DNA of 64,000 nt, taken from Pseudobutyrivibrio sp. (GTDB lineage: Bacteria > Bacillota > Clostridia > Lachnospirales > Lachnospiraceae). This document shows positions 1 to 64,000 of this stretch, piece by piece. Position 1 is the first letter of the stretch. The number at the start of each line of letters is the position of its first letter. The translations under genes were made by a program, and so were the position numbers. The notes under the pieces are model-generated. The model saw only the letters and a program-made list of their open reading frames with translations, had not been told where the DNA came from and did no database searches. The stretch lies in contig JAIKWH010000062.1 of assembly GCA_024684955.1 (NCBI GenBank), forward strand, positions 25,239-89,238, read 5' to 3'.

Positions 1-1
1 G

Positions 2-1198
2 ATGGTTGGCGGACAGCGTGGTGGTATCATGGGTGTTATCGCTACAGTTGGTGTTATCTGTGGTGAGCCAAACTACACAATGCTTATGGGCGCAATGCTC
101 ATGGGACCTTTAGCAGGTTGGGTTATCAAGCAGTTTGACAAGGCTGTTGATGGAAAGATCAAGGCTGGTTTCGAGATGCTTGTTAACAACTTCTCAGTAG
201 GTATTCTTGGTATGCTTATGGCAATCCTTGGATTCTATGTAATCGGACCTGTTATGGGTGCACTTCTTGCAGTATTAAACGGTGGTGTTGATATTCTTGT
301 TAATAACAACGTACTTCCACTTGTTTCAGTTTTCGTTGAGCCTGCAAAGGTTCTCTTCCTTAACAACGCTATCAACCATGGTATCTTTACACCACTTGGT
401 GCTCAGCAGGTTGAGGAAATGGGAAGATCAATCTTCTACATGATCGAGACTAACCCTGGTTCAGGTACAGGTGTAATCCTTGCTTACTGGTTATTCTCAA
501 AGGATAAGACAACACGTGATTCAGCACCAGGTGCACTTATCGTTCACCTCCTTGGTGGTATTCACGAAATCTATTTCCCATATGTACTTATGAATCCACT
601 GCTTCTTCTTGCAACAATCGGTGGTTCAGTAGTAGCTATGTTCTACAACACAATCTTTGATCTTGGTCTTGCAGGTCCTGCATCTCCTGGTTCAATCTTT
701 GCATACGTAGGTATGGCAGCAAAGGGACAGACAGTAGCTGTATTCTTCAGTGCTGTTATCGCAGCAGCAGTTTCATTCGTAATCGCTGCTCCAATCGTTA
801 AACTTGCAAATCCTAAGTCTGATCTTGAGGATGCAACAGCTCAGATGAAGTCTATGAAGGCTGAGTCAAAGGGCCAGACAGTTGCTTCTACAGCAAATGT
901 TGATTTAAAGGCAGTTAAGGCTATCGTATTTGCATGTGATGCAGGTATGGGTTCAAGCGCAATGGGCGCAACAGTTATGCAGAAGAAACTTGACGATGCA
1001 GGTCTTGGAGATATCAAGGTTTCTCACTCATCAGTTTCTGAAATCCCAGCAGGTACAAACTTCGTTATCTGCCACAAGGATTTAGTTGGTCGTGCAACAA
1101 CAAGTGCTCCAGGAGCTAGGATTGTTACAATCTCTAACTTCATGAATGCACCTGAGTATGATCAGGTTGTAGCTGAAATTAAGGCTGCTCGCAATTAA
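2..1198 (+). CDS. mtlA: PTS mannitol transporter EIICB, 5' truncated by window edge
   Basis: IIC core nearly identical to the next ORF; C-terminal IIB domain with active-site motif IVFACDAGMGSSAMGA; no IIA domain. Confidence 0.9.
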   Translation: MVGGQRGGIMGVIATVGVICGEPNYTMLMGAMLMGPLAGWVIKQFDKAVDGKIKAGFEMLVNNFSVGILGMLMAILGFYVIGPVMGALLAVLNGGVDILVNNNVLPLVSVFVEPAKVLFLNNAINHGIFTPLGAQQVEEMGRSIFYMIETNPGSGTGVILAYWLFSKDKTTRDSAPGALIVHLLGGIHEIYFPYVLMNPLLLLATIGGSVVAMFYNTIFDLGLAGPASPGSIFAYVGMAAKGQTVAVFFSAVIAAAVSFVIAAPIVKLANPKSDLEDATAQMKSMKAESKGQTVASTANVDLKAVKAIVFACDAGMGSSAMGATVMQKKLDDAGLGDIKVSHSSVSEIPAGTNFVICHKDLVGRATTSAPGARIVTISNFMNAPEYDQVVAEIKAARN

Positions 1199-1228
1199 TT
1201 AATTCTCATAGACAAAGGAAAAAAGAGA

Positions 1229-2797
1229 ATGAAAGATAAAATTCAATCATTTGGCCGTTTCCTTAGCGGAATGGTAATGCCAAATATCGGGGCCCTGATT
1301 GCATGGGGACTTATTACAGCATTGTTCATCGCAACAGGCTGGTTACCAAACGAAGAATTAAGCACAATGGTAGGACCATTCCTGTCTTATGTTATTCCGG
1401 TTCTTATCGCCTTCCAAGGCGGTAAGATGGTAGCCGGACAGCGTGGTGCGGTTATGGGTGTTATCGCTACAGTTGGTGTTATCTGTGGTGAGCCAAACTA
1501 CACAATGCTCATGGGCGCTATGCTCATGGGACCTTTAGCAGGTTGGGTTATCAAGCAGTTTGACAAGGCTGTTGATGGAAAGATCAAGGCCGGTTTCGAG
1601 ATGCTTGTTAACAACTTCTCAGTAGGTATTCTTGGTATGCTTATGGCAATCCTTGGATTCTATGTAATCGGACCTGTTATGGGCGCAATTCTTGCAGTAT
1701 TAAATGGTGGAGTTGATGTTCTTGTTAACAACAACTTACTTCCACTTGTTTCTATATTCGTTGAGCCTGCAAAGGTTCTATTCCTTAACAATGCTATCAA
1801 CCATGGTATTTTTACACCACTTGGTGCTCAGCAGGTTGAGGAAATGGGAAGGTCAATTTTCTACATGATCGAGACAAACCCAGGTTCAGGTACAGGTGTA
1901 ATCCTTGCTTACTGGTTATTCTCAAAGGATAAATTGACAAGGGATTCTGCCCCAGGTGCACTTATCGTTCACCTTCTCGGAGGAATTCACGAGATTTACT
2001 TCCCATATGTCCTTATGAATCCACTGCTTCTTCTTGCAACAATCGGTGGTTCAGTAGTGGCTATGTTCTACAACACAATCTTTGATCTTGGTCTTGCAGG
2101 TCCTGCATCTCCTGGTTCAATCTTTGCATACGTAGGTATGGCAGCAAAGGGACAGACTATAGCAGTACTTTTCAGTGCGGTTATAGCAGCAGCTGTGTCA
2201 TTTGTAATTGCAGTTCCTATAGTTAGACTTGCAAATCCAAAGACAGAGAGTCTTGAGGATGCAACAGCTCAGATGAAGTCTATGAAGGCTGAATCTAAAG
2301 GAGAGACAGTAGTGGCACCTGCAAAGGAAGACACTGTTGCTTGTCCTGAATCAAATGATTCACAGGATTATCGCGATGGGGTTTTGCTTAAGAAGAATAT
2401 TATTCTTAATACAACTGCTAAAACAAAAGAAGAGGCAGTTAAGTTGATTGGCGAAATGTTCTGTAAATGTGGTTATACCACTCCTAAATATACAGAGGCT
2501 ATGTTAGAAAAAGAAAAAGTTTTCAATACATACCTCGGAAATGGTGTTTCTATTCCTCACGGAGTAGAAGAGATGAGAAGTGAAATTCTCAACTCAGGTG
2601 TAGTAGTGCTCACAAGCCGTGATGGCATTGATTGGGGCAATGGCAATAAGGCTAACCTTATTGTTGGTGTTGCTTCAGTTGGTGATGAGCATATGAAGAC
2701 TTTACAGAATATTGCATTACACTGTGGAAGCCCAGCAGATGTTGAAAAGATCATTAACCTGGACGTAGATGGTGTATATGACATTTTCAAAGGTTAA
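1229..2797 (+). CDS. PTS mannitol transporter, IIC fused directly to IIA (no IIB)
   Basis: Full IIC domain, then after linker SLEDATAQMKSMKAESKG a mannitol/fructose-type IIA domain (LLKKNIILNTTAKTKEEAVKLIGEM...GNGVSIPHG); no CDAGMGSS motif. Confidence 0.9.
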   Translation: MKDKIQSFGRFLSGMVMPNIGALIAWGLITALFIATGWLPNEELSTMVGPFLSYVIPVLIAFQGGKMVAGQRGAVMGVIATVGVICGEPNYTMLMGAMLMGPLAGWVIKQFDKAVDGKIKAGFEMLVNNFSVGILGMLMAILGFYVIGPVMGAILAVLNGGVDVLVNNNLLPLVSIFVEPAKVLFLNNAINHGIFTPLGAQQVEEMGRSIFYMIETNPGSGTGVILAYWLFSKDKLTRDSAPGALIVHLLGGIHEIYFPYVLMNPLLLLATIGGSVVAMFYNTIFDLGLAGPASPGSIFAYVGMAAKGQTIAVLFSAVIAAAVSFVIAVPIVRLANPKTESLEDATAQMKSMKAESKGETVVAPAKEDTVACPESNDSQDYRDGVLLKKNIILNTTAKTKEEAVKLIGEMFCKCGYTTPKYTEAMLEKEKVFNTYLGNGVSIPHGVEEMRSEILNSGVVVLTSRDGIDWGNGNKANLIVGVASVGDEHMKTLQNIALHCGSPADVEKIINLDVDGVYDIFKG

Positions 2798-2830
2798 GAA
2801 AAAATATTCATTTTACAGGAGGTATGCGCT

Positions 2831-4096
2831 GTGAAAACAAAAGCAGTAAGAATGTATGGTGAAATGGATCTCAGACTTGAGGAGTTTGAACTCCCTGAGA
2901 TTAAGGATGATGAGATATTAGCAAAGATTTACTCTGATAGTATCTGCATGTCTACCTACAAATTAGTAAAACAAGGAAAGAAGCATAAACGTGCACCACA
3001 GAATATTGATACTAATCCTATTATTACAGGTCACGAATTTGCCGGCGTTATTGTCAAGGTTGGTAAGAAGTGGCAGGATCAGTTCAAGCCAGGTATGCGT
3101 TTTGCTCAGCAGCCAGCGTTAAATTATAAGGGTAGTATGGCATCCCCTGGATATTCATACGAGTACTACGGCGGCGACACAGAGTATTGCATATTCCCTC
3201 ATGAGACAATGGAGTGCAACGCACTTATGCCATTTGATGGCGACAGCTTTTATAAGGCATCACTTGGTGAGCCTCTCAGCTGTTCAATCGGTGCTTTCCA
3301 TGCTCAGTATCATACCAGCAGACATAATTATGAGCATATAATGGGACCAAAGGAAAACGGCAACATGATTATCATGGGTGGTTGTGGACCAATGGGACTT
3401 GGCGCTGTGGCTTATGCTATTGGTGGCCCTTACAACATTAAACGTGTAGTTGTTACAGATGTAGATGATGCTAAGATCGAAAGAGCTAAGCAGGTTATGC
3501 CAATTGAGTTCGCTAAGGAGCATGGCGTTGAGCTTATCTATGCTAATACAGCAAAGATGACAGATGCTACTAAAGAACTTATTGAGATCGCTGATGGAAA
3601 GGGATATGACGACGTATTAGTTTATGTTCCAATCCCAGCAGTTTGTGAACTTGCTGATTCTGTTATGGCATTTGATGGATGTATGAGTTTCTTCTCAGGA
3701 CCATCAGATAATACATTCTCAGCAAAAATCAATCTTTACAACTGCCACTACAATGCTACTCATATTATGGGTACTACTGGTGGAACAAACGAAGATTTGA
3801 TTGAAGCTAACGAACTTGTAGCAAAGGGAGTTATTGATCCTTCTGTTATGGTTACACATGTTGGCGGTATCGATTCTATCGCAGAAACAACACTTCATCT
3901 TCCAGAAATTCCTGGTGGAAAGAAGTTATGCTATACACAGTTCGAAATGCCATTAACTGCTATTGAAGATTTTGGCAAATTAGGCGAAAAAGATCCATTC
4001 TTTAAGAAATTGGATGAGTGCTGTAAAGCACACAGAGGTCTCTGGAATCCAGAGGCAGAAAAGATGATATTTGAACATTTTAATGTTGAAATATAG
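2831..4096 (+). CDS. Zinc-type MDR alcohol/polyol(-phosphate) dehydrogenase, SorE-like
   Basis: GHEFAGVIVKVG motif, Rossmann GGCGPMGLGAVAYA; GTG start with SD aggagg; directly downstream of the mannitol PTS. Confidence 0.75.
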   Translation: MKTKAVRMYGEMDLRLEEFELPEIKDDEILAKIYSDSICMSTYKLVKQGKKHKRAPQNIDTNPIITGHEFAGVIVKVGKKWQDQFKPGMRFAQQPALNYKGSMASPGYSYEYYGGDTEYCIFPHETMECNALMPFDGDSFYKASLGEPLSCSIGAFHAQYHTSRHNYEHIMGPKENGNMIIMGGCGPMGLGAVAYAIGGPYNIKRVVVTDVDDAKIERAKQVMPIEFAKEHGVELIYANTAKMTDATKELIEIADGKGYDDVLVYVPIPAVCELADSVMAFDGCMSFFSGPSDNTFSAKINLYNCHYNATHIMGTTGGTNEDLIEANELVAKGVIDPSVMVTHVGGIDSIAETTLHLPEIPGGKKLCYTQFEMPLTAIEDFGKLGEKDPFFKKLDECCKAHRGLWNPEAEKMIFEHFNVEI

Positions 4097-4105
4097 TTGT
4101 TTCCT

Positions 4106-4900
4106 TTACCTTTTTGGGCTTCGCCCAAATACCTCTAAGTTCATGTTAAGACGGCCCTTCTTTGTTGGGCCGCCGTCATGAACAAATTTAAATTTTCCAA
4201 AGCCACGAAGGGATACTGTATCACCCTCTGATAGCAGTTTATCGTTATTTTCAATTATATGACCATTTACAGAGACTTTTTTCTCTGTGAAATAACTGAT
4301 TGTATCCTTTCGTGAAATATTATAGACTTTGGCGATCACGGCATCTGCTCTTGGAGAAGATACCTGAATAGTGATCGATGAAATGGACTCCTTGATATAG
4401 GATTCTGGCAGCTCACTAATTGAGCATTTAACATTGTTTCTTCCTACGGAAACAAAGTTCTCTAACAAATATTCGGCGGTAGATTCGTCCACATAGATGT
4501 AAGCATCCATGTGATCCACGAAGATATCGCCGAATTTTTTTCTATCTATTCCAAGGCTCATAAGAGAGCCCAGGTAGTCTCTGTGAGTATATTCTTTGGC
4601 AAATTTTTTTGCCAATGGTTCCACCTTGATACATTTAATTGGAAAATCTACATTGTATCCCATGTAATCTTCATTTCCAAAGCGAACCATCTTTCTTTCG
4701 CAGGATTCATTGCCACCAAAAAGATCATAAGGCACTGGTGCAAAGTTTTTATCTCGACATGCCTGATAAAAGATTTCCTGTCCTGCCATACCGAGAAAGT
4801 CACTAAAACAATATATATTATTTGAGTATGCCCTCTGGGACAACTCAATTAATCTCTTATATAAAAGTTTCTCTTCTGAATTCATTTTAGTACCTCTCAA
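4106..4900 (-). CDS. ylmH: YlmH family RNA-binding protein (S4 domain)
   Basis: C-terminal S4 motif SSPRADAVIAKVYNISRKDTISYFTEKKVSVNG; size and N-terminal domain typical of YlmH. Confidence 0.85.
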   Translation of the reverse strand: MRGTKMNSEEKLLYKRLIELSQRAYSNNIYCFSDFLGMAGQEIFYQACRDKNFAPVPYDLFGGNESCERKMVRFGNEDYMGYNVDFPIKCIKVEPLAKKFAKEYTHRDYLGSLMSLGIDRKKFGDIFVDHMDAYIYVDESTAEYLLENFVSVGRNNVKCSISELPESYIKESISSITIQVSSPRADAVIAKVYNISRKDTISYFTEKKVSVNGHIIENNDKLLSEGDTVSLRGFGKFKFVHDGGPTKKGRLNMNLEVFGRSPKR

Positions 4901-4978
4901 TGCCTTTAATTGGTTTTAATTATATATAAAATCATTTAAAATAAAAGGGATGTATATTTAGAAAGTTGGTAATGCAGT

Positions 4979-5617
4979 ATGAATAAAATTAATACAGATG
5001 GAATTATATTTGACTTGGATGGCACAGTTTGGGATAACACTCCTATATTTGCAAAAGCATGGACAGATGCCTGCCAAAAAAGAGGTTATGATGTTGTATT
5101 TACAGCAGATCGATTAAAGGAATTGTTTGGCCAGACTATGACAGATATTGCAGATCAATCCATTCCAGATGAGAGTCCTGAAAGGAGATATGCAACACTT
5201 AAAGCCTGTGAGGAGGAGGAAATGTTGGCCCTTTATGCAAGCCCAGTAGATACCTTTTATCCAGGCCTCATTGACCTTATAAAGGGACTGAGTAAAAGAG
5301 TAAACTTATATGTGGTAAGTAATTGCCAGCAGGGCTATATAGAGTCATTCCTTGAGAGAGGAAATCTGGAGGAGTATTTTACAGACTTCATTTGTTACGG
5401 AGACAACGGCCTTGGTAAGGCAGACAACATAAAACTTATTGTAGAAAAAAATAATATTAAGCACCCTATTTATGTGGGGGATATTCAAAAGGACAAGGAC
5501 GCCTGTGACCAGGCTGGTGTTGATTTCGTTTGGGCTTCATATGGATATGATGAAAAGGTTGATTCATATGTGGCAAAGATAGACAGCATTGGAGAATTAA
5601 ATGAGTTGATTTCTTAG
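4979..5617 (+). CDS. HAD family hydrolase (phosphoglycolate phosphatase-like)
   Basis: DGIIFDLDGTVWDN motif I; VGDIQKDKDACDQAG motif IV. Confidence 0.85.
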   Translation: MNKINTDGIIFDLDGTVWDNTPIFAKAWTDACQKRGYDVVFTADRLKELFGQTMTDIADQSIPDESPERRYATLKACEEEEMLALYASPVDTFYPGLIDLIKGLSKRVNLYVVSNCQQGYIESFLERGNLEEYFTDFICYGDNGLGKADNIKLIVEKNNIKHPIYVGDIQKDKDACDQAGVDFVWASYGYDEKVDSYVAKIDSIGELNELIS

Positions 5618-5628
5618 GAGGCTATTTC

Positions 5629-6048
5629 ATGAAATATAATGTAGAGGCAATATTTGAAGATTATTCATATTTAGGTGGGGTAAAAAAGAAGGCAGACTAT
5701 GACCATAATTTTAATCTTTTTATGGAAAAGCGTTTTCCCCTTTTAGAGGAATTCCTTAATAGTGAGGATATACAAACTGAGAGCCAGGCTTTTTGCCAGC
5801 AAATGTTTGATGCTTTCAGCAAGAGGGGCAAGATTTCTGCAGGCAATCAGATGGACCTTAATTATTTTGCTATTTATTATATTTTCCCATCTATTTTAAA
5901 GGAGAGAGAAAACGGAAAAGAAATCTGTGATATCTTGAGAGACACATGGAATTCATTTTTTAAGGCCCAAATCAATTACACAGATTTTGACAGTTTGAGA
6001 GAGGGATTTCAGGCAAAATTCTTTGGGATTCCAATCGGAAAGAATTAA
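5629..6048 (+). CDS. Hypothetical protein
   Basis: ORF with SD (aggaggc), packed between HAD and AlaX genes; no family recognised. Confidence 0.7.
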   Translation: MKYNVEAIFEDYSYLGGVKKKADYDHNFNLFMEKRFPLLEEFLNSEDIQTESQAFCQQMFDAFSKRGKISAGNQMDLNYFAIYYIFPSILKERENGKEICDILRDTWNSFFKAQINYTDFDSLREGFQAKFFGIPIGKN

Positions 6049-6050
6049 TA

Positions 6051-7214
6051 ATGAAAAGTATTTGCTTATATGATCAGGACCCCTTTTTAAAAGAGTTTAC
6101 AGCCAAGCTTGTGAGCATTACAGAAAATGAAAAGGGCCTTTGTTTAGAACTAAATCAAACAGTGTTTTTCCCTGAACAGGGAGGACAAAGTTCAGATATT
6201 GGTATCCTTGGGGGATTTCATGTATATGATGTGCAAATTAACCAGGGGACCATTCTCCATTATTGCACTAATGAGGGTAATATTCCTTTGCCAAAACCTG
6301 GAGATGAAATAAGGGGAGCGATTGATTGGGAACACAGGTTTAACAACATGCAACAGCACTCTGGAGAGCATGTATTTACAGGCTTGTGCCATAATGAATA
6401 CGGGGCAGAAAATGTTGGATTTCACCTTAGCGACAATACAGTCACCTTGGATTTAAACATTAATCTTGGTCCTGAGCAGATTGCGCACATAGAGAGGGAG
6501 GCAAACCTTGTAATAGCAAGAGATTTGCCAATAAAGGCCTACTATCCTAGCAAGGAGGAGGCTCAAGAAATTGTCTATAGGTCTAAAAAGGAAATTGATT
6601 CTGACCTTAGATTGGTAGAGATAGAAGGGATTGATACATGCGCTTGTTGCGCCCCTCATGTAAAGACCACCGGGCAGATAGGGATGATAAAGGTGGTGTC
6701 CTTTAATAAATACAAGGGAGGCACCAGGGTATATATTGCCTGCGGACTGAGGGCCTTGGCTGATTACAATAGGAGGATGGATTTGCTTGCAAGGTCATAC
6801 CAGGCCTTGAGTTGCAGTGAGGATGACCTACCAGACAAAGTGGCAGATATGATAGCTGCCAACAAAAATCTCCAGTTTCAACTGTCTAGCCTAAAGGGGC
6901 AAATCCTTATGGAGCAAGTATCAAAAACTGACCCAAATGAGAATAAACTCCTGATTTTCACAACTGGGGCAGATGTCAAAAATATGCGTGAAGGAATAAA
7001 TTCATTTTTAAAGACTCATGACGGAGAAGCCTTCATATTTTCTGGAGATGACGTAAATGGGTATAATTTTGTAATTGGATCAAACATCTCAGATTGCATG
7101 GAAATATCAAGGAATATTAAAGATAGATTTAGGGGAAAATGGGGAGGAAGTTCTAAAATGATACAGGGCAATCTCCTCGCCTGCGAAAAAGATATAAGAA
7201 AAATGTTTGAATGA
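6051..7214 (+). CDS. Alanyl-tRNA editing protein (AlaX/DHHA1 type)
   Basis: QQHSGEHVFTGL (HxxxH) and CACCAPHVKTTGQIG (CxxxH) motifs plus a C-terminal DHHA1-like region. Confidence 0.85.
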   Translation: MKSICLYDQDPFLKEFTAKLVSITENEKGLCLELNQTVFFPEQGGQSSDIGILGGFHVYDVQINQGTILHYCTNEGNIPLPKPGDEIRGAIDWEHRFNNMQQHSGEHVFTGLCHNEYGAENVGFHLSDNTVTLDLNINLGPEQIAHIEREANLVIARDLPIKAYYPSKEEAQEIVYRSKKEIDSDLRLVEIEGIDTCACCAPHVKTTGQIGMIKVVSFNKYKGGTRVYIACGLRALADYNRRMDLLARSYQALSCSEDDLPDKVADMIAANKNLQFQLSSLKGQILMEQVSKTDPNENKLLIFTTGADVKNMREGINSFLKTHDGEAFIFSGDDVNGYNFVIGSNISDCMEISRNIKDRFRGKWGGSSKMIQGNLLACEKDIRKMFE

Positions 7215-7240
7215 GTAAAAATTTCGGGGAGGACAATTTT

Positions 7241-7957
7241 ATGACACGCCAAGAAAGAGAAGAACGACTAGAAAAAAGGCGAAGAATACGAGTAAGAAGA
7301 GCCAAAAGAATTGCAGCGGAACTGGCCATTTGTATTTCCATAGGAATAGTAGCAGGTATTCTCACCTATATTATTTTGGATGGTAGAGGCGATGCGGCCA
7401 AGGCCCTCACCCCAGCGGATGACGCCAAAATTGAGGAAGTGGTTGAATCAGAAATAGAAGAGGAAAAAGGTAATCCTGATGTGGTTGATGCCCTGGAAAA
7501 AGAAGGGAATGAACCAGAGGAAGAGGATGAGGATAAGACAAAAACTATAGACAAGTCATCCTATGTAGAAAGCATCAGGTCCTGGTCTGATGAGGAAATC
7601 ACGGCGGCCATTTCTGAGAGAAAGGGTTATTTAAGCCAGACCAAGTATTACAGTCAGGTATCCTCATATCTTGCATCAAAAGGCATATCAGAGGAAGATG
7701 GCCAGTGCATTTACCTGTTTGATACTGCAAGAACCTTATATACAGCAGAGGATTTCCAAGGGATTTCACCTGATGTTATTCGCATAATCAAAAATGAGAT
7801 ATATGCCAGACATGGTTACAGCTTTAGGGACCCAGATCTTTACAACTATTTTATGGGTCAGATTTGGTATAGCCCAAGTGTCTTGGCAGAAGATTTTTCA
7901 GAGGAGATATTTTCAGAGACAGAGGTTAAAAACCTTGACCTTATCAATGCTCTGTAG
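7241..7957 (+). CDS. YARHG domain membrane-anchored protein
   Basis: One TM near the N-terminus, acidic linker, [14 protein letters not shown] motif. ATG at 7241 chosen over 7211 because it has an SD (ggggagg) at good spacing. Confidence 0.8.
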
Positions 7958-7965
7958 GAATAAAA

Positions 7966-8640
7966 ATGTCAGCAATTTCAAATGATTGGCTTGAACCCCT
8001 CAGTCCGGAGTTTAAAAAGCCTTACTACAAAGATTTATATGAGAGTGTAAAAAGAGAATACAGCCAGGGGCCTGTTTATCCACCGGCTGATGATATTTTT
8101 AACGCCTTTGATTTTACGCCCTTATCTCAGGTAAAGGTGGTAATTATAGGCCAGGACCCATATCACGAGCCAGGCCAGGCTCATGGTCTTTGCTTTTCTG
8201 TAAAGCCAGGGGTAAAGACACCCCCATCCCTTGTTAATATCTATAAGGAATTGCAGGATGATTTGGGACTGAAAATTCCCAACAATGGTTATTTAGAAAA
8301 GTGGGCAAGACAGGGTGTCCTTATGCTCAACAACGTGCTTACAGTGCGGGCCCACGAGGCCAACTCCCACAAAAATCTTGGCTGGGAGCAATTTACTGAT
8401 GCTGTTATTGATATATTAAACAAACAGGACAGACCTATAGTATTCCTTTTATGGGGCAGTCCTGCAGCAAAAAAATGTGTCAAATTAAATAATAGCAATC
8501 ATCTAATTCTAAAAGCAGCTCATCCAAGTCCACTGTCAGCCTACAGAGGGTTTTTTGGCTGCAAACATTTCTCAAAGACCAATGAATTTCTCGCTTCTAA
8601 AGGCCTTAGTCCAATTGATTGGCAAATAGAGGATTTATAA
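7966..8640 (+). CDS. ung: Uracil-DNA glycosylase (family 1)
   Basis: [28 protein letters not shown] and [14 protein letters not shown] motifs. Confidence 0.97.
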
Positions 8641-8774
8641 GGATTATTCACAGAAAGTTCAAAGAGTCTCTATTGAGGATTTTTGTATTATGAACTAATA
8701 TTTTATTAAGAGAAATTCCGCAATTTTTAGGATTTGACAAGCAAAAAAGTAAAGGCAAATTTATTTGTTTTCGT

Positions 8775-11222
8775 ATGAAACTCAAGGGGATTTATAAAAA
8801 ATTTTTCGGCGCTGATCTTCCAATCGATCTTGTGATGTTCAACATTGTTACATTTATGGGATTGACTGGAGGTTTACTTGCGCTGATTTTTAATTTGCTA
8901 AATCATGTCACTACTGCCCTGACAGCAACAGTAATAGCTGCCATAGCAGTGGATTGTGTTTGCATATATATGGCAAATTACAAGAACCATGTTAGAAACA
9001 GTGCTATTGCAGTGGTATTCATGGTGGCAGTGGTGCTGCTGCCTGTAATGTTTTTTAACACCGGTGGAGTCAACTCTGGTATAGTCTGCTGGTTTTCTAT
9101 GGGATTGGTATTCATATTCCTCCTTTTGGATGGAATGGATTTTTTGTTTATGCTTTTGACGGACATAGCCGTAATAGTGGGTTGTTATGTGATTGGTTAT
9201 GTGCATCCAGAGTATATAATTCCGCTAGAGTCAGACAAGGCTGTTTTTATAGATGTGTTGGAATCTATGTTTATTACAGTAGGTGCCATTGGAATAATTA
9301 TTAAATTTCAGGCAAGTATTTATAACAAACTATATTCTGACGTGGCCGTTAATAATGACGATCTGTTAGAGAAGACTCTTGCTGCAAAACGAGCAGAAAG
9401 ATTAGCCCAGACAGCTACAAAGGCTAAAACAAATTTCCTGGCAAACATGTCTCACGAAATTAGGACGCCTATTAACTCAATCATGGGTATGGATGAGATG
9501 ATTCTCCGGGAAACCACGGAAAAGAAGGTTGAGGAATATGCCTTAGATATAAAAACAGCATCACAGAGTCTTCTTTCTCTTATAAACGATATTCTTGACA
9601 TTTCAAAAATTGAATCAGGTAAGTTGGGAATCATCGAGGGCGAATATGAATTTATGAGCCTTATGCATGACATACTGACAAATATAGGATTGAGGGCCAA
9701 GGACAAGGGCCTAAAATTGGTCTGCAGCATAGATAAAAATATTCCATCAGTTTTGGTGGGAGATGACATTCGTATCAAGCAGATACTTATAAATATACTT
9801 ACAAATGCAATTAAATATACTCCAGAGGGGTCAATCACCCTGACTGTAGATGTTAAAAGCACAAGTGGCAATAGCGTAGAACTGGGCTTTAGCGTAAAAG
9901 ATACAGGAATTGGCATCAAGGAAGAGGATAAGAAGAAACTCTTTGAATCCTTTGAGAGGCTGGAGATGGACCGGAATAGAAATATTGAGGGGGCCGGCCT
10001 GGGAATGGCTATCACCCAAAGCCTTCTTAATATGATGGGGACTTCTCTCAAGGTGGACAGCGAATACGGCAAGGGTTCAGATTTTCATTTTACCTTATCC
10101 CAGCAGGTGGCAGAGGCAGAGCCAATTGGCGACTTTGAAACAAGGCTTAATAACATGACTGCCAACTACGAATATTCTGCCAGTTTTGAGGCCCCAAAGG
10201 CAAAGTTCCTTGTTGTAGACGACAATGCCATGAATCGCAAGGTTTTTATAGCCTTGCTTAAAGAGTCAAAGGTCCAGGTAGAAGAGGCTGAAAGCGGAAA
10301 AGAATGTCTCATGATGATTTGCAAAAAGCATTATGACATGATTTTCCTTGACCATATGATGCCGGAGTTGGACGGTGTGGAAACATTAAAGGCAATGTCT
10401 ACCCTGGAGGGAAACAAGTGCCTTGGCACACCAGTAATTGCACTGACCGCCAATGCCATAGCAGGAGCCAAGGAAAAATACTTGTCTTGGGGTTTCCACG
10501 GATTTTTGCCGAAGCCTATTATTCCAGCCCAGTTGGAAAAAACTATCAGGGACTTTTTGCCAGAGGATCTCATGAAATACTATGCAAAGGATGAGACAGA
10601 GCAAGAAAAGAAAGATAGGGTATACAAGGTAGAACTGCCAGACATAGAAGGAGTTGATTGGGATTATGCCCTTTTGCATTTCCCAGATACCGGCATGGTA
10701 TATCAGACGGCAGTGGATTTTTCCAAGTCAATTGATTATGAGAAAAATGCCATTAGTAATCTCTATGATTCTTTAGATGGGGATTTTCCGTTGGAAGATT
10801 ATAGGATTAAGGTCCACGGGGTAAAATCTATGGCAAATACCATAGGTGCTACAGCCTTAGGAGGCCTGGCCAAGACCTGTGAATACGCAGCAAAGGAAAA
10901 TAAAATAGAAAAAATAAGAGTTCTAACACCAATTTTGCTTGAGGAAATGGATAGCATGCGTGAGAAATTATCAGGCCTACATGATGACGCAGACAAGCCT
11001 ACCATGGAAGATGTTGATGGACTGCAGGCGCTGCTGGAAATGCTTAAGATGTCTCTTATAACTCATGATTCTGAACAGAGCGACAACATCGCAGGGCAGA
11101 TTGATTCTTATTCTTATGAGCCAGAGGTGCAAAAAGAGGTCGACAGACTGCTCCTTTGTGTTATCAATTTTAAGGAAGAAGAAGCAATCGACATTATTAA
11201 TAGCCTACAGGCAAAAGGCTAA
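8775..11222 (+). CDS. Hybrid sensor histidine kinase: 6-TM sensor, HisKA/HATPase, REC, HPt
   Basis: FLANMSHEIRTPINSIMGM H-box, HATPase N/G boxes, REC (LVVDDNAMNRK...IFLDHMMPELDG), HPt-like KVHGVKSMANTIGA. Confidence 0.9.
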   Translation: MKLKGIYKKFFGADLPIDLVMFNIVTFMGLTGGLLALIFNLLNHVTTALTATVIAAIAVDCVCIYMANYKNHVRNSAIAVVFMVAVVLLPVMFFNTGGVNSGIVCWFSMGLVFIFLLLDGMDFLFMLLTDIAVIVGCYVIGYVHPEYIIPLESDKAVFIDVLESMFITVGAIGIIIKFQASIYNKLYSDVAVNNDDLLEKTLAAKRAERLAQTATKAKTNFLANMSHEIRTPINSIMGMDEMILRETTEKKVEEYALDIKTASQSLLSLINDILDISKIESGKLGIIEGEYEFMSLMHDILTNIGLRAKDKGLKLVCSIDKNIPSVLVGDDIRIKQILINILTNAIKYTPEGSITLTVDVKSTSGNSVELGFSVKDTGIGIKEEDKKKLFESFERLEMDRNRNIEGAGLGMAITQSLLNMMGTSLKVDSEYGKGSDFHFTLSQQVAEAEPIGDFETRLNNMTANYEYSASFEAPKAKFLVVDDNAMNRKVFIALLKESKVQVEEAESGKECLMMICKKHYDMIFLDHMMPELDGVETLKAMSTLEGNKCLGTPVIALTANAIAGAKEKYLSWGFHGFLPKPIIPAQLEKTIRDFLPEDLMKYYAKDETEQEKKDRVYKVELPDIEGVDWDYALLHFPDTGMVYQTAVDFSKSIDYEKNAISNLYDSLDGDFPLEDYRIKVHGVKSMANTIGATALGGLAKTCEYAAKENKIEKIRVLTPILLEEMDSMREKLSGLHDDADKPTMEDVDGLQALLEMLKMSLITHDSEQSDNIAGQIDSYSYEPEVQKEVDRLLLCVINFKEEEAIDIINSLQAKG

Positions 11223-11231
11223 GGAGGAGCA

Positions 11232-11990
11232 ATGCATAAGGTACTTATAATAGGCGATTTTGTAAACGATACATCGGACATTAATACAATCCTGAACAAT
11301 CACTTTGACACTCAGCTTTGTACTAATAGCGGGAAAATTGTGAAGCCCATACTTAAAATGTACGCTCCTGATTTAGTGCTCATGGACATAGACAAATTTG
11401 ATAAACTTTCTGCAGATGTTTATCAGGCCATTGAGGAATATAACCCTCGATTACCAGTGATAACCTATGGCAGTGAGTCAAAGAAACAATTGTTTATTCC
11501 TTATTACTATTCAGGTCAGTGCAAGCATCTAAACCAGCCTGATGAGGAGGCTATTATCAAGGCGATCTGCAAGGAATTTGGTATGAATGCAGATGCTATA
11601 ATAAGTGGCAGCAGGGAACAGGGTAAGAAGCACATTATTGTTGTTGACGACAATCCGGTTTTGCTGAGAAATATGAGAAACATGCTGCAGGAAAGATATA
11701 GGATTAGTCTGACAACCTCTGCAGCCCAATGTATGAAGGTAATGGGTCAGGACAAGCCTGATCTTATAATACTAGACTATGAGATGCCTGTAGTGGATGG
11801 AAGACAGACCTTGGAAATGATTAGATCTGACCCGGATTTTGAGAAGGTGCCGGTAATATTCTTGACAGGTATTGCAGACAAGGAGCATGTTGATGCAGTC
11901 CTTGATTTAAAACCTGCTGGATACTTTGTAAAGCCACCTATGCAGACCAAAATAATAGGGGCAATAGAAAGCATATTCAATAAAGAGTAG
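11232..11990 (+). CDS. Dual-receiver response regulator without output domain
   Basis: Degenerate N-terminal receiver-like half (LVLMDIDKFD) and canonical second REC (IIVVDDNPVLLRN...LIILDYEMPVVDG...VIFLTG). Confidence 0.85.
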   Translation: MHKVLIIGDFVNDTSDINTILNNHFDTQLCTNSGKIVKPILKMYAPDLVLMDIDKFDKLSADVYQAIEEYNPRLPVITYGSESKKQLFIPYYYSGQCKHLNQPDEEAIIKAICKEFGMNADAIISGSREQGKKHIIVVDDNPVLLRNMRNMLQERYRISLTTSAAQCMKVMGQDKPDLIILDYEMPVVDGRQTLEMIRSDPDFEKVPVIFLTGIADKEHVDAVLDLKPAGYFVKPPMQTKIIGAIESIFNKE

Positions 11991-12005
11991 GCTATAATAA
12001 TAAAT

Positions 12006-12037
12006 AAAAAGGTGGCGGTTATTGTCACCTTTTTTTA
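12006..12037 (+). terminator. Rho-independent terminator
   Basis: AAAAAGGTG gcggttattgt CACCTTTTTTT. Confidence 0.8.
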
Positions 12038-12082
12038 ATCTGTGGTATAGTAAAATCCAGGGGAAAATGTTAGGGAGAAACT

Positions 12083-13168
12083 ATGAGACTTATTCATTGC
12101 GCAGATCTGCATTTAGATTCTAAAATGGAGAGCAACCTGGACAAAGACCAGGCAATGCTTCGCAGAAGCGAACTGACAGAGACTTTTGAGGGCATGGTGG
12201 AGTATGCAGCAAAGGAAGATGTCGGTGCCATTCTTATTTCTGGCGATTTATTTGACAAAACCCATATTAGAAAAGAAGTAAAAAAGAGAGTTGTAGCTCA
12301 GATTAATCTCCACCCAGAGATTGAGTTTTATTACCTCAAGGGCAATCACGACAAGTGCGACTTTATGGAGGAGGGGATTGATGAGATTCCTGACAATTTC
12401 CATATGTTCTCTGACCAGGCCTGGACTAGCTATGACTACAAGGGCATAGTGATAAGCGGCATGGAAATCAATGCAGATAATGTTAAGTCTATGCCTGATA
12501 GGTTGGTTTTGGATTCTAATAAATTAAACATAGTTATGCTCCACGGCCAGCAGTCTGACTACGATGGTAAGGACGGGGCTGAGATTGTAAACACCAGGGC
12601 CCTGGCAGGGAAGTTTATAGATTATCTTGCTCTGGGCCATGTTCATAAATACATATATGAAAAATTGGACGACAGGGGAGTATATTGCTACCCAGGCTGC
12701 CTGGAGGGTAGGGGTTTTGACGAGACTGGGGACAAGGGATTTGTCCTTTTAGAGATAAATGATGGAAAGATATCATCAGAGTTTATTCCTTTTGCAAAAA
12801 GAAGATTGCACGAGATTAGTGTGGATGTAAAGGCCAGCATGGACATTAATGCTGTTATAGCAAAGGCAAGGGAATTGGCCAGCGATGTGGATCCACAGGA
12901 CTTGGTAAAATTTGTTCTCCTTGGTGAGAGAGAATTAGATGATGAATTAGATATTATAAAACTTGTTCACTACTTCGAGAATAAGTTTTTCTTTGTAAAA
13001 TGTTATGACAGGACCAAGACTATTATTGACTATGATAGTTTTCTTTATGACAAGAGTCTCAAGGGAGAATTTGTCAGAATGGTCCAGGGAGAAAATCTTG
13101 ATGAGGACACTAAATCAAAGATTATCGAACTGGGAATCAAAGCCATAATGGGGGAGGATATACTATGA
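12083..13168 (+). CDS. Metallophosphoesterase, YhaO/SbcD-like nuclease subunit
   Basis: IHCADLHLDS, ISGDLFDKTH, LKGNHDKCD, ALGHVHK motifs; 4-nt overlap with SbcC/YhaN-like gene. Confidence 0.85.
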   Translation: MRLIHCADLHLDSKMESNLDKDQAMLRRSELTETFEGMVEYAAKEDVGAILISGDLFDKTHIRKEVKKRVVAQINLHPEIEFYYLKGNHDKCDFMEEGIDEIPDNFHMFSDQAWTSYDYKGIVISGMEINADNVKSMPDRLVLDSNKLNIVMLHGQQSDYDGKDGAEIVNTRALAGKFIDYLALGHVHKYIYEKLDDRGVYCYPGCLEGRGFDETGDKGFVLLEINDGKISSEFIPFAKRRLHEISVDVKASMDINAVIAKARELASDVDPQDLVKFVLLGERELDDELDIIKLVHYFENKFFFVKCYDRTKTIIDYDSFLYDKSLKGEFVRMVQGENLDEDTKSKIIELGIKAIMGEDIL

Positions 13169-15843
13169 GACTGGTTTCGTGCTACATAGCCCATTTTGGA
13201 AAAATTGAAAACTTTTCTTATGATTTTAGTGAGGGATTTAATGCCATTTTGCAGGAGAATGGTTGGGGTAAAACTACCTTTTCTGTATTTATAAAGTCCA
13301 TGTTTTATGGCATGGAATATTCTCCAAACACCAAGAAAAAACTGTTGGATAGAAACCACTACATGCCATGGAATGGTTCTGTGTGTGGGGGCAATATTAT
13401 CTTTGCCACAAAGGACAAGGTATATAGACTAGAGAGGACCTTTGGAAAGACAGACAAGGATGATACCTTTGCCCTATATGACAATATCACTGGATTAAAT
13501 TCAGATGATTACACAGATAATATTGGGGAGGAACTCTTTAAGGTAGACAGGGATTCCTTTGAAAAATCTGTCTACATTCCTCAACTTTCACTGGATACAG
13601 GAATGACAGATTCTCTTAATGCCAAGATGGGTAATCTGGTTTCTGCCAAGGACGACATTAGCAATTTTGATATAGCCCTTAAGTCTATAAAGGATGCAAA
13701 GGGAGATTACACCAGGTCCAGCAAGATTAATCCGGGCAAACTCCAGGCGATTAAAAAAGAAATTGGCAAGTGCAAGGATGAATACAGCAGACTGCCTAGT
13801 ATAGTAGAAAGTTTTGAGGCCATGTCTTGTTTGGTAGAAGAAAAGCAGGAGCAGCTGGAAAAACTTACAGAAAAAAAGAACCAACTGATGGAGCAAATTC
13901 AAATCCAGAGCAAGAAGGAGCAGGAACTTGGAGCCTACAGGGCCCACAAGGATACTCTTTTAAAGGAGCAGGAAACTCTGTCAGCCCTTGACGATTTCTT
14001 TGCAGCAGGTGTACCTGATGATGAAGAAATGGCAATGCTTGAAAACACGGACAGGGACCTAGAGGTTAGTGAAAGGACCTTAAAGGCCCTGGAGGAGGAG
14101 ATAAAAAGGGTCGGTGCCGTTGTTACTGAGCCATTTCAGATGGGAGTGCCTGAGGACAGTGATTTTGCCAACTGGAATAGGATGGCATCAAGCCTGGCAG
14201 AACTAAGGGCCAAGGCTGAGCATTCCAAACTTTCTGAGGATGCCCAAAAGCAGATGGCAGAATTAAAATTCTTCTTTAAAAAGAAGATGCCAATGGAGGA
14301 TGAATTATCTGATATTGAGCAAAAGACCAGGGAGATAACAGGCTTGGAGGCCAGGGTGTCTCAAAGCAACGACAGGCTAATTTCTCTAAATGCTGAAAAG
14401 GCAGCTAATGAAAAAATCAAAAAGGGAGCGGGCATCAGCGTTTGGCACGTATTTGGTGGGGCTTTACTTATAATCTTTATTTTGGCAGGTGCCATATTTA
14501 GCAAGTATATAAGGCAGGAGATTGGCCAGATAGTTGAGGTGGTATGCCTCTTTGGTGGCCTGGCTGACATGATACTTTTGATTGTATTGTCCAGAAGGTC
14601 TTATATAACAAACATTAATGCTGCCATGGAATATGAGGACAGGATTGAGGAGGCTGAGGATGAGTTAAACATCCTAAAGGAACAACTGGCTACAATAAAG
14701 GCTCAGTGTGATGAATTCTTGGCAAACTTCCTATTGACCAGGGCAGATAGTATGCAGGAGAATGTGTACGAAATCCGTAGAAAACTGGATAGGTACAACC
14801 ACCTATTGGAGGAGGACAACAAACGCCACGAGGAGGCCGCAGATACCTTTGATGAGTTGGCAGATATGCAGTTGGAACTTTACACAAAGATTCAGCCATA
14901 TGCCACGGCCTACGGGGTCAACCTCTATGAGGATGGGGATGAATACAATTTCCTCAACAGGTTGAAAAAGGATGCCGACCTCTATGCTAAATATTTAGAG
15001 AGCACAGAGGAAATAGGAATCCAAAAGAAAAAAATTAGTGAAATGACCAAGGCCTTGGACGATGTTTTGGTTAGATATCCTATAAACCCAGTTTTGGACA
15101 GGTCTGATAAAATCGGTGAGATAAGCCAAAACAGAGGCAAATATAATGCCATTACTGAGAGAATCAAAGAAATTGAAGCAGGCATAAAAGACTTTGAGAA
15201 AAACTACAATGTAGGGGACGAAATAGAATCTGTAGATGATTTGCAAAAGAGACAGAATGAATTAGATGAGCAAATCATGGAATTAAATGAGCAGATTCTC
15301 AAGGAAAAGGAAAATCTCAGTGCAGCAGGTTCAACCATTGAAGGCCTAAGTGATATTGCCGAACAACTGGATAGGCTCACTGAGCAGGAAAGGGAATACA
15401 AGAAAAAGGCTGAGTTGCTAAATATGACTGAGGATTACTTGCAAAAGGCAAGGGAGAGTTTCTTGTCAAAGTATATGAAGCCTTTGCAGACAGGTCTCCA
15501 CAAATATTTAGGACTTATTGATAGTCCTAATGGCACCAGTTCTGGATACGCCATAGAAGACTTTGAGTTGGATATGGATTTGAATATAAAACTGTCCTAT
15601 GCAGGCTCTTCAAAGACTTCTGATTATCTGTCACAAGGATATCAGGATTTGGTGGCTCTTTGCTCTAGACTTGCACTGGTAGACGTGCTCTACTCAGATG
15701 AAAAGCCTATTTTGATTTTAGATGACCCATTTACCAATCTGGACCATAAAAAAATCGAGGAAGCCCTCAAACTTTTGAATAAGATTTCAAAAGATAGGCA
15801 GATTATATATTTCACCTGCCACGATAGTAGACTTGTAAATTAG
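13165..15843 (+). CDS. AAA ATPase with coiled coil, YhaN/SbcE-like, internal TM pair
   Basis: NGWGKTTFSVFIKSMFYG (Walker A), LSQGYQDLVALCSRLALVD, ILILDDPFTNLD (Walker B), long coiled coil with mid-protein hydrophobic segments. Confidence 0.85.
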   Translation: MRLVSCYIAHFGKIENFSYDFSEGFNAILQENGWGKTTFSVFIKSMFYGMEYSPNTKKKLLDRNHYMPWNGSVCGGNIIFATKDKVYRLERTFGKTDKDDTFALYDNITGLNSDDYTDNIGEELFKVDRDSFEKSVYIPQLSLDTGMTDSLNAKMGNLVSAKDDISNFDIALKSIKDAKGDYTRSSKINPGKLQAIKKEIGKCKDEYSRLPSIVESFEAMSCLVEEKQEQLEKLTEKKNQLMEQIQIQSKKEQELGAYRAHKDTLLKEQETLSALDDFFAAGVPDDEEMAMLENTDRDLEVSERTLKALEEEIKRVGAVVTEPFQMGVPEDSDFANWNRMASSLAELRAKAEHSKLSEDAQKQMAELKFFFKKKMPMEDELSDIEQKTREITGLEARVSQSNDRLISLNAEKAANEKIKKGAGISVWHVFGGALLIIFILAGAIFSKYIRQEIGQIVEVVCLFGGLADMILLIVLSRRSYITNINAAMEYEDRIEEAEDELNILKEQLATIKAQCDEFLANFLLTRADSMQENVYEIRRKLDRYNHLLEEDNKRHEEAADTFDELADMQLELYTKIQPYATAYGVNLYEDGDEYNFLNRLKKDADLYAKYLESTEEIGIQKKKISEMTKALDDVLVRYPINPVLDRSDKIGEISQNRGKYNAITERIKEIEAGIKDFEKNYNVGDEIESVDDLQKRQNELDEQIMELNEQILKEKENLSAAGSTIEGLSDIAEQLDRLTEQEREYKKKAELLNMTEDYLQKARESFLSKYMKPLQTGLHKYLGLIDSPNGTSSGYAIEDFELDMDLNIKLSYAGSSKTSDYLSQGYQDLVALCSRLALVDVLYSDEKPILILDDPFTNLDHKKIEEALKLLNKISKDRQIIYFTCHDSRLVN

Positions 15844-15875
15844 AAAACTTGTCGCAATTTGCGACAAGTTTTTTT
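15844..15875. terminator. Bidirectional terminator
   Basis: AAAACTTGTCGC aattt GCGACAAGTTTTTTT between convergent genes. Confidence 0.9.
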
Positions 15876-16161
15876 ACTTGCGATATTCAAGTCGACCCTC
15901 ACGAATCCATTCGTGAACAATGGACCTGTCTAGGCCAAACTGGGCAGATACAACCATTTCGTTGACGTCGGGATTTTCGTTTATAAAGTCTTTTACCTTT
16001 GGAAAAAGTTCTCTCTTGAGGCAATCCCTGCAGAGGTCTCCACTCATGGAAAGAGGAATCCTGCGCCCACAGGTCTTGCATGTTTTAACAGCAGGCCCCT
16101 GGTCGTCAAACATATTTACACTATTAAGCCCTGGAATATTTTTCTTTTTACCAGATGTCAT
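15874..16161 (-). CDS. Small zinc-ribbon protein resembling YvyF-type flagellar-operon protein
   Basis: CKTCGRRIPLSMSGDLCRDC plus C-terminal helix region; family assignment from recall. Confidence 0.55.
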   Translation of the reverse strand: MTSGKKKNIPGLNSVNMFDDQGPAVKTCKTCGRRIPLSMSGDLCRDCLKRELFPKVKDFINENPDVNEMVVSAQFGLDRSIVHEWIREGRLEYRK

Positions 16162-16176
16162 TCTTAGTACCTCACT

Positions 16177-17472
16177 CTAATTGTTGGCAAAGATTTGTTC
16201 CTTGAAAAAATCTCCCCTTTGCTCAAAGTTTTTGAAAGGTCCGTAAGAGGCTGCAGCAGGGGATAGTAAAACGGCACTGCCCTCTTTTGCATTTGCAAGA
16301 ACAAAGGAACAAACTCCTGCCAAGTCCGGAATGTAAGTGACCCTTGCCATAAATGCCTTGTCAGCCTTTTTTTGTAGTTTGTCATATAATAATTTGCCAC
16401 TGTCATACATGAGGCAAATATTGTCAAGATTGGTAGTTAGTAGGTAGTCTATAAGGGGATTGTAATCGATTCCTCTATCCATTCCACCTAAAATAATAGT
16501 GCCAGTGTTGGAAATAGCCTTTATAGCAGAGATGGCTGATTCAACAGTGGTGGAAATGGAGTCGTCATAGTAGTCTACTCCATTTTTATTTCCTATAAAT
16601 TCAAGCCTGTGAGCAAGGGTTTTGAAAGTGCAGATACCCTTGATAAAGTCCTGGTCTGATATCCCAAAATTTTGGCACACATCATAGACGAAGGCCGCAT
16701 TGAGAAGGTTGTGGCTGCCACGAAGTTTTGCTCCATCCAGTTCATCAAAAGAAGTAAATGGCAGGTCGGTGATAGAAACCTCTGTAATGTCTGCCTGGCA
16801 ATCTCCCTCCCTTGGTAAAAAGTCAGGATTGCAATATAACTTATCTTGCTTTTTTTGGTTTCTATAAAGGTTTTGCTTTGCCCACCAATATTTCTCCACA
16901 CTGCCATAGTGGTCTAAGTGGTCCTCGTAGAGATTTAGGAAGATGGCATATTTTGGAGAATAATGGGCATATTCTAACTGGTGGCATGACAATTCAAATA
17001 CCACCAGGGTATCCTCTTTAATCTGATCACATAGGTCCAGGATAGGGATTCCTATGTTACCTCCGAAAATGGCAGGCTTTCCACTAGTTTGAAGTATATG
17101 ATATAAAAGTGAAGAAGTTGTGGATTTGCCCTTGGTGCCGGTAATTCCTATAGTCTGCTTGCCATACACTTGCAAGAACAAGTCGGCCTGGCAGGTGATA
17201 AGACAAGAGTATTCATTAATTGGGCAAGGCAAAACAATGCCTGGACTTTTAAACACCACATCATATTCATTTAAAACATCTAGATAATTAGGGCCACAAA
17301 TCAAGTGGTGGCCCATAGCCAGATCGCCTGTAATTTCCTTGGCATCTGCAATATCAAGGCAGGCATATCCGCCCACTTCATCCACAAGCCTAAAAGAAGA
17401 CTGGCCTTCCCGTCCAAATCCGAGGATAAGGACTTTTTTATTAATAACAAGATTTTTAATAGTTGCTTTCAT
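16177..17472 (-). CDS. murD: UDP-N-acetylmuramoyl-L-alanine:glutamate ligase, MurD family (candidate MurD2)
   Basis: GITGTKGKSTTSSLLYHIL, NLYEDHLDHYGS, DDSISTTVESAISAI; 1-nt overlap (TAATG) with upstream MurL-like gene. Confidence 0.9.
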   Translation of the reverse strand: MKATIKNLVINKKVLILGFGREGQSSFRLVDEVGGYACLDIADAKEITGDLAMGHHLICGPNYLDVLNEYDVVFKSPGIVLPCPINEYSCLITCQADLFLQVYGKQTIGITGTKGKSTTSSLLYHILQTSGKPAIFGGNIGIPILDLCDQIKEDTLVVFELSCHQLEYAHYSPKYAIFLNLYEDHLDHYGSVEKYWWAKQNLYRNQKKQDKLYCNPDFLPREGDCQADITEVSITDLPFTSFDELDGAKLRGSHNLLNAAFVYDVCQNFGISDQDFIKGICTFKTLAHRLEFIGNKNGVDYYDDSISTTVESAISAIKAISNTGTIILGGMDRGIDYNPLIDYLLTTNLDNICLMYDSGKLLYDKLQKKADKAFMARVTYIPDLAGVCSFVLANAKEGSAVLLSPAAASYGPFKNFEQRGDFFKEQIFANN

Positions 17473-18878
17473 TATTTTGTAATAGCCTCGTATAAAATAT
17501 CTTTAAAGAAGTCAAAGAGGGCATGCTCATCCAAGAATAAGGTTTTGTAAGAACTAAAGGATGGGGCCTCCACATTGGCCTTTTTATAGTGGTCTAAAAG
17601 AAGGGGCAATCCTATGCCATTTTTTTCATAAAGACCGATAGTGTATGTCAGGGCGGCATTTACCTCAAAACGGCTGCCTACACACTCAAATGGCTTTTCT
17701 GGCAAGATGCCGCAGAGCTTATCAAAGTCCTCCATCAGGGTCTCATCCTCAAACAGCCTCTTGTTAAAGATGGCGTCCAATTCATTAAGAGAAAGGTAAG
17801 GAGACAGGATAATATAAACAAAGAGGCACTTTGGACAGTGACCACACCAGATGTCCTGCTTGCTGCCTACGTTGCAACTTTTAAATACTCTGTGGTAGGC
17901 CTTAAACCTGGAGAATAGCATTGCAATCTGCAACTCCGAAATAGGACGGAGGAATGAGAAGTAATAAACACCAGAGTGAAGGTATTTCTCCTCGTATTCT
18001 CTAAAATCAGACTCAAACTCAAAGGACTTTGAGTACTGGTGGTTTACATAGGAATCTAAAACGGTAGATTCATTGGCAGAATTTTCATTTGAAAGGGCAA
18101 CGAAACTAATGCCATTTATGTATCCTGTAATAACAGTAGAAAATGCCACCAGGGCGGAGAATGGTGTGTGACCATTTAAATAGCCCTTGGAATTAAGCTC
18201 TAACATGTTTTTATCAAGGCTGCGGCTGGCGTAAATTGTCTTATCTTTGAGGCCTGCTGTAATAACAGTCTCTTCAGTGGCGCCCCTTGAATTGATAATG
18301 TAGCAGTATCTGTCAGTCTTTTCCTCCAAAAGAGAGATGGTGACAACAGAATCTTTGCCCCCGCCAACAGGAATGAGGACCTCTGGTCTTTGTCCTATGG
18401 TGGGCTCCTTGTATGGCAGAACTGGACTATCCGCTGTAGGGATGGCAGTTTCTGGAGAAGTTATGGTCATAAAGTCATCGATATTTTCATTGATGCCATT
18501 GGTGTAATAGAATTCTCCAAGGCCCTTGAAATAAAGTTTTTTCCACCAGGCAATCTGATGATCATTTAACTTCCTTTTTAGAATGTGGACATTGGGAGGG
18601 CAGGCAATTTTCCAATAACTGACAAGCTCTACCATGCCCAGAGAAAATACCATCTCATCGATTATCTCAGGGGAGAGGTCATAGCCACTTTCCTTGATTT
18701 TGCTGATGTGCCACTTTGGATTAAATGAGGCCAGGCCATTGATTTCAAAATCGTAACTAATATCAATGCCATCAGGGCCTAATTGATAGGAGTAGCCATT
18801 GTATGTAAAATCAGGGAAATCCCTGCGACAGTTTTCATAAAAACTTTGTCTATCCATAAAAATATCCTTTATAATCAA
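17472..18878 (-). CDS. murL: MurL-like UDP-MurNAc-L-Ala-L-Glu epimerase
   Basis: VPVGGGKDSVVTISLLEE nucleotide-binding loop, NVGSKQDIWCGHCPKCLFVYIILSP Cys motif, size about 468 aa, coupled to murD. Family assigned by recall. Confidence 0.75.
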   Translation of the reverse strand: MIIKDIFMDRQSFYENCRRDFPDFTYNGYSYQLGPDGIDISYDFEINGLASFNPKWHISKIKESGYDLSPEIIDEMVFSLGMVELVSYWKIACPPNVHILKRKLNDHQIAWWKKLYFKGLGEFYYTNGINENIDDFMTITSPETAIPTADSPVLPYKEPTIGQRPEVLIPVGGGKDSVVTISLLEEKTDRYCYIINSRGATEETVITAGLKDKTIYASRSLDKNMLELNSKGYLNGHTPFSALVAFSTVITGYINGISFVALSNENSANESTVLDSYVNHQYSKSFEFESDFREYEEKYLHSGVYYFSFLRPISELQIAMLFSRFKAYHRVFKSCNVGSKQDIWCGHCPKCLFVYIILSPYLSLNELDAIFNKRLFEDETLMEDFDKLCGILPEKPFECVGSRFEVNAALTYTIGLYEKNGIGLPLLLDHYKKANVEAPSFSSYKTLFLDEHALFDFFKDILYEAITK

Positions 18879-18965
18879 ATCATAAACTCTAGTAAAAATA
18901 ACATAGAAAGTATATCACAAAAAGCAAGAGGAAACATTGCTTAAAATGTGGAAAAGGGAGAGCCT

Positions 18966-19934
18966 ATGCCAAACGTTGGTGGACAAAAATACAAGATTTT
19001 AATCGAGTATCAAATTCTGACCCAGGAAAGTGACGAAAATAACCAAATTAACGCGGTGGAAATGACCCGGCTTTTGGCAGAAAGGGGAATCAGTGCCGAG
19101 CGCAAGGGAATCTACAAGGACATGGATACCCTGATAGAGGCAGGGGTTGATATTATAAAGGGGGACAAGGGTTATTACATCGGCTCTAGAACCTTTGAAT
19201 TGGCCGAGCTAAAACTATTGGTGGATGCCGTTGGGGCCTCTAAATTTATTTCCGAGAAAAAGTCCAAGGGCCTGGTGGAAAAAATCTGCACTTTGGCAAG
19301 CCCAAAGGAGGCAAACCAGCTAAAGCGACAGGTGGTTGTACCAAACAAAACCAGAAGCGGCAACGAAAAAATTTTTTATACTATAGATGTTATATATAAC
19401 TGTATCGACGAGGGAAAACAAATGGTATTCAAGTATCAGGAGTGGACCCTGGACAAGGAGATGAAACCCCGCCACGGTGGCAAAGACTATCATGTTAGCC
19501 CAGCCTTTCTCCTCAGAAATGACGAGAATTATTACCTGGTTGCCCTGGATGAAGATAGCCAGGAGATTAGGCATTACAGGGTGGATAGGATGCTTTCGGC
19601 ATCCCTTTATAATCAGCCAATTTCCCGGACAGAGGAAATGAAAAACCTCAATCCAAAGGAATATGCAAAAAAGCATGTCAGCATGTTTGCGGGGGAGGAA
19701 AAAATCGTCACAGTAAAATGCCCTGCCCACCTATTGGGAGTGGTCTTGGACAAGTTTGGAAAAGACATAGATGTGAGGTTAGATCAGGATAAAGAGATAA
19801 GGGCCAGAATCCCTGTGGCCGTGAGCCCCCAGTTATACGGATGGCTCACAGGAATAGGGGCAGTGATAGTCAGCCCTAAATCTGAGGCAGATGCCTTCAG
19901 AGATTATATAAAAGAATTACTAAACAAATTTTAA
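18966..19934 (+). CDS. WYL domain transcriptional regulator
   Basis: N-terminal wHTH (MTRLLAERGISAERKGIYKDMDTL) and WYL-like region (KMVFKYQEWTL...YHVSPAFLLRNDENYYLVALDE). Start at 18966 has an SD (aaaagggag). Confidence 0.85.
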   Translation: MPNVGGQKYKILIEYQILTQESDENNQINAVEMTRLLAERGISAERKGIYKDMDTLIEAGVDIIKGDKGYYIGSRTFELAELKLLVDAVGASKFISEKKSKGLVEKICTLASPKEANQLKRQVVVPNKTRSGNEKIFYTIDVIYNCIDEGKQMVFKYQEWTLDKEMKPRHGGKDYHVSPAFLLRNDENYYLVALDEDSQEIRHYRVDRMLSASLYNQPISRTEEMKNLNPKEYAKKHVSMFAGEEKIVTVKCPAHLLGVVLDKFGKDIDVRLDQDKEIRARIPVAVSPQLYGWLTGIGAVIVSPKSEADAFRDYIKELLNKF

Positions 19935-20662
19935 ATGTAGCCACCGTCTACACCAATTACCTGCCCCGTCATATATGATGGGGCTTTTAATAATTGCACC
20001 AGGGTCTGGGCAATCTCTGCGGGAGAGCAAAATCTGCCGGCAGGAATCTCGGCAGAAAGTTGGGCCTTTTCATCTGCAGTAAGCATAGAATTCATATCTG
20101 TATCTACCACACCGCAGGCAATGGCATTGACGGCTATATTGGATGGACTCAACTCCTTGCCAAGGGCCTTTGTAAAGGAATTGACCCCTCCCTTTGCAGC
20201 AGAGTAAGCCACCTCGCAGGAAGCCCCCACAGTACCCCACATAGAGGAAATATTTATAATCCTGCCTGATTTTTGGGCAACCATCTGTGGAACCACAGAT
20301 TTGCAGGTATAAAACATGGAGGAGAGATTGGTGGCAATCATCTCATCCCACATTTCATAGGTCATATCAGTCAGGAGACCAATGCTTGCCCTGCCTGCAT
20401 TGTTTACCAGGACATCCACCCTGCCAAACTTTTGAATAGCATCTTTGATAGAGAATTCCACAAAATCATGGTCAGAAATTAATCCTGCATATGTCAAAAC
20501 AGTAATCCCATAATCATTTTGCAACTCATCTGCAAAAGCGTCTAGCATATCCTTGTTCTTGCGACAAAAAAGGGCTAAATTATATCCTTCTTTTGCAAGG
20601 GCTCTCGCTATTTCTTTTCCAATCCCCCGGCTGGCGCCAGTAACAATTGCTGCTTTCTCCAT
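19931..20662 (-). CDS. SDR family oxidoreductase (FabG-like)
   Basis: VTGASRGIGKEIA, NNAG, YSAAKGGVNSFTKAL; start at 20662 preceded by gaggaggatgcaag SD. Confidence 0.88.
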   Translation of the reverse strand: MEKAAIVTGASRGIGKEIARALAKEGYNLALFCRKNKDMLDAFADELQNDYGITVLTYAGLISDHDFVEFSIKDAIQKFGRVDVLVNNAGRASIGLLTDMTYEMWDEMIATNLSSMFYTCKSVVPQMVAQKSGRIINISSMWGTVGASCEVAYSAAKGGVNSFTKALGKELSPSNIAVNAIACGVVDTDMNSMLTADEKAQLSAEIPAGRFCSPAEIAQTLVQLLKAPSYMTGQVIGVDGGYI

Positions 20663-20800
20663 CTTGCATCCTCCTCTAAAACATAAATAGAGTATAGCAC
20701 AGTATAGGGGCAATTAGAAAAACCAGGAATTATAGCGGCGTCAAAGAATATATTGTATATACAACTATGACAATTACGGGAAAGATTTCAGATAAATATC

Positions 20801-20829
20801 TTGAGAAAATGGGTCTGTATTGGTATAAT
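20801..20829 (+). promoter_or_regulatory. Sigma-A type promoter of hpf
   Basis: TTGAGA, 17-nt spacer, TATAAT. Confidence 0.75.
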
Positions 20830-20877
20830 TTTGATATGGAGAAGGACTCCAAATAACTCCAAAGAGAGGTAGACATC

Positions 20878-21411
20878 ATGAAAACAACAATTACAGGAAA
20901 AAACATTGAGTTAACAGAGGGTTTGAAGGTCGCAGTGGAGGAGCGATTTAAAAAATTAGATAAGTATTTCGCACCAGATACAAATGCAAATATTACTTTA
21001 GACGCAGTGAAAGGACGTCAGAAAATAGAGGTTACAATCCCTATTAAGGGTTCTACCCTTAGGGCGGAAGAAGTTACAAGTGATATGTACGCATCAATCG
21101 ATGCAGTTACAAACACAATCGAGGCCCAGTTAAAGAAACATAGAAACAAACTGATTGATAGAAAGCAGTCAGATTCAACAAAGATTTTTGCTCAAGACTT
21201 TATAGAGGAGAAAGATACAGAGGAAGAAAACATTAAAATCGTTAGAACAAAGAAGTTTGATATGAAGCCAATGTATCCAGAGGATGCATGCCTTGAGATG
21301 GATTTAGTAGGCCACGATTTCTTCATGTTCAGGAATGCTGACACAGATGAAATCAATGTGGTTTACAAGAGAAATAATGGATCATATGGATTGATTGAGC
21401 CTGAGTTCTAA
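20878..21411 (+). CDS. hpf: Ribosome hibernation-promoting factor, long form
   Basis: N-terminal S30AE fold sequence, C-terminal dimerisation domain KKFDMKPMYPEDACLEMDLVGHDFFMFRNADT. Confidence 0.95.
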   Translation: MKTTITGKNIELTEGLKVAVEERFKKLDKYFAPDTNANITLDAVKGRQKIEVTIPIKGSTLRAEEVTSDMYASIDAVTNTIEAQLKKHRNKLIDRKQSDSTKIFAQDFIEEKDTEEENIKIVRTKKFDMKPMYPEDACLEMDLVGHDFFMFRNADTDEINVVYKRNNGSYGLIEPEF

Positions 21412-21448
21412 GTTTAAAAAAATTTCATAGAAAATACATAGATATAAC

Positions 21449-21500
21449 ACTCCTATCTGATAAAATCCAGCCGTTTTTTTGGTATCAGATAGGAGTTTTT
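21449..21500 (+). promoter_or_regulatory. Perfect 14-bp inverted repeat: terminator or SD-sequestering hairpin
   Basis: ACTCCTATCTGATA (21449-21462) / TATCAGATAGGAGT (21483-21496) followed by TTTT; AGGAG of the XRE gene lies in the 3' arm. Confidence 0.8.
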
Positions 21501-21502
21501 AT

Positions 21503-22402
21503 ATGAGAAGATATTGGATTTTCGCTCAGGCGCTCAAGGAATTTAGGTTAGTTACTGGAAAGACTCAAGAACAGATTGCCGCTGAACTTGGGAGAGGGGA
21601 TAAGGAAAAGGCTATTTCTACCATTTCCAGGTGGGAGAATGGAGTCTTTTTCCCTAGTGGCAAGTCCTGTGTCAGACTCTACCAATATTTTGAAAGGCAT
21701 GGTTATACCTGGCCTGAACTGTTTCAGGAAAAGGATTTTGAATACAACAACAAAAAGCGGGATATTTTGGTTGCTCTAAGGGACGAAAAACTGGTGTCAA
21801 TCGGGCAGCATCTGGATAGTTTTGTGGAGATGCTGGAGGAGGACGACTCTGAGAAGAAGGAATTTGTAGTATTGTCAGAGCATATTATCAAATGGAGCAA
21901 ACGGGAAATTGCCCCACAGGATTTTATTCTTGCAGTGAAAGAAATCATTAATGTAAATGTGAGAGAAGTGCCATTGGATAGGATTCGGATGCTAAAAATG
22001 CGGCAGATAGAATACCTAGCCCTCTTTAAAATCGCTGAGGCGAAAATGGAGATGAAGGATTATATAGTTGCCAAGGAAATATACAAGGGGATATTCCTTG
22101 GACTAAAGAATAGGTTGGCAAAAAACCTCTTTTTCAAAGAATTAATTATTCTTTGCGCCCTGAGGCTAGTGAGAATATATATAAATCTGGGGGAAATGGA
22201 CGAAGCAAAAGCCTGCCTCACATATGTATTTGAGGCAGGCGCTAATGGTCAATATGTAAATGTATTTATCCAGGGAGTAACCCTGCTCCAGGAATTGAGC
22301 CAGGGCCTGGGGGACGATGTCCTCTCAAAAGCCATCCTGGACTTTTTAGTCTCCGGCAGTAAAATCTTTGACCTCCTAAGAGAAAGGGGACTAGCCCTTT
22401 AA
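21503..22402 (+). CDS. XRE family HTH regulator with C-terminal helical-repeat region
   Basis: HTH LVTGKTQEQIAAELGRGDKEKAISTISRWENG; start at 21503 (AGGAG SD) preferred over 21479. Confidence 0.8.
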   Translation: MRRYWIFAQALKEFRLVTGKTQEQIAAELGRGDKEKAISTISRWENGVFFPSGKSCVRLYQYFERHGYTWPELFQEKDFEYNNKKRDILVALRDEKLVSIGQHLDSFVEMLEEDDSEKKEFVVLSEHIIKWSKREIAPQDFILAVKEIINVNVREVPLDRIRMLKMRQIEYLALFKIAEAKMEMKDYIVAKEIYKGIFLGLKNRLAKNLFFKELIILCALRLVRIYINLGEMDEAKACLTYVFEAGANGQYVNVFIQGVTLLQELSQGLGDDVLSKAILDFLVSGSKIFDLLRERGLAL

Positions 22403-23172
22403 AAAACCTTTTTGGCGTCTATATCAGCCTGGTCTTGCATAAGGGATTTAACATATTGCCCAATATGTTTTTTATCCTCGGCCTCCAGATTCTCAGGATA
22501 TATAGGATCCATAAAGGTGACAATAACATGAGACTTTTTAATCCTAGGAGCCTGGGCCTCAAAAATAGACCTGGTATTTGTAAATACTACAGGAATAATA
22601 GGTGCCCCAGTCTTTAATGACATCCTAAAGGAAGCATCGTGAAATTCACCCATCTGGCCGTCCTTAGACCTAGTGCCCTCAGGGAATACAAACATAGAAA
22701 TACCCTCTTTAATATAATCCTGAGCTTTTAGCATCAGTTTAAGGTCGGTCCTTGGATCGGTCCTGGTAAGGAAAAGACAATAATTCATTTTCATCCAAGT
22801 CCTGAGCAGTGGAATTTTGCCAATTTCCTGCTTTGCAAGAAAACCGGTGACTGCTGGACAGATATGATATCCCAAAACTACGTCAAAGTAACTGTGATGG
22901 TTTCCTATAAACAAAACGCTTTTGTCAGCAGGGATCTTGTCATATCCATAAACTTCATATTTAACCCCAGCCAGAAAAGCCACAATACCAAAAGCCCAAG
23001 CCACAATTTTGTAACTGACCACATCCTTGGTATGCTTATCAAACAAACCTACAATAAGTAGCAGGCCCCAAACTGGAATACTCAGAATCAAAAATATAAA
23101 AACAAAAAGTACAGTGATGATAGTTCTTAACATATTTCCTCCAAAATGTCTTTTTCTCAATTCCAAAATCAT
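22399..23172 (-). CDS. plsC: 1-acyl-sn-glycerol-3-phosphate acyltransferase
   Basis: NHHSYFD (HX4D), FPEGTRSKDGQM, GAPIIPVVF motifs. Confidence 0.92.
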   Translation of the reverse strand: MILELRKRHFGGNMLRTIITVLFVFIFLILSIPVWGLLLIVGLFDKHTKDVVSYKIVAWAFGIVAFLAGVKYEVYGYDKIPADKSVLFIGNHHSYFDVVLGYHICPAVTGFLAKQEIGKIPLLRTWMKMNYCLFLTRTDPRTDLKLMLKAQDYIKEGISMFVFPEGTRSKDGQMGEFHDASFRMSLKTGAPIIPVVFTNTRSIFEAQAPRIKKSHVIVTFMDPIYPENLEAEDKKHIGQYVKSLMQDQADIDAKKVF

Positions 23173-23331
23173 TATAAAATAGCTACCAGCAATTTACAAT
23201 TTTAATCATAGGACCCCATCCAAGGAAATTACCTCGAAATTTAACTTGCTGAAAAAAGTCTTACAAATCAAGATATTGTGTATATCCTTTCAAAAAATCC
23301 CGATAATTATACAATAATTTTTACACAAATT

Positions 23332-23360
23332 TTGACAAATTGCTTAAAAAGTGATAGAAT
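23332..23360 (+). promoter_or_regulatory. Promoter of veg
   Basis: TTGACA, 17-nt spacer, TAGAAT. Confidence 0.75.
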
Positions 23361-23421
23361 GCTTCCAACGCCACGGGATTGTATTTATGCAACCTGGTGG
23401 AGAAAGGGAGGAAGAGGCATC

Positions 23422-23661
23422 ATGGAACGCGAAGACTTTGACAAGGTACGTGACTCAGTAAGGTCACAATGCGGCAGTAGAGTTGTTATTCAGTTAGACA
23501 AAGGTCGTAACAAGGTTGACATTCAGCAGGGTGTTATCCAGGAGGCTTACCCAAGTGTTTTCACCATCTTGGTCGACAACACAGACAGCAGCCCATCCCA
23601 GTTATTATCTTTCAGTTATACAGATATCATCACTAAAGAAATTCGCATGAAGTTATGCTAA
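23422..23661 (+). CDS. veg: Veg family protein
   Basis: VRSQCGSRVVIQLDKGRNKVDIQQGVIQEAYPSVF; ATG at 23422 with SD; upstream codons of the listed ORF overlap the promoter. Confidence 0.9.
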   Translation: MEREDFDKVRDSVRSQCGSRVVIQLDKGRNKVDIQQGVIQEAYPSVFTILVDNTDSSPSQLLSFSYTDIITKEIRMKLC

Positions 23662-23696
23662 ACTGAGTTCGCTAGTTACAATTGAATAAGGTTACT

Positions 23697-23726
23697 AGAG
23701 CCACCCTTTTTGGGTGGCTCTTTTTT
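23697..23726 (+). terminator. Rho-independent terminator
   Basis: AGAGCCACCC / GGGTGGCTCT followed by T-run. Confidence 0.92.
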
Positions 23727-23823
23727 GTCCCCACAGAACCTTGAAAAGGCTACCCAGTAATTGTATAGTTAATGTGTATAGGTGGACGGACTAGCCTATA
23801 TATTGTGTTTGGAGAATGATTTT

Positions 23824-24906
23824 ATGAAGAAACGTAGAGTGATAAAGATGGGAATGTGTCTGGGCCTGGGGGTTTGCCTTTTGGTAGGGGACCCTATGGT
23901 GACGGATGCAGTTCGTTCCATTTCGGAGATAGAGAAGGAGCAGGATGAGCTCCAGGATGAGATTGATGCCTTGGATGCAGACCTTTATAGTCTGGTTTTG
24001 CAGGTTGAGGAAGTTTCTAATACTATTGCGGAGACTGAGGCAGAGATTGCGGATACCCAGGCTGCTTTGGAGGATGCCCAGATTGCCTGTGACCAACAGT
24101 ATAAGGATATGAAAATTCGTATTAAGTATATGTACGAAAAGGAAGAACCTAGTTTGTTTGAGATGCTGATTGAGGCAGGCTCTTTTAGCAAATTTTTGAA
24201 TAGGCTGGAGTATGTTAACGGAGTTTATTCTTACGATAGGGAAAAATTGGACCAATTCCAGGCTACCCAGGCTGAGATAGAGGCTTTGGCTGTGGCTTTG
24301 GATGAGGAGATGCAAAGCCTGGATGCTGCAAAGGCTGAACTGGAGGCGCAGGAGATTGCCCTTGATGCTATGTTGGATCAGAAGCAGGGGGAGATGGATG
24401 ACCTGGATAAAGAACTGAAAGAGGCTAAGGAGATTGCTGCCAGGGAGGCGGCGCTGAGGGCTGCCAGAGCTGCGGCTGCCAATAATGGGGCCAAGACTTC
24501 TGCTATTTCTAGTTACAATGTTAATGGAGATTTGAATCCTGGCAAGACTACAGGTATTGCTGGGTCTGACGTGGTTTCCTTTGCAAACCAGTACGTGGGA
24601 GGAGCCTATGTTTGGGGAGGTAATTCTCTGACAGGGGGCTGCGATTGCTCTGGGTTTGTCCAGCAGGTGTTGGCTAATTACGGTATTACCTATGGGGCCA
24701 GAATGACTTCTGTGTCCTTTAGAAATGTTGGAAATGAAGTAAGTTATAATTACATGCAGCCTGGAGATATTGTGTGCTATCCAGGTCATGTGGCCTTTTA
24801 TCAGGGCAATGGCACAATTGTCGAGGCCCAGAGTACGGCTACAGGTATTACTAATTATAGGTCTGTAAATTGTCATAGTATAATTACAATACGAAGAGTT
24901 TTGTAG
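23824..24906 (+). CDS. Secreted coiled-coil NlpC/P60 peptidoglycan hydrolase (PcsB-like)
   Basis: Signal peptide, coiled coil, NlpC/P60 catalytic GGCDCSGFVQ and PGHVAFYQGNG. Confidence 0.92.
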   Translation: MKKRRVIKMGMCLGLGVCLLVGDPMVTDAVRSISEIEKEQDELQDEIDALDADLYSLVLQVEEVSNTIAETEAEIADTQAALEDAQIACDQQYKDMKIRIKYMYEKEEPSLFEMLIEAGSFSKFLNRLEYVNGVYSYDREKLDQFQATQAEIEALAVALDEEMQSLDAAKAELEAQEIALDAMLDQKQGEMDDLDKELKEAKEIAAREAALRAARAAAANNGAKTSAISSYNVNGDLNPGKTTGIAGSDVVSFANQYVGGAYVWGGNSLTGGCDCSGFVQQVLANYGITYGARMTSVSFRNVGNEVSYNYMQPGDIVCYPGHVAFYQGNGTIVEAQSTATGITNYRSVNCHSIITIRRVL

Positions 24907-24913
24907 GAGTTTT

Positions 24914-25627
24914 ATGAGAGGGAAGTTTTTAAAGGCTTTCATAAGTGCGGCCCTGGTGGCGGCGGTGGGATTTTCCTTTATTTCTATTGGAAGGAATAGA
25001 GGGAAATTGGACTATGGCAAAAATCTAGGGGAGACGGCTGTCACTGTAGATGGCAGAGAGATTAGTTTTGGGGACTTGGCCTTTTACATTCTCTATGAGG
25101 AGAGGGTGGTGGAAGAACAGGCCATGGTTTATAATCCTGAGTCTACCAAGGATTATTGGAATATCCATACCAATGGAGGATTTTTTCAGGACCAAGTAAA
25201 AGAGTCTGTGATGGGTATGGCTGTCCATGATTATATTTTTTATGACCTGGCTGTGGCCCAGGGCATGGATACTTTGACTCCTGAGGAGAAAGAGGATTTG
25301 GAGTTTGCCACCTTGGATTTTTGGGAGGATTTGCTGGATGAGCAGTGGGACAGGCTGCCTGCAGATGAGGAGACTATAAATAGCCAGATAAGGATAGCGG
25401 CGATTGCAGAAAAATATCAAAATTATTTGGCAGATAGCAAAGGGCCTAGTAAGGCTGCCTACAATTATGATGGCTACTATTATGAGCAGATGAAATCTGA
25501 CCATGATATTGTTATCAATGAGAAATTGTGGGATAGGTTTGTAATGGGAGATAATACCCTTGAACATAGCAAGGTTAATTATATAAACGGTTATAATAAG
25601 GATGACAAGAGCGAGAAAGAGAAATAA
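24914..25627 (+). CDS. Membrane-anchored/secreted protein with SurA-N-like region
   Basis: N-terminal TM; VTVDGREISFGDLAFYILYEE resembles SurA_N-type proteins. Confidence 0.6.
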   Translation: MRGKFLKAFISAALVAAVGFSFISIGRNRGKLDYGKNLGETAVTVDGREISFGDLAFYILYEERVVEEQAMVYNPESTKDYWNIHTNGGFFQDQVKESVMGMAVHDYIFYDLAVAQGMDTLTPEEKEDLEFATLDFWEDLLDEQWDRLPADEETINSQIRIAAIAEKYQNYLADSKGPSKAAYNYDGYYYEQMKSDHDIVINEKLWDRFVMGDNTLEHSKVNYINGYNKDDKSEKEK

Positions 25628-25655
25628 GTCCGGTTATTATAGGAAGGTGATAGAT

Positions 25656-26528
25656 ATGGTAAAGATAGGAAGAAACGACCCATGTTGGTGCGGTAGCGGC
25701 CGTAAATATAAGCAGTGCCATGAGGCCATGGATAAAAAGATTCAGAGTTATGCAGTGCAGGGACACCAGGTACCTGGGCATCACATGTTAAAGACACCAG
25801 AGCAGATTGCAAAGATTAAGGAGTCTGCAGTTATTAATATGGCTTGCCTTGACGCTGTAGGTCAGGCTATTTGCGAGGGCATGCCAACATCAGAGATTGA
25901 CAGAATCGTCCATGACACTACTACAAAAATGGGAGGAATCCCTGCCCCACTTAATTACGAAGGATTCCCTTATAGCGTGTGCACATCTGTAAATGATCAG
26001 GTATGCCATGGCTACCCATCAAAAGATGTAATTCTCAAGAGTGGGGATATTATAAATGTAGATTGCTCTACTATTTTAGATGGATATTTTTCCGATTCAT
26101 CCAGAATGTTTATGATTGGTGACGTGGACCCAGAGACTAAAAAACTGGTTGAGGTAACAAAGGAATGCTGTGACCTGGGACTGGCTCAGGTAAAGCCATG
26201 GGGATTTTTAGGTGACGTAGGAGCTGCAATTTGTGAGCATGCCCATGCCAATGGTTACCAGGTTGTTAGAGAAATCGGTGGCCATGGTGTAGGTCTGGAG
26301 TTCCATGAGGAGCCATGGGTAGGTTACAATACCTTGCCTGGCACAGAATTGCTTTTGGTCCCTGGCTTTATGTTTACTATAGAGCCTATGATTAATATGG
26401 GCACACAAAAGATTCGCACAGACCAAAGCAACGGTTGGGAGGTATACACTTTAGATGGAAAACCTTCTGCCCAGTGGGAGTACCAGGTGCTTGTTACAGA
26501 GGATGGATACGAGGTAATTTCATATTGA
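25656..26528 (+). CDS. map: Type I methionyl aminopeptidase with N-terminal SEC-C motif
   Basis: RNDPCWCGSGRKYKQCH SEC-C; NYEGFPYSVCTSVNDQVCHGYP, GHGVGLEFHEEPWV. Confidence 0.95.
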   Translation: MVKIGRNDPCWCGSGRKYKQCHEAMDKKIQSYAVQGHQVPGHHMLKTPEQIAKIKESAVINMACLDAVGQAICEGMPTSEIDRIVHDTTTKMGGIPAPLNYEGFPYSVCTSVNDQVCHGYPSKDVILKSGDIINVDCSTILDGYFSDSSRMFMIGDVDPETKKLVEVTKECCDLGLAQVKPWGFLGDVGAAICEHAHANGYQVVREIGGHGVGLEFHEEPWVGYNTLPGTELLLVPGFMFTIEPMINMGTQKIRTDQSNGWEVYTLDGKPSAQWEYQVLVTEDGYEVISY

Positions 26529-27223
26529 TGCGATTAGACAAATTACTGGTTGAATTAAATATAGGAACCAGGTCTGAAGTAAAGGCTCTTCTAAAGAAGG
26601 GCCTTATTTTTGTGGATGGACAAAAGAGGACAAAGCCGGAGGAGAAAGTGGATGAAAACGCTGTAGTAGTCAACTATCAGGGCCGGGATTATTCTTTTGT
26701 CAAATATAGATATTATGTAATGAATAAGCCTGCAGGTCTTATTACAGCAACCACTGATAGCAAGGACAAAACGGTGATGGACCTTTTTTATGAAAAGGTG
26801 AAGGATGGACCAAGTGACCTCTTTCCAGTGGGAAGACTGGATAGGGACACAACAGGGCTCCTCCTTATAACTAATGACGGGCAATTGGCCCATGACTTGC
26901 TGTCGCCCAAAAAGCATGTGGACAAGACCTATCTTGTCACAGTGGATCAGGCCCTGACAGATGAGGATGTAAAGGCCCTGGAGAATGGGGTGAGAATAGG
27001 TGAGGGCGAACTGACAGCCCCTGCAAAAGTGGAGTATGAGGGTGGCCAAAACTGCAAAATTACCATTCATGAGGGGAAATTTCACCAGGTAAAAAGGATG
27101 TTTTTTGCAGTGGGAAAAGAGGTGCTAGCCCTTAAAAGAACTGGCTTTGGTCCACTTACCCTAGATGAGGATGATTTGCCTCAAGGGTACATTAACGAAC
27201 TAAAGCGTGAAAGTTTTTATTGA
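26528..27223 (+). CDS. rsuA: 16S rRNA pseudouridine synthase, RsuA family
   Basis: S4 domain then VGRLDRDTTGLLLITNDG catalytic motif; TGATG overlap with map. Confidence 0.9.
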   Translation: MRLDKLLVELNIGTRSEVKALLKKGLIFVDGQKRTKPEEKVDENAVVVNYQGRDYSFVKYRYYVMNKPAGLITATTDSKDKTVMDLFYEKVKDGPSDLFPVGRLDRDTTGLLLITNDGQLAHDLLSPKKHVDKTYLVTVDQALTDEDVKALENGVRIGEGELTAPAKVEYEGGQNCKITIHEGKFHQVKRMFFAVGKEVLALKRTGFGPLTLDEDDLPQGYINELKRESFY

Positions 27224-27319
27224 CGATTTAAGAAAGTAGATATATTATATTCCCATCAAAGAATTTTGGAATTTAAAGTGTTAAAGTGAAACGTGGAATT
27301 CACTTAGTAAGGAGGGAAT

Positions 27320-28516
27320 ATGATGAAAAAGAAATTACTTAGTCTTGCTTTAGTATCAGCAATGACAGCATCACTTTTTGTAGGCTGTGGAGACGCTGCA
27401 AAGAGCGCTGATGGAAATGATCAGGCAACAGAGGAGGCAGCCGGCGAGCTGACTTGGAAGATTGGTGGTATCGGACCTACTACAGGCGGTGCCGCCCAGT
27501 ACGGAACAGGTGTTATGAACGCCATCCAGATTGCAGTTGATGAGGTTAATGCTGATGGCGGTATCAATGGATATCAGATAGCATTTAATTTTCAGGATGA
27601 TGAGGCAGATGCTCAGAAATCAGTTAATGCTTACAATACATTAAAGGATTGGGGAATGCAGATTCTCGAGGGAACAGTTACTTCTGGTGCTTGTACAGCA
27701 GTTTCTGCTGAGACATACAACGACAGAATTTTCCAGATTACACCATCTGCATCTTCTACAGATGTAACAACAGGACATGACAATTCATTCCAGATTTGTT
27801 TCTCAGACCCTAACCAGGGTACAGTTTCAGCAGACTATATTGCTGACAACGGATTGGCTGCAAAGATTGGTATCATCTATGATAGTTCAGATACATACTC
27901 ATCAGGTGTTTATCAGAATTTTGCTACAGAGACACAGGCAAAGGGCCTTGAGATTGTAGCAACAGAGGCATTTACTTCTGATTCAAAGACAGATTTTACA
28001 ACCCAGTTGCAGAAGTGCAAGGATGCAGGCGCAGAGCTTCTTTTCCTTCCATTCTATTACACAGAGGCAGCAATCGTACTTACTCAGGCTAATCAGATGG
28101 ATTACGCACCAATCTTCTTTGGTGTTGATGGATTAGACGGAATCCTTTCAGTTGAAAACTTTGATGTAAGCCTTGCAGAGGGTGTTTACCTTCTTACACC
28201 ATTCGCAGCAGATGCTGAGGATGAGGCTACACAGTCATTTGTTTCAAAATATGAGGAGCAGTTTGGCGGTATACCAAACCAGTTTGCAGCAGATGCTTAC
28301 GACGGCGTATACATCATCAAGGAGGCTATCGAGTCAGCAAACCTTACACCTGAGGCATCAAACGAGGAAATCTGCGAGGCACTTATCTCAGCAATCCAGT
28401 CTGTTAACTACAATGGACTTACAGGTGAGAATATGACATGGAATGCAGCAGGAGAGGTTTCTAAGGATCCTAAGGCAGTTGTAATCCAAAACGGTGCTTA
28501 CGTATCAGTTCAGTAA
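27320..28516 (+). CDS. livK: Branched-chain amino acid ABC transporter substrate-binding lipoprotein
   Basis: Lipobox SLFVGCGD, LivK-like Peripla_BP; upstream of livHMGF. Confidence 0.9.
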   Translation: MMKKKLLSLALVSAMTASLFVGCGDAAKSADGNDQATEEAAGELTWKIGGIGPTTGGAAQYGTGVMNAIQIAVDEVNADGGINGYQIAFNFQDDEADAQKSVNAYNTLKDWGMQILEGTVTSGACTAVSAETYNDRIFQITPSASSTDVTTGHDNSFQICFSDPNQGTVSADYIADNGLAAKIGIIYDSSDTYSSGVYQNFATETQAKGLEIVATEAFTSDSKTDFTTQLQKCKDAGAELLFLPFYYTEAAIVLTQANQMDYAPIFFGVDGLDGILSVENFDVSLAEGVYLLTPFAADAEDEATQSFVSKYEEQFGGIPNQFAADAYDGVYIIKEAIESANLTPEASNEEICEALISAIQSVNYNGLTGENMTWNAAGEVSKDPKAVVIQNGAYVSVQ

Positions 28517-28543
28517 TACGATTCACTGAGAATAAGATTTTAA

Positions 28544-28581
28544 AAATACGGTGCAATGGGGCATCCCCTTGCATCGTATTT
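28544..28581 (+). other. Intercistronic hairpin between livK and livH
   Basis: AAATACGGTGCAATGGGG cat CCCCTTGCATCGTATTT with one bulge; no strong T-tract. Confidence 0.7.
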
Positions 28582-28607
28582 AATATTTTAGAAAGAGAGA
28601 AAAGGTT

Positions 28608-29489
28608 ATGGGATTTTTAACCTATTTAATTAACGGGCTTAGCCTGGGTAGCGTTTACGCCATAATTGCTCTAGGCTACACCATGGTATATGGTATCGCC
28701 AAGATGCTGAATTTTGCCCATGGTGATGTAATCATGATAGGAGCCTATGTCACATTTATTGGCATGTCATCCTCTGGCATACCTGCAGTTCCTGCAATTG
28801 TGATTTCTATAATTGTCTGCACAGCCCTGGGAATGTTAATAGAGAAGGTGGCATATTCTCCACTTAGAAAGGCAACCAATTTGGCGGTTCTTATTACAGC
28901 CATTGGCGTCAGCTATTTCTTGCAAAATATTGCCCTGCTTTTATTTGGATCCAATCCTGTATCTTTTACATCAGTTGTAAAATGGCAGGGACTTTCCCTG
29001 GCAGGGGGACAATTAAAGATCACTGGCAATGCCATTGTCACAATCATTTCTTGTCTCATCATTATGGTTTGCCTCATGTGGTTTGTTAAACATACCAAGC
29101 CAGGTCAGGCCATGAGAGCGGTATCTGAGGACAGGGATGCAGCTACACTGATGGGAATCAATGTTAATGCGACCATATCTCTTACATTTGCCATTGGATC
29201 AGGACTGGCAGCTGTAGCGGGGGCTCTGCTTTGCTCGTCTTATCCATCACTTACTCCATATACAGGCTCAATGCCAGGTATTAAAGCCTTTACGGCTGCA
29301 GTATTCGGAGGCATCGGTTCCATTCCAGGCGCCTTGCTTGGAGGACTTTTACTTGGAATCATAGAGATTCTTGCAAAGGCATATATTTCCAGCCAGTTGG
29401 CAGATGCCATTGTTTTTGCTGTTTTAATTATTGTTTTGTTGGTAAAGCCTACCGGTATTTTAGGTAAGCAGATTAAAGAGAAAGTGTAG
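28608..29489 (+). CDS. livH: Branched-chain amino acid ABC transporter permease
   Basis: LivH-type membrane protein, NFAHGDVIMIGAY, GGIGSIPGALLGG. Confidence 0.93.
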   Translation: MGFLTYLINGLSLGSVYAIIALGYTMVYGIAKMLNFAHGDVIMIGAYVTFIGMSSSGIPAVPAIVISIIVCTALGMLIEKVAYSPLRKATNLAVLITAIGVSYFLQNIALLLFGSNPVSFTSVVKWQGLSLAGGQLKITGNAIVTIISCLIIMVCLMWFVKHTKPGQAMRAVSEDRDAATLMGINVNATISLTFAIGSGLAAVAGALLCSSYPSLTPYTGSMPGIKAFTAAVFGGIGSIPGALLGGLLLGIIEILAKAYISSQLADAIVFAVLIIVLLVKPTGILGKQIKEKV

Positions 29490-29497
29490 GTGAAAAA

Positions 29498-30577
29498 ATG
29501 AAGAATATGAATAAATCTACACAGAAACTTTTATCAACTATTGGGGTTATAGTAGTTCTTTATATAGTTCTTTCTGTAATGGAAGGAACAGGAAATCTTA
29601 GTTCACTTTTAAGCGGACTTTTAGTACCAGTCTGTGCGTACAGCCTTGTGGCTGTAGGCCTCAATCTCTGCGTTGGATATCTGGGAGAATTATCCTTGGG
29701 GCATGCAGGATTCATGTGCGTAGGAGCCTTTGCATCGGCCTTTTTCTCAAAGGTCTTTATGAATACAATTCCTGATGTGCCTAGGTTTATCCTCTCTCTT
29801 TTAATCGGCACATGCTTTGCAGCCCTCTTTGGATTTTTAATTGCCATTCCAGTTCTCCGCTTGAGCGGCGACTACCTGGCAATTGTTACCCTGGCCTTTG
29901 GCGAGATTATAAAGAATGTAATCAATGTAATCTATATAGGTATGGATTCAAAGGGACTTCATTTTTCTATGAAGGATATGCTGTCCCTTGGCATGGAGCC
30001 AGGGGGAACACTGGTTGTAAACGGTGCCCAGGGTATCACTGGCACACCTCGTCAGTCTACATTTACCCTGGCTGTAATTCTATTGATTCTAGCCCTGGTT
30101 ATCACTCACAACTTTGTTAATTCGAGAACCGGTCGTGCAGTAAAGGCTATCAGAGACAACCAGATTGCGGCTGAGACAGTAGGTCTGCCTATCACAAAGT
30201 ACAAACTTATTGCATTTACAATATCAGCAGCCATTGCAGGAGTAGGTGGAGTTTTATATGCTCACAATATCAACTCCCTAATTGCCACCACAAACAACTT
30301 TGGATACAACATGTCCATTATGATTTTGGTTTATGTTGTCTTAGGTGGAATCGGAAATTTCTCCGGCTCTGTGGTTGCAGCAGTTGTACTTACCCTTTTG
30401 CCAGAATTGTTAAGAGGACTTTCTACATACAGAATGCTTATCTACTCAATTGTCCTCATTGCATTGATGCTCTTTAACTGGGCACCATCCATACTGGAAT
30501 ATAGAAACAAGCATGGACTTACTGCAGCAGCAATCGCGGCAAAATTTAAAAAGAAAAATACTAAGGAGGTGTCATAA
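29498..30577 (+). CDS. livM: Branched-chain amino acid ABC transporter permease
   Basis: GYLGELSLGHAGFMCVGA, AVKAIRDNQIAAETVGL. Confidence 0.93.
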   Translation: MKNMNKSTQKLLSTIGVIVVLYIVLSVMEGTGNLSSLLSGLLVPVCAYSLVAVGLNLCVGYLGELSLGHAGFMCVGAFASAFFSKVFMNTIPDVPRFILSLLIGTCFAALFGFLIAIPVLRLSGDYLAIVTLAFGEIIKNVINVIYIGMDSKGLHFSMKDMLSLGMEPGGTLVVNGAQGITGTPRQSTFTLAVILLILALVITHNFVNSRTGRAVKAIRDNQIAAETVGLPITKYKLIAFTISAAIAGVGGVLYAHNINSLIATTNNFGYNMSIMILVYVVLGGIGNFSGSVVAAVVLTLLPELLRGLSTYRMLIYSIVLIALMLFNWAPSILEYRNKHGLTAAAIAAKFKKKNTKEVS

Positions 30578-31335
30578 TGGCCTTACTAGAAGTTACTAAT
30601 CTTGGCATTTCCTTTGGAGGCCTTAGGGCCGTAGATGAGTTTAATCTTTCAATCGAAAAGGGAGAACTCTATGGTCTCATCGGACCAAACGGTGCTGGTA
30701 AAACTACAGTTTTCAACATGTTAACTGGCATTTACAAGCCTACAGATGGAAAGATATTCCTGGATAAAACAGATATAACAGGCAGAAAAACTGCCGACAT
30801 TAACAAGGCTGGTGTGGCTAGAACTTTCCAAAACATCAGACTCTTTGGAGACCAATCTGTTCTTGATAATGTAAAAATTGGACTCCACAATTCCTTTGAG
30901 TATGGCACAGCCACAGGCATTCTGAGGCTGCCAAAGTATTTTGCCACAGAAAAGGAAATGAACAATAAGGCGCTGGAGATACTCTCTGTATTTGGCCTGG
31001 ATTCTGCAGCAGATATCCTGGCTTCCAACCTGCCATACGGCAAGCAGAGAGAATTGGAGATAGCAAGAGCCCTGGCAACGGGACCAAAGCTTTTGCTTTT
31101 AGATGAGCCTGCTGCTGGTATGAACCCAAATGAGACAAGGGATTTGATGAATACAATCGCCCTAATCAGAAAGGAATTTGGTATTACCATACTTTTGATA
31201 GAACATGATATGAAACTGGTTTCAGGAATTTGCGAGAAACTTACAGTACTTAACTTTGGCCGTGTATTATCCTCAGGCCTGACATCTGATGTACTAAATG
31301 ATCCTGAAGTAATAAAGGCATATCTGGGAGAGTAA
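30577..31335 (+). CDS. livG: Branched-chain amino acid ABC transporter ATP-binding protein
   Basis: GPNGAGKTT, ARTFQNIRLF, LLLDEPAAGMNP; TAATG overlap with livM. Confidence 0.95.
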   Translation: MALLEVTNLGISFGGLRAVDEFNLSIEKGELYGLIGPNGAGKTTVFNMLTGIYKPTDGKIFLDKTDITGRKTADINKAGVARTFQNIRLFGDQSVLDNVKIGLHNSFEYGTATGILRLPKYFATEKEMNNKALEILSVFGLDSAADILASNLPYGKQRELEIARALATGPKLLLLDEPAAGMNPNETRDLMNTIALIRKEFGITILLIEHDMKLVSGICEKLTVLNFGRVLSSGLTSDVLNDPEVIKAYLGE

Positions 31336-31337
31336 TT

Positions 31338-32048
31338 ATGGCAATGTTAATTGTAAAAGACTTAAAAGTAAATTATGGAGTTATCCAAGCCTTAAAGGGA
31401 ATCAGTTTTGAGGTAAATGAGGGAGAGGTAATTGCCCTCATTGGAGCAAATGGTGCAGGCAAGACCACCACCCTCCAGACTATCTCAGGAATGCTGACAC
31501 CTAGCTCTGGTCAAATCCTCCTAAGGGACACCAATATAACCAAGATTCCTGGACATAAAATCGTGTCCATGGGCATGGCTCATGTGCCGGAAGGAAGGCG
31601 TGTATTTGCCCAACTGACAGTGCTTGAAAACTTAAAAATGGGGGCTTATACTAGAAGTAACAAGAGGGAAGTAGCAGATACTTTGGAGAGGGTTTATGAG
31701 TCTTTTCCAAGGCTTAAAGAAAGGCAAAATCAGATGGCAGGTACCCTGTCAGGTGGTGAGCAGCAGATGCTGGCCATGGGTAGAGCCCTGATGAGCAAGC
31801 CTTCAATCATGCTTATGGATGAGCCTTCCATGGGTCTATCTCCAATTTATGTAGAGGAAATTTTCTCTATTATCCAGTCTATTTCCAAGGCAGGCACAAC
31901 AGTGCTTTTGGTAGAGCAGAATGCTAAAAAGGCCCTTGCCATTGCAGATAGGGCATATGTCCTAGAGACTGGCAATATTGTTCTATCCGGGGATGCAAAG
32001 ACTTTGATGAATGACGACTCTATCAAAAAGGCATACCTGGGAGAATAA
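31338..32048 (+). CDS. livF: Branched-chain amino acid ABC transporter ATP-binding protein
   Basis: GANGAGKTTT, VPEGRRVF, LSGGEQQMLAMGRALM, LMDEPSMGLSP. Confidence 0.95.
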   Translation: MAMLIVKDLKVNYGVIQALKGISFEVNEGEVIALIGANGAGKTTTLQTISGMLTPSSGQILLRDTNITKIPGHKIVSMGMAHVPEGRRVFAQLTVLENLKMGAYTRSNKREVADTLERVYESFPRLKERQNQMAGTLSGGEQQMLAMGRALMSKPSIMLMDEPSMGLSPIYVEEIFSIIQSISKAGTTVLLVEQNAKKALAIADRAYVLETGNIVLSGDAKTLMNDDSIKKAYLGE

Positions 32049-32111
32049 ATAATGTAATTAGCACTTACCTGCCGCTATTATTGTGAGTTTTAGCAGATGG
32101 AGGGGTTAGCA

Positions 32112-32732
32112 ATGGACGAGAAGAGGCTAGTTATCACAATTGCACGTAGTTATGGCTCAGGTGGATTGACTTTGGGCAAAAAGTTGGCAAAGGAATTGGG
32201 GATTCCTCTTTATGACAGGGAGATTCTTCGCATGGCTTCAGACCAAAGTGGCATCAACGAAGAACTCTTTGGCCAGGTGGACGAAAAGGTTAGAACAATC
32301 TTTATGTCAGCCAAGGGCAAGTACAAGGGCATGCCACTTACTCCAGAGTATTCGGCATTTACCAGCGATGACAACCTGTTTGAACTGCAGGCAGATGTTA
32401 TCAAGCGTATAGCCAACACCCAGTCATGCATCTTTGTAGGCCGCTGTGCAGACTACATACTAAAGGATAGGCCATATGTTATTTCTCTATTCTTTTATGC
32501 CTCAGAAGAGGACTGTATGGTGAGACTGCGCAAGCAGGTATCAGGCACAGACCAGGAGTTGCTTAAGAGGATGCACGATATCGACAAACATCGTGCAGAC
32601 TACTACAAGTATTACACAGGTCATGAGTGGAATGATGCCAGAAACTATGACTTTTGCTTAGACACAGGAGTTATGGAATACGACAAACTTATCGATGTGG
32701 TTAAATACTACATTGAGAGTAAAAACAATTAA
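32112..32732 (+). CDS. Cytidylate kinase-like family protein
   Basis: ITIARSYGSGGLTLGKKLAKELGIPLYDREIL; CIFVGRCADYIL. Confidence 0.85.
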   Translation: MDEKRLVITIARSYGSGGLTLGKKLAKELGIPLYDREILRMASDQSGINEELFGQVDEKVRTIFMSAKGKYKGMPLTPEYSAFTSDDNLFELQADVIKRIANTQSCIFVGRCADYILKDRPYVISLFFYASEEDCMVRLRKQVSGTDQELLKRMHDIDKHRADYYKYYTGHEWNDARNYDFCLDTGVMEYDKLIDVVKYYIESKNN

Positions 32733-32747
32733 TAATTAGATTTATTA

Positions 32748-32783
32748 GGGGGAGCTGAAAATATTCAGTACCCCCTTTTTTTT
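32748..32783 (+). terminator. Rho-independent terminator
   Basis: GGGGGAGCTGAA aata TTCAGTACCCCC then T-run. Confidence 0.9.
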
Positions 32784-32918
32784 ATTAAGAGGTTTTTATA
32801 AAAAATATTCTAAAATGGGTAGATTTATTTTTATGCAAATGTTATAAATATTTGTCAGAAAACAAATTTTGGTTAAAAAATACTTCCTCAAAATATTAAA
32901 AAAGGAAAAGGGAAATAG

Positions 32919-33923
32919 GTGAGATACGAACTATTGACAAACTGCATAGGGAAGACATTGGGACAGGATATTATAGATGAGAATAACCTGTTGATTCTTG
33001 CTGCAGGAACAGAGATTACGGAAACCCTAGTTAGAAGGCTTCAAAATTTTGGAATCTATTACTTGTCTATAAAGGAGCCTCTCACCGATGATTTGGATAT
33101 TACAAATCCAATATCTGACCAGACCATCATCACAGCAGCCAATGCTATTGCCAGTCTTGATATTGACAAGGCTTTTGAGGCTGCAGACAAGATTGTGGCT
33201 GATATGACATCCAATTCTGCCATTCTGGGCAATGGTTTCATGATTCTTAGAGAATATGATGAAAACACAGCCTTTCATTCTATTTCTGTGGCAGTATTCT
33301 CCATAATGCTAGGAATGAGCCTGGGGCTTAGCATGGTAAGGCTTAGAAACCTATCAGTTGGAGCTCTCTTACATGACATTGGAAAATCCCAGATACCAAT
33401 TGAGATTTTAAATAAAACTGGCAGCCTTACAGCAGAAGAGACAGAACTTATGCGACAGCATCCAAAGTATGGCTACAACATGGTAAAGGATGATGTCCTT
33501 ATGCCAATCCCAGTAAAGTCTATTATTTTGCAGCACCACGAAAACTGGGATGGGTCAGGATATCCTAGAAAGTTAAAAGAAGACAAGATCTATGAACTGG
33601 CATCTATCACCCATATCTGCGATGTGTTTGATGCCTTGATTTCAAAAAGGTCATACAAGGAGGCCTTCTCATACAAGGACAGTTTAGATTATATGGAAAG
33701 CATGAGAGGCATTATGTTTAATCCATATTGTCTGGACTACTTTTTCTCGGAGGTGCCTATATACAAGGTGGGACTAAAGGTAACACTTAATACTGGTGAG
33801 ACAGCAATAGTTGTTAAAAACACCAGAGGAGATATGCGTCGTCCTATTATTAGGATGGAGGCAACAGGACAGGACATCAACCTGAGGGAAGTGCCTGTCG
33901 ATGAACTATTTATTGAAAGTTAA
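32919..33923 (+). CDS. HD-GYP domain protein (putative c-di-GMP phosphodiesterase)
   Basis: LLHDIGKSQIP, HPKYGYNM, LQHHENWDGSGYPRKL, ICDVFDAL; GTG start. Confidence 0.9.
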   Translation: MRYELLTNCIGKTLGQDIIDENNLLILAAGTEITETLVRRLQNFGIYYLSIKEPLTDDLDITNPISDQTIITAANAIASLDIDKAFEAADKIVADMTSNSAILGNGFMILREYDENTAFHSISVAVFSIMLGMSLGLSMVRLRNLSVGALLHDIGKSQIPIEILNKTGSLTAEETELMRQHPKYGYNMVKDDVLMPIPVKSIILQHHENWDGSGYPRKLKEDKIYELASITHICDVFDALISKRSYKEAFSYKDSLDYMESMRGIMFNPYCLDYFFSEVPIYKVGLKVTLNTGETAIVVKNTRGDMRRPIIRMEATGQDINLREVPVDELFIES

Positions 33924-33954
33924 GCAAATAAATATTCAGGGGGAATATAGAAAA

Positions 33955-34986
33955 ATGAAAGAATTCAAAGACAAGTATGGCAGTCTGCTCCATGAGCAGG
34001 AAGTGGACAATGGACTTTTGTCCTTCACTGTCATTCCGGAGCGTGGCATGGATGTGGGAGAAATCTGCTTTAAGGGAAAGAGAGTGTCTTGGGACAAGGG
34101 CAGAGAATACCTGATTCATCCAGAAAATGTAGACCTCCGCAAGGAGGGATGGGACAAGGGGTTTTATTGTGCCGTTTCTTCCGTAGGACCAGAGGTCTTT
34201 GGGACACCTGACGAGGTTAGAACAGTCCATGGCACAGGAGCCTACTCTATATGTGATTACAAGGATGTGGAGGTAAATACCAAAGGTGATATCACCGAGG
34301 TGACCGGCACATTCAATATCAAGGGATATGATAAAGATCCTGTTTATAAAAAGCAGGTAAAAGTGTTCACAGCTGCAAATAGTCATTTCCTAGTCAGGGA
34401 AGAGGTGATTACCAACCTGACAGATGAGAGAGTGCCAAACGACTATGGATATCACATCCAAATGTGCGGCAGGTCCTTTATGGAAAATGGAGGCAAGTAT
34501 CTGCTTCCTGTTAGACCTGACAGAATGCTTTTAAGGGACTCTGCTCCAAAGGAAAATGACCCAAAGGACATTTATCCATACGATCAGGATTTTGATCCAA
34601 TCAGGTGTTATCAATACATACCTGAACAGGTAAAGGGTCTTGAGATGGTGGCAGACATAAAGCCATGTCTTAAGATGATGGGGGATGACAAGCAGCCATT
34701 TACAGTAGAATGTATTGTAAATGCTGACAAGACAGGACTTGTCTTTATAGTAAGACCCCTGGCAGAATTTTCTCGCAGTCTTTTGGCAAAGAGAAATGTG
34801 GAGGATACTATGTATGCCATAGAGCCATGTAATACTAGGCCGAATTCTATAAGGCAAAAAGAGATTGACGGGGAACTCAGGTGGCTTGAGCCCCACGAAA
34901 GTTCTGTTAGCCATATAGCAATTGGCTACACAGAGGATAAGGTGCAGATAAATCACCTAATCCAATTAATTAGAGATTCATATTAA
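33955..34986 (+). CDS. DUF4432 family protein (aldose-1-epimerase-like fold)
   Basis: VIPERGMDVGEICFKGKRVSW and NDYGYHIQMCGR; start 33955 with SD gggggaat. Confidence 0.75.
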   Translation: MKEFKDKYGSLLHEQEVDNGLLSFTVIPERGMDVGEICFKGKRVSWDKGREYLIHPENVDLRKEGWDKGFYCAVSSVGPEVFGTPDEVRTVHGTGAYSICDYKDVEVNTKGDITEVTGTFNIKGYDKDPVYKKQVKVFTAANSHFLVREEVITNLTDERVPNDYGYHIQMCGRSFMENGGKYLLPVRPDRMLLRDSAPKENDPKDIYPYDQDFDPIRCYQYIPEQVKGLEMVADIKPCLKMMGDDKQPFTVECIVNADKTGLVFIVRPLAEFSRSLLAKRNVEDTMYAIEPCNTRPNSIRQKEIDGELRWLEPHESSVSHIAIGYTEDKVQINHLIQLIRDSY

Positions 34987-34992
34987 AAATAA

Positions 34993-35030
34993 AAAGAGGT
35001 AGTTCTACAAAACTATCTCTTTCTTTTTTC
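34993..35030 (+). terminator. Rho-independent terminator
   Basis: AAAGAGGTAGTT ctacaa AACTATCTCTTT followed by T-rich tract. Confidence 0.8.
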
Positions 35031-35232
35031 TGCTTTCTCTTTTTTCAGTCGAGAATCCTTGAAAATACAGAAAAACTCTAAGAATAGTAACAGTTTTTTA
35101 ACAGTATATTCACAAAGGGGCTTTCCATTCGTAATAAAATAAAGTGAGTAATAAACTACATTTGACCGCATTGAGAATAATATGCCAATTGTGAGAGAGG
35201 AATGAGAATAGAAACTGAGGGGGCAAACGATA

Positions 35233-36960
35233 ATGGCAAAAGATAAAGCAAAAATGCGTTTTAGTATTCAGATGAAGATAATGTGCGCGATGATTTTCAT
35301 TGCTCTGAGTTCTTGTCTGGTCCTTGGAATAAGGGTTTATTCAACAGTTAGAGCCGCATTTATGGAGACTGCGGCCGATGATGCCCTAACACTGGCAGAG
35401 GTTACAGCGTCGGACCTGGATGGTGACGCTTTGGCAGCACTTCAAATCGGTGAAACAGGTACTAAGACATATGAGGAAGCCTATTCACAAATGTCTTTGC
35501 TTTTTGAAAAGACCGGACCTAATGCCCTATACACTATCGCTGAGAGAGATGGAAAGGTGGTTTATCTGGTGGATGTATCCTCTGAAAATGAACCTGTAGG
35601 AACAGAGGTTGAGCCAGAGTTTCTAGAAGAATATAAGACAGCCCTGGCAGCAAAGTCAGGATATACCACAGGAGAATTACAGAAGGTGGATGGCACGTTT
35701 TTGATTACATCCTATGCACCTATATACACAGATTCTGGAGAATTTGTTGGGGATGTAGCCTTTGACTATATAGCAGATGAACTGGCAGCAACCCTGAGGA
35801 GAATCCTATATACCGTAATAACTATTACAGTGCTCATTATGATACTGGCTGCAATATTCTCCATTGTAGTGTCTAGGGGTATCACCGGTGGAATAAGAAA
35901 AGTCAATACCCGAGTAATAGATTTGGTATCTAATAATGGTGACTTGACTCAGAAGGTGGAGGTTGCCACCAATGACGAAATTAGCGATATAGCCCATTCA
36001 ATCAACAGCCTCCTAGATTATATAAGAGGGGTTGTTACTAATATTTCAACTAACGCTGAGGCCCTTTCGGACTCAGTGGAGGTGGCGCAGAAATCCAGCT
36101 TAGAAACCTCGGATGAATTGAGAAGCGTATCTGCCTCTATGCAGCAGATGACAGCCTCAATGGAGGAATCATCAGCAAATTTACAGCAGGTGCAGACAGC
36201 ATCCGGTGAGGTTGGAGACAATATAAACGAAATGAACAATAGCATTATGGAGGGTTCTTCCTATGCAGAAGACATGGAAGCCAGAGCCCTTGCAATGCAA
36301 AAAGAGGCTGATATTCAAACAATAGAAGTAGAGCAGAGGGCAGCAGAAATGTCAGAGTCCCTAAATGCCAGAATAGAGGATGCCAAGAATGTAGAAAATA
36401 TTTCAAACCTTACATCTACTATTTTGGACATAGCATCTCAGACCAACCTCCTATCACTGAATGCTTCTATTGAGGCAGCCAGAGCAGGAGAGGCAGGCAA
36501 GGGATTTGCAGTAGTAGCAGATGAGATTTCACAGCTGGCTACAAACTCTTCTAACACAGCAAAGGAAATTCAAGAAATATCAGACGCTGTTATTGGAAAT
36601 GTTAGGGGACTTGCAGATGAAGCCACATCTATGGTTGATTTTGTGAGGGATAAGACAATTGGCGGATATATGAAACTAAAAGAGACTGGAGACCAGTACC
36701 AGCAAGATGCAGCAAAAATGTCTGACATGTTAAAAGAACTGGAGGAGAAAGCGGCTCGTATATCAGATGCAATGAGCCAGGTGAGCACATCTATTGCCAA
36801 TGTATCTGGAGCAGTGGAGGAAAGCGCAAAGGCTGCCACATCAGTAGCTGAAAGTGCAACCACAATGTCTACTAACATGGAAAACAATACAGATGTGGTA
36901 AACCAGAATTCAGACATAGCAAGGCAACTTACAGACGAAGTAGAGAAGTTTATATTCTAA
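35233..36960 (+). CDS. Methyl-accepting chemotaxis protein
   Basis: Two TMs with extracellular domain, HAMP, signalling tip [36 protein letters not shown]. Confidence 0.95.
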
Positions 36961-37000
36961 GAATTGGCACAATAAATATTTTTTACGAGAGGAAGGTATT

Positions 37001-38821
37001 ATGAAAGAAAAGCAAAAGAACAAAAGAAACAGAGGGCTGATAGGAGACCATTCTCCAGTTGGTTTTTTCCAAACCATCAGTTTTCAGAATCTCTTCGTAA
37101 ACATAGTAGTCTTAATTATGTTTGTGGCAGTTTCTTTTTATACTCTATCTTCAATGAATCAAATAAAGGAAGATGCAGTATCAGCCCTAAGCAATTCTGA
37201 TGAGGCTCTTATCACCCTGGGGGATATGAAAGCCAATGTCAGCTCGGCAGTGGCAGAAATGTCAGATGTAACTGGTATTTGCAGGTCTGCAGAGATAAAT
37301 GATTCTACTAAAAAGAGAGAGGCTGCAGCATCCAGGATGGAGATTGAAACTCTCTATAACAAACTGCCAAAGCAGGAGACCCTGCTGAAGGAGAGCCCAC
37401 TTTGGGCCCTGTTTACACCAGGTACTGCAGCAGTAGATGATGCAGCAGCAAAGTTGGAAACATATTTTACAGATGTGTTTACTATTCTGGATTATTATCA
37501 GGCTGGGAACTATGGAGCAGGTATTGCCTTGATGGAGGGCCAGTATCAGGCAGACATGGTTTCTGCAAACACAGCTATTGCTGTCATGCAGGATGATGTT
37601 ATCATCGTAGCCAACAGAGTCGGACCAAGCGTTGAGAAAGAGATGCAGTCGTCTGTAAAGGTAGCCGTTGTTATGATGGTTATCGTTGCAGTTCTTATTC
37701 TCATGGCAATTGTCATCATGCAGGCTTCTGTTATTAAGGCTATCAAGAATATCACAAAAGCCATCGGTGGTATTGTTAGCGATATCGACGAAGGAAATGG
37801 CGATTTGTCAAAGCGTATTGAGTACAAGAGCAATAACGAACTGAAACTTATCATTGGAGGATTCAACTCCTTCATGGACACTTTGCAACATATTATTGGC
37901 AAAGTAAAAGAGGGTACTGTAGTTTTGGAGGAATCTTCTACTAATGTATCTCAGAGAATTACCTCTGTATCTGGCTCTATCATGAATACATCAGCAGCAA
38001 TGGAAGAACTTTCAGCCACCATGGATTCTGTATCAGCAGTTACATCAAATCTCAATGAGAGATTAAAAGATGTTGATACAGCCACAGAGGAAATCAGAAC
38101 CCAGGCTAGAGAGGGTATGGATACAGCTAAGCAGATTCAAGAGTCTGCTATCACTATTAAAGACGATACAAATACAAGAAAAGACGGAGCAAAGGCCAAG
38201 GTTGAAGCCCTTTCTACCACCCTGGCAGCATCTGTTAAGGATGCAGAAAAGGTTGGCCAGATTAATGACTTGACAGCCAACATTATGGATATTGCATCTC
38301 GTACAAATCTCCTTTCTCTCAATGCTTCTATTGAGGCAGCCAGAGCAGGTGAGGCCGGACGAGGCTTTGCAGTCGTTGCTGAGGAAATCGGCGAACTGGC
38401 AACAAATTCTCATCAGACAGCAGGCAGCATTCAGGCGATTTCAAATGAGGTTACCAGTGCCGTTACCGCACTGTCAGAAAACGCAACTCAAGTAATTGAA
38501 TTTATTAATGGAACTATTCTTTCAGACTACGATTCATTTGGTAATCTGGGAGACGGATATATGGAGACAGCCCAGTCTATAACCGCCATGGTTGAAAGTT
38601 TTACAAATAAGGCTGATGAGTTGTCAGAGACTATGGAGAAAATGATTGGAGACATTAATTCTATTGCAGAGGCTGTAAACGAGTCATCAGAGGCAATATC
38701 AATGTCTGCAGAGAATTCTCAGGAGATTGTAAATGAGGTAACAGAAATTAGTTCGGCAGTAGAAAAGAATACAGAAGTTTCAGATGACCTGACATCATCT
38801 GTAGCAATGTTCAAGCAGTAA
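37001..38821 (+). CDS. Methyl-accepting chemotaxis protein
   Basis: N-terminal 4-helix-bundle-like sensor, HAMP, tip [36 protein letters not shown]. Confidence 0.95.
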
Positions 38822-38838
38822 GGAAAGGAAGTCGAAAC

Positions 38839-39879
38839 ATGAAGAAATTATTAGCATTAGCTTTATCTATTGCACTGCTGGCCACTGGCTGCGGAAAAGC
38901 AACAGGAGGTGGAGGGGCTGCAGCAAGCCCTGAGGCAGGCTCAAGCGTACAGGCGGACGAGACCTTTTATGGACAGGCAGATCTTTCCAGCTTGAAGGGA
39001 AAGAAAATCGGTATAACAATCCAGTCACTGCAGAATGCTTATTGGGCAGGCATTATGACAGGCCTGACAGTGGTTTTGGAGGAGAATGGAGCAGACTATG
39101 ACCTATATGCCTGCGACCAGAATGTCGATACTCAGATTGGCCAGTTGGAAAACTTTATTACCCTAGGCTATGACCTGATAATTGTGCACCCACAGGATGC
39201 CGGGGCAGTTGAAGAAGTGTGTGCTGAGGCAAGAGCAGCGGGAATAAAGGTTATCTGCTGGGACTCAACAATGGAAAATGTTGATGTAAACTTTGTCCTT
39301 GACAATGACACACTGGGAAAACAGATTGGACGTCTTGCTGGAGAATTTATCAACCAGCACTATGATGCAGCAAACAAGGCCCAGGTGGTTGTAATCGGAG
39401 CTAGCAGCGTGGATGTTTTGGTTGCCAGAGCAGATGGTATCAAGGCAGGCATGGAAGAAGTTGCAGGTGGTAAATACAATATTGCAGCAGAGATTGATGG
39501 TCTCACATCTGATGAAGCGGAGATTAATATGAACAGTCTTCTTGCAACACATCCAGAGATTACAGTTGCGGTTGGCATTGGCTCTGGTGCTATGATTGGT
39601 GGAAATAATGCTTACATGAATATGTATCAGTCAGCAGTTCCAGATAATGTAGGCGTCATAACAACAGATGTTACAAAGACTCAGCTTACCGCTCTATTAA
39701 ATGGAGAGGCAGCAAAGGGCATCGTAGGCTTTGAGGGATCTGATGTGCAGACAGGTAATTGCGCAGCAAGTCTCATAGCCTTAACACTTAATAATCAGGT
39801 TGGAGCAAAGGACGTTTATAGACAAATCAGTTCTATCACCATGGATAACGTAGCAGATATTTTAAACAATATGTACTAA
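38839..39879 (+). CDS. Sugar-binding lipoprotein (RbsB/Peripla_BP_4-like), no ABC transporter adjacent
   Basis: Lipobox LLATGCGK; GKKIGITIQSLQNAYWAGIMTGL; 18 bp after the MCP stop. Confidence 0.88.
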   Translation: MKKLLALALSIALLATGCGKATGGGGAAASPEAGSSVQADETFYGQADLSSLKGKKIGITIQSLQNAYWAGIMTGLTVVLEENGADYDLYACDQNVDTQIGQLENFITLGYDLIIVHPQDAGAVEEVCAEARAAGIKVICWDSTMENVDVNFVLDNDTLGKQIGRLAGEFINQHYDAANKAQVVVIGASSVDVLVARADGIKAGMEEVAGGKYNIAAEIDGLTSDEAEINMNSLLATHPEITVAVGIGSGAMIGGNNAYMNMYQSAVPDNVGVITTDVTKTQLTALLNGEAAKGIVGFEGSDVQTGNCAASLIALTLNNQVGAKDVYRQISSITMDNVADILNNMY

Positions 39880-39921
39880 TTGTCAGAGCAAGGCGTACTT
39901 GAGTTTTATATGTATCTATTT

Positions 39922-39954
39922 GGGCTTGGCAATATTTGGCCAAGCCCTTTTTTG
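39922..39954 (+). terminator. Rho-independent terminator
   Basis: GGGCTTGGC aatatttg GCCAAGCCC then T-run. Confidence 0.92.
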
Positions 39955-39984
39955 GGGGAGTGATGAAGAGAGGAGGATGGATTA

Positions 39985-41709
39985 ATGGTAAGAAAGCGTA
40001 AGCTAGCGGGTCATATAATGAGGATAGCACTAGCGGTGTCTTGTTTAATCGTGGCAGCCCTGGTGTCAATCAGTGCCTATTATTTAATTAATGCCTACGA
40101 AAGTACAATTGAGGACCAGCTGAGAACCTCTGCCGTTCAATTGGACGATATGATAAACCATACCTGTGACGGAGATTGGAAACTAAGCGAGAATGGGGAA
40201 CTGATGAAAGGGGATATGGTTGTCCATGACCAATGCCTTGAAAGACTGGGTGATTTATCAAACAAAACTGGTTTGAAATATACAGTTTTTTATGGAAACA
40301 CCAGATATATTTCTACCATGACTAACGCAGATGGTTCCTCTATGGAGGGTACAACAGCTTCAGATGCCGTATATCAGTCTGTAGTAAAAGAAGGAAATGA
40401 CTATTACATGAAGAGGCTTAAAATTGGGGATAGCAACTATAATGCATACTATGTTCCTCTTTGCAATACTGACGGTTCAAGGGTTGGAATGCTCTTTGCA
40501 GGCAAGGAAACCAACATAATTTATAAAACTATGAATTCTGCCCTCTTGCAGATGTTTCTGGTGGCAGGAATTGGTCTTACCTTCCTCTTTATAGTAGGAA
40601 TAAAAATGATGAGAAGTTCATCCTCTGCTATGCACGATATTGTGGAGGGGCTAAGGGCTCTTTCAAGAGGAGAACTTACCTATTGGTTTGCTGAATCATC
40701 TATACAAAGAAAAGATGAGGTGGGAATTATAGCGGAGGCGGCCACAGAATTAAGGGATAAACTGACGGAGGTAATTACCAACACAATCAGTCTTTCTGAG
40801 CAGGTAAGTGATGCCGGAGATGAGTTGGCTAGGTCAGCTGAGGGAGCCTCAGCCGCATCAAGTCAGGTTACTTCTGCTGTAGATGATATTAGCAAGGGGG
40901 CTGTGAGTCAGGCAGAAAGTGTAGGACATTCTGTGGGTAATACTACAGAAATCGGCACAAATATTATCAGTATTACAGAGAGCGTAGAGGAACTATCTAG
41001 TGACGCAAAGGAGATGAATTCTGCAACTGATAGGACTATATCTGCTGTTACAGAATTGCTAAAGCAAAATGAGGCTGTCATTATTTCCATGAATGAGATT
41101 AGAAACCAAATCAGGGCAACCAATGAGGCGGTTATACAAATTGCAGAGGCCTCAAAGTCTATTTCTAGCATCTCAAACCAGACCAATCTTTTGGCTTTAA
41201 ACGCATCAATTGAGGCGGCTAGAGCAGGAGAGCAAGGAAAGGGCTTTGCAGTTGTAGCCACAGAAATTAGCACCTTGGCAGACCAGTCTGGAGAGGCAGC
41301 AGTTTCCATTAATGAGATTGTAAGCAATCTGGTAAAGGAATCCCAGGAGAGCGTAAATATTATTGAAAAATTAAATACAGCCTTCCAGGAGCAGATTGTA
41401 AAACTAAATTCTACCAAGGAAGATATGGATGGAATGGTAGTAAATGTGGCCAGTGTAAAAGATAGTGCATCCCTCATCCAGGAAAAGGTTGGTTTGCTCA
41501 ATTCATCAAAGGATAGCCTAAACAATATTATTGAAGACCTGTCAGCTATTTCTCAACAGAATGCGGCATCCTCTGAGGAGACCAACGCATCTATGGAGGA
41601 ACTTAATGCAACCTTTGAAATTATTAATCATTCGGCAGATGAATTAAAGGAACTTGCCCTTAACCTAAATGAGGAAATCAACTTCTTCAAACTGGAGGTT
41701 GCAGGGTAA
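39985..41709 (+). CDS. Methyl-accepting chemotaxis protein with Cache-like sensor
   Basis: TM-Cache-TM; tip [33 protein letters not shown]. Confidence 0.93.
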
Positions 41710-41731
41710 AATAAAAAAAAGAATTAAAGGA

Positions 41732-41767
41732 AATTGTCCGGCTATTTGTCAGCCGGGCAATTTTTTT
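41732..41767 (+). terminator. Rho-independent terminator
   Basis: AATTGTCCGGCT atttgtc AGCCGGGCAATT then T-run. Confidence 0.9.
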
Positions 41768-41805
41768 ATAGAATACTCATGGGATTATTCCATAGGAGAA
41801 GAAAA

Positions 41806-43374
41806 ATGAAGGCAGATTTTAAGGAAAAAAACCGAGGTGTGGCATTTCAGTTTATTATAATTCTTGTTATATCCTTTATAGTTTATGGGGTATATGTAGG
41901 TGCCAATCTATACAAAAATATAATGGACAATCACTATGAGTCAATCGATTCCATGGTGGATGTGACAAAGGACAACCTGTCCCAGACCTTAAATTTTATC
42001 CAGGGTGCATCCATATCAATTTCTGCATCAGATTCTGTGAGAAGATGGATAAGTGATGACACCATCTATTTTGGCAACACCAAAAATTCCTACGTAAACA
42101 AAGAGTTGCTCAACAAGGATATCCAGAGCATTCTTTCCAACACAGGTATAAATTCTTATTCATATTTGGACTATGTAGTGATATTGGAAAATGGAGATAT
42201 TCTCACCTATTCCTACACCAGCCCTGTCCCTGTCAGTTATATTTATTCCTCTGTGGAGGATTGCTATGAGCAGATAAAGGATGAGGATAATTATTCTATA
42301 GTCCTGCCACCCACAAAGGACAGGCCGGAGATTTTCTTTACCCTAAGGCTTCAAGCTGACTTTTCCACCAATAATAGTTTATATATAGTCTCAGGAGTGG
42401 CTGAGGAAAACATTAATAAAATCTATAATGATACCCTCATATACGAGGGCAGCAATGCCTACATCATAGACAAGGATGGCATTGTTTATTCTTCAAATGA
42501 CGATGAGACCCTTGGCACTCAGTTACAAGACCAGGACAGGCCTGACAAGTTATATATCAAAAGGAGAATTAACAGGGATTACTACTATGTCTACACCATG
42601 CCAAAGTCGGTGTTGATGAGGGAGACACTGAGTAACATGAGGATGTATTTCCTTATTTCTGTCCTTATGATTATTCTCCTGTCAATCACCTTTATAAAAC
42701 TCAGGGACCAGGTCTCTGCTCTTTATGAGTCGGAGTATGAGTCGAGAATTATGCTGAAGGAGACAGAACTAAAAAATCTCCAGCATCAGATGAATCCTCA
42801 TTTTCTCTTTAACATATTGCTTACCATACAGATAAAGGCCAAGATGGCAGGAGATGAGGTGGTGTACAAAATGATTTCCTCCTTGTCTTCTCTGCTCAGG
42901 TCTGGTATATACAAGGATGAACGAGGGATAATTTCTATCAGGGAGGAACTTAGACTGGTAGAATATTATCTGGAATTACAAAAAATGAGATTTGAGGACA
43001 GGTTGGATTACTCAATCGAACTTTCGGAGGAAAGCATTTATGATTGCACAATCCCCCGTCTAATAATAGAGCCAATGGTAGAAAATGCTATAGTCCACGG
43101 CGTGGAGGGCATTAGCGAAAAAGCCAAGGTAGATGTTAAACTGGCTTACAATAATGGGGATGTAATAATCCATGTTATAGATAATGGGGCTGGATTTGAT
43201 CCAAAGGAGGTGGACCTTGATTCAAAGGATTCCACTGGTATTGGCCTTGCATACGCAAAGGAAAGACTGCAGTTAATCTATGGAGAAAATTATGGACTCA
43301 GGGTTGAAAGCGCAGTTGGCAATGGCACAGATGTTATAATCAAAATTCCAAAGGTGACCAGGGTAATGGAGTAA
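41806..43374 (+). CDS. YesM-type sensor histidine kinase (His_kinase family)
   Basis: LKNLQHQMNPHFLFNILLTIQIKAKMAG, HATPase domain; start 41806 chosen because the listed start overlaps the terminator. Confidence 0.92.
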   Translation: MKADFKEKNRGVAFQFIIILVISFIVYGVYVGANLYKNIMDNHYESIDSMVDVTKDNLSQTLNFIQGASISISASDSVRRWISDDTIYFGNTKNSYVNKELLNKDIQSILSNTGINSYSYLDYVVILENGDILTYSYTSPVPVSYIYSSVEDCYEQIKDEDNYSIVLPPTKDRPEIFFTLRLQADFSTNNSLYIVSGVAEENINKIYNDTLIYEGSNAYIIDKDGIVYSSNDDETLGTQLQDQDRPDKLYIKRRINRDYYYVYTMPKSVLMRETLSNMRMYFLISVLMIILLSITFIKLRDQVSALYESEYESRIMLKETELKNLQHQMNPHFLFNILLTIQIKAKMAGDEVVYKMISSLSSLLRSGIYKDERGIISIREELRLVEYYLELQKMRFEDRLDYSIELSEESIYDCTIPRLIIEPMVENAIVHGVEGISEKAKVDVKLAYNNGDVIIHVIDNGAGFDPKEVDLDSKDSTGIGLAYAKERLQLIYGENYGLRVESAVGNGTDVIIKIPKVTRVME

Positions 43375-43378
43375 AGGT

Positions 43379-44488
43379 ATGTTTAGTGTAATTGTTGTAG
43401 ACGACGAGAAAAGTATTAGAGAGGGAATCGTACAACTTATCGATTGGAAAGAAATAGGATGTCAGGTGACAGGATCCTTTTCAAATGGCAAGGAGGCTTT
43501 AGAATTTCTTGAGTCAAATCCTGTGGATATAGTTGTAACTGACATAAAGATGCCAGAGATGGATGGCCTGACTCTTAGCGCAAAAATAAAGGAGAAGAAG
43601 GAGGATATAGACGTAATTATCCTTACAGCCTACTCAGATTTCTCCTATGCCAAGATGGCTATTTCAAATGGTGTTACCGATTTCATCATAAAAAACGAAT
43701 TTTTGGAAGAACTGCCAAAGGCCATAGAAAAGATTGCTGCCACAAAGGCCAACAAGTCTGTTGCCAGTGACAGAAGGTTTATTGCCTGCGCCTGCGAGAT
43801 TCTCGAAACTGAAAATAGCAAGAAAAAAGACTATGACTATCTAAAGATTATCAGCAACATTTTAAAGATTGCCCTGATTGACTGTGAGTACCAGATTATG
43901 CCAAAGGATGACAGGTGCTTTACCATTGTAATAAATGTTAAAAATGATTCTGCGGTCAATTTATCCACAATAGGAGCATACTTTAAGGATATTATCAACA
44001 TGGCCACAGAGTTTATGAGTATAGATATTCGCTTTGGCCTGGGTACCTTTGTGGATTCTGGAGATGCTGTAAAGCAGTCTCTCAAGCAGGCCATGATTGC
44101 CTTGTCCCGCTGTGAGATTGAGGGGTCTGGAATCTATTTCTTTGAGGAGAGCAAGAGAAATAAAAAGAGAGAGTTGATGCAGCAGGTTAATGACTATATC
44201 GATAGCCATTACAGCCAGCAGGTCAACCTGCACATGATAGCAAGCGAGTTATATCTTAATGAGGCCTATCTTAGCCGTGCTTATAAAAATGCAGCAGGCA
44301 TTACCATTACAGAGTATCTGACCAATGTGAGAATTGAAAAGGCCAAAGAGCTCATTATGGAAGGCGGTATGAAATTATACGAGATTGCAGATGCAGTTGG
44401 CTTTAAAGATGCTGCATATTTTACAAATGTTTTTGTAAAAAACACTGGGGTAAATCCAAGCGAGTACAAAAAATTACAACTTATGTAA
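43379..44488 (+). CDS. YesN-type response regulator (REC + AraC HTH)
   Basis: VIVVDDEKSIREGI, DIVVTDIKMPEMDGL, C-terminal AraC HTH HMIASELYLNEAYLSRAYKNAAGITITEYL. Confidence 0.93.
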   Translation: MFSVIVVDDEKSIREGIVQLIDWKEIGCQVTGSFSNGKEALEFLESNPVDIVVTDIKMPEMDGLTLSAKIKEKKEDIDVIILTAYSDFSYAKMAISNGVTDFIIKNEFLEELPKAIEKIAATKANKSVASDRRFIACACEILETENSKKKDYDYLKIISNILKIALIDCEYQIMPKDDRCFTIVINVKNDSAVNLSTIGAYFKDIINMATEFMSIDIRFGLGTFVDSGDAVKQSLKQAMIALSRCEIEGSGIYFFEESKRNKKRELMQQVNDYIDSHYSQQVNLHMIASELYLNEAYLSRAYKNAAGITITEYLTNVRIEKAKELIMEGGMKLYEIADAVGFKDAAYFTNVFVKNTGVNPSEYKKLQLM

Positions 44489-44584
44489 AAATTTTACAAG
44501 CGACTCCCCCGAAATGTGAAAAATTCATATAGTAAGTGGCAAATAAAACACAAGTTAAAGTAAATTGCCTCTATTCAGATTAAG

Positions 44585-44621
44585 CGTGTTTCAAAGTATA
44601 TTATAAATACATTGAAACACG
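44585..44621 (+). promoter_or_regulatory. Inverted repeat at candidate promoter of the sugar ABC/GH65 operon
   Basis: CGTGTTTCAA-N17-TTGAAACACG; spans a -10-like TATATT. Confidence 0.7.
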
Positions 44622-44649
44622 TTTTCTAAATTCAAAGGAGGGGTAATTA

Positions 44650-45996
44650 ATGAAAAACCAACTTAGAAAAGCGCTGGCAATGGGTGCAGCAGCACTTATG
44701 ATGACATCCATGATCGGATGTGGCAGCACAGATTCAGCATCAGCAGGTGAGGACGCAGGTGCAACAACAGAGGAGAGTGGTTCATCAAGCGAGCCAGTTG
44801 AAATCTCTTACGCAACATTTGCAGTAGGTACACACGCATCAGCAGGTGCTGAGGCAAAGGTACTTGAGGAGTTCAACAAGCAGTACGGAGACAAAATTAA
44901 AGTCAACGTTGAGGAACTTCCTAGTGATGATGCTTTCGTAGACAAGATGAAAGTATTAGCAAACTCAAAGTCACTTCCTGATGTATGTATCGCAAAGAAC
45001 GGTATCAGAGAGTTGGCAATTGAGAATGGCCAGGCAGTAGACCTCATTCCTTATCTTGAGGAAGATGCTGAGTGGGCTAAGTTCGTAGGCGAAGGCGCTA
45101 TCGAATACAACAAGACAGATGATGGAAAGTTATATTCTATCTCTAACCAGAGACAGATCGTTGGATACTTCTACAACAAGGAATTATTCGAGAAGGCAGG
45201 CATTCAGCCAGCTAAGACATGGGACGAGTGGATGTCAAACTGTGAGGCTCTTAAGGCTTCAGGTGTTGCACCTCTTGCTCTTATGACAGGTGAGAACTGC
45301 TGGACAACAAACCTTGTTCTTTGCTCTTATGTAGGTTCACAGGGCGAGGAAGGTAATGCATTCATGAACACAACTCATCCAGATAGCTACAACAACGATG
45401 CAGTTATCTCTGGTCTTGAGATGATGCAGAAGTGCTTACAGGATTACACAACAAGTGATGCTGTTGGTGCTGCATATGCAAACGCTGCTAACAACTTCCT
45501 TCAGGAGAATGCAGCAATCATTCCTAACGGTCTTTGGATGACATCTGATTTCTCTGATGAGTCTAAGGCAGTTGCAGGTCTTGCAGACAAGATCGGTGTT
45601 GCTCTTTATCCAGAGGATTCAATGATTTCTCAGTTCGAAGTAGGTTACACACTTAACACAGCTGGCAAGTCTGAGGAAGAGCAGGAGGCAGCTCTTACAT
45701 TCCTCAAGTTCATCACTGGCGAGTGGGCACAGGGTGTTTACCTTGAGGAAGCAGGCGTTCTTCCACTTACAGACAACGTAGCAATCTCTGATGAGTACAA
45801 GGCTGCTAATCCACTTGTAGCTGACATGATCGAGCTTTCAGGCCAGGCTAAGTACACATTTGAGAACTTCGATAACACAGCATACTCAAGCGTAATTGAT
45901 GAGTTCGCAGTAAGCTATCCACAGCTTGTATACGGTGAGATCACCGCTGAAGAAATGGCTCAGAATCTTACAGATGCCATTGCTGAGAACAAGTAA
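44650..45996 (+). CDS. Sugar ABC transporter extracellular-binding lipoprotein
   Basis: Lipobox SMIGCGS, family-1 SBP sequence, followed by two permeases. Confidence 0.92.
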   Translation: MKNQLRKALAMGAAALMMTSMIGCGSTDSASAGEDAGATTEESGSSSEPVEISYATFAVGTHASAGAEAKVLEEFNKQYGDKIKVNVEELPSDDAFVDKMKVLANSKSLPDVCIAKNGIRELAIENGQAVDLIPYLEEDAEWAKFVGEGAIEYNKTDDGKLYSISNQRQIVGYFYNKELFEKAGIQPAKTWDEWMSNCEALKASGVAPLALMTGENCWTTNLVLCSYVGSQGEEGNAFMNTTHPDSYNNDAVISGLEMMQKCLQDYTTSDAVGAAYANAANNFLQENAAIIPNGLWMTSDFSDESKAVAGLADKIGVALYPEDSMISQFEVGYTLNTAGKSEEEQEAALTFLKFITGEWAQGVYLEEAGVLPLTDNVAISDEYKAANPLVADMIELSGQAKYTFENFDNTAYSSVIDEFAVSYPQLVYGEITAEEMAQNLTDAIAENK

Positions 45997-46032
45997 TTTT
46001 CTTTTCAAAAAAACCCATTTAATAAATCAAAT

Positions 46033-46073
46033 ACTTTCAATTGGTGCGGGCTTGCCCCGCACCTCTGGAAAGT
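46033..46073 (+). other. Intercistronic hairpin between SBP and permease
   Basis: ACTTTC..GGTGCGGG cttgc CCCGCACC..GAAAGT; no T-tract. Confidence 0.7.
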
Positions 46074-46096
46074 GTGACTATTTTTAAGGAAAAACT

Positions 46097-46963
46097 ATGG
46101 TAAAAAATAAAAAATGGATGGTAATGTTTCTTACACCAGGCCTTGTATTGTTTGCCTTTGTATTCTTGGCAGCAATAGTTGAACTATTTGCAACATCATT
46201 TACAGATTGGGCCATTGGAAGGGATATTTCCTTCGTAGGACTAAAAAATTATATTGAACTGCTTACCACAGATAAAGGGTTCCCAACATCTGTAAAAAAT
46301 ACCTTAGTATGGATTTTATTACAATCAACTTTTCACGTATTTATTGGTGTATCAGTTGCACTTATTCTTGCAAAGAAAAAATGGTATTCAAACTCAGTCA
46401 GAGTTATCTACTTTATTCCTAATGTTATTTCTTCTGCAGCCATCGGTATGTTATTTACATGCATGATGAATCCGCAGTTTGGCTTAGTAAATAAACTGAT
46501 TGAAAAAATCACTGGCGACCCTTTCACACAGAATTGGTTTATGTCACCAGACACAGCCTTCGGAACTGTTACAGCAACATGGCTTCCATACGCAGGACTG
46601 GTTACAATCCTTGTTATGGCAGAGATGTCATCAATTCCAGAGGAAGTCTTTGAGGCAGCCAAGATCGATGGGGCTACATCTTTTCAGTCAGATATATATA
46701 TAGTTCTTCCACTTATGAGGAACATTATTGGAACATCAACAATTCTCGCTGCAACATCTATGCTGCAGAAACTGGATATTATCATGATGACAACCAGTGG
46801 CGGACCTGGATACAGGACAATGAACATGCCTATGTACTTGTATCAGACTGTATTCTCAAATAACAACTACGGTTTGGCTAACGCTCAGGGTGTACTGCTT
46901 ATCTTATTAGGCGTGCTCTGCCTCGTTATTATTCGCAAGCTGTACAGAATGGATGAGGACTAA
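46097..46963 (+). CDS. Sugar ABC transporter permease (MalF-like)
   Basis: EEVFEAAKIDGATSFQSDIYIVLPLM EAA loop. Confidence 0.93.
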   Translation: MVKNKKWMVMFLTPGLVLFAFVFLAAIVELFATSFTDWAIGRDISFVGLKNYIELLTTDKGFPTSVKNTLVWILLQSTFHVFIGVSVALILAKKKWYSNSVRVIYFIPNVISSAAIGMLFTCMMNPQFGLVNKLIEKITGDPFTQNWFMSPDTAFGTVTATWLPYAGLVTILVMAEMSSIPEEVFEAAKIDGATSFQSDIYIVLPLMRNIIGTSTILAATSMLQKLDIIMMTTSGGPGYRTMNMPMYLYQTVFSNNNYGLANAQGVLLILLGVLCLVIIRKLYRMDED

Positions 46964-46975
46964 CGGAGGTAAACC

Positions 46976-47803
46976 ATGGCAAAAAAGATATTAGCAAAGA
47001 CAGGAGTTTTCATACTTCTGGCGATTATAGTAATAATTTCATTAGTTCCAATCATCTGGGTGTTTGGTGCTTCATTTAAAACAAATGGAGAAATCCTGTC
47101 AGGATCTCTTAGTTTGACAGGACCACTTAGCATAAACAACTATGTCAATGCCTTTAGGCTGGCACCACTTGTTGCCTTCTACAAAAACTCTGTAGTGGTT
47201 TCAATTGTGGCAACTTGTCTCAATTTGATTGTATGTTCTATGGCTGCATACATAGTTGTTAGATGTCAGTTTAAATTAAAACCAGTTATTACACTTGTAT
47301 TCTCACTGGGACTTATTATTCCTAGTGCAGCACTTTTACAGCCACTTTATACAACACTTACATCAACCCATTTGTATAACACATTGACAGGTTTGATTCT
47401 CGTATATGCCGCACTTGGTATGCCTACCACATTCTATGTAATGGTAAGTTATATCCAGACTATTCCATATACTTTGGAGGAAGCAGCCTATATCGATGGA
47501 GCATCTTTCGGCAGAACCTTCTTCCAGATTGTACTTCCTATTACAAGACCTGCCTTTGCAACAGCAGCAGTTATGGAGTTTTTGCTGGCATGGAACGAGT
47601 TCCAGTTTGCACTGACTCTCACAGGTGATACAACAAAGAGAACACTTCCAATTGCCCTCTACTATTTCAAGAGTGCATTTGCCACAGACTACGGCGCAAT
47701 GTTTGCAGCTACAATCGTTGTAATCATTCCAAGTATTATTGTATTTATTCTCTTACAGAAGCAGGTTATTTCAGGCTTGGCAGCGGGTTCAGTTAAGGGT
47801 TAA
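46976..47803 (+). CDS. Sugar ABC transporter permease (MalG-like)
   Basis: LEEAAYIDGASFGRTFFQIVLPITRP EAA loop. Confidence 0.93.
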   Translation: MAKKILAKTGVFILLAIIVIISLVPIIWVFGASFKTNGEILSGSLSLTGPLSINNYVNAFRLAPLVAFYKNSVVVSIVATCLNLIVCSMAAYIVVRCQFKLKPVITLVFSLGLIIPSAALLQPLYTTLTSTHLYNTLTGLILVYAALGMPTTFYVMVSYIQTIPYTLEEAAYIDGASFGRTFFQIVLPITRPAFATAAVMEFLLAWNEFQFALTLTGDTTKRTLPIALYYFKSAFATDYGAMFAATIVVIIPSIIVFILLQKQVISGLAAGSVKG

Positions 47804-47833
47804 AGGAACAAAAAAATAAATTAAGTCACAGGA

Positions 47834-47860
47834 TGAAGATCAGTGTAAGGCTGGTCTTCA
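47834..47860 (+). other. Hairpin between permease and GH65 genes
   Basis: TGAAGATCAG tgtaagg CTGGTCTTCA (one G-U pair). Confidence 0.55.
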
Positions 47861-47877
47861 CCTATATAAGGGACAAT

Positions 47878-50028
47878 ATGAATAATGAATTTTTAATAGA
47901 GGAAAAAGGATTCGACAAAAGAGCAATAAAGCATTACGAGGGACTATTTTGTCAGGGAAACGGCTATGTCCACGTTAGGGCCAGCCATGAGGATTCCATT
48001 TATGGAGTAAGACAGGACGATGAATATGATAGAAAGCCTGCCAATGTAACCTTGGAAAAACCTCGTGAGACTCTTTCAAAATACGGTACATTCATCCCAG
48101 GTGTCACAGGCGTTCACCCATATTTGAAGGATGAGATTATCAACCTGCCTTACCCATTTATGACCGAGGTATTTTTAAATGGAGACAAGGTAGATATTAC
48201 AGGAAACAATATAGAAAACTACAATAGGAGCCTGGATTTATACTCAGGCACCCTTACAAGAACCATAGAGGTAGTGGACAAGGCATACAGGGTAAGGATT
48301 TGCCATGAGAGAGTCCTGTCAATGGATTGCAAACACCTAGCCCTGGAGAAGACTACAATCAGCCTTTTAGAGGGCAAATGTCATCTTGGTCTTGTGACTG
48401 GTGTTGATGCCAGGGTTAGGACTAATGGTTTCAACCACTTAGTAAAAATAGAGACAGGTAAGGAAGCAGATAGGACATATTTAAAGGCTCTGACCAACGG
48501 TGGCAACACAGTCGATTACAGGCTTAGGACAGCTGCAAAGGAGATGGATTTGATTCCTGGAGCAGATGATTCCAGATGTTACTATACTGGTGAGAAAAAT
48601 TTAGGCGGTTCTTGTAAGGAGATTAGCCTGGAAAAAGTTGTGGCAATCACCACAGACAGGGACTTTGATAAATTTGAAGATAACACAGGTCTGGGCTATG
48701 AGGATTTAAAGAAGAATTCAGATAAGGTCTGGGCAAAAATTTGGGATGACTGTGACATTGTCATAAAGGGAGACGACAAGACACAGCAGGCCCTGAGAAT
48801 GGCTATTTACCACCTAATCAGAAATGCTACAGATGACGACAGGGTTGCAATCTGTGCAAAGGGTCATTCAGGTGAAGGATACTTTGGACATTATTTCTGG
48901 GATACAGAAATCAATATGTTGCCATTCTATCTTTATGAAATGCCAGACAAGGCTAAAAACCTTGTAAAGTTCCGTTACAACACCCTAGATGGGGCAATTA
49001 AAAATGCCAAGTTGTACGGATATGATGGAGCCAGATATGCCTGGGAATCCTCAGTCAGCGGTGAGGAGGAATGCGCAAACTGGCAGTATGCAGACAACGA
49101 AATTCACGTTACAGCAGATATAGTATATGCAATGATTAATTACGTGAGAATGACCTCCGACCAGGAATTCTACAAAGAATGCGTCATTCCAGTAATGATT
49201 GAGACAGCTAAATACTGGCTACAGAGAATGGACAAGAGAAAGGACGGCAGCCTAGAGCTCCTAGGAGTAATGGGACCTGATGAGTACCTTCCATTTACAA
49301 GAAACAACGCATATACAAATAAACTTGTAAGATTCTCTTTGGAGGAAACAGCAAAGGCCATTGAAAAATACAATGTGCCTGTAGAGAGAGATTTCTTACT
49401 TTCAGTAAAGTATGCAGCCGAAAACCTCAAAGGATACGCACCACTAAGCGACAATGAACGAGTAATCAAGCAGTGCGATGAATTTGAGGAATACGCAGAC
49501 ATAGATTTTGGGCAGATATGGACAGATAGGTCAAAGTGCTTCGGAAACCATATTTCCCAGGAGAAGAATTACAGATCAAAGGCCTTAAAACAGGCAGACG
49601 TACTGGAGATGATGATGCTATTCCCACATGAATTTAGCACAGAAACTCTCAAGGCCAACTTTGATTACTACCTACCAATTACTACCCACGATTCTTCTCT
49701 TTCAGCCTATGTTCATGGATTATTGGCTGCAAGACTCGGCAGAACAGAAATTGCCGAGAGGTTCCTTAAAATTGTTGACGACATAGATATGGACAGCAAT
49801 AGAAGAGGCGCTGAGGAAGGTGTCCACATAGCCAACTTTGGTGGTCTCTGGCAAATGGTAGTATTTGGATTCGCTGGCCTGTCATACTCAATGTGGGACG
49901 ACGATATTTCTATAAAACCAGCCCTCCCCGCTGGTTGGAAATCCCTGGAGTTTAAGACACTCTATAAGGGCAACAAATATAAGGTAACCATAGGTAAGGA
50001 CACAAAGGAAATTGTAAAACTCTCCTAA
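47878..50028 (+). CDS. Glycoside hydrolase family 65 phosphorylase, substrate unknown
   Basis: HYFWDTEINMLPFYLY, WESSVSGEEEC, EIHVTADIVYAM, GVMGPDEYLPFTRNNAYTN; ATG at 47878 matches the typical GH65 N-terminus. Confidence 0.9.
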   Translation: MNNEFLIEEKGFDKRAIKHYEGLFCQGNGYVHVRASHEDSIYGVRQDDEYDRKPANVTLEKPRETLSKYGTFIPGVTGVHPYLKDEIINLPYPFMTEVFLNGDKVDITGNNIENYNRSLDLYSGTLTRTIEVVDKAYRVRICHERVLSMDCKHLALEKTTISLLEGKCHLGLVTGVDARVRTNGFNHLVKIETGKEADRTYLKALTNGGNTVDYRLRTAAKEMDLIPGADDSRCYYTGEKNLGGSCKEISLEKVVAITTDRDFDKFEDNTGLGYEDLKKNSDKVWAKIWDDCDIVIKGDDKTQQALRMAIYHLIRNATDDDRVAICAKGHSGEGYFGHYFWDTEINMLPFYLYEMPDKAKNLVKFRYNTLDGAIKNAKLYGYDGARYAWESSVSGEEECANWQYADNEIHVTADIVYAMINYVRMTSDQEFYKECVIPVMIETAKYWLQRMDKRKDGSLELLGVMGPDEYLPFTRNNAYTNKLVRFSLEETAKAIEKYNVPVERDFLLSVKYAAENLKGYAPLSDNERVIKQCDEFEEYADIDFGQIWTDRSKCFGNHISQEKNYRSKALKQADVLEMMMLFPHEFSTETLKANFDYYLPITTHDSSLSAYVHGLLAARLGRTEIAERFLKIVDDIDMDSNRRGAEEGVHIANFGGLWQMVVFGFAGLSYSMWDDDISIKPALPAGWKSLEFKTLYKGNKYKVTIGKDTKEIVKLS

Positions 50029-50080
50029 TTTCTTTTAATAGTCTTTAACCTTTTTCATTCCAATTCTTTTTCATTTCAAT

Positions 50081-50111
50081 AAAAATACCAGGGCATTGCC
50101 CTGGTATTTTT
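50081..50111. terminator. Bidirectional terminator
   Basis: AAAAATACCAGGGCA / TTGCCCTGGTATTTTT between convergent genes. Confidence 0.93.
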
Positions 50112-50156
50112 GTATCTTTATATACTTGTTACAATATTGGGAAAATATCCTACTTT

Positions 50157-51629
50157 TTATTTTAACTGCTCAACCTTTGAAGAAATAGCACCAATAATCT
50201 CTCTAGACTCCTCAACCTTTTCAACGCTGTTTCTAGAGATGTTGTGGGTCTCTGTAGTAGATGCTGAAAACTCTTCACTGACAGCGATAAGTCCTGATGT
50301 AGACTGCTCAACCTCGTCGTTGGCAGATTTTACATTGCCCATCTCTGATTTTATCATTAGCAGGATTTTAGAAAGTTCATTAGAGCGTTCCTTTGTGTCA
50401 TTTAAGAAGCCCTTTGTCTCCTCAGCCAGTTTTGTTTGAACCTCTGCCATCTCCAGAGTGTGGTCAGCCTTTGCTGTAACTTCCTCGGCGTTTCTGCCCA
50501 ACTCCTCCAGGATGTTTGTGATCTGCTCAGTTGCCTCCTTTGTCTGGCTGGCAAGTTTGCTGATTTCGTCAGCAACAACTGCAAATCCCTTTCCTGCCTC
50601 ACCTGCTCTGGCTGCCTCAATGGAAGCATTGAGGGCAAGGAGGTTTGTCTGGCTGGAAATATTAAGGATCATTGAGGTAATGTCTTTTGCATCATCAGCA
50701 GCCTTGTTCTGACGGCTGGCAGCCTCTTTCATGTCGTTTCCAACAATATTGGTCTCTGCTGTCTGGGCAACTAACTGCTCCATATCATCAAGACCCTTTG
50801 CAAGGACGCCAATCATTTCGTCTGCAACGGATACAGCGGAGATTGTATTTTCATCAGTCTGCTCCAGGGCATCTTTTATAGAATTTGTCATCTCTGACTG
50901 GTGCTCAGCAGCAGAAACGATTTCTTTATTGCCTTCTGATATCTGCTCGACTGCCATGTCAACGGATTTTGTAACCTCGCCGATCTCCTCGAGCCTAGAC
51001 TTTAATTCTGATATATCATCTACCAAAGAAATAGATACTGACTTAACTTTGTCAGTGAGCAGGGTCTGGTTTTGAGAAGTCTGCTCCAGGGCATTCATAT
51101 TTTCTGTAAGGAATCTATAGAATAGTTTTGCCCCTACAATGGAGATAATCATAATGAGGATTGAAACGATAACCTCTATCATAATCTCCTCAATTGAAGC
51201 ATTCATATCTACAGTAGTGGCAGCTGTCATTCCAGCTCTCACTACGTTGAGTACCACGATTGCAATACCATACACCCTAGTCAGGGTTACATCTACATAC
51301 AAGAAGAGAACGATTGTAATAGGGACAATATATGGAAATGGGGTGCCAGATTGGGACAAAAGAAGCAGTGCAGTATAAACAACTAAAAATGCAAAGGCTT
51401 CAATCACATAAAAGTTTTGGGCTTTTAAACCAAAATTAAGAACTGCAGCAAATATAATATTTACTAGAAACAAAACCAGGGGAACAATGGAATAAATAGG
51501 ATTAAGCCCCGAAAAACTAAGTTGTGAAACCAGTCCAATTCCACCAAAAACTGTGGTCAATAAAACAACTAAAAACAAGATGTTGTTGAGTTGGGTCCTC
51601 TGCGAACCACTAAAAATACTTTTTCCCAT
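50157..51629 (-). CDS. Methyl-accepting chemotaxis protein with polytopic (about 6-TM) N-terminus
   Basis: Multiple hydrophobic segments and no large extracellular loop; tip [36 protein letters not shown]. Confidence 0.92.
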
Positions 51630-51790
51630 AATAATCCTCCGAAAGCAAAAATTTAATCACTTAAATTATAGCAGAAATTTTATTTACTAGGGCAAAAACC
51701 CCAAAAAATAGTAAGGACTTTATAGGTCTGTAAAAGTTATTGTATATTTGGTAAAATTTATGGGAAATAATAGGATTTGAATTTGTTGAG

Positions 51791-52060
51791 GTGAAGAAAG
51801 TGAAGTTGCTTACTATATACATTGTTGTGATGAATTTGCTGGGGTTTGCCATGATGGCCATTGATAAGAGGAGGGCTATTAGAAATCAGTGGAGGATTCC
51901 GGAGAAAACCTTGTTTTTGGTTAGCGTTTTAGGCGGGAGCCTGGGGTCTTGGATGGGTATGTACGCCTTTCATCACAAGACAAAGCATTGGTATTTTGTG
52001 GGAGGGATGCCACTTATATTTGTGGCCCACCTTGCTATTTTGAAATATATATTAGGATAG
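51791..52060 (+). CDS. DUF1294 family membrane protein
   Basis: MMAIDKRRAIRNQWRIPEKTLFLVSVLGGSLGSWMGMYAFHHKTKHWYF; GTG start. Confidence 0.85.
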   Translation: MKKVKLLTIYIVVMNLLGFAMMAIDKRRAIRNQWRIPEKTLFLVSVLGGSLGSWMGMYAFHHKTKHWYFVGGMPLIFVAHLAILKYILG

Positions 52061-52073
52061 ATTTAGAGGATAT

Positions 52074-54548
52074 ATGAATACAAAGGTTTTAAAGACATTA
52101 GAGTATGACAAGATAATTGAGAGACTGGCAGCCTATGCTACATGTGAGTCCGGTAGGCTCAGGTGCCAGGGCTTGTTGCCTGTCAATAGTATAGAGGAAA
52201 TCAGGATCATGCAGGAGGAAACTGCATGTGCTTTTGATAGGCTGATTAAATATGGAGATGTATCGGCTAGCGGGACTACAGATTTGCGTCCATCCCTGGC
52301 TAGGTTGGAACTGGGGTCTTCCCTTTCCATAGAGGAAATACTGGCAGTGGCCTCTTTACTGGAGGTGGCAAAGAGGGTGGAGGCCTACGGCAAAAAGGCC
52401 GAGGAAGAGGACAAACTTTCCTTTTATTTTGATGGCCTTTCTCCAGAGGTGGCCATATTAAACGAGATCAGAAGGTGCATCATAGATGAGGAGACCATAG
52501 CAGATGACGCCAGCGTTGCCCTGTTTGATATTAGAAAGGGTATGCAGCGGACCAACGAAAAGATTAAATCTGTTATGAATGCCATGCTAAATAATTCTAC
52601 TACAAGGGGTTATTTGATGGAGCCAGTCGTCACCCTGAGACAGGGACGATACTGTCTGCCTGTCAGGTCAGATTACAAGTCTAGGGTGCCAGGTATGGTT
52701 CACGACCAGTCTGCCACAGGTTCTACATTTTTCATTGAGCCTATGCAGGCGGTGGATTTGAATAACGAATTGAGAGAATTGCAGGTCAGAGAAGGGGACG
52801 AGATTGAAAAAATCCTGGCCAATATTTCAAACCGTATTGCTGAAAAGGCAGAGGGGATTATCAGGAATTTTCAACTTTTGACAGAAATTGATTTTATTCT
52901 TTCAAAGGGCAGATATGCAGTTGCATTAAACGGAGTCAATCCAGAATTTAATACAGATGGAATCATTAATTTGAGAGGGGCAAGACATCCACTACTAGAC
53001 CCTAAAAAGGTAGTTGCCACAGATATAAAACTGGGGGAGGATTACAATCTGCTCCTTGTGACAGGACCAAACACCGGTGGTAAGACTGTATCCCTAAAGA
53101 CCTGCGGCCTGCTCACCCTTATGGCCCAGGCCGGCCTGCACATTCCTACCAAGGATAGGAGCCAGGTGGCAGTTTTTGACGATGTTTATGCAGACATTGG
53201 TGACGAGCAATCAATTGAGCAGTCCCTATCCACATTCTCATCTCATATGGTAAATATTGTCCACATTTTGGAGGCCATAGACTCTGGTAAATATTCTACA
53301 GAGACAGAGGATATATTAGAAAAGACCAAGGTGGATTTACACGCTTCAAAGGTTATTAAGGGCACAAATAATGCAGGATATGTTCCTCAGTTTTTGATTC
53401 TCATAGATGAGCTTTGCGCCGGCACAGATCCTAAAGAGGGTGCAGCATTGGCCCAGTCTATACTTGATAGGCTACACAAACTTGATGTGCGAATCATGGC
53501 TACCACCCACTATAGCGAGCTGAAAGTATACGCTCTTTCCACCGATGGGGTGGAGAATGCATCCTGCGAGTTTTCCATGGAAAGCCTCAGTCCTACCTAT
53601 AGGCTGGTAATTGGAGTGCCTGGCAAGTCCAATGCCTTTGCTATCTCTTCAAAACTGGGCATCCCTCAGGATTTAATAGAGGATGCCAAGGACAGATTGT
53701 CGGAGAATGACAAATCCTTTGAAGATTTGATGGTGGACTTGGAGCAAAAAAGACATGAGGTGGAGGAAGATGCTGCAAAGGCTGCAGCAGATTTAGCGGA
53801 GGCCGAGAGAAAGTTGGCTGATGCCACAGCAAGAGAGAATAAGATTAAGACCCAGCGTGAGGAAATAATCAGGGAAGCCCACAGGGAGGCTGCGGATATT
53901 TTGCAGGAGGCAAAGGACCTTGCTGACGAGACTATCCGTGACTTTAATAAATTTGGTAAAGGGCAGGGAAATATCTCCGCCATGGAGGCAAAACGTCAGG
54001 CCCTTGGCAAGGGAATAAATAAGAGTAAGGCCAAGGCCAAGGAGGAGGAAAAGGCCAGAGTAAACACCAATGCCCCTACTGATGTAAAAGTGGGAGACAA
54101 GGTAAAGGTCCTTTCCATGAATGTGATGGGACAGGTTGTTACAAGACCTAATTCTAAAGGTGATGTAACAGTGCAGATGGGCATCATGAAATCTGTGGTA
54201 AATCTAAAGGATTTGGTTCTCGTGGATGAGGATGACAAGTTTGTGCCAAAGAAGGGCACCAGGGTTAAAAATATGTCCTATGGTGGTTTCAACAAGGCTG
54301 CTACTATCTCTCCAGAGATAAATCTCTTGGGATGCACTGTGGATGAGGCTATATCAAAACTGGAAAAATATTTGGACGATGCTTACATTAGCCACTTACA
54401 ATCAGTAAGAGTAGTCCATGGCAAGGGAACAGGAGCCCTGAGAGAGGGAGTCCGAAATTACTTGCGCAAGCAAAAAAATGTGGCAGAGTTCCACCAGGCT
54501 GAGTTTGGCGAAGGAGATGCAGGTGTTACAATTGTAACATTTAGATAG
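52074..54548 (+). CDS. mutS2: Endonuclease MutS2 with Smr domain
   Basis: VTGPNTGGKTVSLKT Walker A, IDELCAGTDPKEGAAL Walker B, C-terminal Smr VVHGKGTGALREGV. Confidence 0.95.
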   Translation: MNTKVLKTLEYDKIIERLAAYATCESGRLRCQGLLPVNSIEEIRIMQEETACAFDRLIKYGDVSASGTTDLRPSLARLELGSSLSIEEILAVASLLEVAKRVEAYGKKAEEEDKLSFYFDGLSPEVAILNEIRRCIIDEETIADDASVALFDIRKGMQRTNEKIKSVMNAMLNNSTTRGYLMEPVVTLRQGRYCLPVRSDYKSRVPGMVHDQSATGSTFFIEPMQAVDLNNELRELQVREGDEIEKILANISNRIAEKAEGIIRNFQLLTEIDFILSKGRYAVALNGVNPEFNTDGIINLRGARHPLLDPKKVVATDIKLGEDYNLLLVTGPNTGGKTVSLKTCGLLTLMAQAGLHIPTKDRSQVAVFDDVYADIGDEQSIEQSLSTFSSHMVNIVHILEAIDSGKYSTETEDILEKTKVDLHASKVIKGTNNAGYVPQFLILIDELCAGTDPKEGAALAQSILDRLHKLDVRIMATTHYSELKVYALSTDGVENASCEFSMESLSPTYRLVIGVPGKSNAFAISSKLGIPQDLIEDAKDRLSENDKSFEDLMVDLEQKRHEVEEDAAKAAADLAEAERKLADATARENKIKTQREEIIREAHREAADILQEAKDLADETIRDFNKFGKGQGNISAMEAKRQALGKGINKSKAKAKEEEKARVNTNAPTDVKVGDKVKVLSMNVMGQVVTRPNSKGDVTVQMGIMKSVVNLKDLVLVDEDDKFVPKKGTRVKNMSYGGFNKAATISPEINLLGCTVDEAISKLEKYLDDAYISHLQSVRVVHGKGTGALREGVRNYLRKQKNVAEFHQAEFGEGDAGVTIVTFR

Positions 54549-54556
54549 GGGGAAAT

Positions 54557-55633
54557 ATGATTAAGAAAATCCTTAAGGCGGCTCTTGCTATATGTGTAGC
54601 AATTGTTCTTGTTATAGTTGCCTATATGGCCTATGTTTTAATTGCCTATCATAGGATTGAGGACATGACAAGGCTTGAGGTTATAGAGGGGGGCTCTTTC
54701 GAGCAAATCGAGACAGGCAAGGAGTACACCATAAGTTCATCTAACATGGGATTTGGTGCCTACTCAGATGATTATTCTTTTTTTATGGATGGTGGCACAG
54801 AGTCTTGGGCCTACTCCAAGGAGAGCGCACAAAACAACATCACTGGTCAGACTCAGTCTGTTATGGATATCAGCCCTGATATAATGCTTTTCCAGGAGGT
54901 TGATATAGATTCAACCAGGTCATATCATTTGGATGAGTATGAACTAATCAGAGACTTGCTTTTTGATAGAGGCTTTGAGTATGCATATACTTTTGCTCAA
55001 AATTATGACAGCCCATTTTTGATGTATCCACTTAATCAGCCTCATGGAGCATCAAAGGCAGGCCTTGTTACTGCTTCAGATTTTTCAATCAGTTCTGCCA
55101 TAAGAAGGTCCCTGCCTATAGAGGAGGGCTTTACAAAACTCATAGATTTAGATAGGTGCTATAGCAAAAATTATATTCAGGTGGCAAATGGCAGTCAGTT
55201 GGTACTGTACAATGTTCATTTGTCTGCTTATACAACCAATCCATCAACTGCGGAAAATCAGGTAAAGATGCTAAATGAAGACATGACATCAGAACTTGAA
55301 AAGGGCAATTATATAATTGCCGGCGGGGATATGAACAAGGACATGCTGGGGGATTCATCAAAGTATTTTGGCATAGAGTCTGATGCCCTTTGGGCACAGC
55401 CATTCCCAGAGGATTTGGTGGAAAGATTTACAGTGGTGGGACCACTGGACGAGGCAAAGCCTGTGGCTTCTTGCAGAAATGCAGACAAGCCATATGACGA
55501 GACTTCCTTTGTGCTTACCATAGATGGATTTATAGTTTCTGATAACGTAAAAGTTACTGGAGATGGGGTTATAGATAATGGATTCAAATATTCAGATCAC
55601 AATCCTGTGTATATGAAATTTGAATTAAAATAA
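54557..55633 (+). CDS. Endonuclease/exonuclease/phosphatase family protein, membrane-anchored
   Basis: N-terminal TM; LFQEVDID, AGGDMNKDM, YSDHNPVYMKF EEP motifs. Confidence 0.88.
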   Translation: MIKKILKAALAICVAIVLVIVAYMAYVLIAYHRIEDMTRLEVIEGGSFEQIETGKEYTISSSNMGFGAYSDDYSFFMDGGTESWAYSKESAQNNITGQTQSVMDISPDIMLFQEVDIDSTRSYHLDEYELIRDLLFDRGFEYAYTFAQNYDSPFLMYPLNQPHGASKAGLVTASDFSISSAIRRSLPIEEGFTKLIDLDRCYSKNYIQVANGSQLVLYNVHLSAYTTNPSTAENQVKMLNEDMTSELEKGNYIIAGGDMNKDMLGDSSKYFGIESDALWAQPFPEDLVERFTVVGPLDEAKPVASCRNADKPYDETSFVLTIDGFIVSDNVKVTGDGVIDNGFKYSDHNPVYMKFELK

Positions 55634-55662
55634 AGGTAATAAAAGGTAATAGGAGAGAGGTA

Positions 55663-57591
55663 ATGTTAAAAGTAGGTGTAGTCGTCGGAAATATTTCTTC
55701 TGACCACTCGGAAACCCTGCTAAGGGGAATTAGAGACAAGGCTAAAGATTTAGATGTAAAATTGTATGGATTCGTAGGTGTCCACACCAGTGAATACTAT
55801 CGAAATATTAATGACGCCCAGATTTCTGACGAGAATTTTAATTATCAATGTAATGTTATTTATGATTACAGCAGGTTTTGTAAATTAGATGCTGTAATAG
55901 TTTCCTGCGGAACAATCAGCCCATTTCTGGAGGGGACTTCTTTAGATGAATTCCTAGAGAGATTTCGAGGAATAAAGATGGTACTTGTGGAGGAAGAATC
56001 AGAGGATGAGGATGTCTCTTCCATCATTACCAACAATTACGAGGGAGAATACAACATAACCGAGTACCTCATCAAAGAAAAGGGATGCAAGGACATTGTG
56101 GTTATACGTGGACCTATCGGCAACAGGGATGCAGAGGACAGACTGAGGGCAGTGAGAGACTGCATGGAAGCAAACGGTCTCAGTCTGGATGCATCCAGAC
56201 TTGAGGTGGGAGATTTTTCCCAGGCTGTGGCAAATCAGCTCCAGGCCCTATTTGACCGCCATCCAAATTGTGACGCCATTATTTGCGCCAACGATATGAT
56301 GGCCCAGACTGCATATTCCATTGCAGAAAGAAATGGCAGGGTAGTAGGCCAGGATATTAATATAGTGGGTTATGATGATTCCTTTATATGCAACAGAATG
56401 CTGCCTACCATGACATCTGTAAAGCAGAGCGTATATGAAATGGGAGCTAGGGCTCTAGAGATGGCAGTGGACCTGAATGAGACTGGCAAGGGCGTCCATG
56501 AGACCATGCCAGGCAAGCCTGTATACAGAGGCTCAACTGGGGACAAGGATGTAAAGGATGTGGAGTATTTTCACAAGGTTGTTTCTGGTCTATCAGAGGT
56601 CTTGAACGGACTGAGAAAAGACATTTGGTTTATCTCTACTATCAGTGCATCCATGGTTGGAAATGTAGATAATGAGACCAGGTTTTACGATACAATGTTG
56701 GATAAGTTGGAGAAACTGGGATGCACATCAGCATGGGTCCTCCTGCTTAAAAATCCAATCCGCAGGGAGAGGATAGATACCTGGGAGTGCCCAAAGGAAC
56801 TGAAATTGGCTGTCCGGATGGTGAATGGACAAAGAGAAATTTACACCAATGGAAAGTGGCCAATTATTTCCAGGGAGTCCGCCAAAACCGATGGAAACAT
56901 GGTCATGTACCAGGATGAAAAAGATGTGTTAGTCAAATTTGCCTATCCGATGTTCCACGAGAAAATGCAGTATGGCATTATGGTTATTGACGCTCCTGTA
57001 GACAGACTATTTACAATGCAATTAGCCCTGGAGCAGATTGACTCAGCCATGTCATTCTACACCCTGCACCAGTCCCTCAAGGAAAAGAATCAAATCCTGG
57101 AAAATCTTTCTACCAAGGATGGGCTCACAGGTATATACAATAGACGTGGATTTACAGAGTTGATGCTGCACAAAATAGTGTCAAACCCAGGTCAGAGAAT
57201 GAGACTGATTATGGCGGACCTTGACCACCTAAAGCAGATTAACGACTCCTTTGGTCACAACGAGGGTGACTATGCAATTATTTCTACCGCCAAAATTCTA
57301 AAGGAAACCTTTCCAAATGGGGAGATAATTGGCCGAATCGGTGGAGACGAATTTGCCATCCTTGTCACAGATTCTTCAGATGAATCCTTTGAACAGCAGC
57401 GCACTAGATTGGTTAATAATTACACCAATTTTAATCTGACCCTAGGCAAGGGATACTATGTGGAATGTAGCGTAGGTGCAGTGGATTTTACAGGCGGCAC
57501 CAGCACAGGCATTTCAAACATATTTGAACTGGCAGATGGAGAATTGTACGCATCAAAGAGAGAGCGTAGAACCAGTGCTGTAAGACAATAG
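55663..57591 (+). CDS. LacI/PBP-like sensor fused to GGDEF diguanylate cyclase
   Basis: N-terminal type-1 periplasmic-binding fold as in LacI regulators but no HTH and no signal peptide; C-terminal DGLTGIYNRRGF...GRIGGDEFAIL. Confidence 0.9.
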   Translation: MLKVGVVVGNISSDHSETLLRGIRDKAKDLDVKLYGFVGVHTSEYYRNINDAQISDENFNYQCNVIYDYSRFCKLDAVIVSCGTISPFLEGTSLDEFLERFRGIKMVLVEEESEDEDVSSIITNNYEGEYNITEYLIKEKGCKDIVVIRGPIGNRDAEDRLRAVRDCMEANGLSLDASRLEVGDFSQAVANQLQALFDRHPNCDAIICANDMMAQTAYSIAERNGRVVGQDINIVGYDDSFICNRMLPTMTSVKQSVYEMGARALEMAVDLNETGKGVHETMPGKPVYRGSTGDKDVKDVEYFHKVVSGLSEVLNGLRKDIWFISTISASMVGNVDNETRFYDTMLDKLEKLGCTSAWVLLLKNPIRRERIDTWECPKELKLAVRMVNGQREIYTNGKWPIISRESAKTDGNMVMYQDEKDVLVKFAYPMFHEKMQYGIMVIDAPVDRLFTMQLALEQIDSAMSFYTLHQSLKEKNQILENLSTKDGLTGIYNRRGFTELMLHKIVSNPGQRMRLIMADLDHLKQINDSFGHNEGDYAIISTAKILKETFPNGEIIGRIGGDEFAILVTDSSDESFEQQRTRLVNNYTNFNLTLGKGYYVECSVGAVDFTGGTSTGISNIFELADGELYASKRERRTSAVRQ

Positions 57592-57598
57592 ACATTAA

Positions 57599-57631
57599 AA
57601 GGCCCCAGGCATTTGACTTGCCTGGGGCCTT
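57599..57631. terminator. Bidirectional terminator
   Basis: AAGGCCCCAGGC atttgactt GCCTGGGGCCTT. Confidence 0.92.
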
Positions 57632-57643
57632 ATTTTGTCTATA

Positions 57644-59710
57644 TTATTGCTGGTCACCCTCTTCAATCTTGAAGTGGTTGATACTCGTATTCAGGTTAGA
57701 TGCAGCATCAGAAACTGATGAGGCAGCCTGAGAAACTGTGCCAGAAGAATTGGCGACATTTTGAGCTGTTTCAGCGATTCTATCAATGGAATCACTAACC
57801 TCCTGTGCAGATGCTGACTGCTCTTCTGATATGGCAGCAACACTGGATGCAACGTCATTAACCCGATCCATCTGAGAACCCATGTTAGTAAGGGTCTTAT
57901 TAGCATCATCTAATTCGTGAGAAATAGATGAGAATGTTTCTGCAGCAGAGTTTACTGACTCAGCGCTGGCATTAATGAGGGCTGTATTGCTCTCTGATTT
58001 CTCAGCCAAAGCCCTAACTGATGCAGACATCTTTTGGATGATCTCTGCAATCTTTTGAGTAGATTCAGCAGAGTTGCTTGCCAGTTGTCCAATCTCAGTA
58101 GCAACAACTGCAAATCCCTTTCCAGCCTCACCTGCTCTTGCAGCCTCGATGGAAGCGTTAAGAGAAAGGAGGTTTGTCTGAGATGCAATAGAAGCAATCA
58201 TATCAATGATTTCATTGATTTGGGCTGCTGACTCATCAACAGATTTAACGGCGTCATTCATTTCATTCATAGAAGCCATAACGTCTGACATACCAGAACT
58301 TACTGATTGCATGTCTTTCTGTCCTTCATCTGCCTTTTCAACCAGAATCTTCATAGCGTCCATAATCTGTGACTGGCCATCTGTCAAATCAGAAACAGCC
58401 TGAGCGAGAGTTGTGGCAGAATTAGCAACCTCTGTTACTGAGATTGACATATTCTTCATATTATCCTTGATTGAATCCATAGATGATGCCTGATCATTTG
58501 CAGCCTCATTCAAAGAGCCAGCTGTAGAAGATGACCTTTCAGCATTGACTTCCAACTGGGCAGACACATCTTTAATATTTTTAATAGTATCACGCATGTT
58601 GTTGATGAAGCCCTTCATCTGAGAATTCATGAAGGAAATTTCATCATTACCGCTTTCTGTAATTAAGACTGTAAAGTCGCCATTGGCGATACTTTCAATA
58701 TTATTTGTAAGAGCAGATACAGGATTTTTAACAAGTCTATTCATCATCATAAGGATGAAGATTGAAAGTGCTACAAGAACTATAAGCGAGGTAACTACAA
58801 CAATAATTGCCATCCTATAGTTGCTAGCATTAACTTGCAACTTGTTAGCATAGTCAATAATGAGCCAATCAGTTCCTTCGATTGGAGAAGCAACTGCATA
58901 ATAAGGACCATCGTCTCCATCAATGTAAGTAACTTCATGGCTGCCAGATGCTACAAGCGCTCCACAAGACTGAAGGAATTTTGAGTCTGTCTGGTCAGCA
59001 AGATATGTTCCGGCGATTTCAGGATTCTCGTAGCTTAAAATCATGCCATCTCCAGTAACCAGCATTGCTTTACCACAATCTAGGAAAGTAACTTCATTGA
59101 GGTAACTTTGGATTGATGACATCATAAGGTCAGAACAAAGAGCACCCTCACGACCGTCCTTAAAGTTGATATGTCTGACATAAGTAGCACAAAGGGCACC
59201 ACTGGCCTTGTCAAAATATGGAACATCATAGAGGTATAGGCCCTCGTCAGATTGAGATAATGCCAGCAAATACCATTCTTTTTCAGTAACAACATAGTCT
59301 GGGCCTGGATCATATTCAAATGGCAGAATTAGATTGTTATCACTAATACCAATGTAAAGACCTGCAGGAATCATGTCGCAGCGTCCTTCAGTTGTCTTCA
59401 GGTAAGAACGAATTTGCTCGTTATCAATCCAATCTGAGAATTCAAGGGTGTCACCAACAGAATTCATGAAATAGAAAGAAGATTTCAACTCTCTGTTTGC
59501 CAACTCTGTATCAGCGGCTGCTTGAGCCTCAAAGGTATTGAAAATCATCCTCTTTGTCGAAGAAACAATATTCACATAAATGATTGCCAAAATAATTGCA
59601 AGAGAAATTGCAATTATTGGAACCAACATGCGAAGAAGCTTTGTGCTAATGTGGCCATGTGAGATAGTTGCAGCCACATTTTTTTTTGCTTTTTTTCCTT
59701 TCTTAGCCAT
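57644..59710 (-). CDS. Methyl-accepting chemotaxis protein with dCache-like sensor
   Basis: TM, about 250-aa extracellular domain, HAMP, tip [36 protein letters not shown]. Confidence 0.94.
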
Positions 59711-59939
59711 AGTAACCTCCGTGATTCTTTCCTGTATTGCTGACTCATTCTATAAACGAATAAATGCCCTTGGGGCATTTGGTACTATATTAGATTTAAC
59801 TACAAAAAAAAGAAGAAATAATGGTAGAAATATGAAAAAAATCGTAAAAATAAAAAAGAGTAAACAAGGAATTTGTGTAAAGGTCTTTTACTTAAAAAAA
59901 AGAGGAGGAACAAAGAAGATTTTAGGGCAAGCCTCACAA

Positions 59940-59968
59940 TTGATAAGAGGAGATATTTTTCGTATAAT
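59940..59968 (+). promoter_or_regulatory. Promoter of yhaM-like gene
   Basis: TTGATA, 17-nt spacer, TATAAT. Confidence 0.75.
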
Positions 59969-60024
59969 AATTAAAGATTTTTGCATAAAGCAAGTGGCCT
60001 TTGGGCCTTAGAATGGAGATTTTA

Positions 60025-60975
60025 ATGAAATACATCAACACCCTCAAAGAGGGAGACAGAGGAACAGAAACTTACCTTTGCAAAAAGAAAACTCAGGGCA
60101 TTTCTAAAACCGGCAAGGCTTTTGAATCCCTTACACTTTGTGATAAAAGTGGCACTATTGACGCCAAAATATGGGACGTGGATTCTGAGGGAATCAGCGA
60201 TTTTGACGAGCTGGATTTTGTCACTGTTACAGGAGATATTACTAGTTGGAATGGGGCATTGCAGTTTAACATCAAAAGACTGCGCAAGGCCAACCCTGGC
60301 GAATATGAACTTACAGATTACATCCCTGCTTCAAAAAAGGATATTGGGCAGATGTGGAAGGACCTTATGGCATTGATTGATTCAATCCGTACCCCATATT
60401 TCAACGCTTTGCTTAAAATGTTTTTTGTGGATGACAAGGATTTTATCCAGGACTTTAAGAATCATTCTGCTGCCAAGTCTGTGCACCACGGTTTTACAGG
60501 TGGGCTTTTGGAGCACACCTTGTCTGTTGCTACAAACTGCGACTACTTTAGCAGGCAGTATCCATTTTTGGATAGGGATTTGCTTATTACAGCAGCTATT
60601 TTCCACGACATCGGAAAGGTAAAAGAACTTTCTGATTTCCCACGGAATGACTATACTGACCAGGGACAACTTTTGGGCCATATTTATGTGGGCGCAAATA
60701 TGTTGGACCGGGCCATTGACCATATTGATGGTTTCCCACAGGTAAAGAGGGATGAGCTTATCCACTGTATTCTTTCTCACCATGGGGAGTTAGAATTTGG
60801 TTCACCTAAAAAACCAGCTATCGCTGAGGCTATTGCCCTTTCTTTTGCAGACAACATCGACGCAAAACTTGAGACAATATATGAGGCTTTGGAAAATGTT
60901 GAGGAAAACAATCTTACTTGGCAAGGTTTTAACCGCCTTTTGGATTCAAACATCCGCAGAACAGGTAAAAATTAA
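60025..60975 (+). CDS. yhaM: 3'-5' exoribonuclease YhaM family (OB-fold + HD)
   Basis: OB region, VHHGFTGGLLEHTLSVA, IFHDIGKVKEL, LSHHGELEFGSPKKPAIAEAIALSFADNIDAK. Confidence 0.92.
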   Translation: MKYINTLKEGDRGTETYLCKKKTQGISKTGKAFESLTLCDKSGTIDAKIWDVDSEGISDFDELDFVTVTGDITSWNGALQFNIKRLRKANPGEYELTDYIPASKKDIGQMWKDLMALIDSIRTPYFNALLKMFFVDDKDFIQDFKNHSAAKSVHHGFTGGLLEHTLSVATNCDYFSRQYPFLDRDLLITAAIFHDIGKVKELSDFPRNDYTDQGQLLGHIYVGANMLDRAIDHIDGFPQVKRDELIHCILSHHGELEFGSPKKPAIAEAIALSFADNIDAKLETIYEALENVEENNLTWQGFNRLLDSNIRRTGKN

Positions 60976-62444
60976 TGAATAAAAACGATATTGTACGTCT
61001 CACAATAGAAGATATGTCCCTTGAGGGGGCTGGAATTGGTCACACTGATGGTGTGACCATTTTTGTCAAAGATGCCATAGTAGGAGATGTAGTAGATGCA
61101 ATAATCACCAAGGTTAAAAAAACTTACTGCTTTGCCGCTTTAAAAGAAGTACTTGAGGCATCCCCTTATAGGGTAGAGCCTCCTTGTCCCATTGCAAGGA
61201 CCTGCGGCGGCTGTCAGATTATGCAGATAGACTATGACAAGCAATTGGAGATAAAAGAAAACATTGTAGCAAACAATTTGGTAAAAATTGGAGGCTATGA
61301 AAGGACTTTTGTTGACAGTGTCCATGAGCCTATTATTGGGATGGAGAATCCTTTCCGCTATCGCAACAAGGCCCAGGTCCCTATAGGAAAAGATAGGGAT
61401 GAAAATATTGTGGCTGGCTTTTACGGAGCCAGAAGCCATAGGATTGTGCCAAGCAGGGATTGTATGATTTGCTCTCAAAAGAGCATGGAGATAGTTTATG
61501 CTGTCATAGACTACATGAATGAAAATGGTGTGGCAGCCTATGATGAGGAAACTGGCAAGGGACTTATTCGCCATGTTCTAGTGAGAGAAGGTAAGGCAAC
61601 AGGCCAAGTCATGGTTTGTGTGGTGGTAAATGGAGACAAATTACCAGCAGTGGATTCCCTCATTAGCCATGTAAGGACAGTGGAGCCAGATTTGGCATCT
61701 CTTGTTATGAATATCAATACCCGCAGGGACAATGTAATCATGGGATATGAGACCATGACCCTCTTTGGATCAGACGCTATATTAGATTCCATCACTCTGA
61801 AAAATGGTGATACCATCAGTTTTGCTATTTCAGCCAATTCTTTTTACCAGGTAAATCATGACCAGATGGAAAGGCTTTATAGCAAGGCCTTGGAGTATGC
61901 TGATTTGCACGGGGATGAACAGGTATGGGACCTGTATTGCGGCATAGGAACCATTTCCCTGTCTATGGCAAAAAAGGCCGGCAGGGTAATAGGAATAGAA
62001 GTGGTGCCCCAGGCCATTGAAAATGCAAAGGCCAACGCCAAGTTAAACGGCCTAAACAACGCTGAATTCTATTGTGGAGAAGCGGAGGTTGTTCTCCCTG
62101 AAATATATAAAAAGATGGCAAGCCCTGACGTAATTATGGTGGACCCACCTAGAAAAGGCTGCGATACAGTGGCACTAGACACCATGATTAAAATGAAGCC
62201 AAACCGAATCGTCTATGTCAGCTGTGACTCCGCCACCCTAGCCAGAGACCTTAAATATCTGGAAGAAGGGGGCTACCATCTGAAAAAATACACAGTGGTA
62301 GATCAGTTTGGACACACTATGCATGTGGAGACTGTGGTTCTTCTGTCCCAACAAAAGTCGGATGATCATATCGAGATAGAGATTAATCTGGATGAGATTG
62401 ATGCGACAAGCGCTGAGGCGAAGGCTACATATAAGGAGATCTAG
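60975..62444 (+). CDS. 23S rRNA (uracil-C5)-methyltransferase, RlmD/TrmA family; C-terminal tail interrupted by amber stop
   Basis: TRAM domain, Fe-S motif CPIARTCGGCQIMQ, VWDLYCGIGTISL, VDPPRKGCD; frame continues after TAG at 62442-62444. Confidence 0.9.
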   Translation: MNKNDIVRLTIEDMSLEGAGIGHTDGVTIFVKDAIVGDVVDAIITKVKKTYCFAALKEVLEASPYRVEPPCPIARTCGGCQIMQIDYDKQLEIKENIVANNLVKIGGYERTFVDSVHEPIIGMENPFRYRNKAQVPIGKDRDENIVAGFYGARSHRIVPSRDCMICSQKSMEIVYAVIDYMNENGVAAYDEETGKGLIRHVLVREGKATGQVMVCVVVNGDKLPAVDSLISHVRTVEPDLASLVMNINTRRDNVIMGYETMTLFGSDAILDSITLKNGDTISFAISANSFYQVNHDQMERLYSKALEYADLHGDEQVWDLYCGIGTISLSMAKKAGRVIGIEVVPQAIENAKANAKLNGLNNAEFYCGEAEVVLPEIYKKMASPDVIMVDPPRKGCDTVALDTMIKMKPNRIVYVSCDSATLARDLKYLEEGGYHLKKYTVVDQFGHTMHVETVVLLSQQKSDDHIEIEINLDEIDATSAEAKATYKEI

Positions 62445-62636
62445 GACTGGGTGCAGGGGAAGTACGGATTTCATGTGACGAATCTGAATATCGCTCAGGT
62501 GAAACAGAAGCATGGGATCATTGAGCGGGAAAACTACAATAAGCCGAAGTTTGCAGATAGCAAGCAACCGGGATGTCCGGAAGAAAAGGTTAAGGCGATA
62601 GAGGATGCTTTGAGGCATTTTCAGATGATATAAAAA
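62445..62636 (+). pseudogene. In-frame C-terminal tail module of the methyltransferase beyond the TAG (possible separate ORF from GTG 62451)
   Basis: DWVQGKYGFHVTNLNIAQVKQKHGIIERENYNKPKFADSKQPGCPEEKVKAIEDALRHFQMI in the same frame as the upstream gene; AAGGAG at 62433-62438. Confidence 0.65.
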
Positions 62637-62660
62637 AACAATCATAGGAGTGAAAAAACA

Positions 62661-63119
62661 TTGGAATATAGAGTAGCAACTTTGGATGATATTGATTTAT
62701 TGACTGCTTCCCGTGTTAAAGTTCTAAGAGCGGCAAATAAGTTAGATGATTCTGTTGATATGACAGAGGTAGAAAAAGAATCTTACAATTATTATCAGAA
62801 AGCATTGGCTGATGGTACGCATTTTGCAATTCTCGTAATGGCTGATGGTGAATTTATAGGCGCAGGCGGTGTTAGCTTTTATAATGTTATGCCGACCTAT
62901 CATAATCCAAGTGGCAAGAAAGCCTACATCATGAATATGTATACAGATCCGAGCTATAGAAGACAGGGAATTGCTTATAAAACATTAGATATGCTTGTTA
63001 ACGTCGCAAGAAAACGAGAGATAAATCAAATATCATTGGAAGCGACAGATATGGGGCGGCCTTTATACGAAAAATATGGTTTTGTTAAAATGGAATCTGA
63101 AATGGAACTAGTCTTTTGA
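62661..63119 (+). CDS. GNAT family N-acetyltransferase
   Basis: NMYTDPSYRRQGIAYKTLDMLV acetyl-CoA motif; TTG start with SD ataggag. Confidence 0.88.
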   Translation: MEYRVATLDDIDLLTASRVKVLRAANKLDDSVDMTEVEKESYNYYQKALADGTHFAILVMADGEFIGAGGVSFYNVMPTYHNPSGKKAYIMNMYTDPSYRRQGIAYKTLDMLVNVARKREINQISLEATDMGRPLYEKYGFVKMESEMELVF

Positions 63120-63167
63120 AAAAGGGGTATATCTTCTTGGAGGGCAAACCGCCTTTGTCTTATATGC

Positions 63168-63207
63168 ACGATAATTATACATGAAATTATCGTACGCATA
63201 CGATAAT
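63168..63207 (+). promoter_or_regulatory. Three-arm inverted repeat upstream of AAA ATPase
   Basis: ACGATAATT (63168-63176), AATTATCGTA (63185-63194), TACGATAAT (63199-63207); middle arm complementary to both others. Confidence 0.75.
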
Positions 63208-63251
63208 ATACAAGGTGTAACATCGTGACAATATGATAGTTGGAGGTAAAC

Positions 63252-64000
63252 ATGAATCATAACATATTGAAACAGGTTATTTTAGAGCAGATTGAAATCA
63301 TACAAAATGCTGAGATTGTCAGTCGTGACTATGATTTTGAAAAGAATATAAATTACATTCTTGTTGGACTTAGAAGAGCAGGGAAATCAACACTTTTATA
63401 TAAGATTGCCAGAGAACTTGTTGAAGCAGGCTGTGACTGGTCTCAGATAATCTATGTTAACTTTGAGGATGATAGACTGTTAGGCTTCTCAAAGGATGAC
63501 TTCAATGACATTGTTGAGACTGCATATGAGTTGACGGATGCAAGTGAGATATACTATTTCTTCGATGAAATTCAAATAATAGACGGATGGGAACACTTTG
63601 CCAGAAGAATGGCTGATCAGAAAAAGCATGTGTACATTACAGGAAGTAATGCAAAAATGCTCAGTTCTGAGATGGAAAAAGTTCTTGGAGGAAGGTATCT
63701 ATCCAAATTAATTATGCCTTTTTCATTTAGAGAGACACTTGATTATAAGGATATAGTTCATGATGAAAAAGCATTTCTTACATCGTCCAAAGTTGCCAAG
63801 ATTCGCAGAGGATGTCAGGAATATATTATGAGTGGAGGATTTCCTGAAGCACAGCATTTATTCAATAAAAGGGAATATATTAAGAGTGTTTACGAGAAGG
63901 TTCTTCTTGGTGATATTATAGAGCGTGAAAAAGTGAACAATAAGATGGCACTTAGGCTTATGATAAAGAAAATAGCTGAAACAGTTATGCATGAAATTTC
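63252..64000 (+). CDS. AAA ATPase (AAA_14/DUF4143-type), 3' truncated by window edge
   Basis: Own translation: MNHNILKQVILEQIEIIQNAEIVSRDYDFEKNINYILVGLRRAGKSTLLYKIARELV...YYFFDEIQIIDGWEHFARR...YITGSNAKMLSSEM...YIMSGGFPEA; SD ggaggt. Not in the ORF track because it runs off the end. Confidence 0.88.
   Translation, partial: MNHNILKQVILEQIEIIQNAEIVSRDYDFEKNINYILVGLRRAGKSTLLYKIARELVEAGCDWSQIIYVNFEDDRLLGFSKDDFNDIVETAYELTDASEIYYFFDEIQIIDGWEHFARRMADQKKHVYITGSNAKMLSSEMEKVLGGRYLSKLIMPFSFRETLDYKDIVHDEKAFLTSSKVAKIRRGCQEYIMSGGFPEAQHLFNKREYIKSVYEKVLLGDIIEREKVNNKMALRLMIKKIAETVMHEI

Follow-up and report, generated by a model that had tools for sequence, protein, structure and literature searches.

The window, a 64,000-nucleotide stretch of a Pseudobutyrivibrio genome, encodes a homologue of the epimerase MurL together with a MurD2-type ligase, and this gene pair is very probably the sole route by which D-Glu enters the peptidoglycan of this Butyrivibrio-related gut bacterium. 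L-Glu would be attached first and then flipped, so that the usual glutamate racemase is bypassed. MurL would invert the terminal L-Glu to D-Glu in one direction, with consumption of ATP and release of AMP. Both reactions, ligation by MurD2 and epimerization by MurL, are known for homologues (PMC8788868, PMC5808125), and we infer that the window enzymes catalyze them. Our analysis supports, at the level of sequence, the first-pass annotation of the two genes as a racemase-independent route to D-Glu. The pathway itself is known and has been placed in Proteobacteria and rare actinobacteria; its distribution in Clostridia is not in the two reviews that we consulted (PMC8788868, PMC5808125). Literature searches for MurL in Clostridia or Ruminococcus returned nothing relevant, and databases or subscription papers may already assign it.

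The murL homologue and its gene neighborhood

The murL homologue (positions 17472–18857) and the gene for the 431-residue murD2-type ligase (16177–17472) are both found on the minus strand, with the ligase ATG overlapping the murL stop codon. It had been noted that a protein with GGGKDS and WCGHCPKC motifs sits directly upstream of a MurD-family ligase with a TAATG overlap; both minus-strand reading frames are open, and motifs and overlap are as described. Only the proposed TTG start at 18878 is doubtful, as it probably lies seven codons too early: MurL more likely starts at ATG 18857, which we prefer because a likely ribosome-binding site (AAAGGA, 18865–18870, minus strand) precedes this ATG by seven bases and because homologue alignments begin at that methionine. 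The murL/murD2-type junction reads ...ACAAAATAATGAAAGCA, and in the junction letters AAATAATGAAA the TAA stop of the first gene and the ATG start of the second have one base in common. The PP-loop motif GGGKDS corresponds to residues 165–170 of the 461-residue form of MurL (18348–18365, minus strand), and the four-cysteine motif C328-x9-C338-x2-C341-x2-C344, comparable in spacing to that of Escherichia coli QueC, maps to 17826–17876 on the same strand, the last base of WCGHCPKC being at 17826.

The probable transcription unit has a third gene, which starts 15 bases after the end of the ligase gene (16161–15874, minus strand) and encodes a 95-residue Cys4-ribbon protein with no known role in the MurL-MurD2 pathway. 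It weakly resembles TIGR03826 (YvyF; 29.6 bits, cut-off 124), a flagellar-region protein. A gene for a WYL-domain regulator at 18948 is divergent from murL. Elsewhere in the window (12083–15843) we located metallophosphatase and SMC-like ATPase genes, which are SbcD/SbcC-like and overlap by a few bases.

The upstream protein matches the NCBIfam MurL model NF041275 with E = 2.3e-67 and 227 bits over model positions 62–391 (330 positions), far below a cut-off of 700 bits that was set for Xanthomonadales; an actinobacterial homologue from Pseudonocardia scores 323 bits and likewise stays under it. Homology to MurL, proposed earlier from the motifs, is borne out by this profile match and by direct comparison with a plasmid-encoded protein of Xanthomonas sacchari annotated as MurL (34% identity over 333 residues), whose gene likewise overlaps murD in the same order. 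A Pfam scan of the protein returned no family above cut-off. The GGGKDS PP-loop and all four cysteines are invariant in an alignment of 48 MurL sequences. When X. sacchari, actinobacterial, and other clostridial members are aligned with the window protein, the four cysteines, the GGG, Asp and Ser of the PP-loop, and the NHQ, KPFECVG, and SCN stretches are invariant, the Pseudonocardia homologue reading GGGRDS in place of GGGKDS.

Every one of the 27 genus loci examined keeps murL paired with murD, as do 75 of the 80 loci that we took from species genomes. The five others (L172, L182, L185, L197, and L202) contain no MurD homologue within the fetched flank of up to 3 kb, and their MurD2 must be encoded elsewhere. 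The Pseudonocardia alni plasmid pPaSha1 (L210, 3764–5164) carries the MurL homologue scoring 323 bits with no ligase annotated nearby, perhaps with another function. Because of these five loci and the ligase-less plasmid, homology to MurL alone is no proof of the pathway, and it is the pairing and the absence of MurI that do most of the work in our assignment.

Specificity residues of the ligase

The ligase scores 283 bits against the TIGR01087 murD model (cut-off 212) and contains the catalytic Lys115, His183, and Lys198 of MurD. X. sacchari MurD2 also passes this equivalog cut-off, and genome annotation can thus label MurD2-type ligases as D-glutamate ligases. We compared four aligned positions, numbered 182, 319, 348, and 416 as in E. 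coli MurD, all encoded on the minus strand. Ile306 (16555–16557; Lys-319 in E. coli) and Arg333 (16474–16476; Lys-348 in E. coli, Arg-358 in X. oryzae MurD2) are of the MurD2 type. Tyr410 (16243–16245) corresponds to Leu-416 in E. coli, to Phe-435 in X. oryzae MurD2 and to Trp in racemase-using relatives. The canonical ligases of these relatives, which are racemase-using Lachnospiraceae, carry Lys319, Lys348, and Trp416, in place of which the window ligase has Ile, Arg, and Tyr. X. sacchari MurD2 has Ile, Arg, and Phe at the same positions, and Ile319 and Arg348 together with Tyr or Phe at 416 are found in 74 of 74 readable MurL-linked ligases. In a midpoint-rooted tree, in which E. coli sits on a long branch, a node with 100/100 support separates the MurL-linked ligases from the canonical ligases of relatives. 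The canonical murD genes that we read adjoin an mraY-like or ftsW-like gene, as judged by eye.

The fourth position is in the canonical state: Asp184 (16921–16923) corresponds to Asp-182 in E. coli, whereas MurD2 of X. oryzae (Glu-197) and of X. sacchari has Glu. Glu is present at this position in 58 of 74 linked ligases, and Asp in the window ligase and in every genus member read. Published mutants bear on three of the four sites: the stereospecificity of X. oryzae MurD2 is changed by R358K and likewise by E197D, and E. coli MurD takes L-Glu once it carries K319T (PMC8788868). As R358K and K319T alter the chirality preference, two of the MurD2-type positions in the window ligase are relevant to it. 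Glu-197 is a specificity determinant in one enzyme and may not be needed family-wide, so we call the protein MurD2-type rather than MurD2. With one specificity residue in the canonical state, strict use of L-Glu by the window ligase is a prediction.

The effect of E197D, taken together with the Asp found throughout the genus, means that the window ligase could accept D-Glu too. A permissive enzyme that takes both L- and D-Glu, with MurL as the chief source of the D-form beside others, is possible in our estimate, if on balance doubtful. The mixed set Asp184/Ile306/Arg333/Tyr410 points in this direction, as does the slight acceptance of L-Glu by Streptococcus mutans MurD, in which the 348 position is likewise Arg (PMC8788868). 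We found no free D-Glu source in the own genome, however, and dual specificity would therefore go unused unless D-Glu is imported or recycled. Permissiveness is compatible with MurL-MurD2 as the route to D-Glu, and the two readings differ only in the strictness of the ligase.

Four related Lachnospiraceae also favor a permissive ligase. Three of them (G025, G041, and G089) contain a MurD2-type ligase and no MurL, either adjoining or elsewhere by profile search, and the fourth (G086) retains just upstream of its ligase a 246-residue MurL remnant without PP-loop and cysteines. The four ligase genes are found at L205 (5940–7298), L206 (7785–9314), L207 (6961–8151), and, in G086, L208 (6721–8256). 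Neither MurI nor the D-amino-acid aminotransferase Dat scores over cut-off in any of these genomes, which are 92–100% complete. It is conceivable, and in our view rather improbable, that they use a third, undescribed route to D-Glu, possibly with a different post-ligation epimerase, which would make the step taken by MurL replaceable in its own right.

Absence of MurI and distribution of the pathway

In the Pseudobutyrivibrio genome that contains the window (2.26 Mb, assembly 86% complete), the glutamate racemase (MurI) model finds no match, the window ligase is the only MurD over cut-off, and no Dat exceeds its cut-off. Dat was rejected as a source of D-Glu, the weak partial matches, mostly reading frames of ∼350 residues, being read as branched-chain aminotransferases. 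The named relatives at 64–67% identity are Pseudobutyrivibrio and Butyrivibrio fibrisolvens 16/4. Of 29 genomes of the genus, 21 of which are at least 90% complete, 28 contain MurL by profile search and none a MurI over cut-off, and all 29 have a single MurD over cut-off. Even G150, a genome in one contig that is listed as 100% complete and agrees in coordinates with B. fibrisolvens 16/4, lacks a MurI over cut-off, and the single MurL-negative genome (G164, 83% complete) contains a MurD (L068) of the same type as the window ligase. The first-pass annotation had allowed for the pathway alone or beside MurI and a second MurD; with neither found over cut-off in the own genome or across the genus, the stronger form is supported, and the MurL-MurD2-type pathway is predicted to act alone.

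MurL and MurI are mutually exclusive beyond the genus. In 150 family genomes, one per genus, we found full-length MurL in 12, MurI over cut-off in 126, and both in none (p = 1.6e-11 with genera taken as independent, an assumption that goes too far given their shared ancestry). MurI over cut-off is likewise absent from 50 further MurL genomes of a named species collection, a set that was picked by MurL matches, may partly overlap the 150 genera, and includes Ruminococcus flavefaciens, Enterocloster, Mordavella, Oscillospiraceae, and Erysipelotrichales. Two of the 50 (G217 and G218) may be exceptions, having divergent racemase-like matches of 95 and 108 bits that cover most of the model (cut-off 147). 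MurL-MurD2 pairs also occur in metagenome-assembled genomes labeled Bacteroidales and Alistipes (L201 and L162), reflecting either inter-phylum transfer or binning errors. A candidate phage-borne MurL (MT836755.1, L211) was rejected, as this is an unverified scaffold and an EF-G-like reading frame points to bacterial DNA.

A counterpoint to MurL-MurD2 as the sole route is a TIGR00035-type amino-acid racemase in the own genome (L001). This Asp/Glu racemase family match was rejected as MurI, being TIGR00035/CuyB-like instead. It could nevertheless supply D-Glu to an ordinary D-Glu ligase, leaving MurL with an unrelated job (the TIGR00035 match lies at G000:C62), and the canonical Asp184 and weak racemase-family matches in 28 of 29 genus genomes would agree with such an arrangement. 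We consider it very unlikely: weak matches below cut-off are also present in many MurI-positive family genomes and are thus no substitute for MurI, MurL and MurI exclude each other, and the ligase falls in the MurL-linked clade with Ile319/Arg348. That MurI is encoded in a portion of the genome absent from the 86% complete assembly is scarcely credible, given that none of the 29 genus genomes has it over cut-off, the one-contig genome included.

Across an entire clostridial genus of the gut and rumen, the MurL-MurD2-type route is the only one predicted, and the route is widespread in gut Clostridia, namely in Lachnospiraceae and in Oscillospiraceae/Ruminococcus flavefaciens, and also in Erysipelotrichales. 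MurL-MurD2 has been called a narrow-spectrum antibiotic target (PMC8788868). As the route is common in gut Clostridia, an inhibitor of MurL or MurD2 might hit common gut commensals, and MurI inhibitors might spare those that use MurL. Why Roseburia intestinalis lacks murI is a published puzzle (PMC7478625), to which the MurL route offers a testable answer.

Predicted MurL fold and comparison with known systems

An AlphaFold model of MurL calculated from 48 homologues (pLDDT 93) reveals a predicted PP-loop ATPase fold. Alignment with VIA-align returned clear matches to QatC (Z = 18.1, 321 residues, r.m.s.d. 3.7), QueC (Z = 13.7 and 13.1, ∼190–200 residues), and Cap9 (Z = 12.3), with other PP-loop enzymes at only 7–9, whereas the Foldseek ranking is uninformative by itself (best E = 7e-3). 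A sequence search of solved structures with MurL (P0001) gave no match, and a profile search of the same structures matched only the PP-loop of TtuA. The Pfam QueC profile matches 2 of 48 MurL members at a noise-level best E of 0.01, and MurL is thus placed in a QueC-like PP-loop class by predicted fold and Cys4 motif, with no family-level sequence match.

PP-loop enzymes adenylate their substrates and release AMP and pyrophosphate; in QueC the adenylated group is a carboxylate, and the four cysteines bind zinc. PP-loop adenylation fits the AMP release by MurL and the carboxyl-adenylate proposed by its discoverers (PMC8788868), and the predicted QueC-like PP-loop and four-cysteine motif are in keeping with this proposal. 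The MurL PP-loop most likely adenylates the α-carboxylate of the terminal Glu, which would acidify the α proton; after deprotonation, a proton would be added on the opposite face and the adenylate hydrolyzed. MurL is said to have no known conserved domains (PMC8788868, PMC5808125), which makes the predicted QueC-like fold a useful addition, and a literature search for MurL together with QueC found none.

QueC, the 7-cyano-7-deazaguanine synthase, shares the predicted PP-loop ATPase fold and in E. coli has a C188-x8-C197-x2-C200-x2-C203 motif with GCGHCAAC, compared with C328-x9-C338-x2-C341-x2-C344 and WCGHCPKC in the window MurL. MurL differs from QueC by a separate N-terminal domain, by GGGKDS in place of SGGQDS, and in substrate and outcome. 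QatC from the QatABCD anti-phage system is the best structural match, its N-terminal part included, but shares 8% sequence identity with MurL and is a defense protein without cell-wall context.

The closest known system is the MurL-MurD2 pair of Xanthomonas oryzae (XOO_1319/XOO_1320; PMC8788868, PMC5808125), with a homologous epimerase and ligase. Xanthomonas and this Pseudobutyrivibrio have in common overlapping genes in the same order (in X. sacchari), the lack of a MurI over cut-off, Ile319/Arg348-type ligase residues, and a conserved PP-loop and Cys4 motif in the epimerase. The hosts differ, the pair being found here in Clostridia, which the reviews do not list (PMC8788868, PMC5808125). 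Sequence identity amounts to 28–34% for MurL and 27% for MurD2, and the window ligase has Asp for Glu at position 182, Ala for Pro at 414, and Tyr for Phe at 416.

Follow-up and report, generated by a model that had tools for sequence, protein, structure and literature searches.

The C-terminal tail of rlmD in the window, by which we mean the whole 64,000-nucleotide stretch of Pseudobutyrivibrio sp. DNA analyzed here, very probably stems from a large serine recombinase (LSR) whose C-terminal domain was left on the methyltransferase gene by site-specific integration, and the amber codon that splits the tail is probably the product of later decay. The window itself provides the attL side of this event only; the LSR fusions, the host-derived LSR ends and the empty site come from relatives.

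The rlmD/rumA-type 23S rRNA (uracil-C5) methyltransferase gene occupies positions 60975–62444 of the forward strand, with an ATG start at 60975 and 489 codons up to the TAG at 62442–62444. Its product matches the RlmD/RumA equivalog model TIGR00479 with 444.8 bits (cut-off 183.55) over positions 3–432 of 432 in the model and residues 16–452 of the protein. The full-length domain is thus complete by residue 452, ahead of the tail, and the enzyme itself extends to around residue 460. RlmD orthologs in the congeners (those of the G-numbered genomes that are presumed to be Pseudobutyrivibrio) are mostly 79–85% identical to the window protein, and most have no tail, ending directly after H-T/V-E-T. 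The sequence-only reading had noted some 63 in-frame codons past the TAG, pointed to uninterrupted tails in related proteins and proposed, among other options, a nonsense change in an acquired module, and all three points are supported. The stretch behind the amber (62445–62636, forward strand) consists of 63 codons (DWVQ...FQMI) and a closing TAA at 62634–62636; related tails are uninterrupted at 76–88% identity; and the aligned position carries sense codons in relatives, namely CAG in G002 and G027, mostly GAG, GAA, AAG or AAA otherwise, and CAA, AGA and CGG in one relative each. The current rlmD product would consist of a normal RlmD core and about 29 leftover residues.

The amber lies inside an imported module of 104 codons (62322–62633, forward strand), defined by its span of homology and by LSR::tail fusions, that comprises an attachment core, a linker and the LSR C-terminal domain. 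The core, CATGTGGAGACT (62322–62333, forward strand), encodes H-V-E-T and forms the methyltransferase–tail junction, the attL of a rumA-integrated element. DNA homology to the tails on RumA paralogs of G002 and G006 starts at this core and stops at 62633, the last tail codon, with 83.7–84.3% identity over exactly 312 bp; the bodies of these paralogs share only about 35–37% protein identity with the window RlmD. The RumA paralog of G013 and the RlmD of G022 have 309 bp in common at 90% from the same starting point, and G057 and G033, which belong to different families, share 1857 bp of tail and flank at 95% behind different methyltransferases. The module is thus mobile and enters at the HVET codons. 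Comparison with the empty site in relatives places the break at the same GAGAC as in the window core. The homology bounded by 62322 and 62633 confirms an earlier proposal that the tail is a separately acquired module. The GC-richer codon choice cited for it is also real (GC3 of 0.55 in the tail vs 0.44 in the body, where equally long stretches range from 0.38 to 0.51), but the edge placed near 62390 has to move to 62322.

A similar attL appearance would result from the transfer of a tail between paralogs by homologous recombination, and this counts against our reading. Gene conversion with a RumA-paralog tail, without an integrase, would fit the position of the nearest tails, which are carried by the RumA paralog in species other than this one, and an assembly without a recombinase. 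We nevertheless consider it improbable: the homology begins exactly at the attachment core with no common tract upstream or downstream, the same junction is flanked by a recombinase and attR in relatives, and the RumA paralog of the window's own genome has a different, short end. This second RumA (L305, G000:C45:1-2700) terminates in a short extension, NRKPDSHIKLSLDMDEYYDIIEKEEAEKK, that resembles the end of rlmD in G008 (L035) and is possibly another kind of deposited end. As for the missing element, no PF07508 recombinase was detected in the window's genome (84 contigs, 86% complete), which has a single core match, and the contig ends 1.4 kb past the tail, at 64000, the end of the window. 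Given this contig end and a draft assembly without PF07508, attR and the element are not seen here.

The assignment of the tail to LSRs comes from relatives, where it continues proteins with Resolvase, Recombinase and zinc-ribbon domains (Pfam) in frame. A genome scan confirmed at least 515 tail loci, and 153 loci from genome contigs and IMG/VR were classified. The genome contigs contributed 58 RlmD/RumA::tail loci (55 open), seven tails with an LSR upstream (five open) and 15 further short ORFs, many of which start with HVETV.LLS, as expected for displaced tails; IMG/VR contributed 53 open in-frame LSR::tail fusions. In the fusions, the attachment core (the HVETV.LLS codons) falls between the LSR body and the C-terminal domain. 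In many IMG/VR fusions (L222–L230, L232–L266), the tail domain is present but the HVETV core is not, a pattern suggesting that the domain is a long-standing C-terminal part of this LSR clade. Nine tail positions are invariant among 25 LSR::tail proteins, and the mean dN/dS is 0.06 for tails on RlmD and 0.09 for those on LSRs, the latter from only five pairs. Searches of Pfam, NCBIfam and PDB sequences returned no credible family for the tail; matches to ribosomal protein L23 fell below the cut-off and this identity was rejected, and the sole match in PHROGs is a 69-position family of unknown function. AlphaFold predicts three helices for the tail alone with moderate confidence (pLDDT 67.5), and the model has no match in the PDB. 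In a model of the full LSR (pLDDT 75.6), a disordered linker (residues 533–580) contains the core and precedes a helical end domain; the low pTM of 0.32 means that only this layout is used.

The relatives also retain the other side of the exchange. In G022, G013, G014 and G025, the gene bearing the tail has an LSR gene downstream of it, whose frame runs on into the displaced host end: the LSR C-termini are SQIETVAKLTHN in G022, SQIETCALLSK in G013, SQIETIAKIERI in G014 and NQLETIAKIERIK in G025, each followed by a stop codon. The LSR of G007 likewise ends with a host-derived sequence, NQLETVALIKKA. The right half of attR in G014, after GAGAC, matches the unoccupied RumA2 end of G003 with 97.7% identity over 86 nt. 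Because both halves share the methyltransferase frame, the circle released by excision must encode an LSR::tail fusion. The contigs with fused LSR::tail agree with such a circular form, and each could also represent an attR with an older tail. Tails can differ on near-identical recombinases: the LSR bodies of L130 and L275 are 97.4% identical over 535 aa and their tails 41.7%, and their DNA homology extends only up to the core. In the Anaerococcus plasmid pAPRE01, the recombinase and tail overlap the core in different frames, as in a streptococcal report discussed below.

These observations support a mechanism in which the element carries its attachment site inside its own recombinase gene, at HVETV.LLS codons common to the rlmD/rumA end and located between the recombinase body and the small helical C-terminal domain. 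Crossing-over at the shared codons gives each gene, in frame, the 3' part of the other, so that the methyltransferase acquires the recombinase domain and the recombinase acquires the short native methyltransferase end. The element in the window has presumably since been lost, been degraded or gone missing from the assembly, and the amber would have arisen recently, as a loss-of-function mutation in a domain dispensable for the methyltransferase. We also consider, tentatively and as inference only, that the LSR domain acts as a state switch, present in the excised circle and lost to RlmD upon integration. If so, loss of the domain would alter recombinase activity or directionality until excision restores it, RlmD would be the domain's parking place, and the amber would deprive the recombinase of a complete domain even after excision.

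The most plausible reading of the amber is that a mobile-element scar has decayed in an ordinary way, and such decay following integration is also the simplest one: congeners have further disrupted tails, TAG serves as a normal stop in the window, and the PylS search gave no match above the cut-off. The tail is interrupted by TGA in G012 and by TAG in G027, the rlmD genes of G003, G015, G018, G021 and G025 contain stops and/or deletions, and in G007 the disrupted tail is on the RumA paralog. Similar internal deletions of ~170–200 bp that keep the late part of the module are seen at the RlmD/RumA ends of G003, G021 and G007 (L034, L051 and L287). Eight congeners have breaks of other kinds in this module, so such breaks are common, and an assembly or sequencing error behind the TAG, with an intact tail in the living strain, is rather unlikely, even though this is a single draft metagenome-derived assembly (84 contigs, 86% completeness), a single C-to-T change from CAG suffices and the remainder behind the amber was under strong past constraint. 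Since the codons past the amber still show dN/dS of 0.05–0.08 vs four related tails, the break in the window is probably recent. The rule that intact tails keep and broken tails lose a linked recombinase was rejected: the tail of G007 is broken and its recombinase is still linked, so decay is not simply tied to recombinase loss.

The conserved codons behind the stop, and an AAGGAG (62433–62438) located 12 nt upstream of a GTG at 62451, would also suit a functional amber, either read through at some level or followed by re-initiation to give a separate small protein. Both ideas had been raised from the sequence, and neither is supported; we regard a functional amber as very unlikely. TAG terminates 11 of 49 ORFs in the window, rlmD included, and the ten others are at least 150 aa long. 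The best PylS match in the genome scores 30.3 bits against a cut-off of 178.15, and 13 of 14 control genomes yield similarly weak matches. The AAGGAG and GTG are ordinary K-E and V codons in intact relatives, and the other congeners break the tail by different stops and deletions.

Reciprocal 3' exchange between rumA and an integrase gene has been published for Streptococcus ICEs and C. difficile CTn5, so this type of event is known. The Streptococcus ICEs encode a single serine integrase, target rumA and have their attachment site inside the gene for that integrase; the two genes trade their 3' parts reciprocally, which alters both C-termini (Ambroset et al. 2016, PMC4701971). Target, attachment site and reciprocity are shared with the Clostridia described here; the streptococcal exchange reportedly changes both frames, whereas ours keeps the frame and transfers a conserved recombinase domain. 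Integration of CTn5 fuses rumA to the element ORF CD1844A, giving a hybrid protein confirmed by PCR, and a CTn5-type link to rumA is also mentioned for other species (2015, PMC4320837); that study did not describe CD1844A as part of a recombinase. In a third report, rum is a known integration hotspot, and phage Phi m46.1 and its relatives use an 18-bp attB at the 3' end of streptococcal rum, GCATCACGTGGAGTGTGT, which matches the CAYGTNGAG core position of the window (PMC4288039). Phi m46.1 is a Siphoviridae-type prophage with resistance genes, for which the passages covered here describe no transferred domain. Myxophage Mx8, as cited in PMC4701971, has attP within its integrase gene, and integration replaces 112 C-terminal residues of the integrase by 13; this is a tyrosine integrase with another target, and the displaced piece is not said in that passage to reach a host enzyme. 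We found no description of in-frame shuttling of a conserved recombinase domain in the literature searched, coverage of which is incomplete. A recombinase origin explains the recurring C-terminal tail on Lachnospiraceae rRNA methyltransferases; it indicates that the tails belong to recombinases and are not domains of the enzyme, and cautions against assigning them an RlmD function. That the exchange is in frame further suggests that integration edits the recombinase itself, which offers an idea of how element direction may be controlled.

To the right of the module, the window carries a GNAT acetyltransferase gene (62661–63119, forward strand) directly behind the tail and an ATPase-like ORF (63240–64000, forward strand), named for a Walker-type motif (GLRRAGKS) and not from a family search, that is cut by the contig end. 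An Rfam search of the window gave no match. The GNAT gene is located elsewhere on the chromosome in congeners, so the right flank here is not the standard one. Within 62636–63119, homology to the copies in G017 and G019 begins just past the tail TAA and takes in the ribosome-binding site, which suggests that the gene was attached at this point in one piece. In G052, three tails lie within 19 kb (L111 and L013, G052:C2:5106-23639), one on RumA, one on a 675-aa recombinase ORF and one alone, an arrangement that suggests stacked integrations at a single rumA site. A distant tail with 37.6% identity that starts with HVETCVLLSHK is found on plasmid pY13 (L064:4001-4267) and in about 90 Enterococcus plasmid records. 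Within the erm(B)-ant(6)-spw-lsa(E)-lnu(B) resistance cluster, this tail is located between spw and lsa(E), and it may be a scar from a time when the cluster was inside a rumA-type element.
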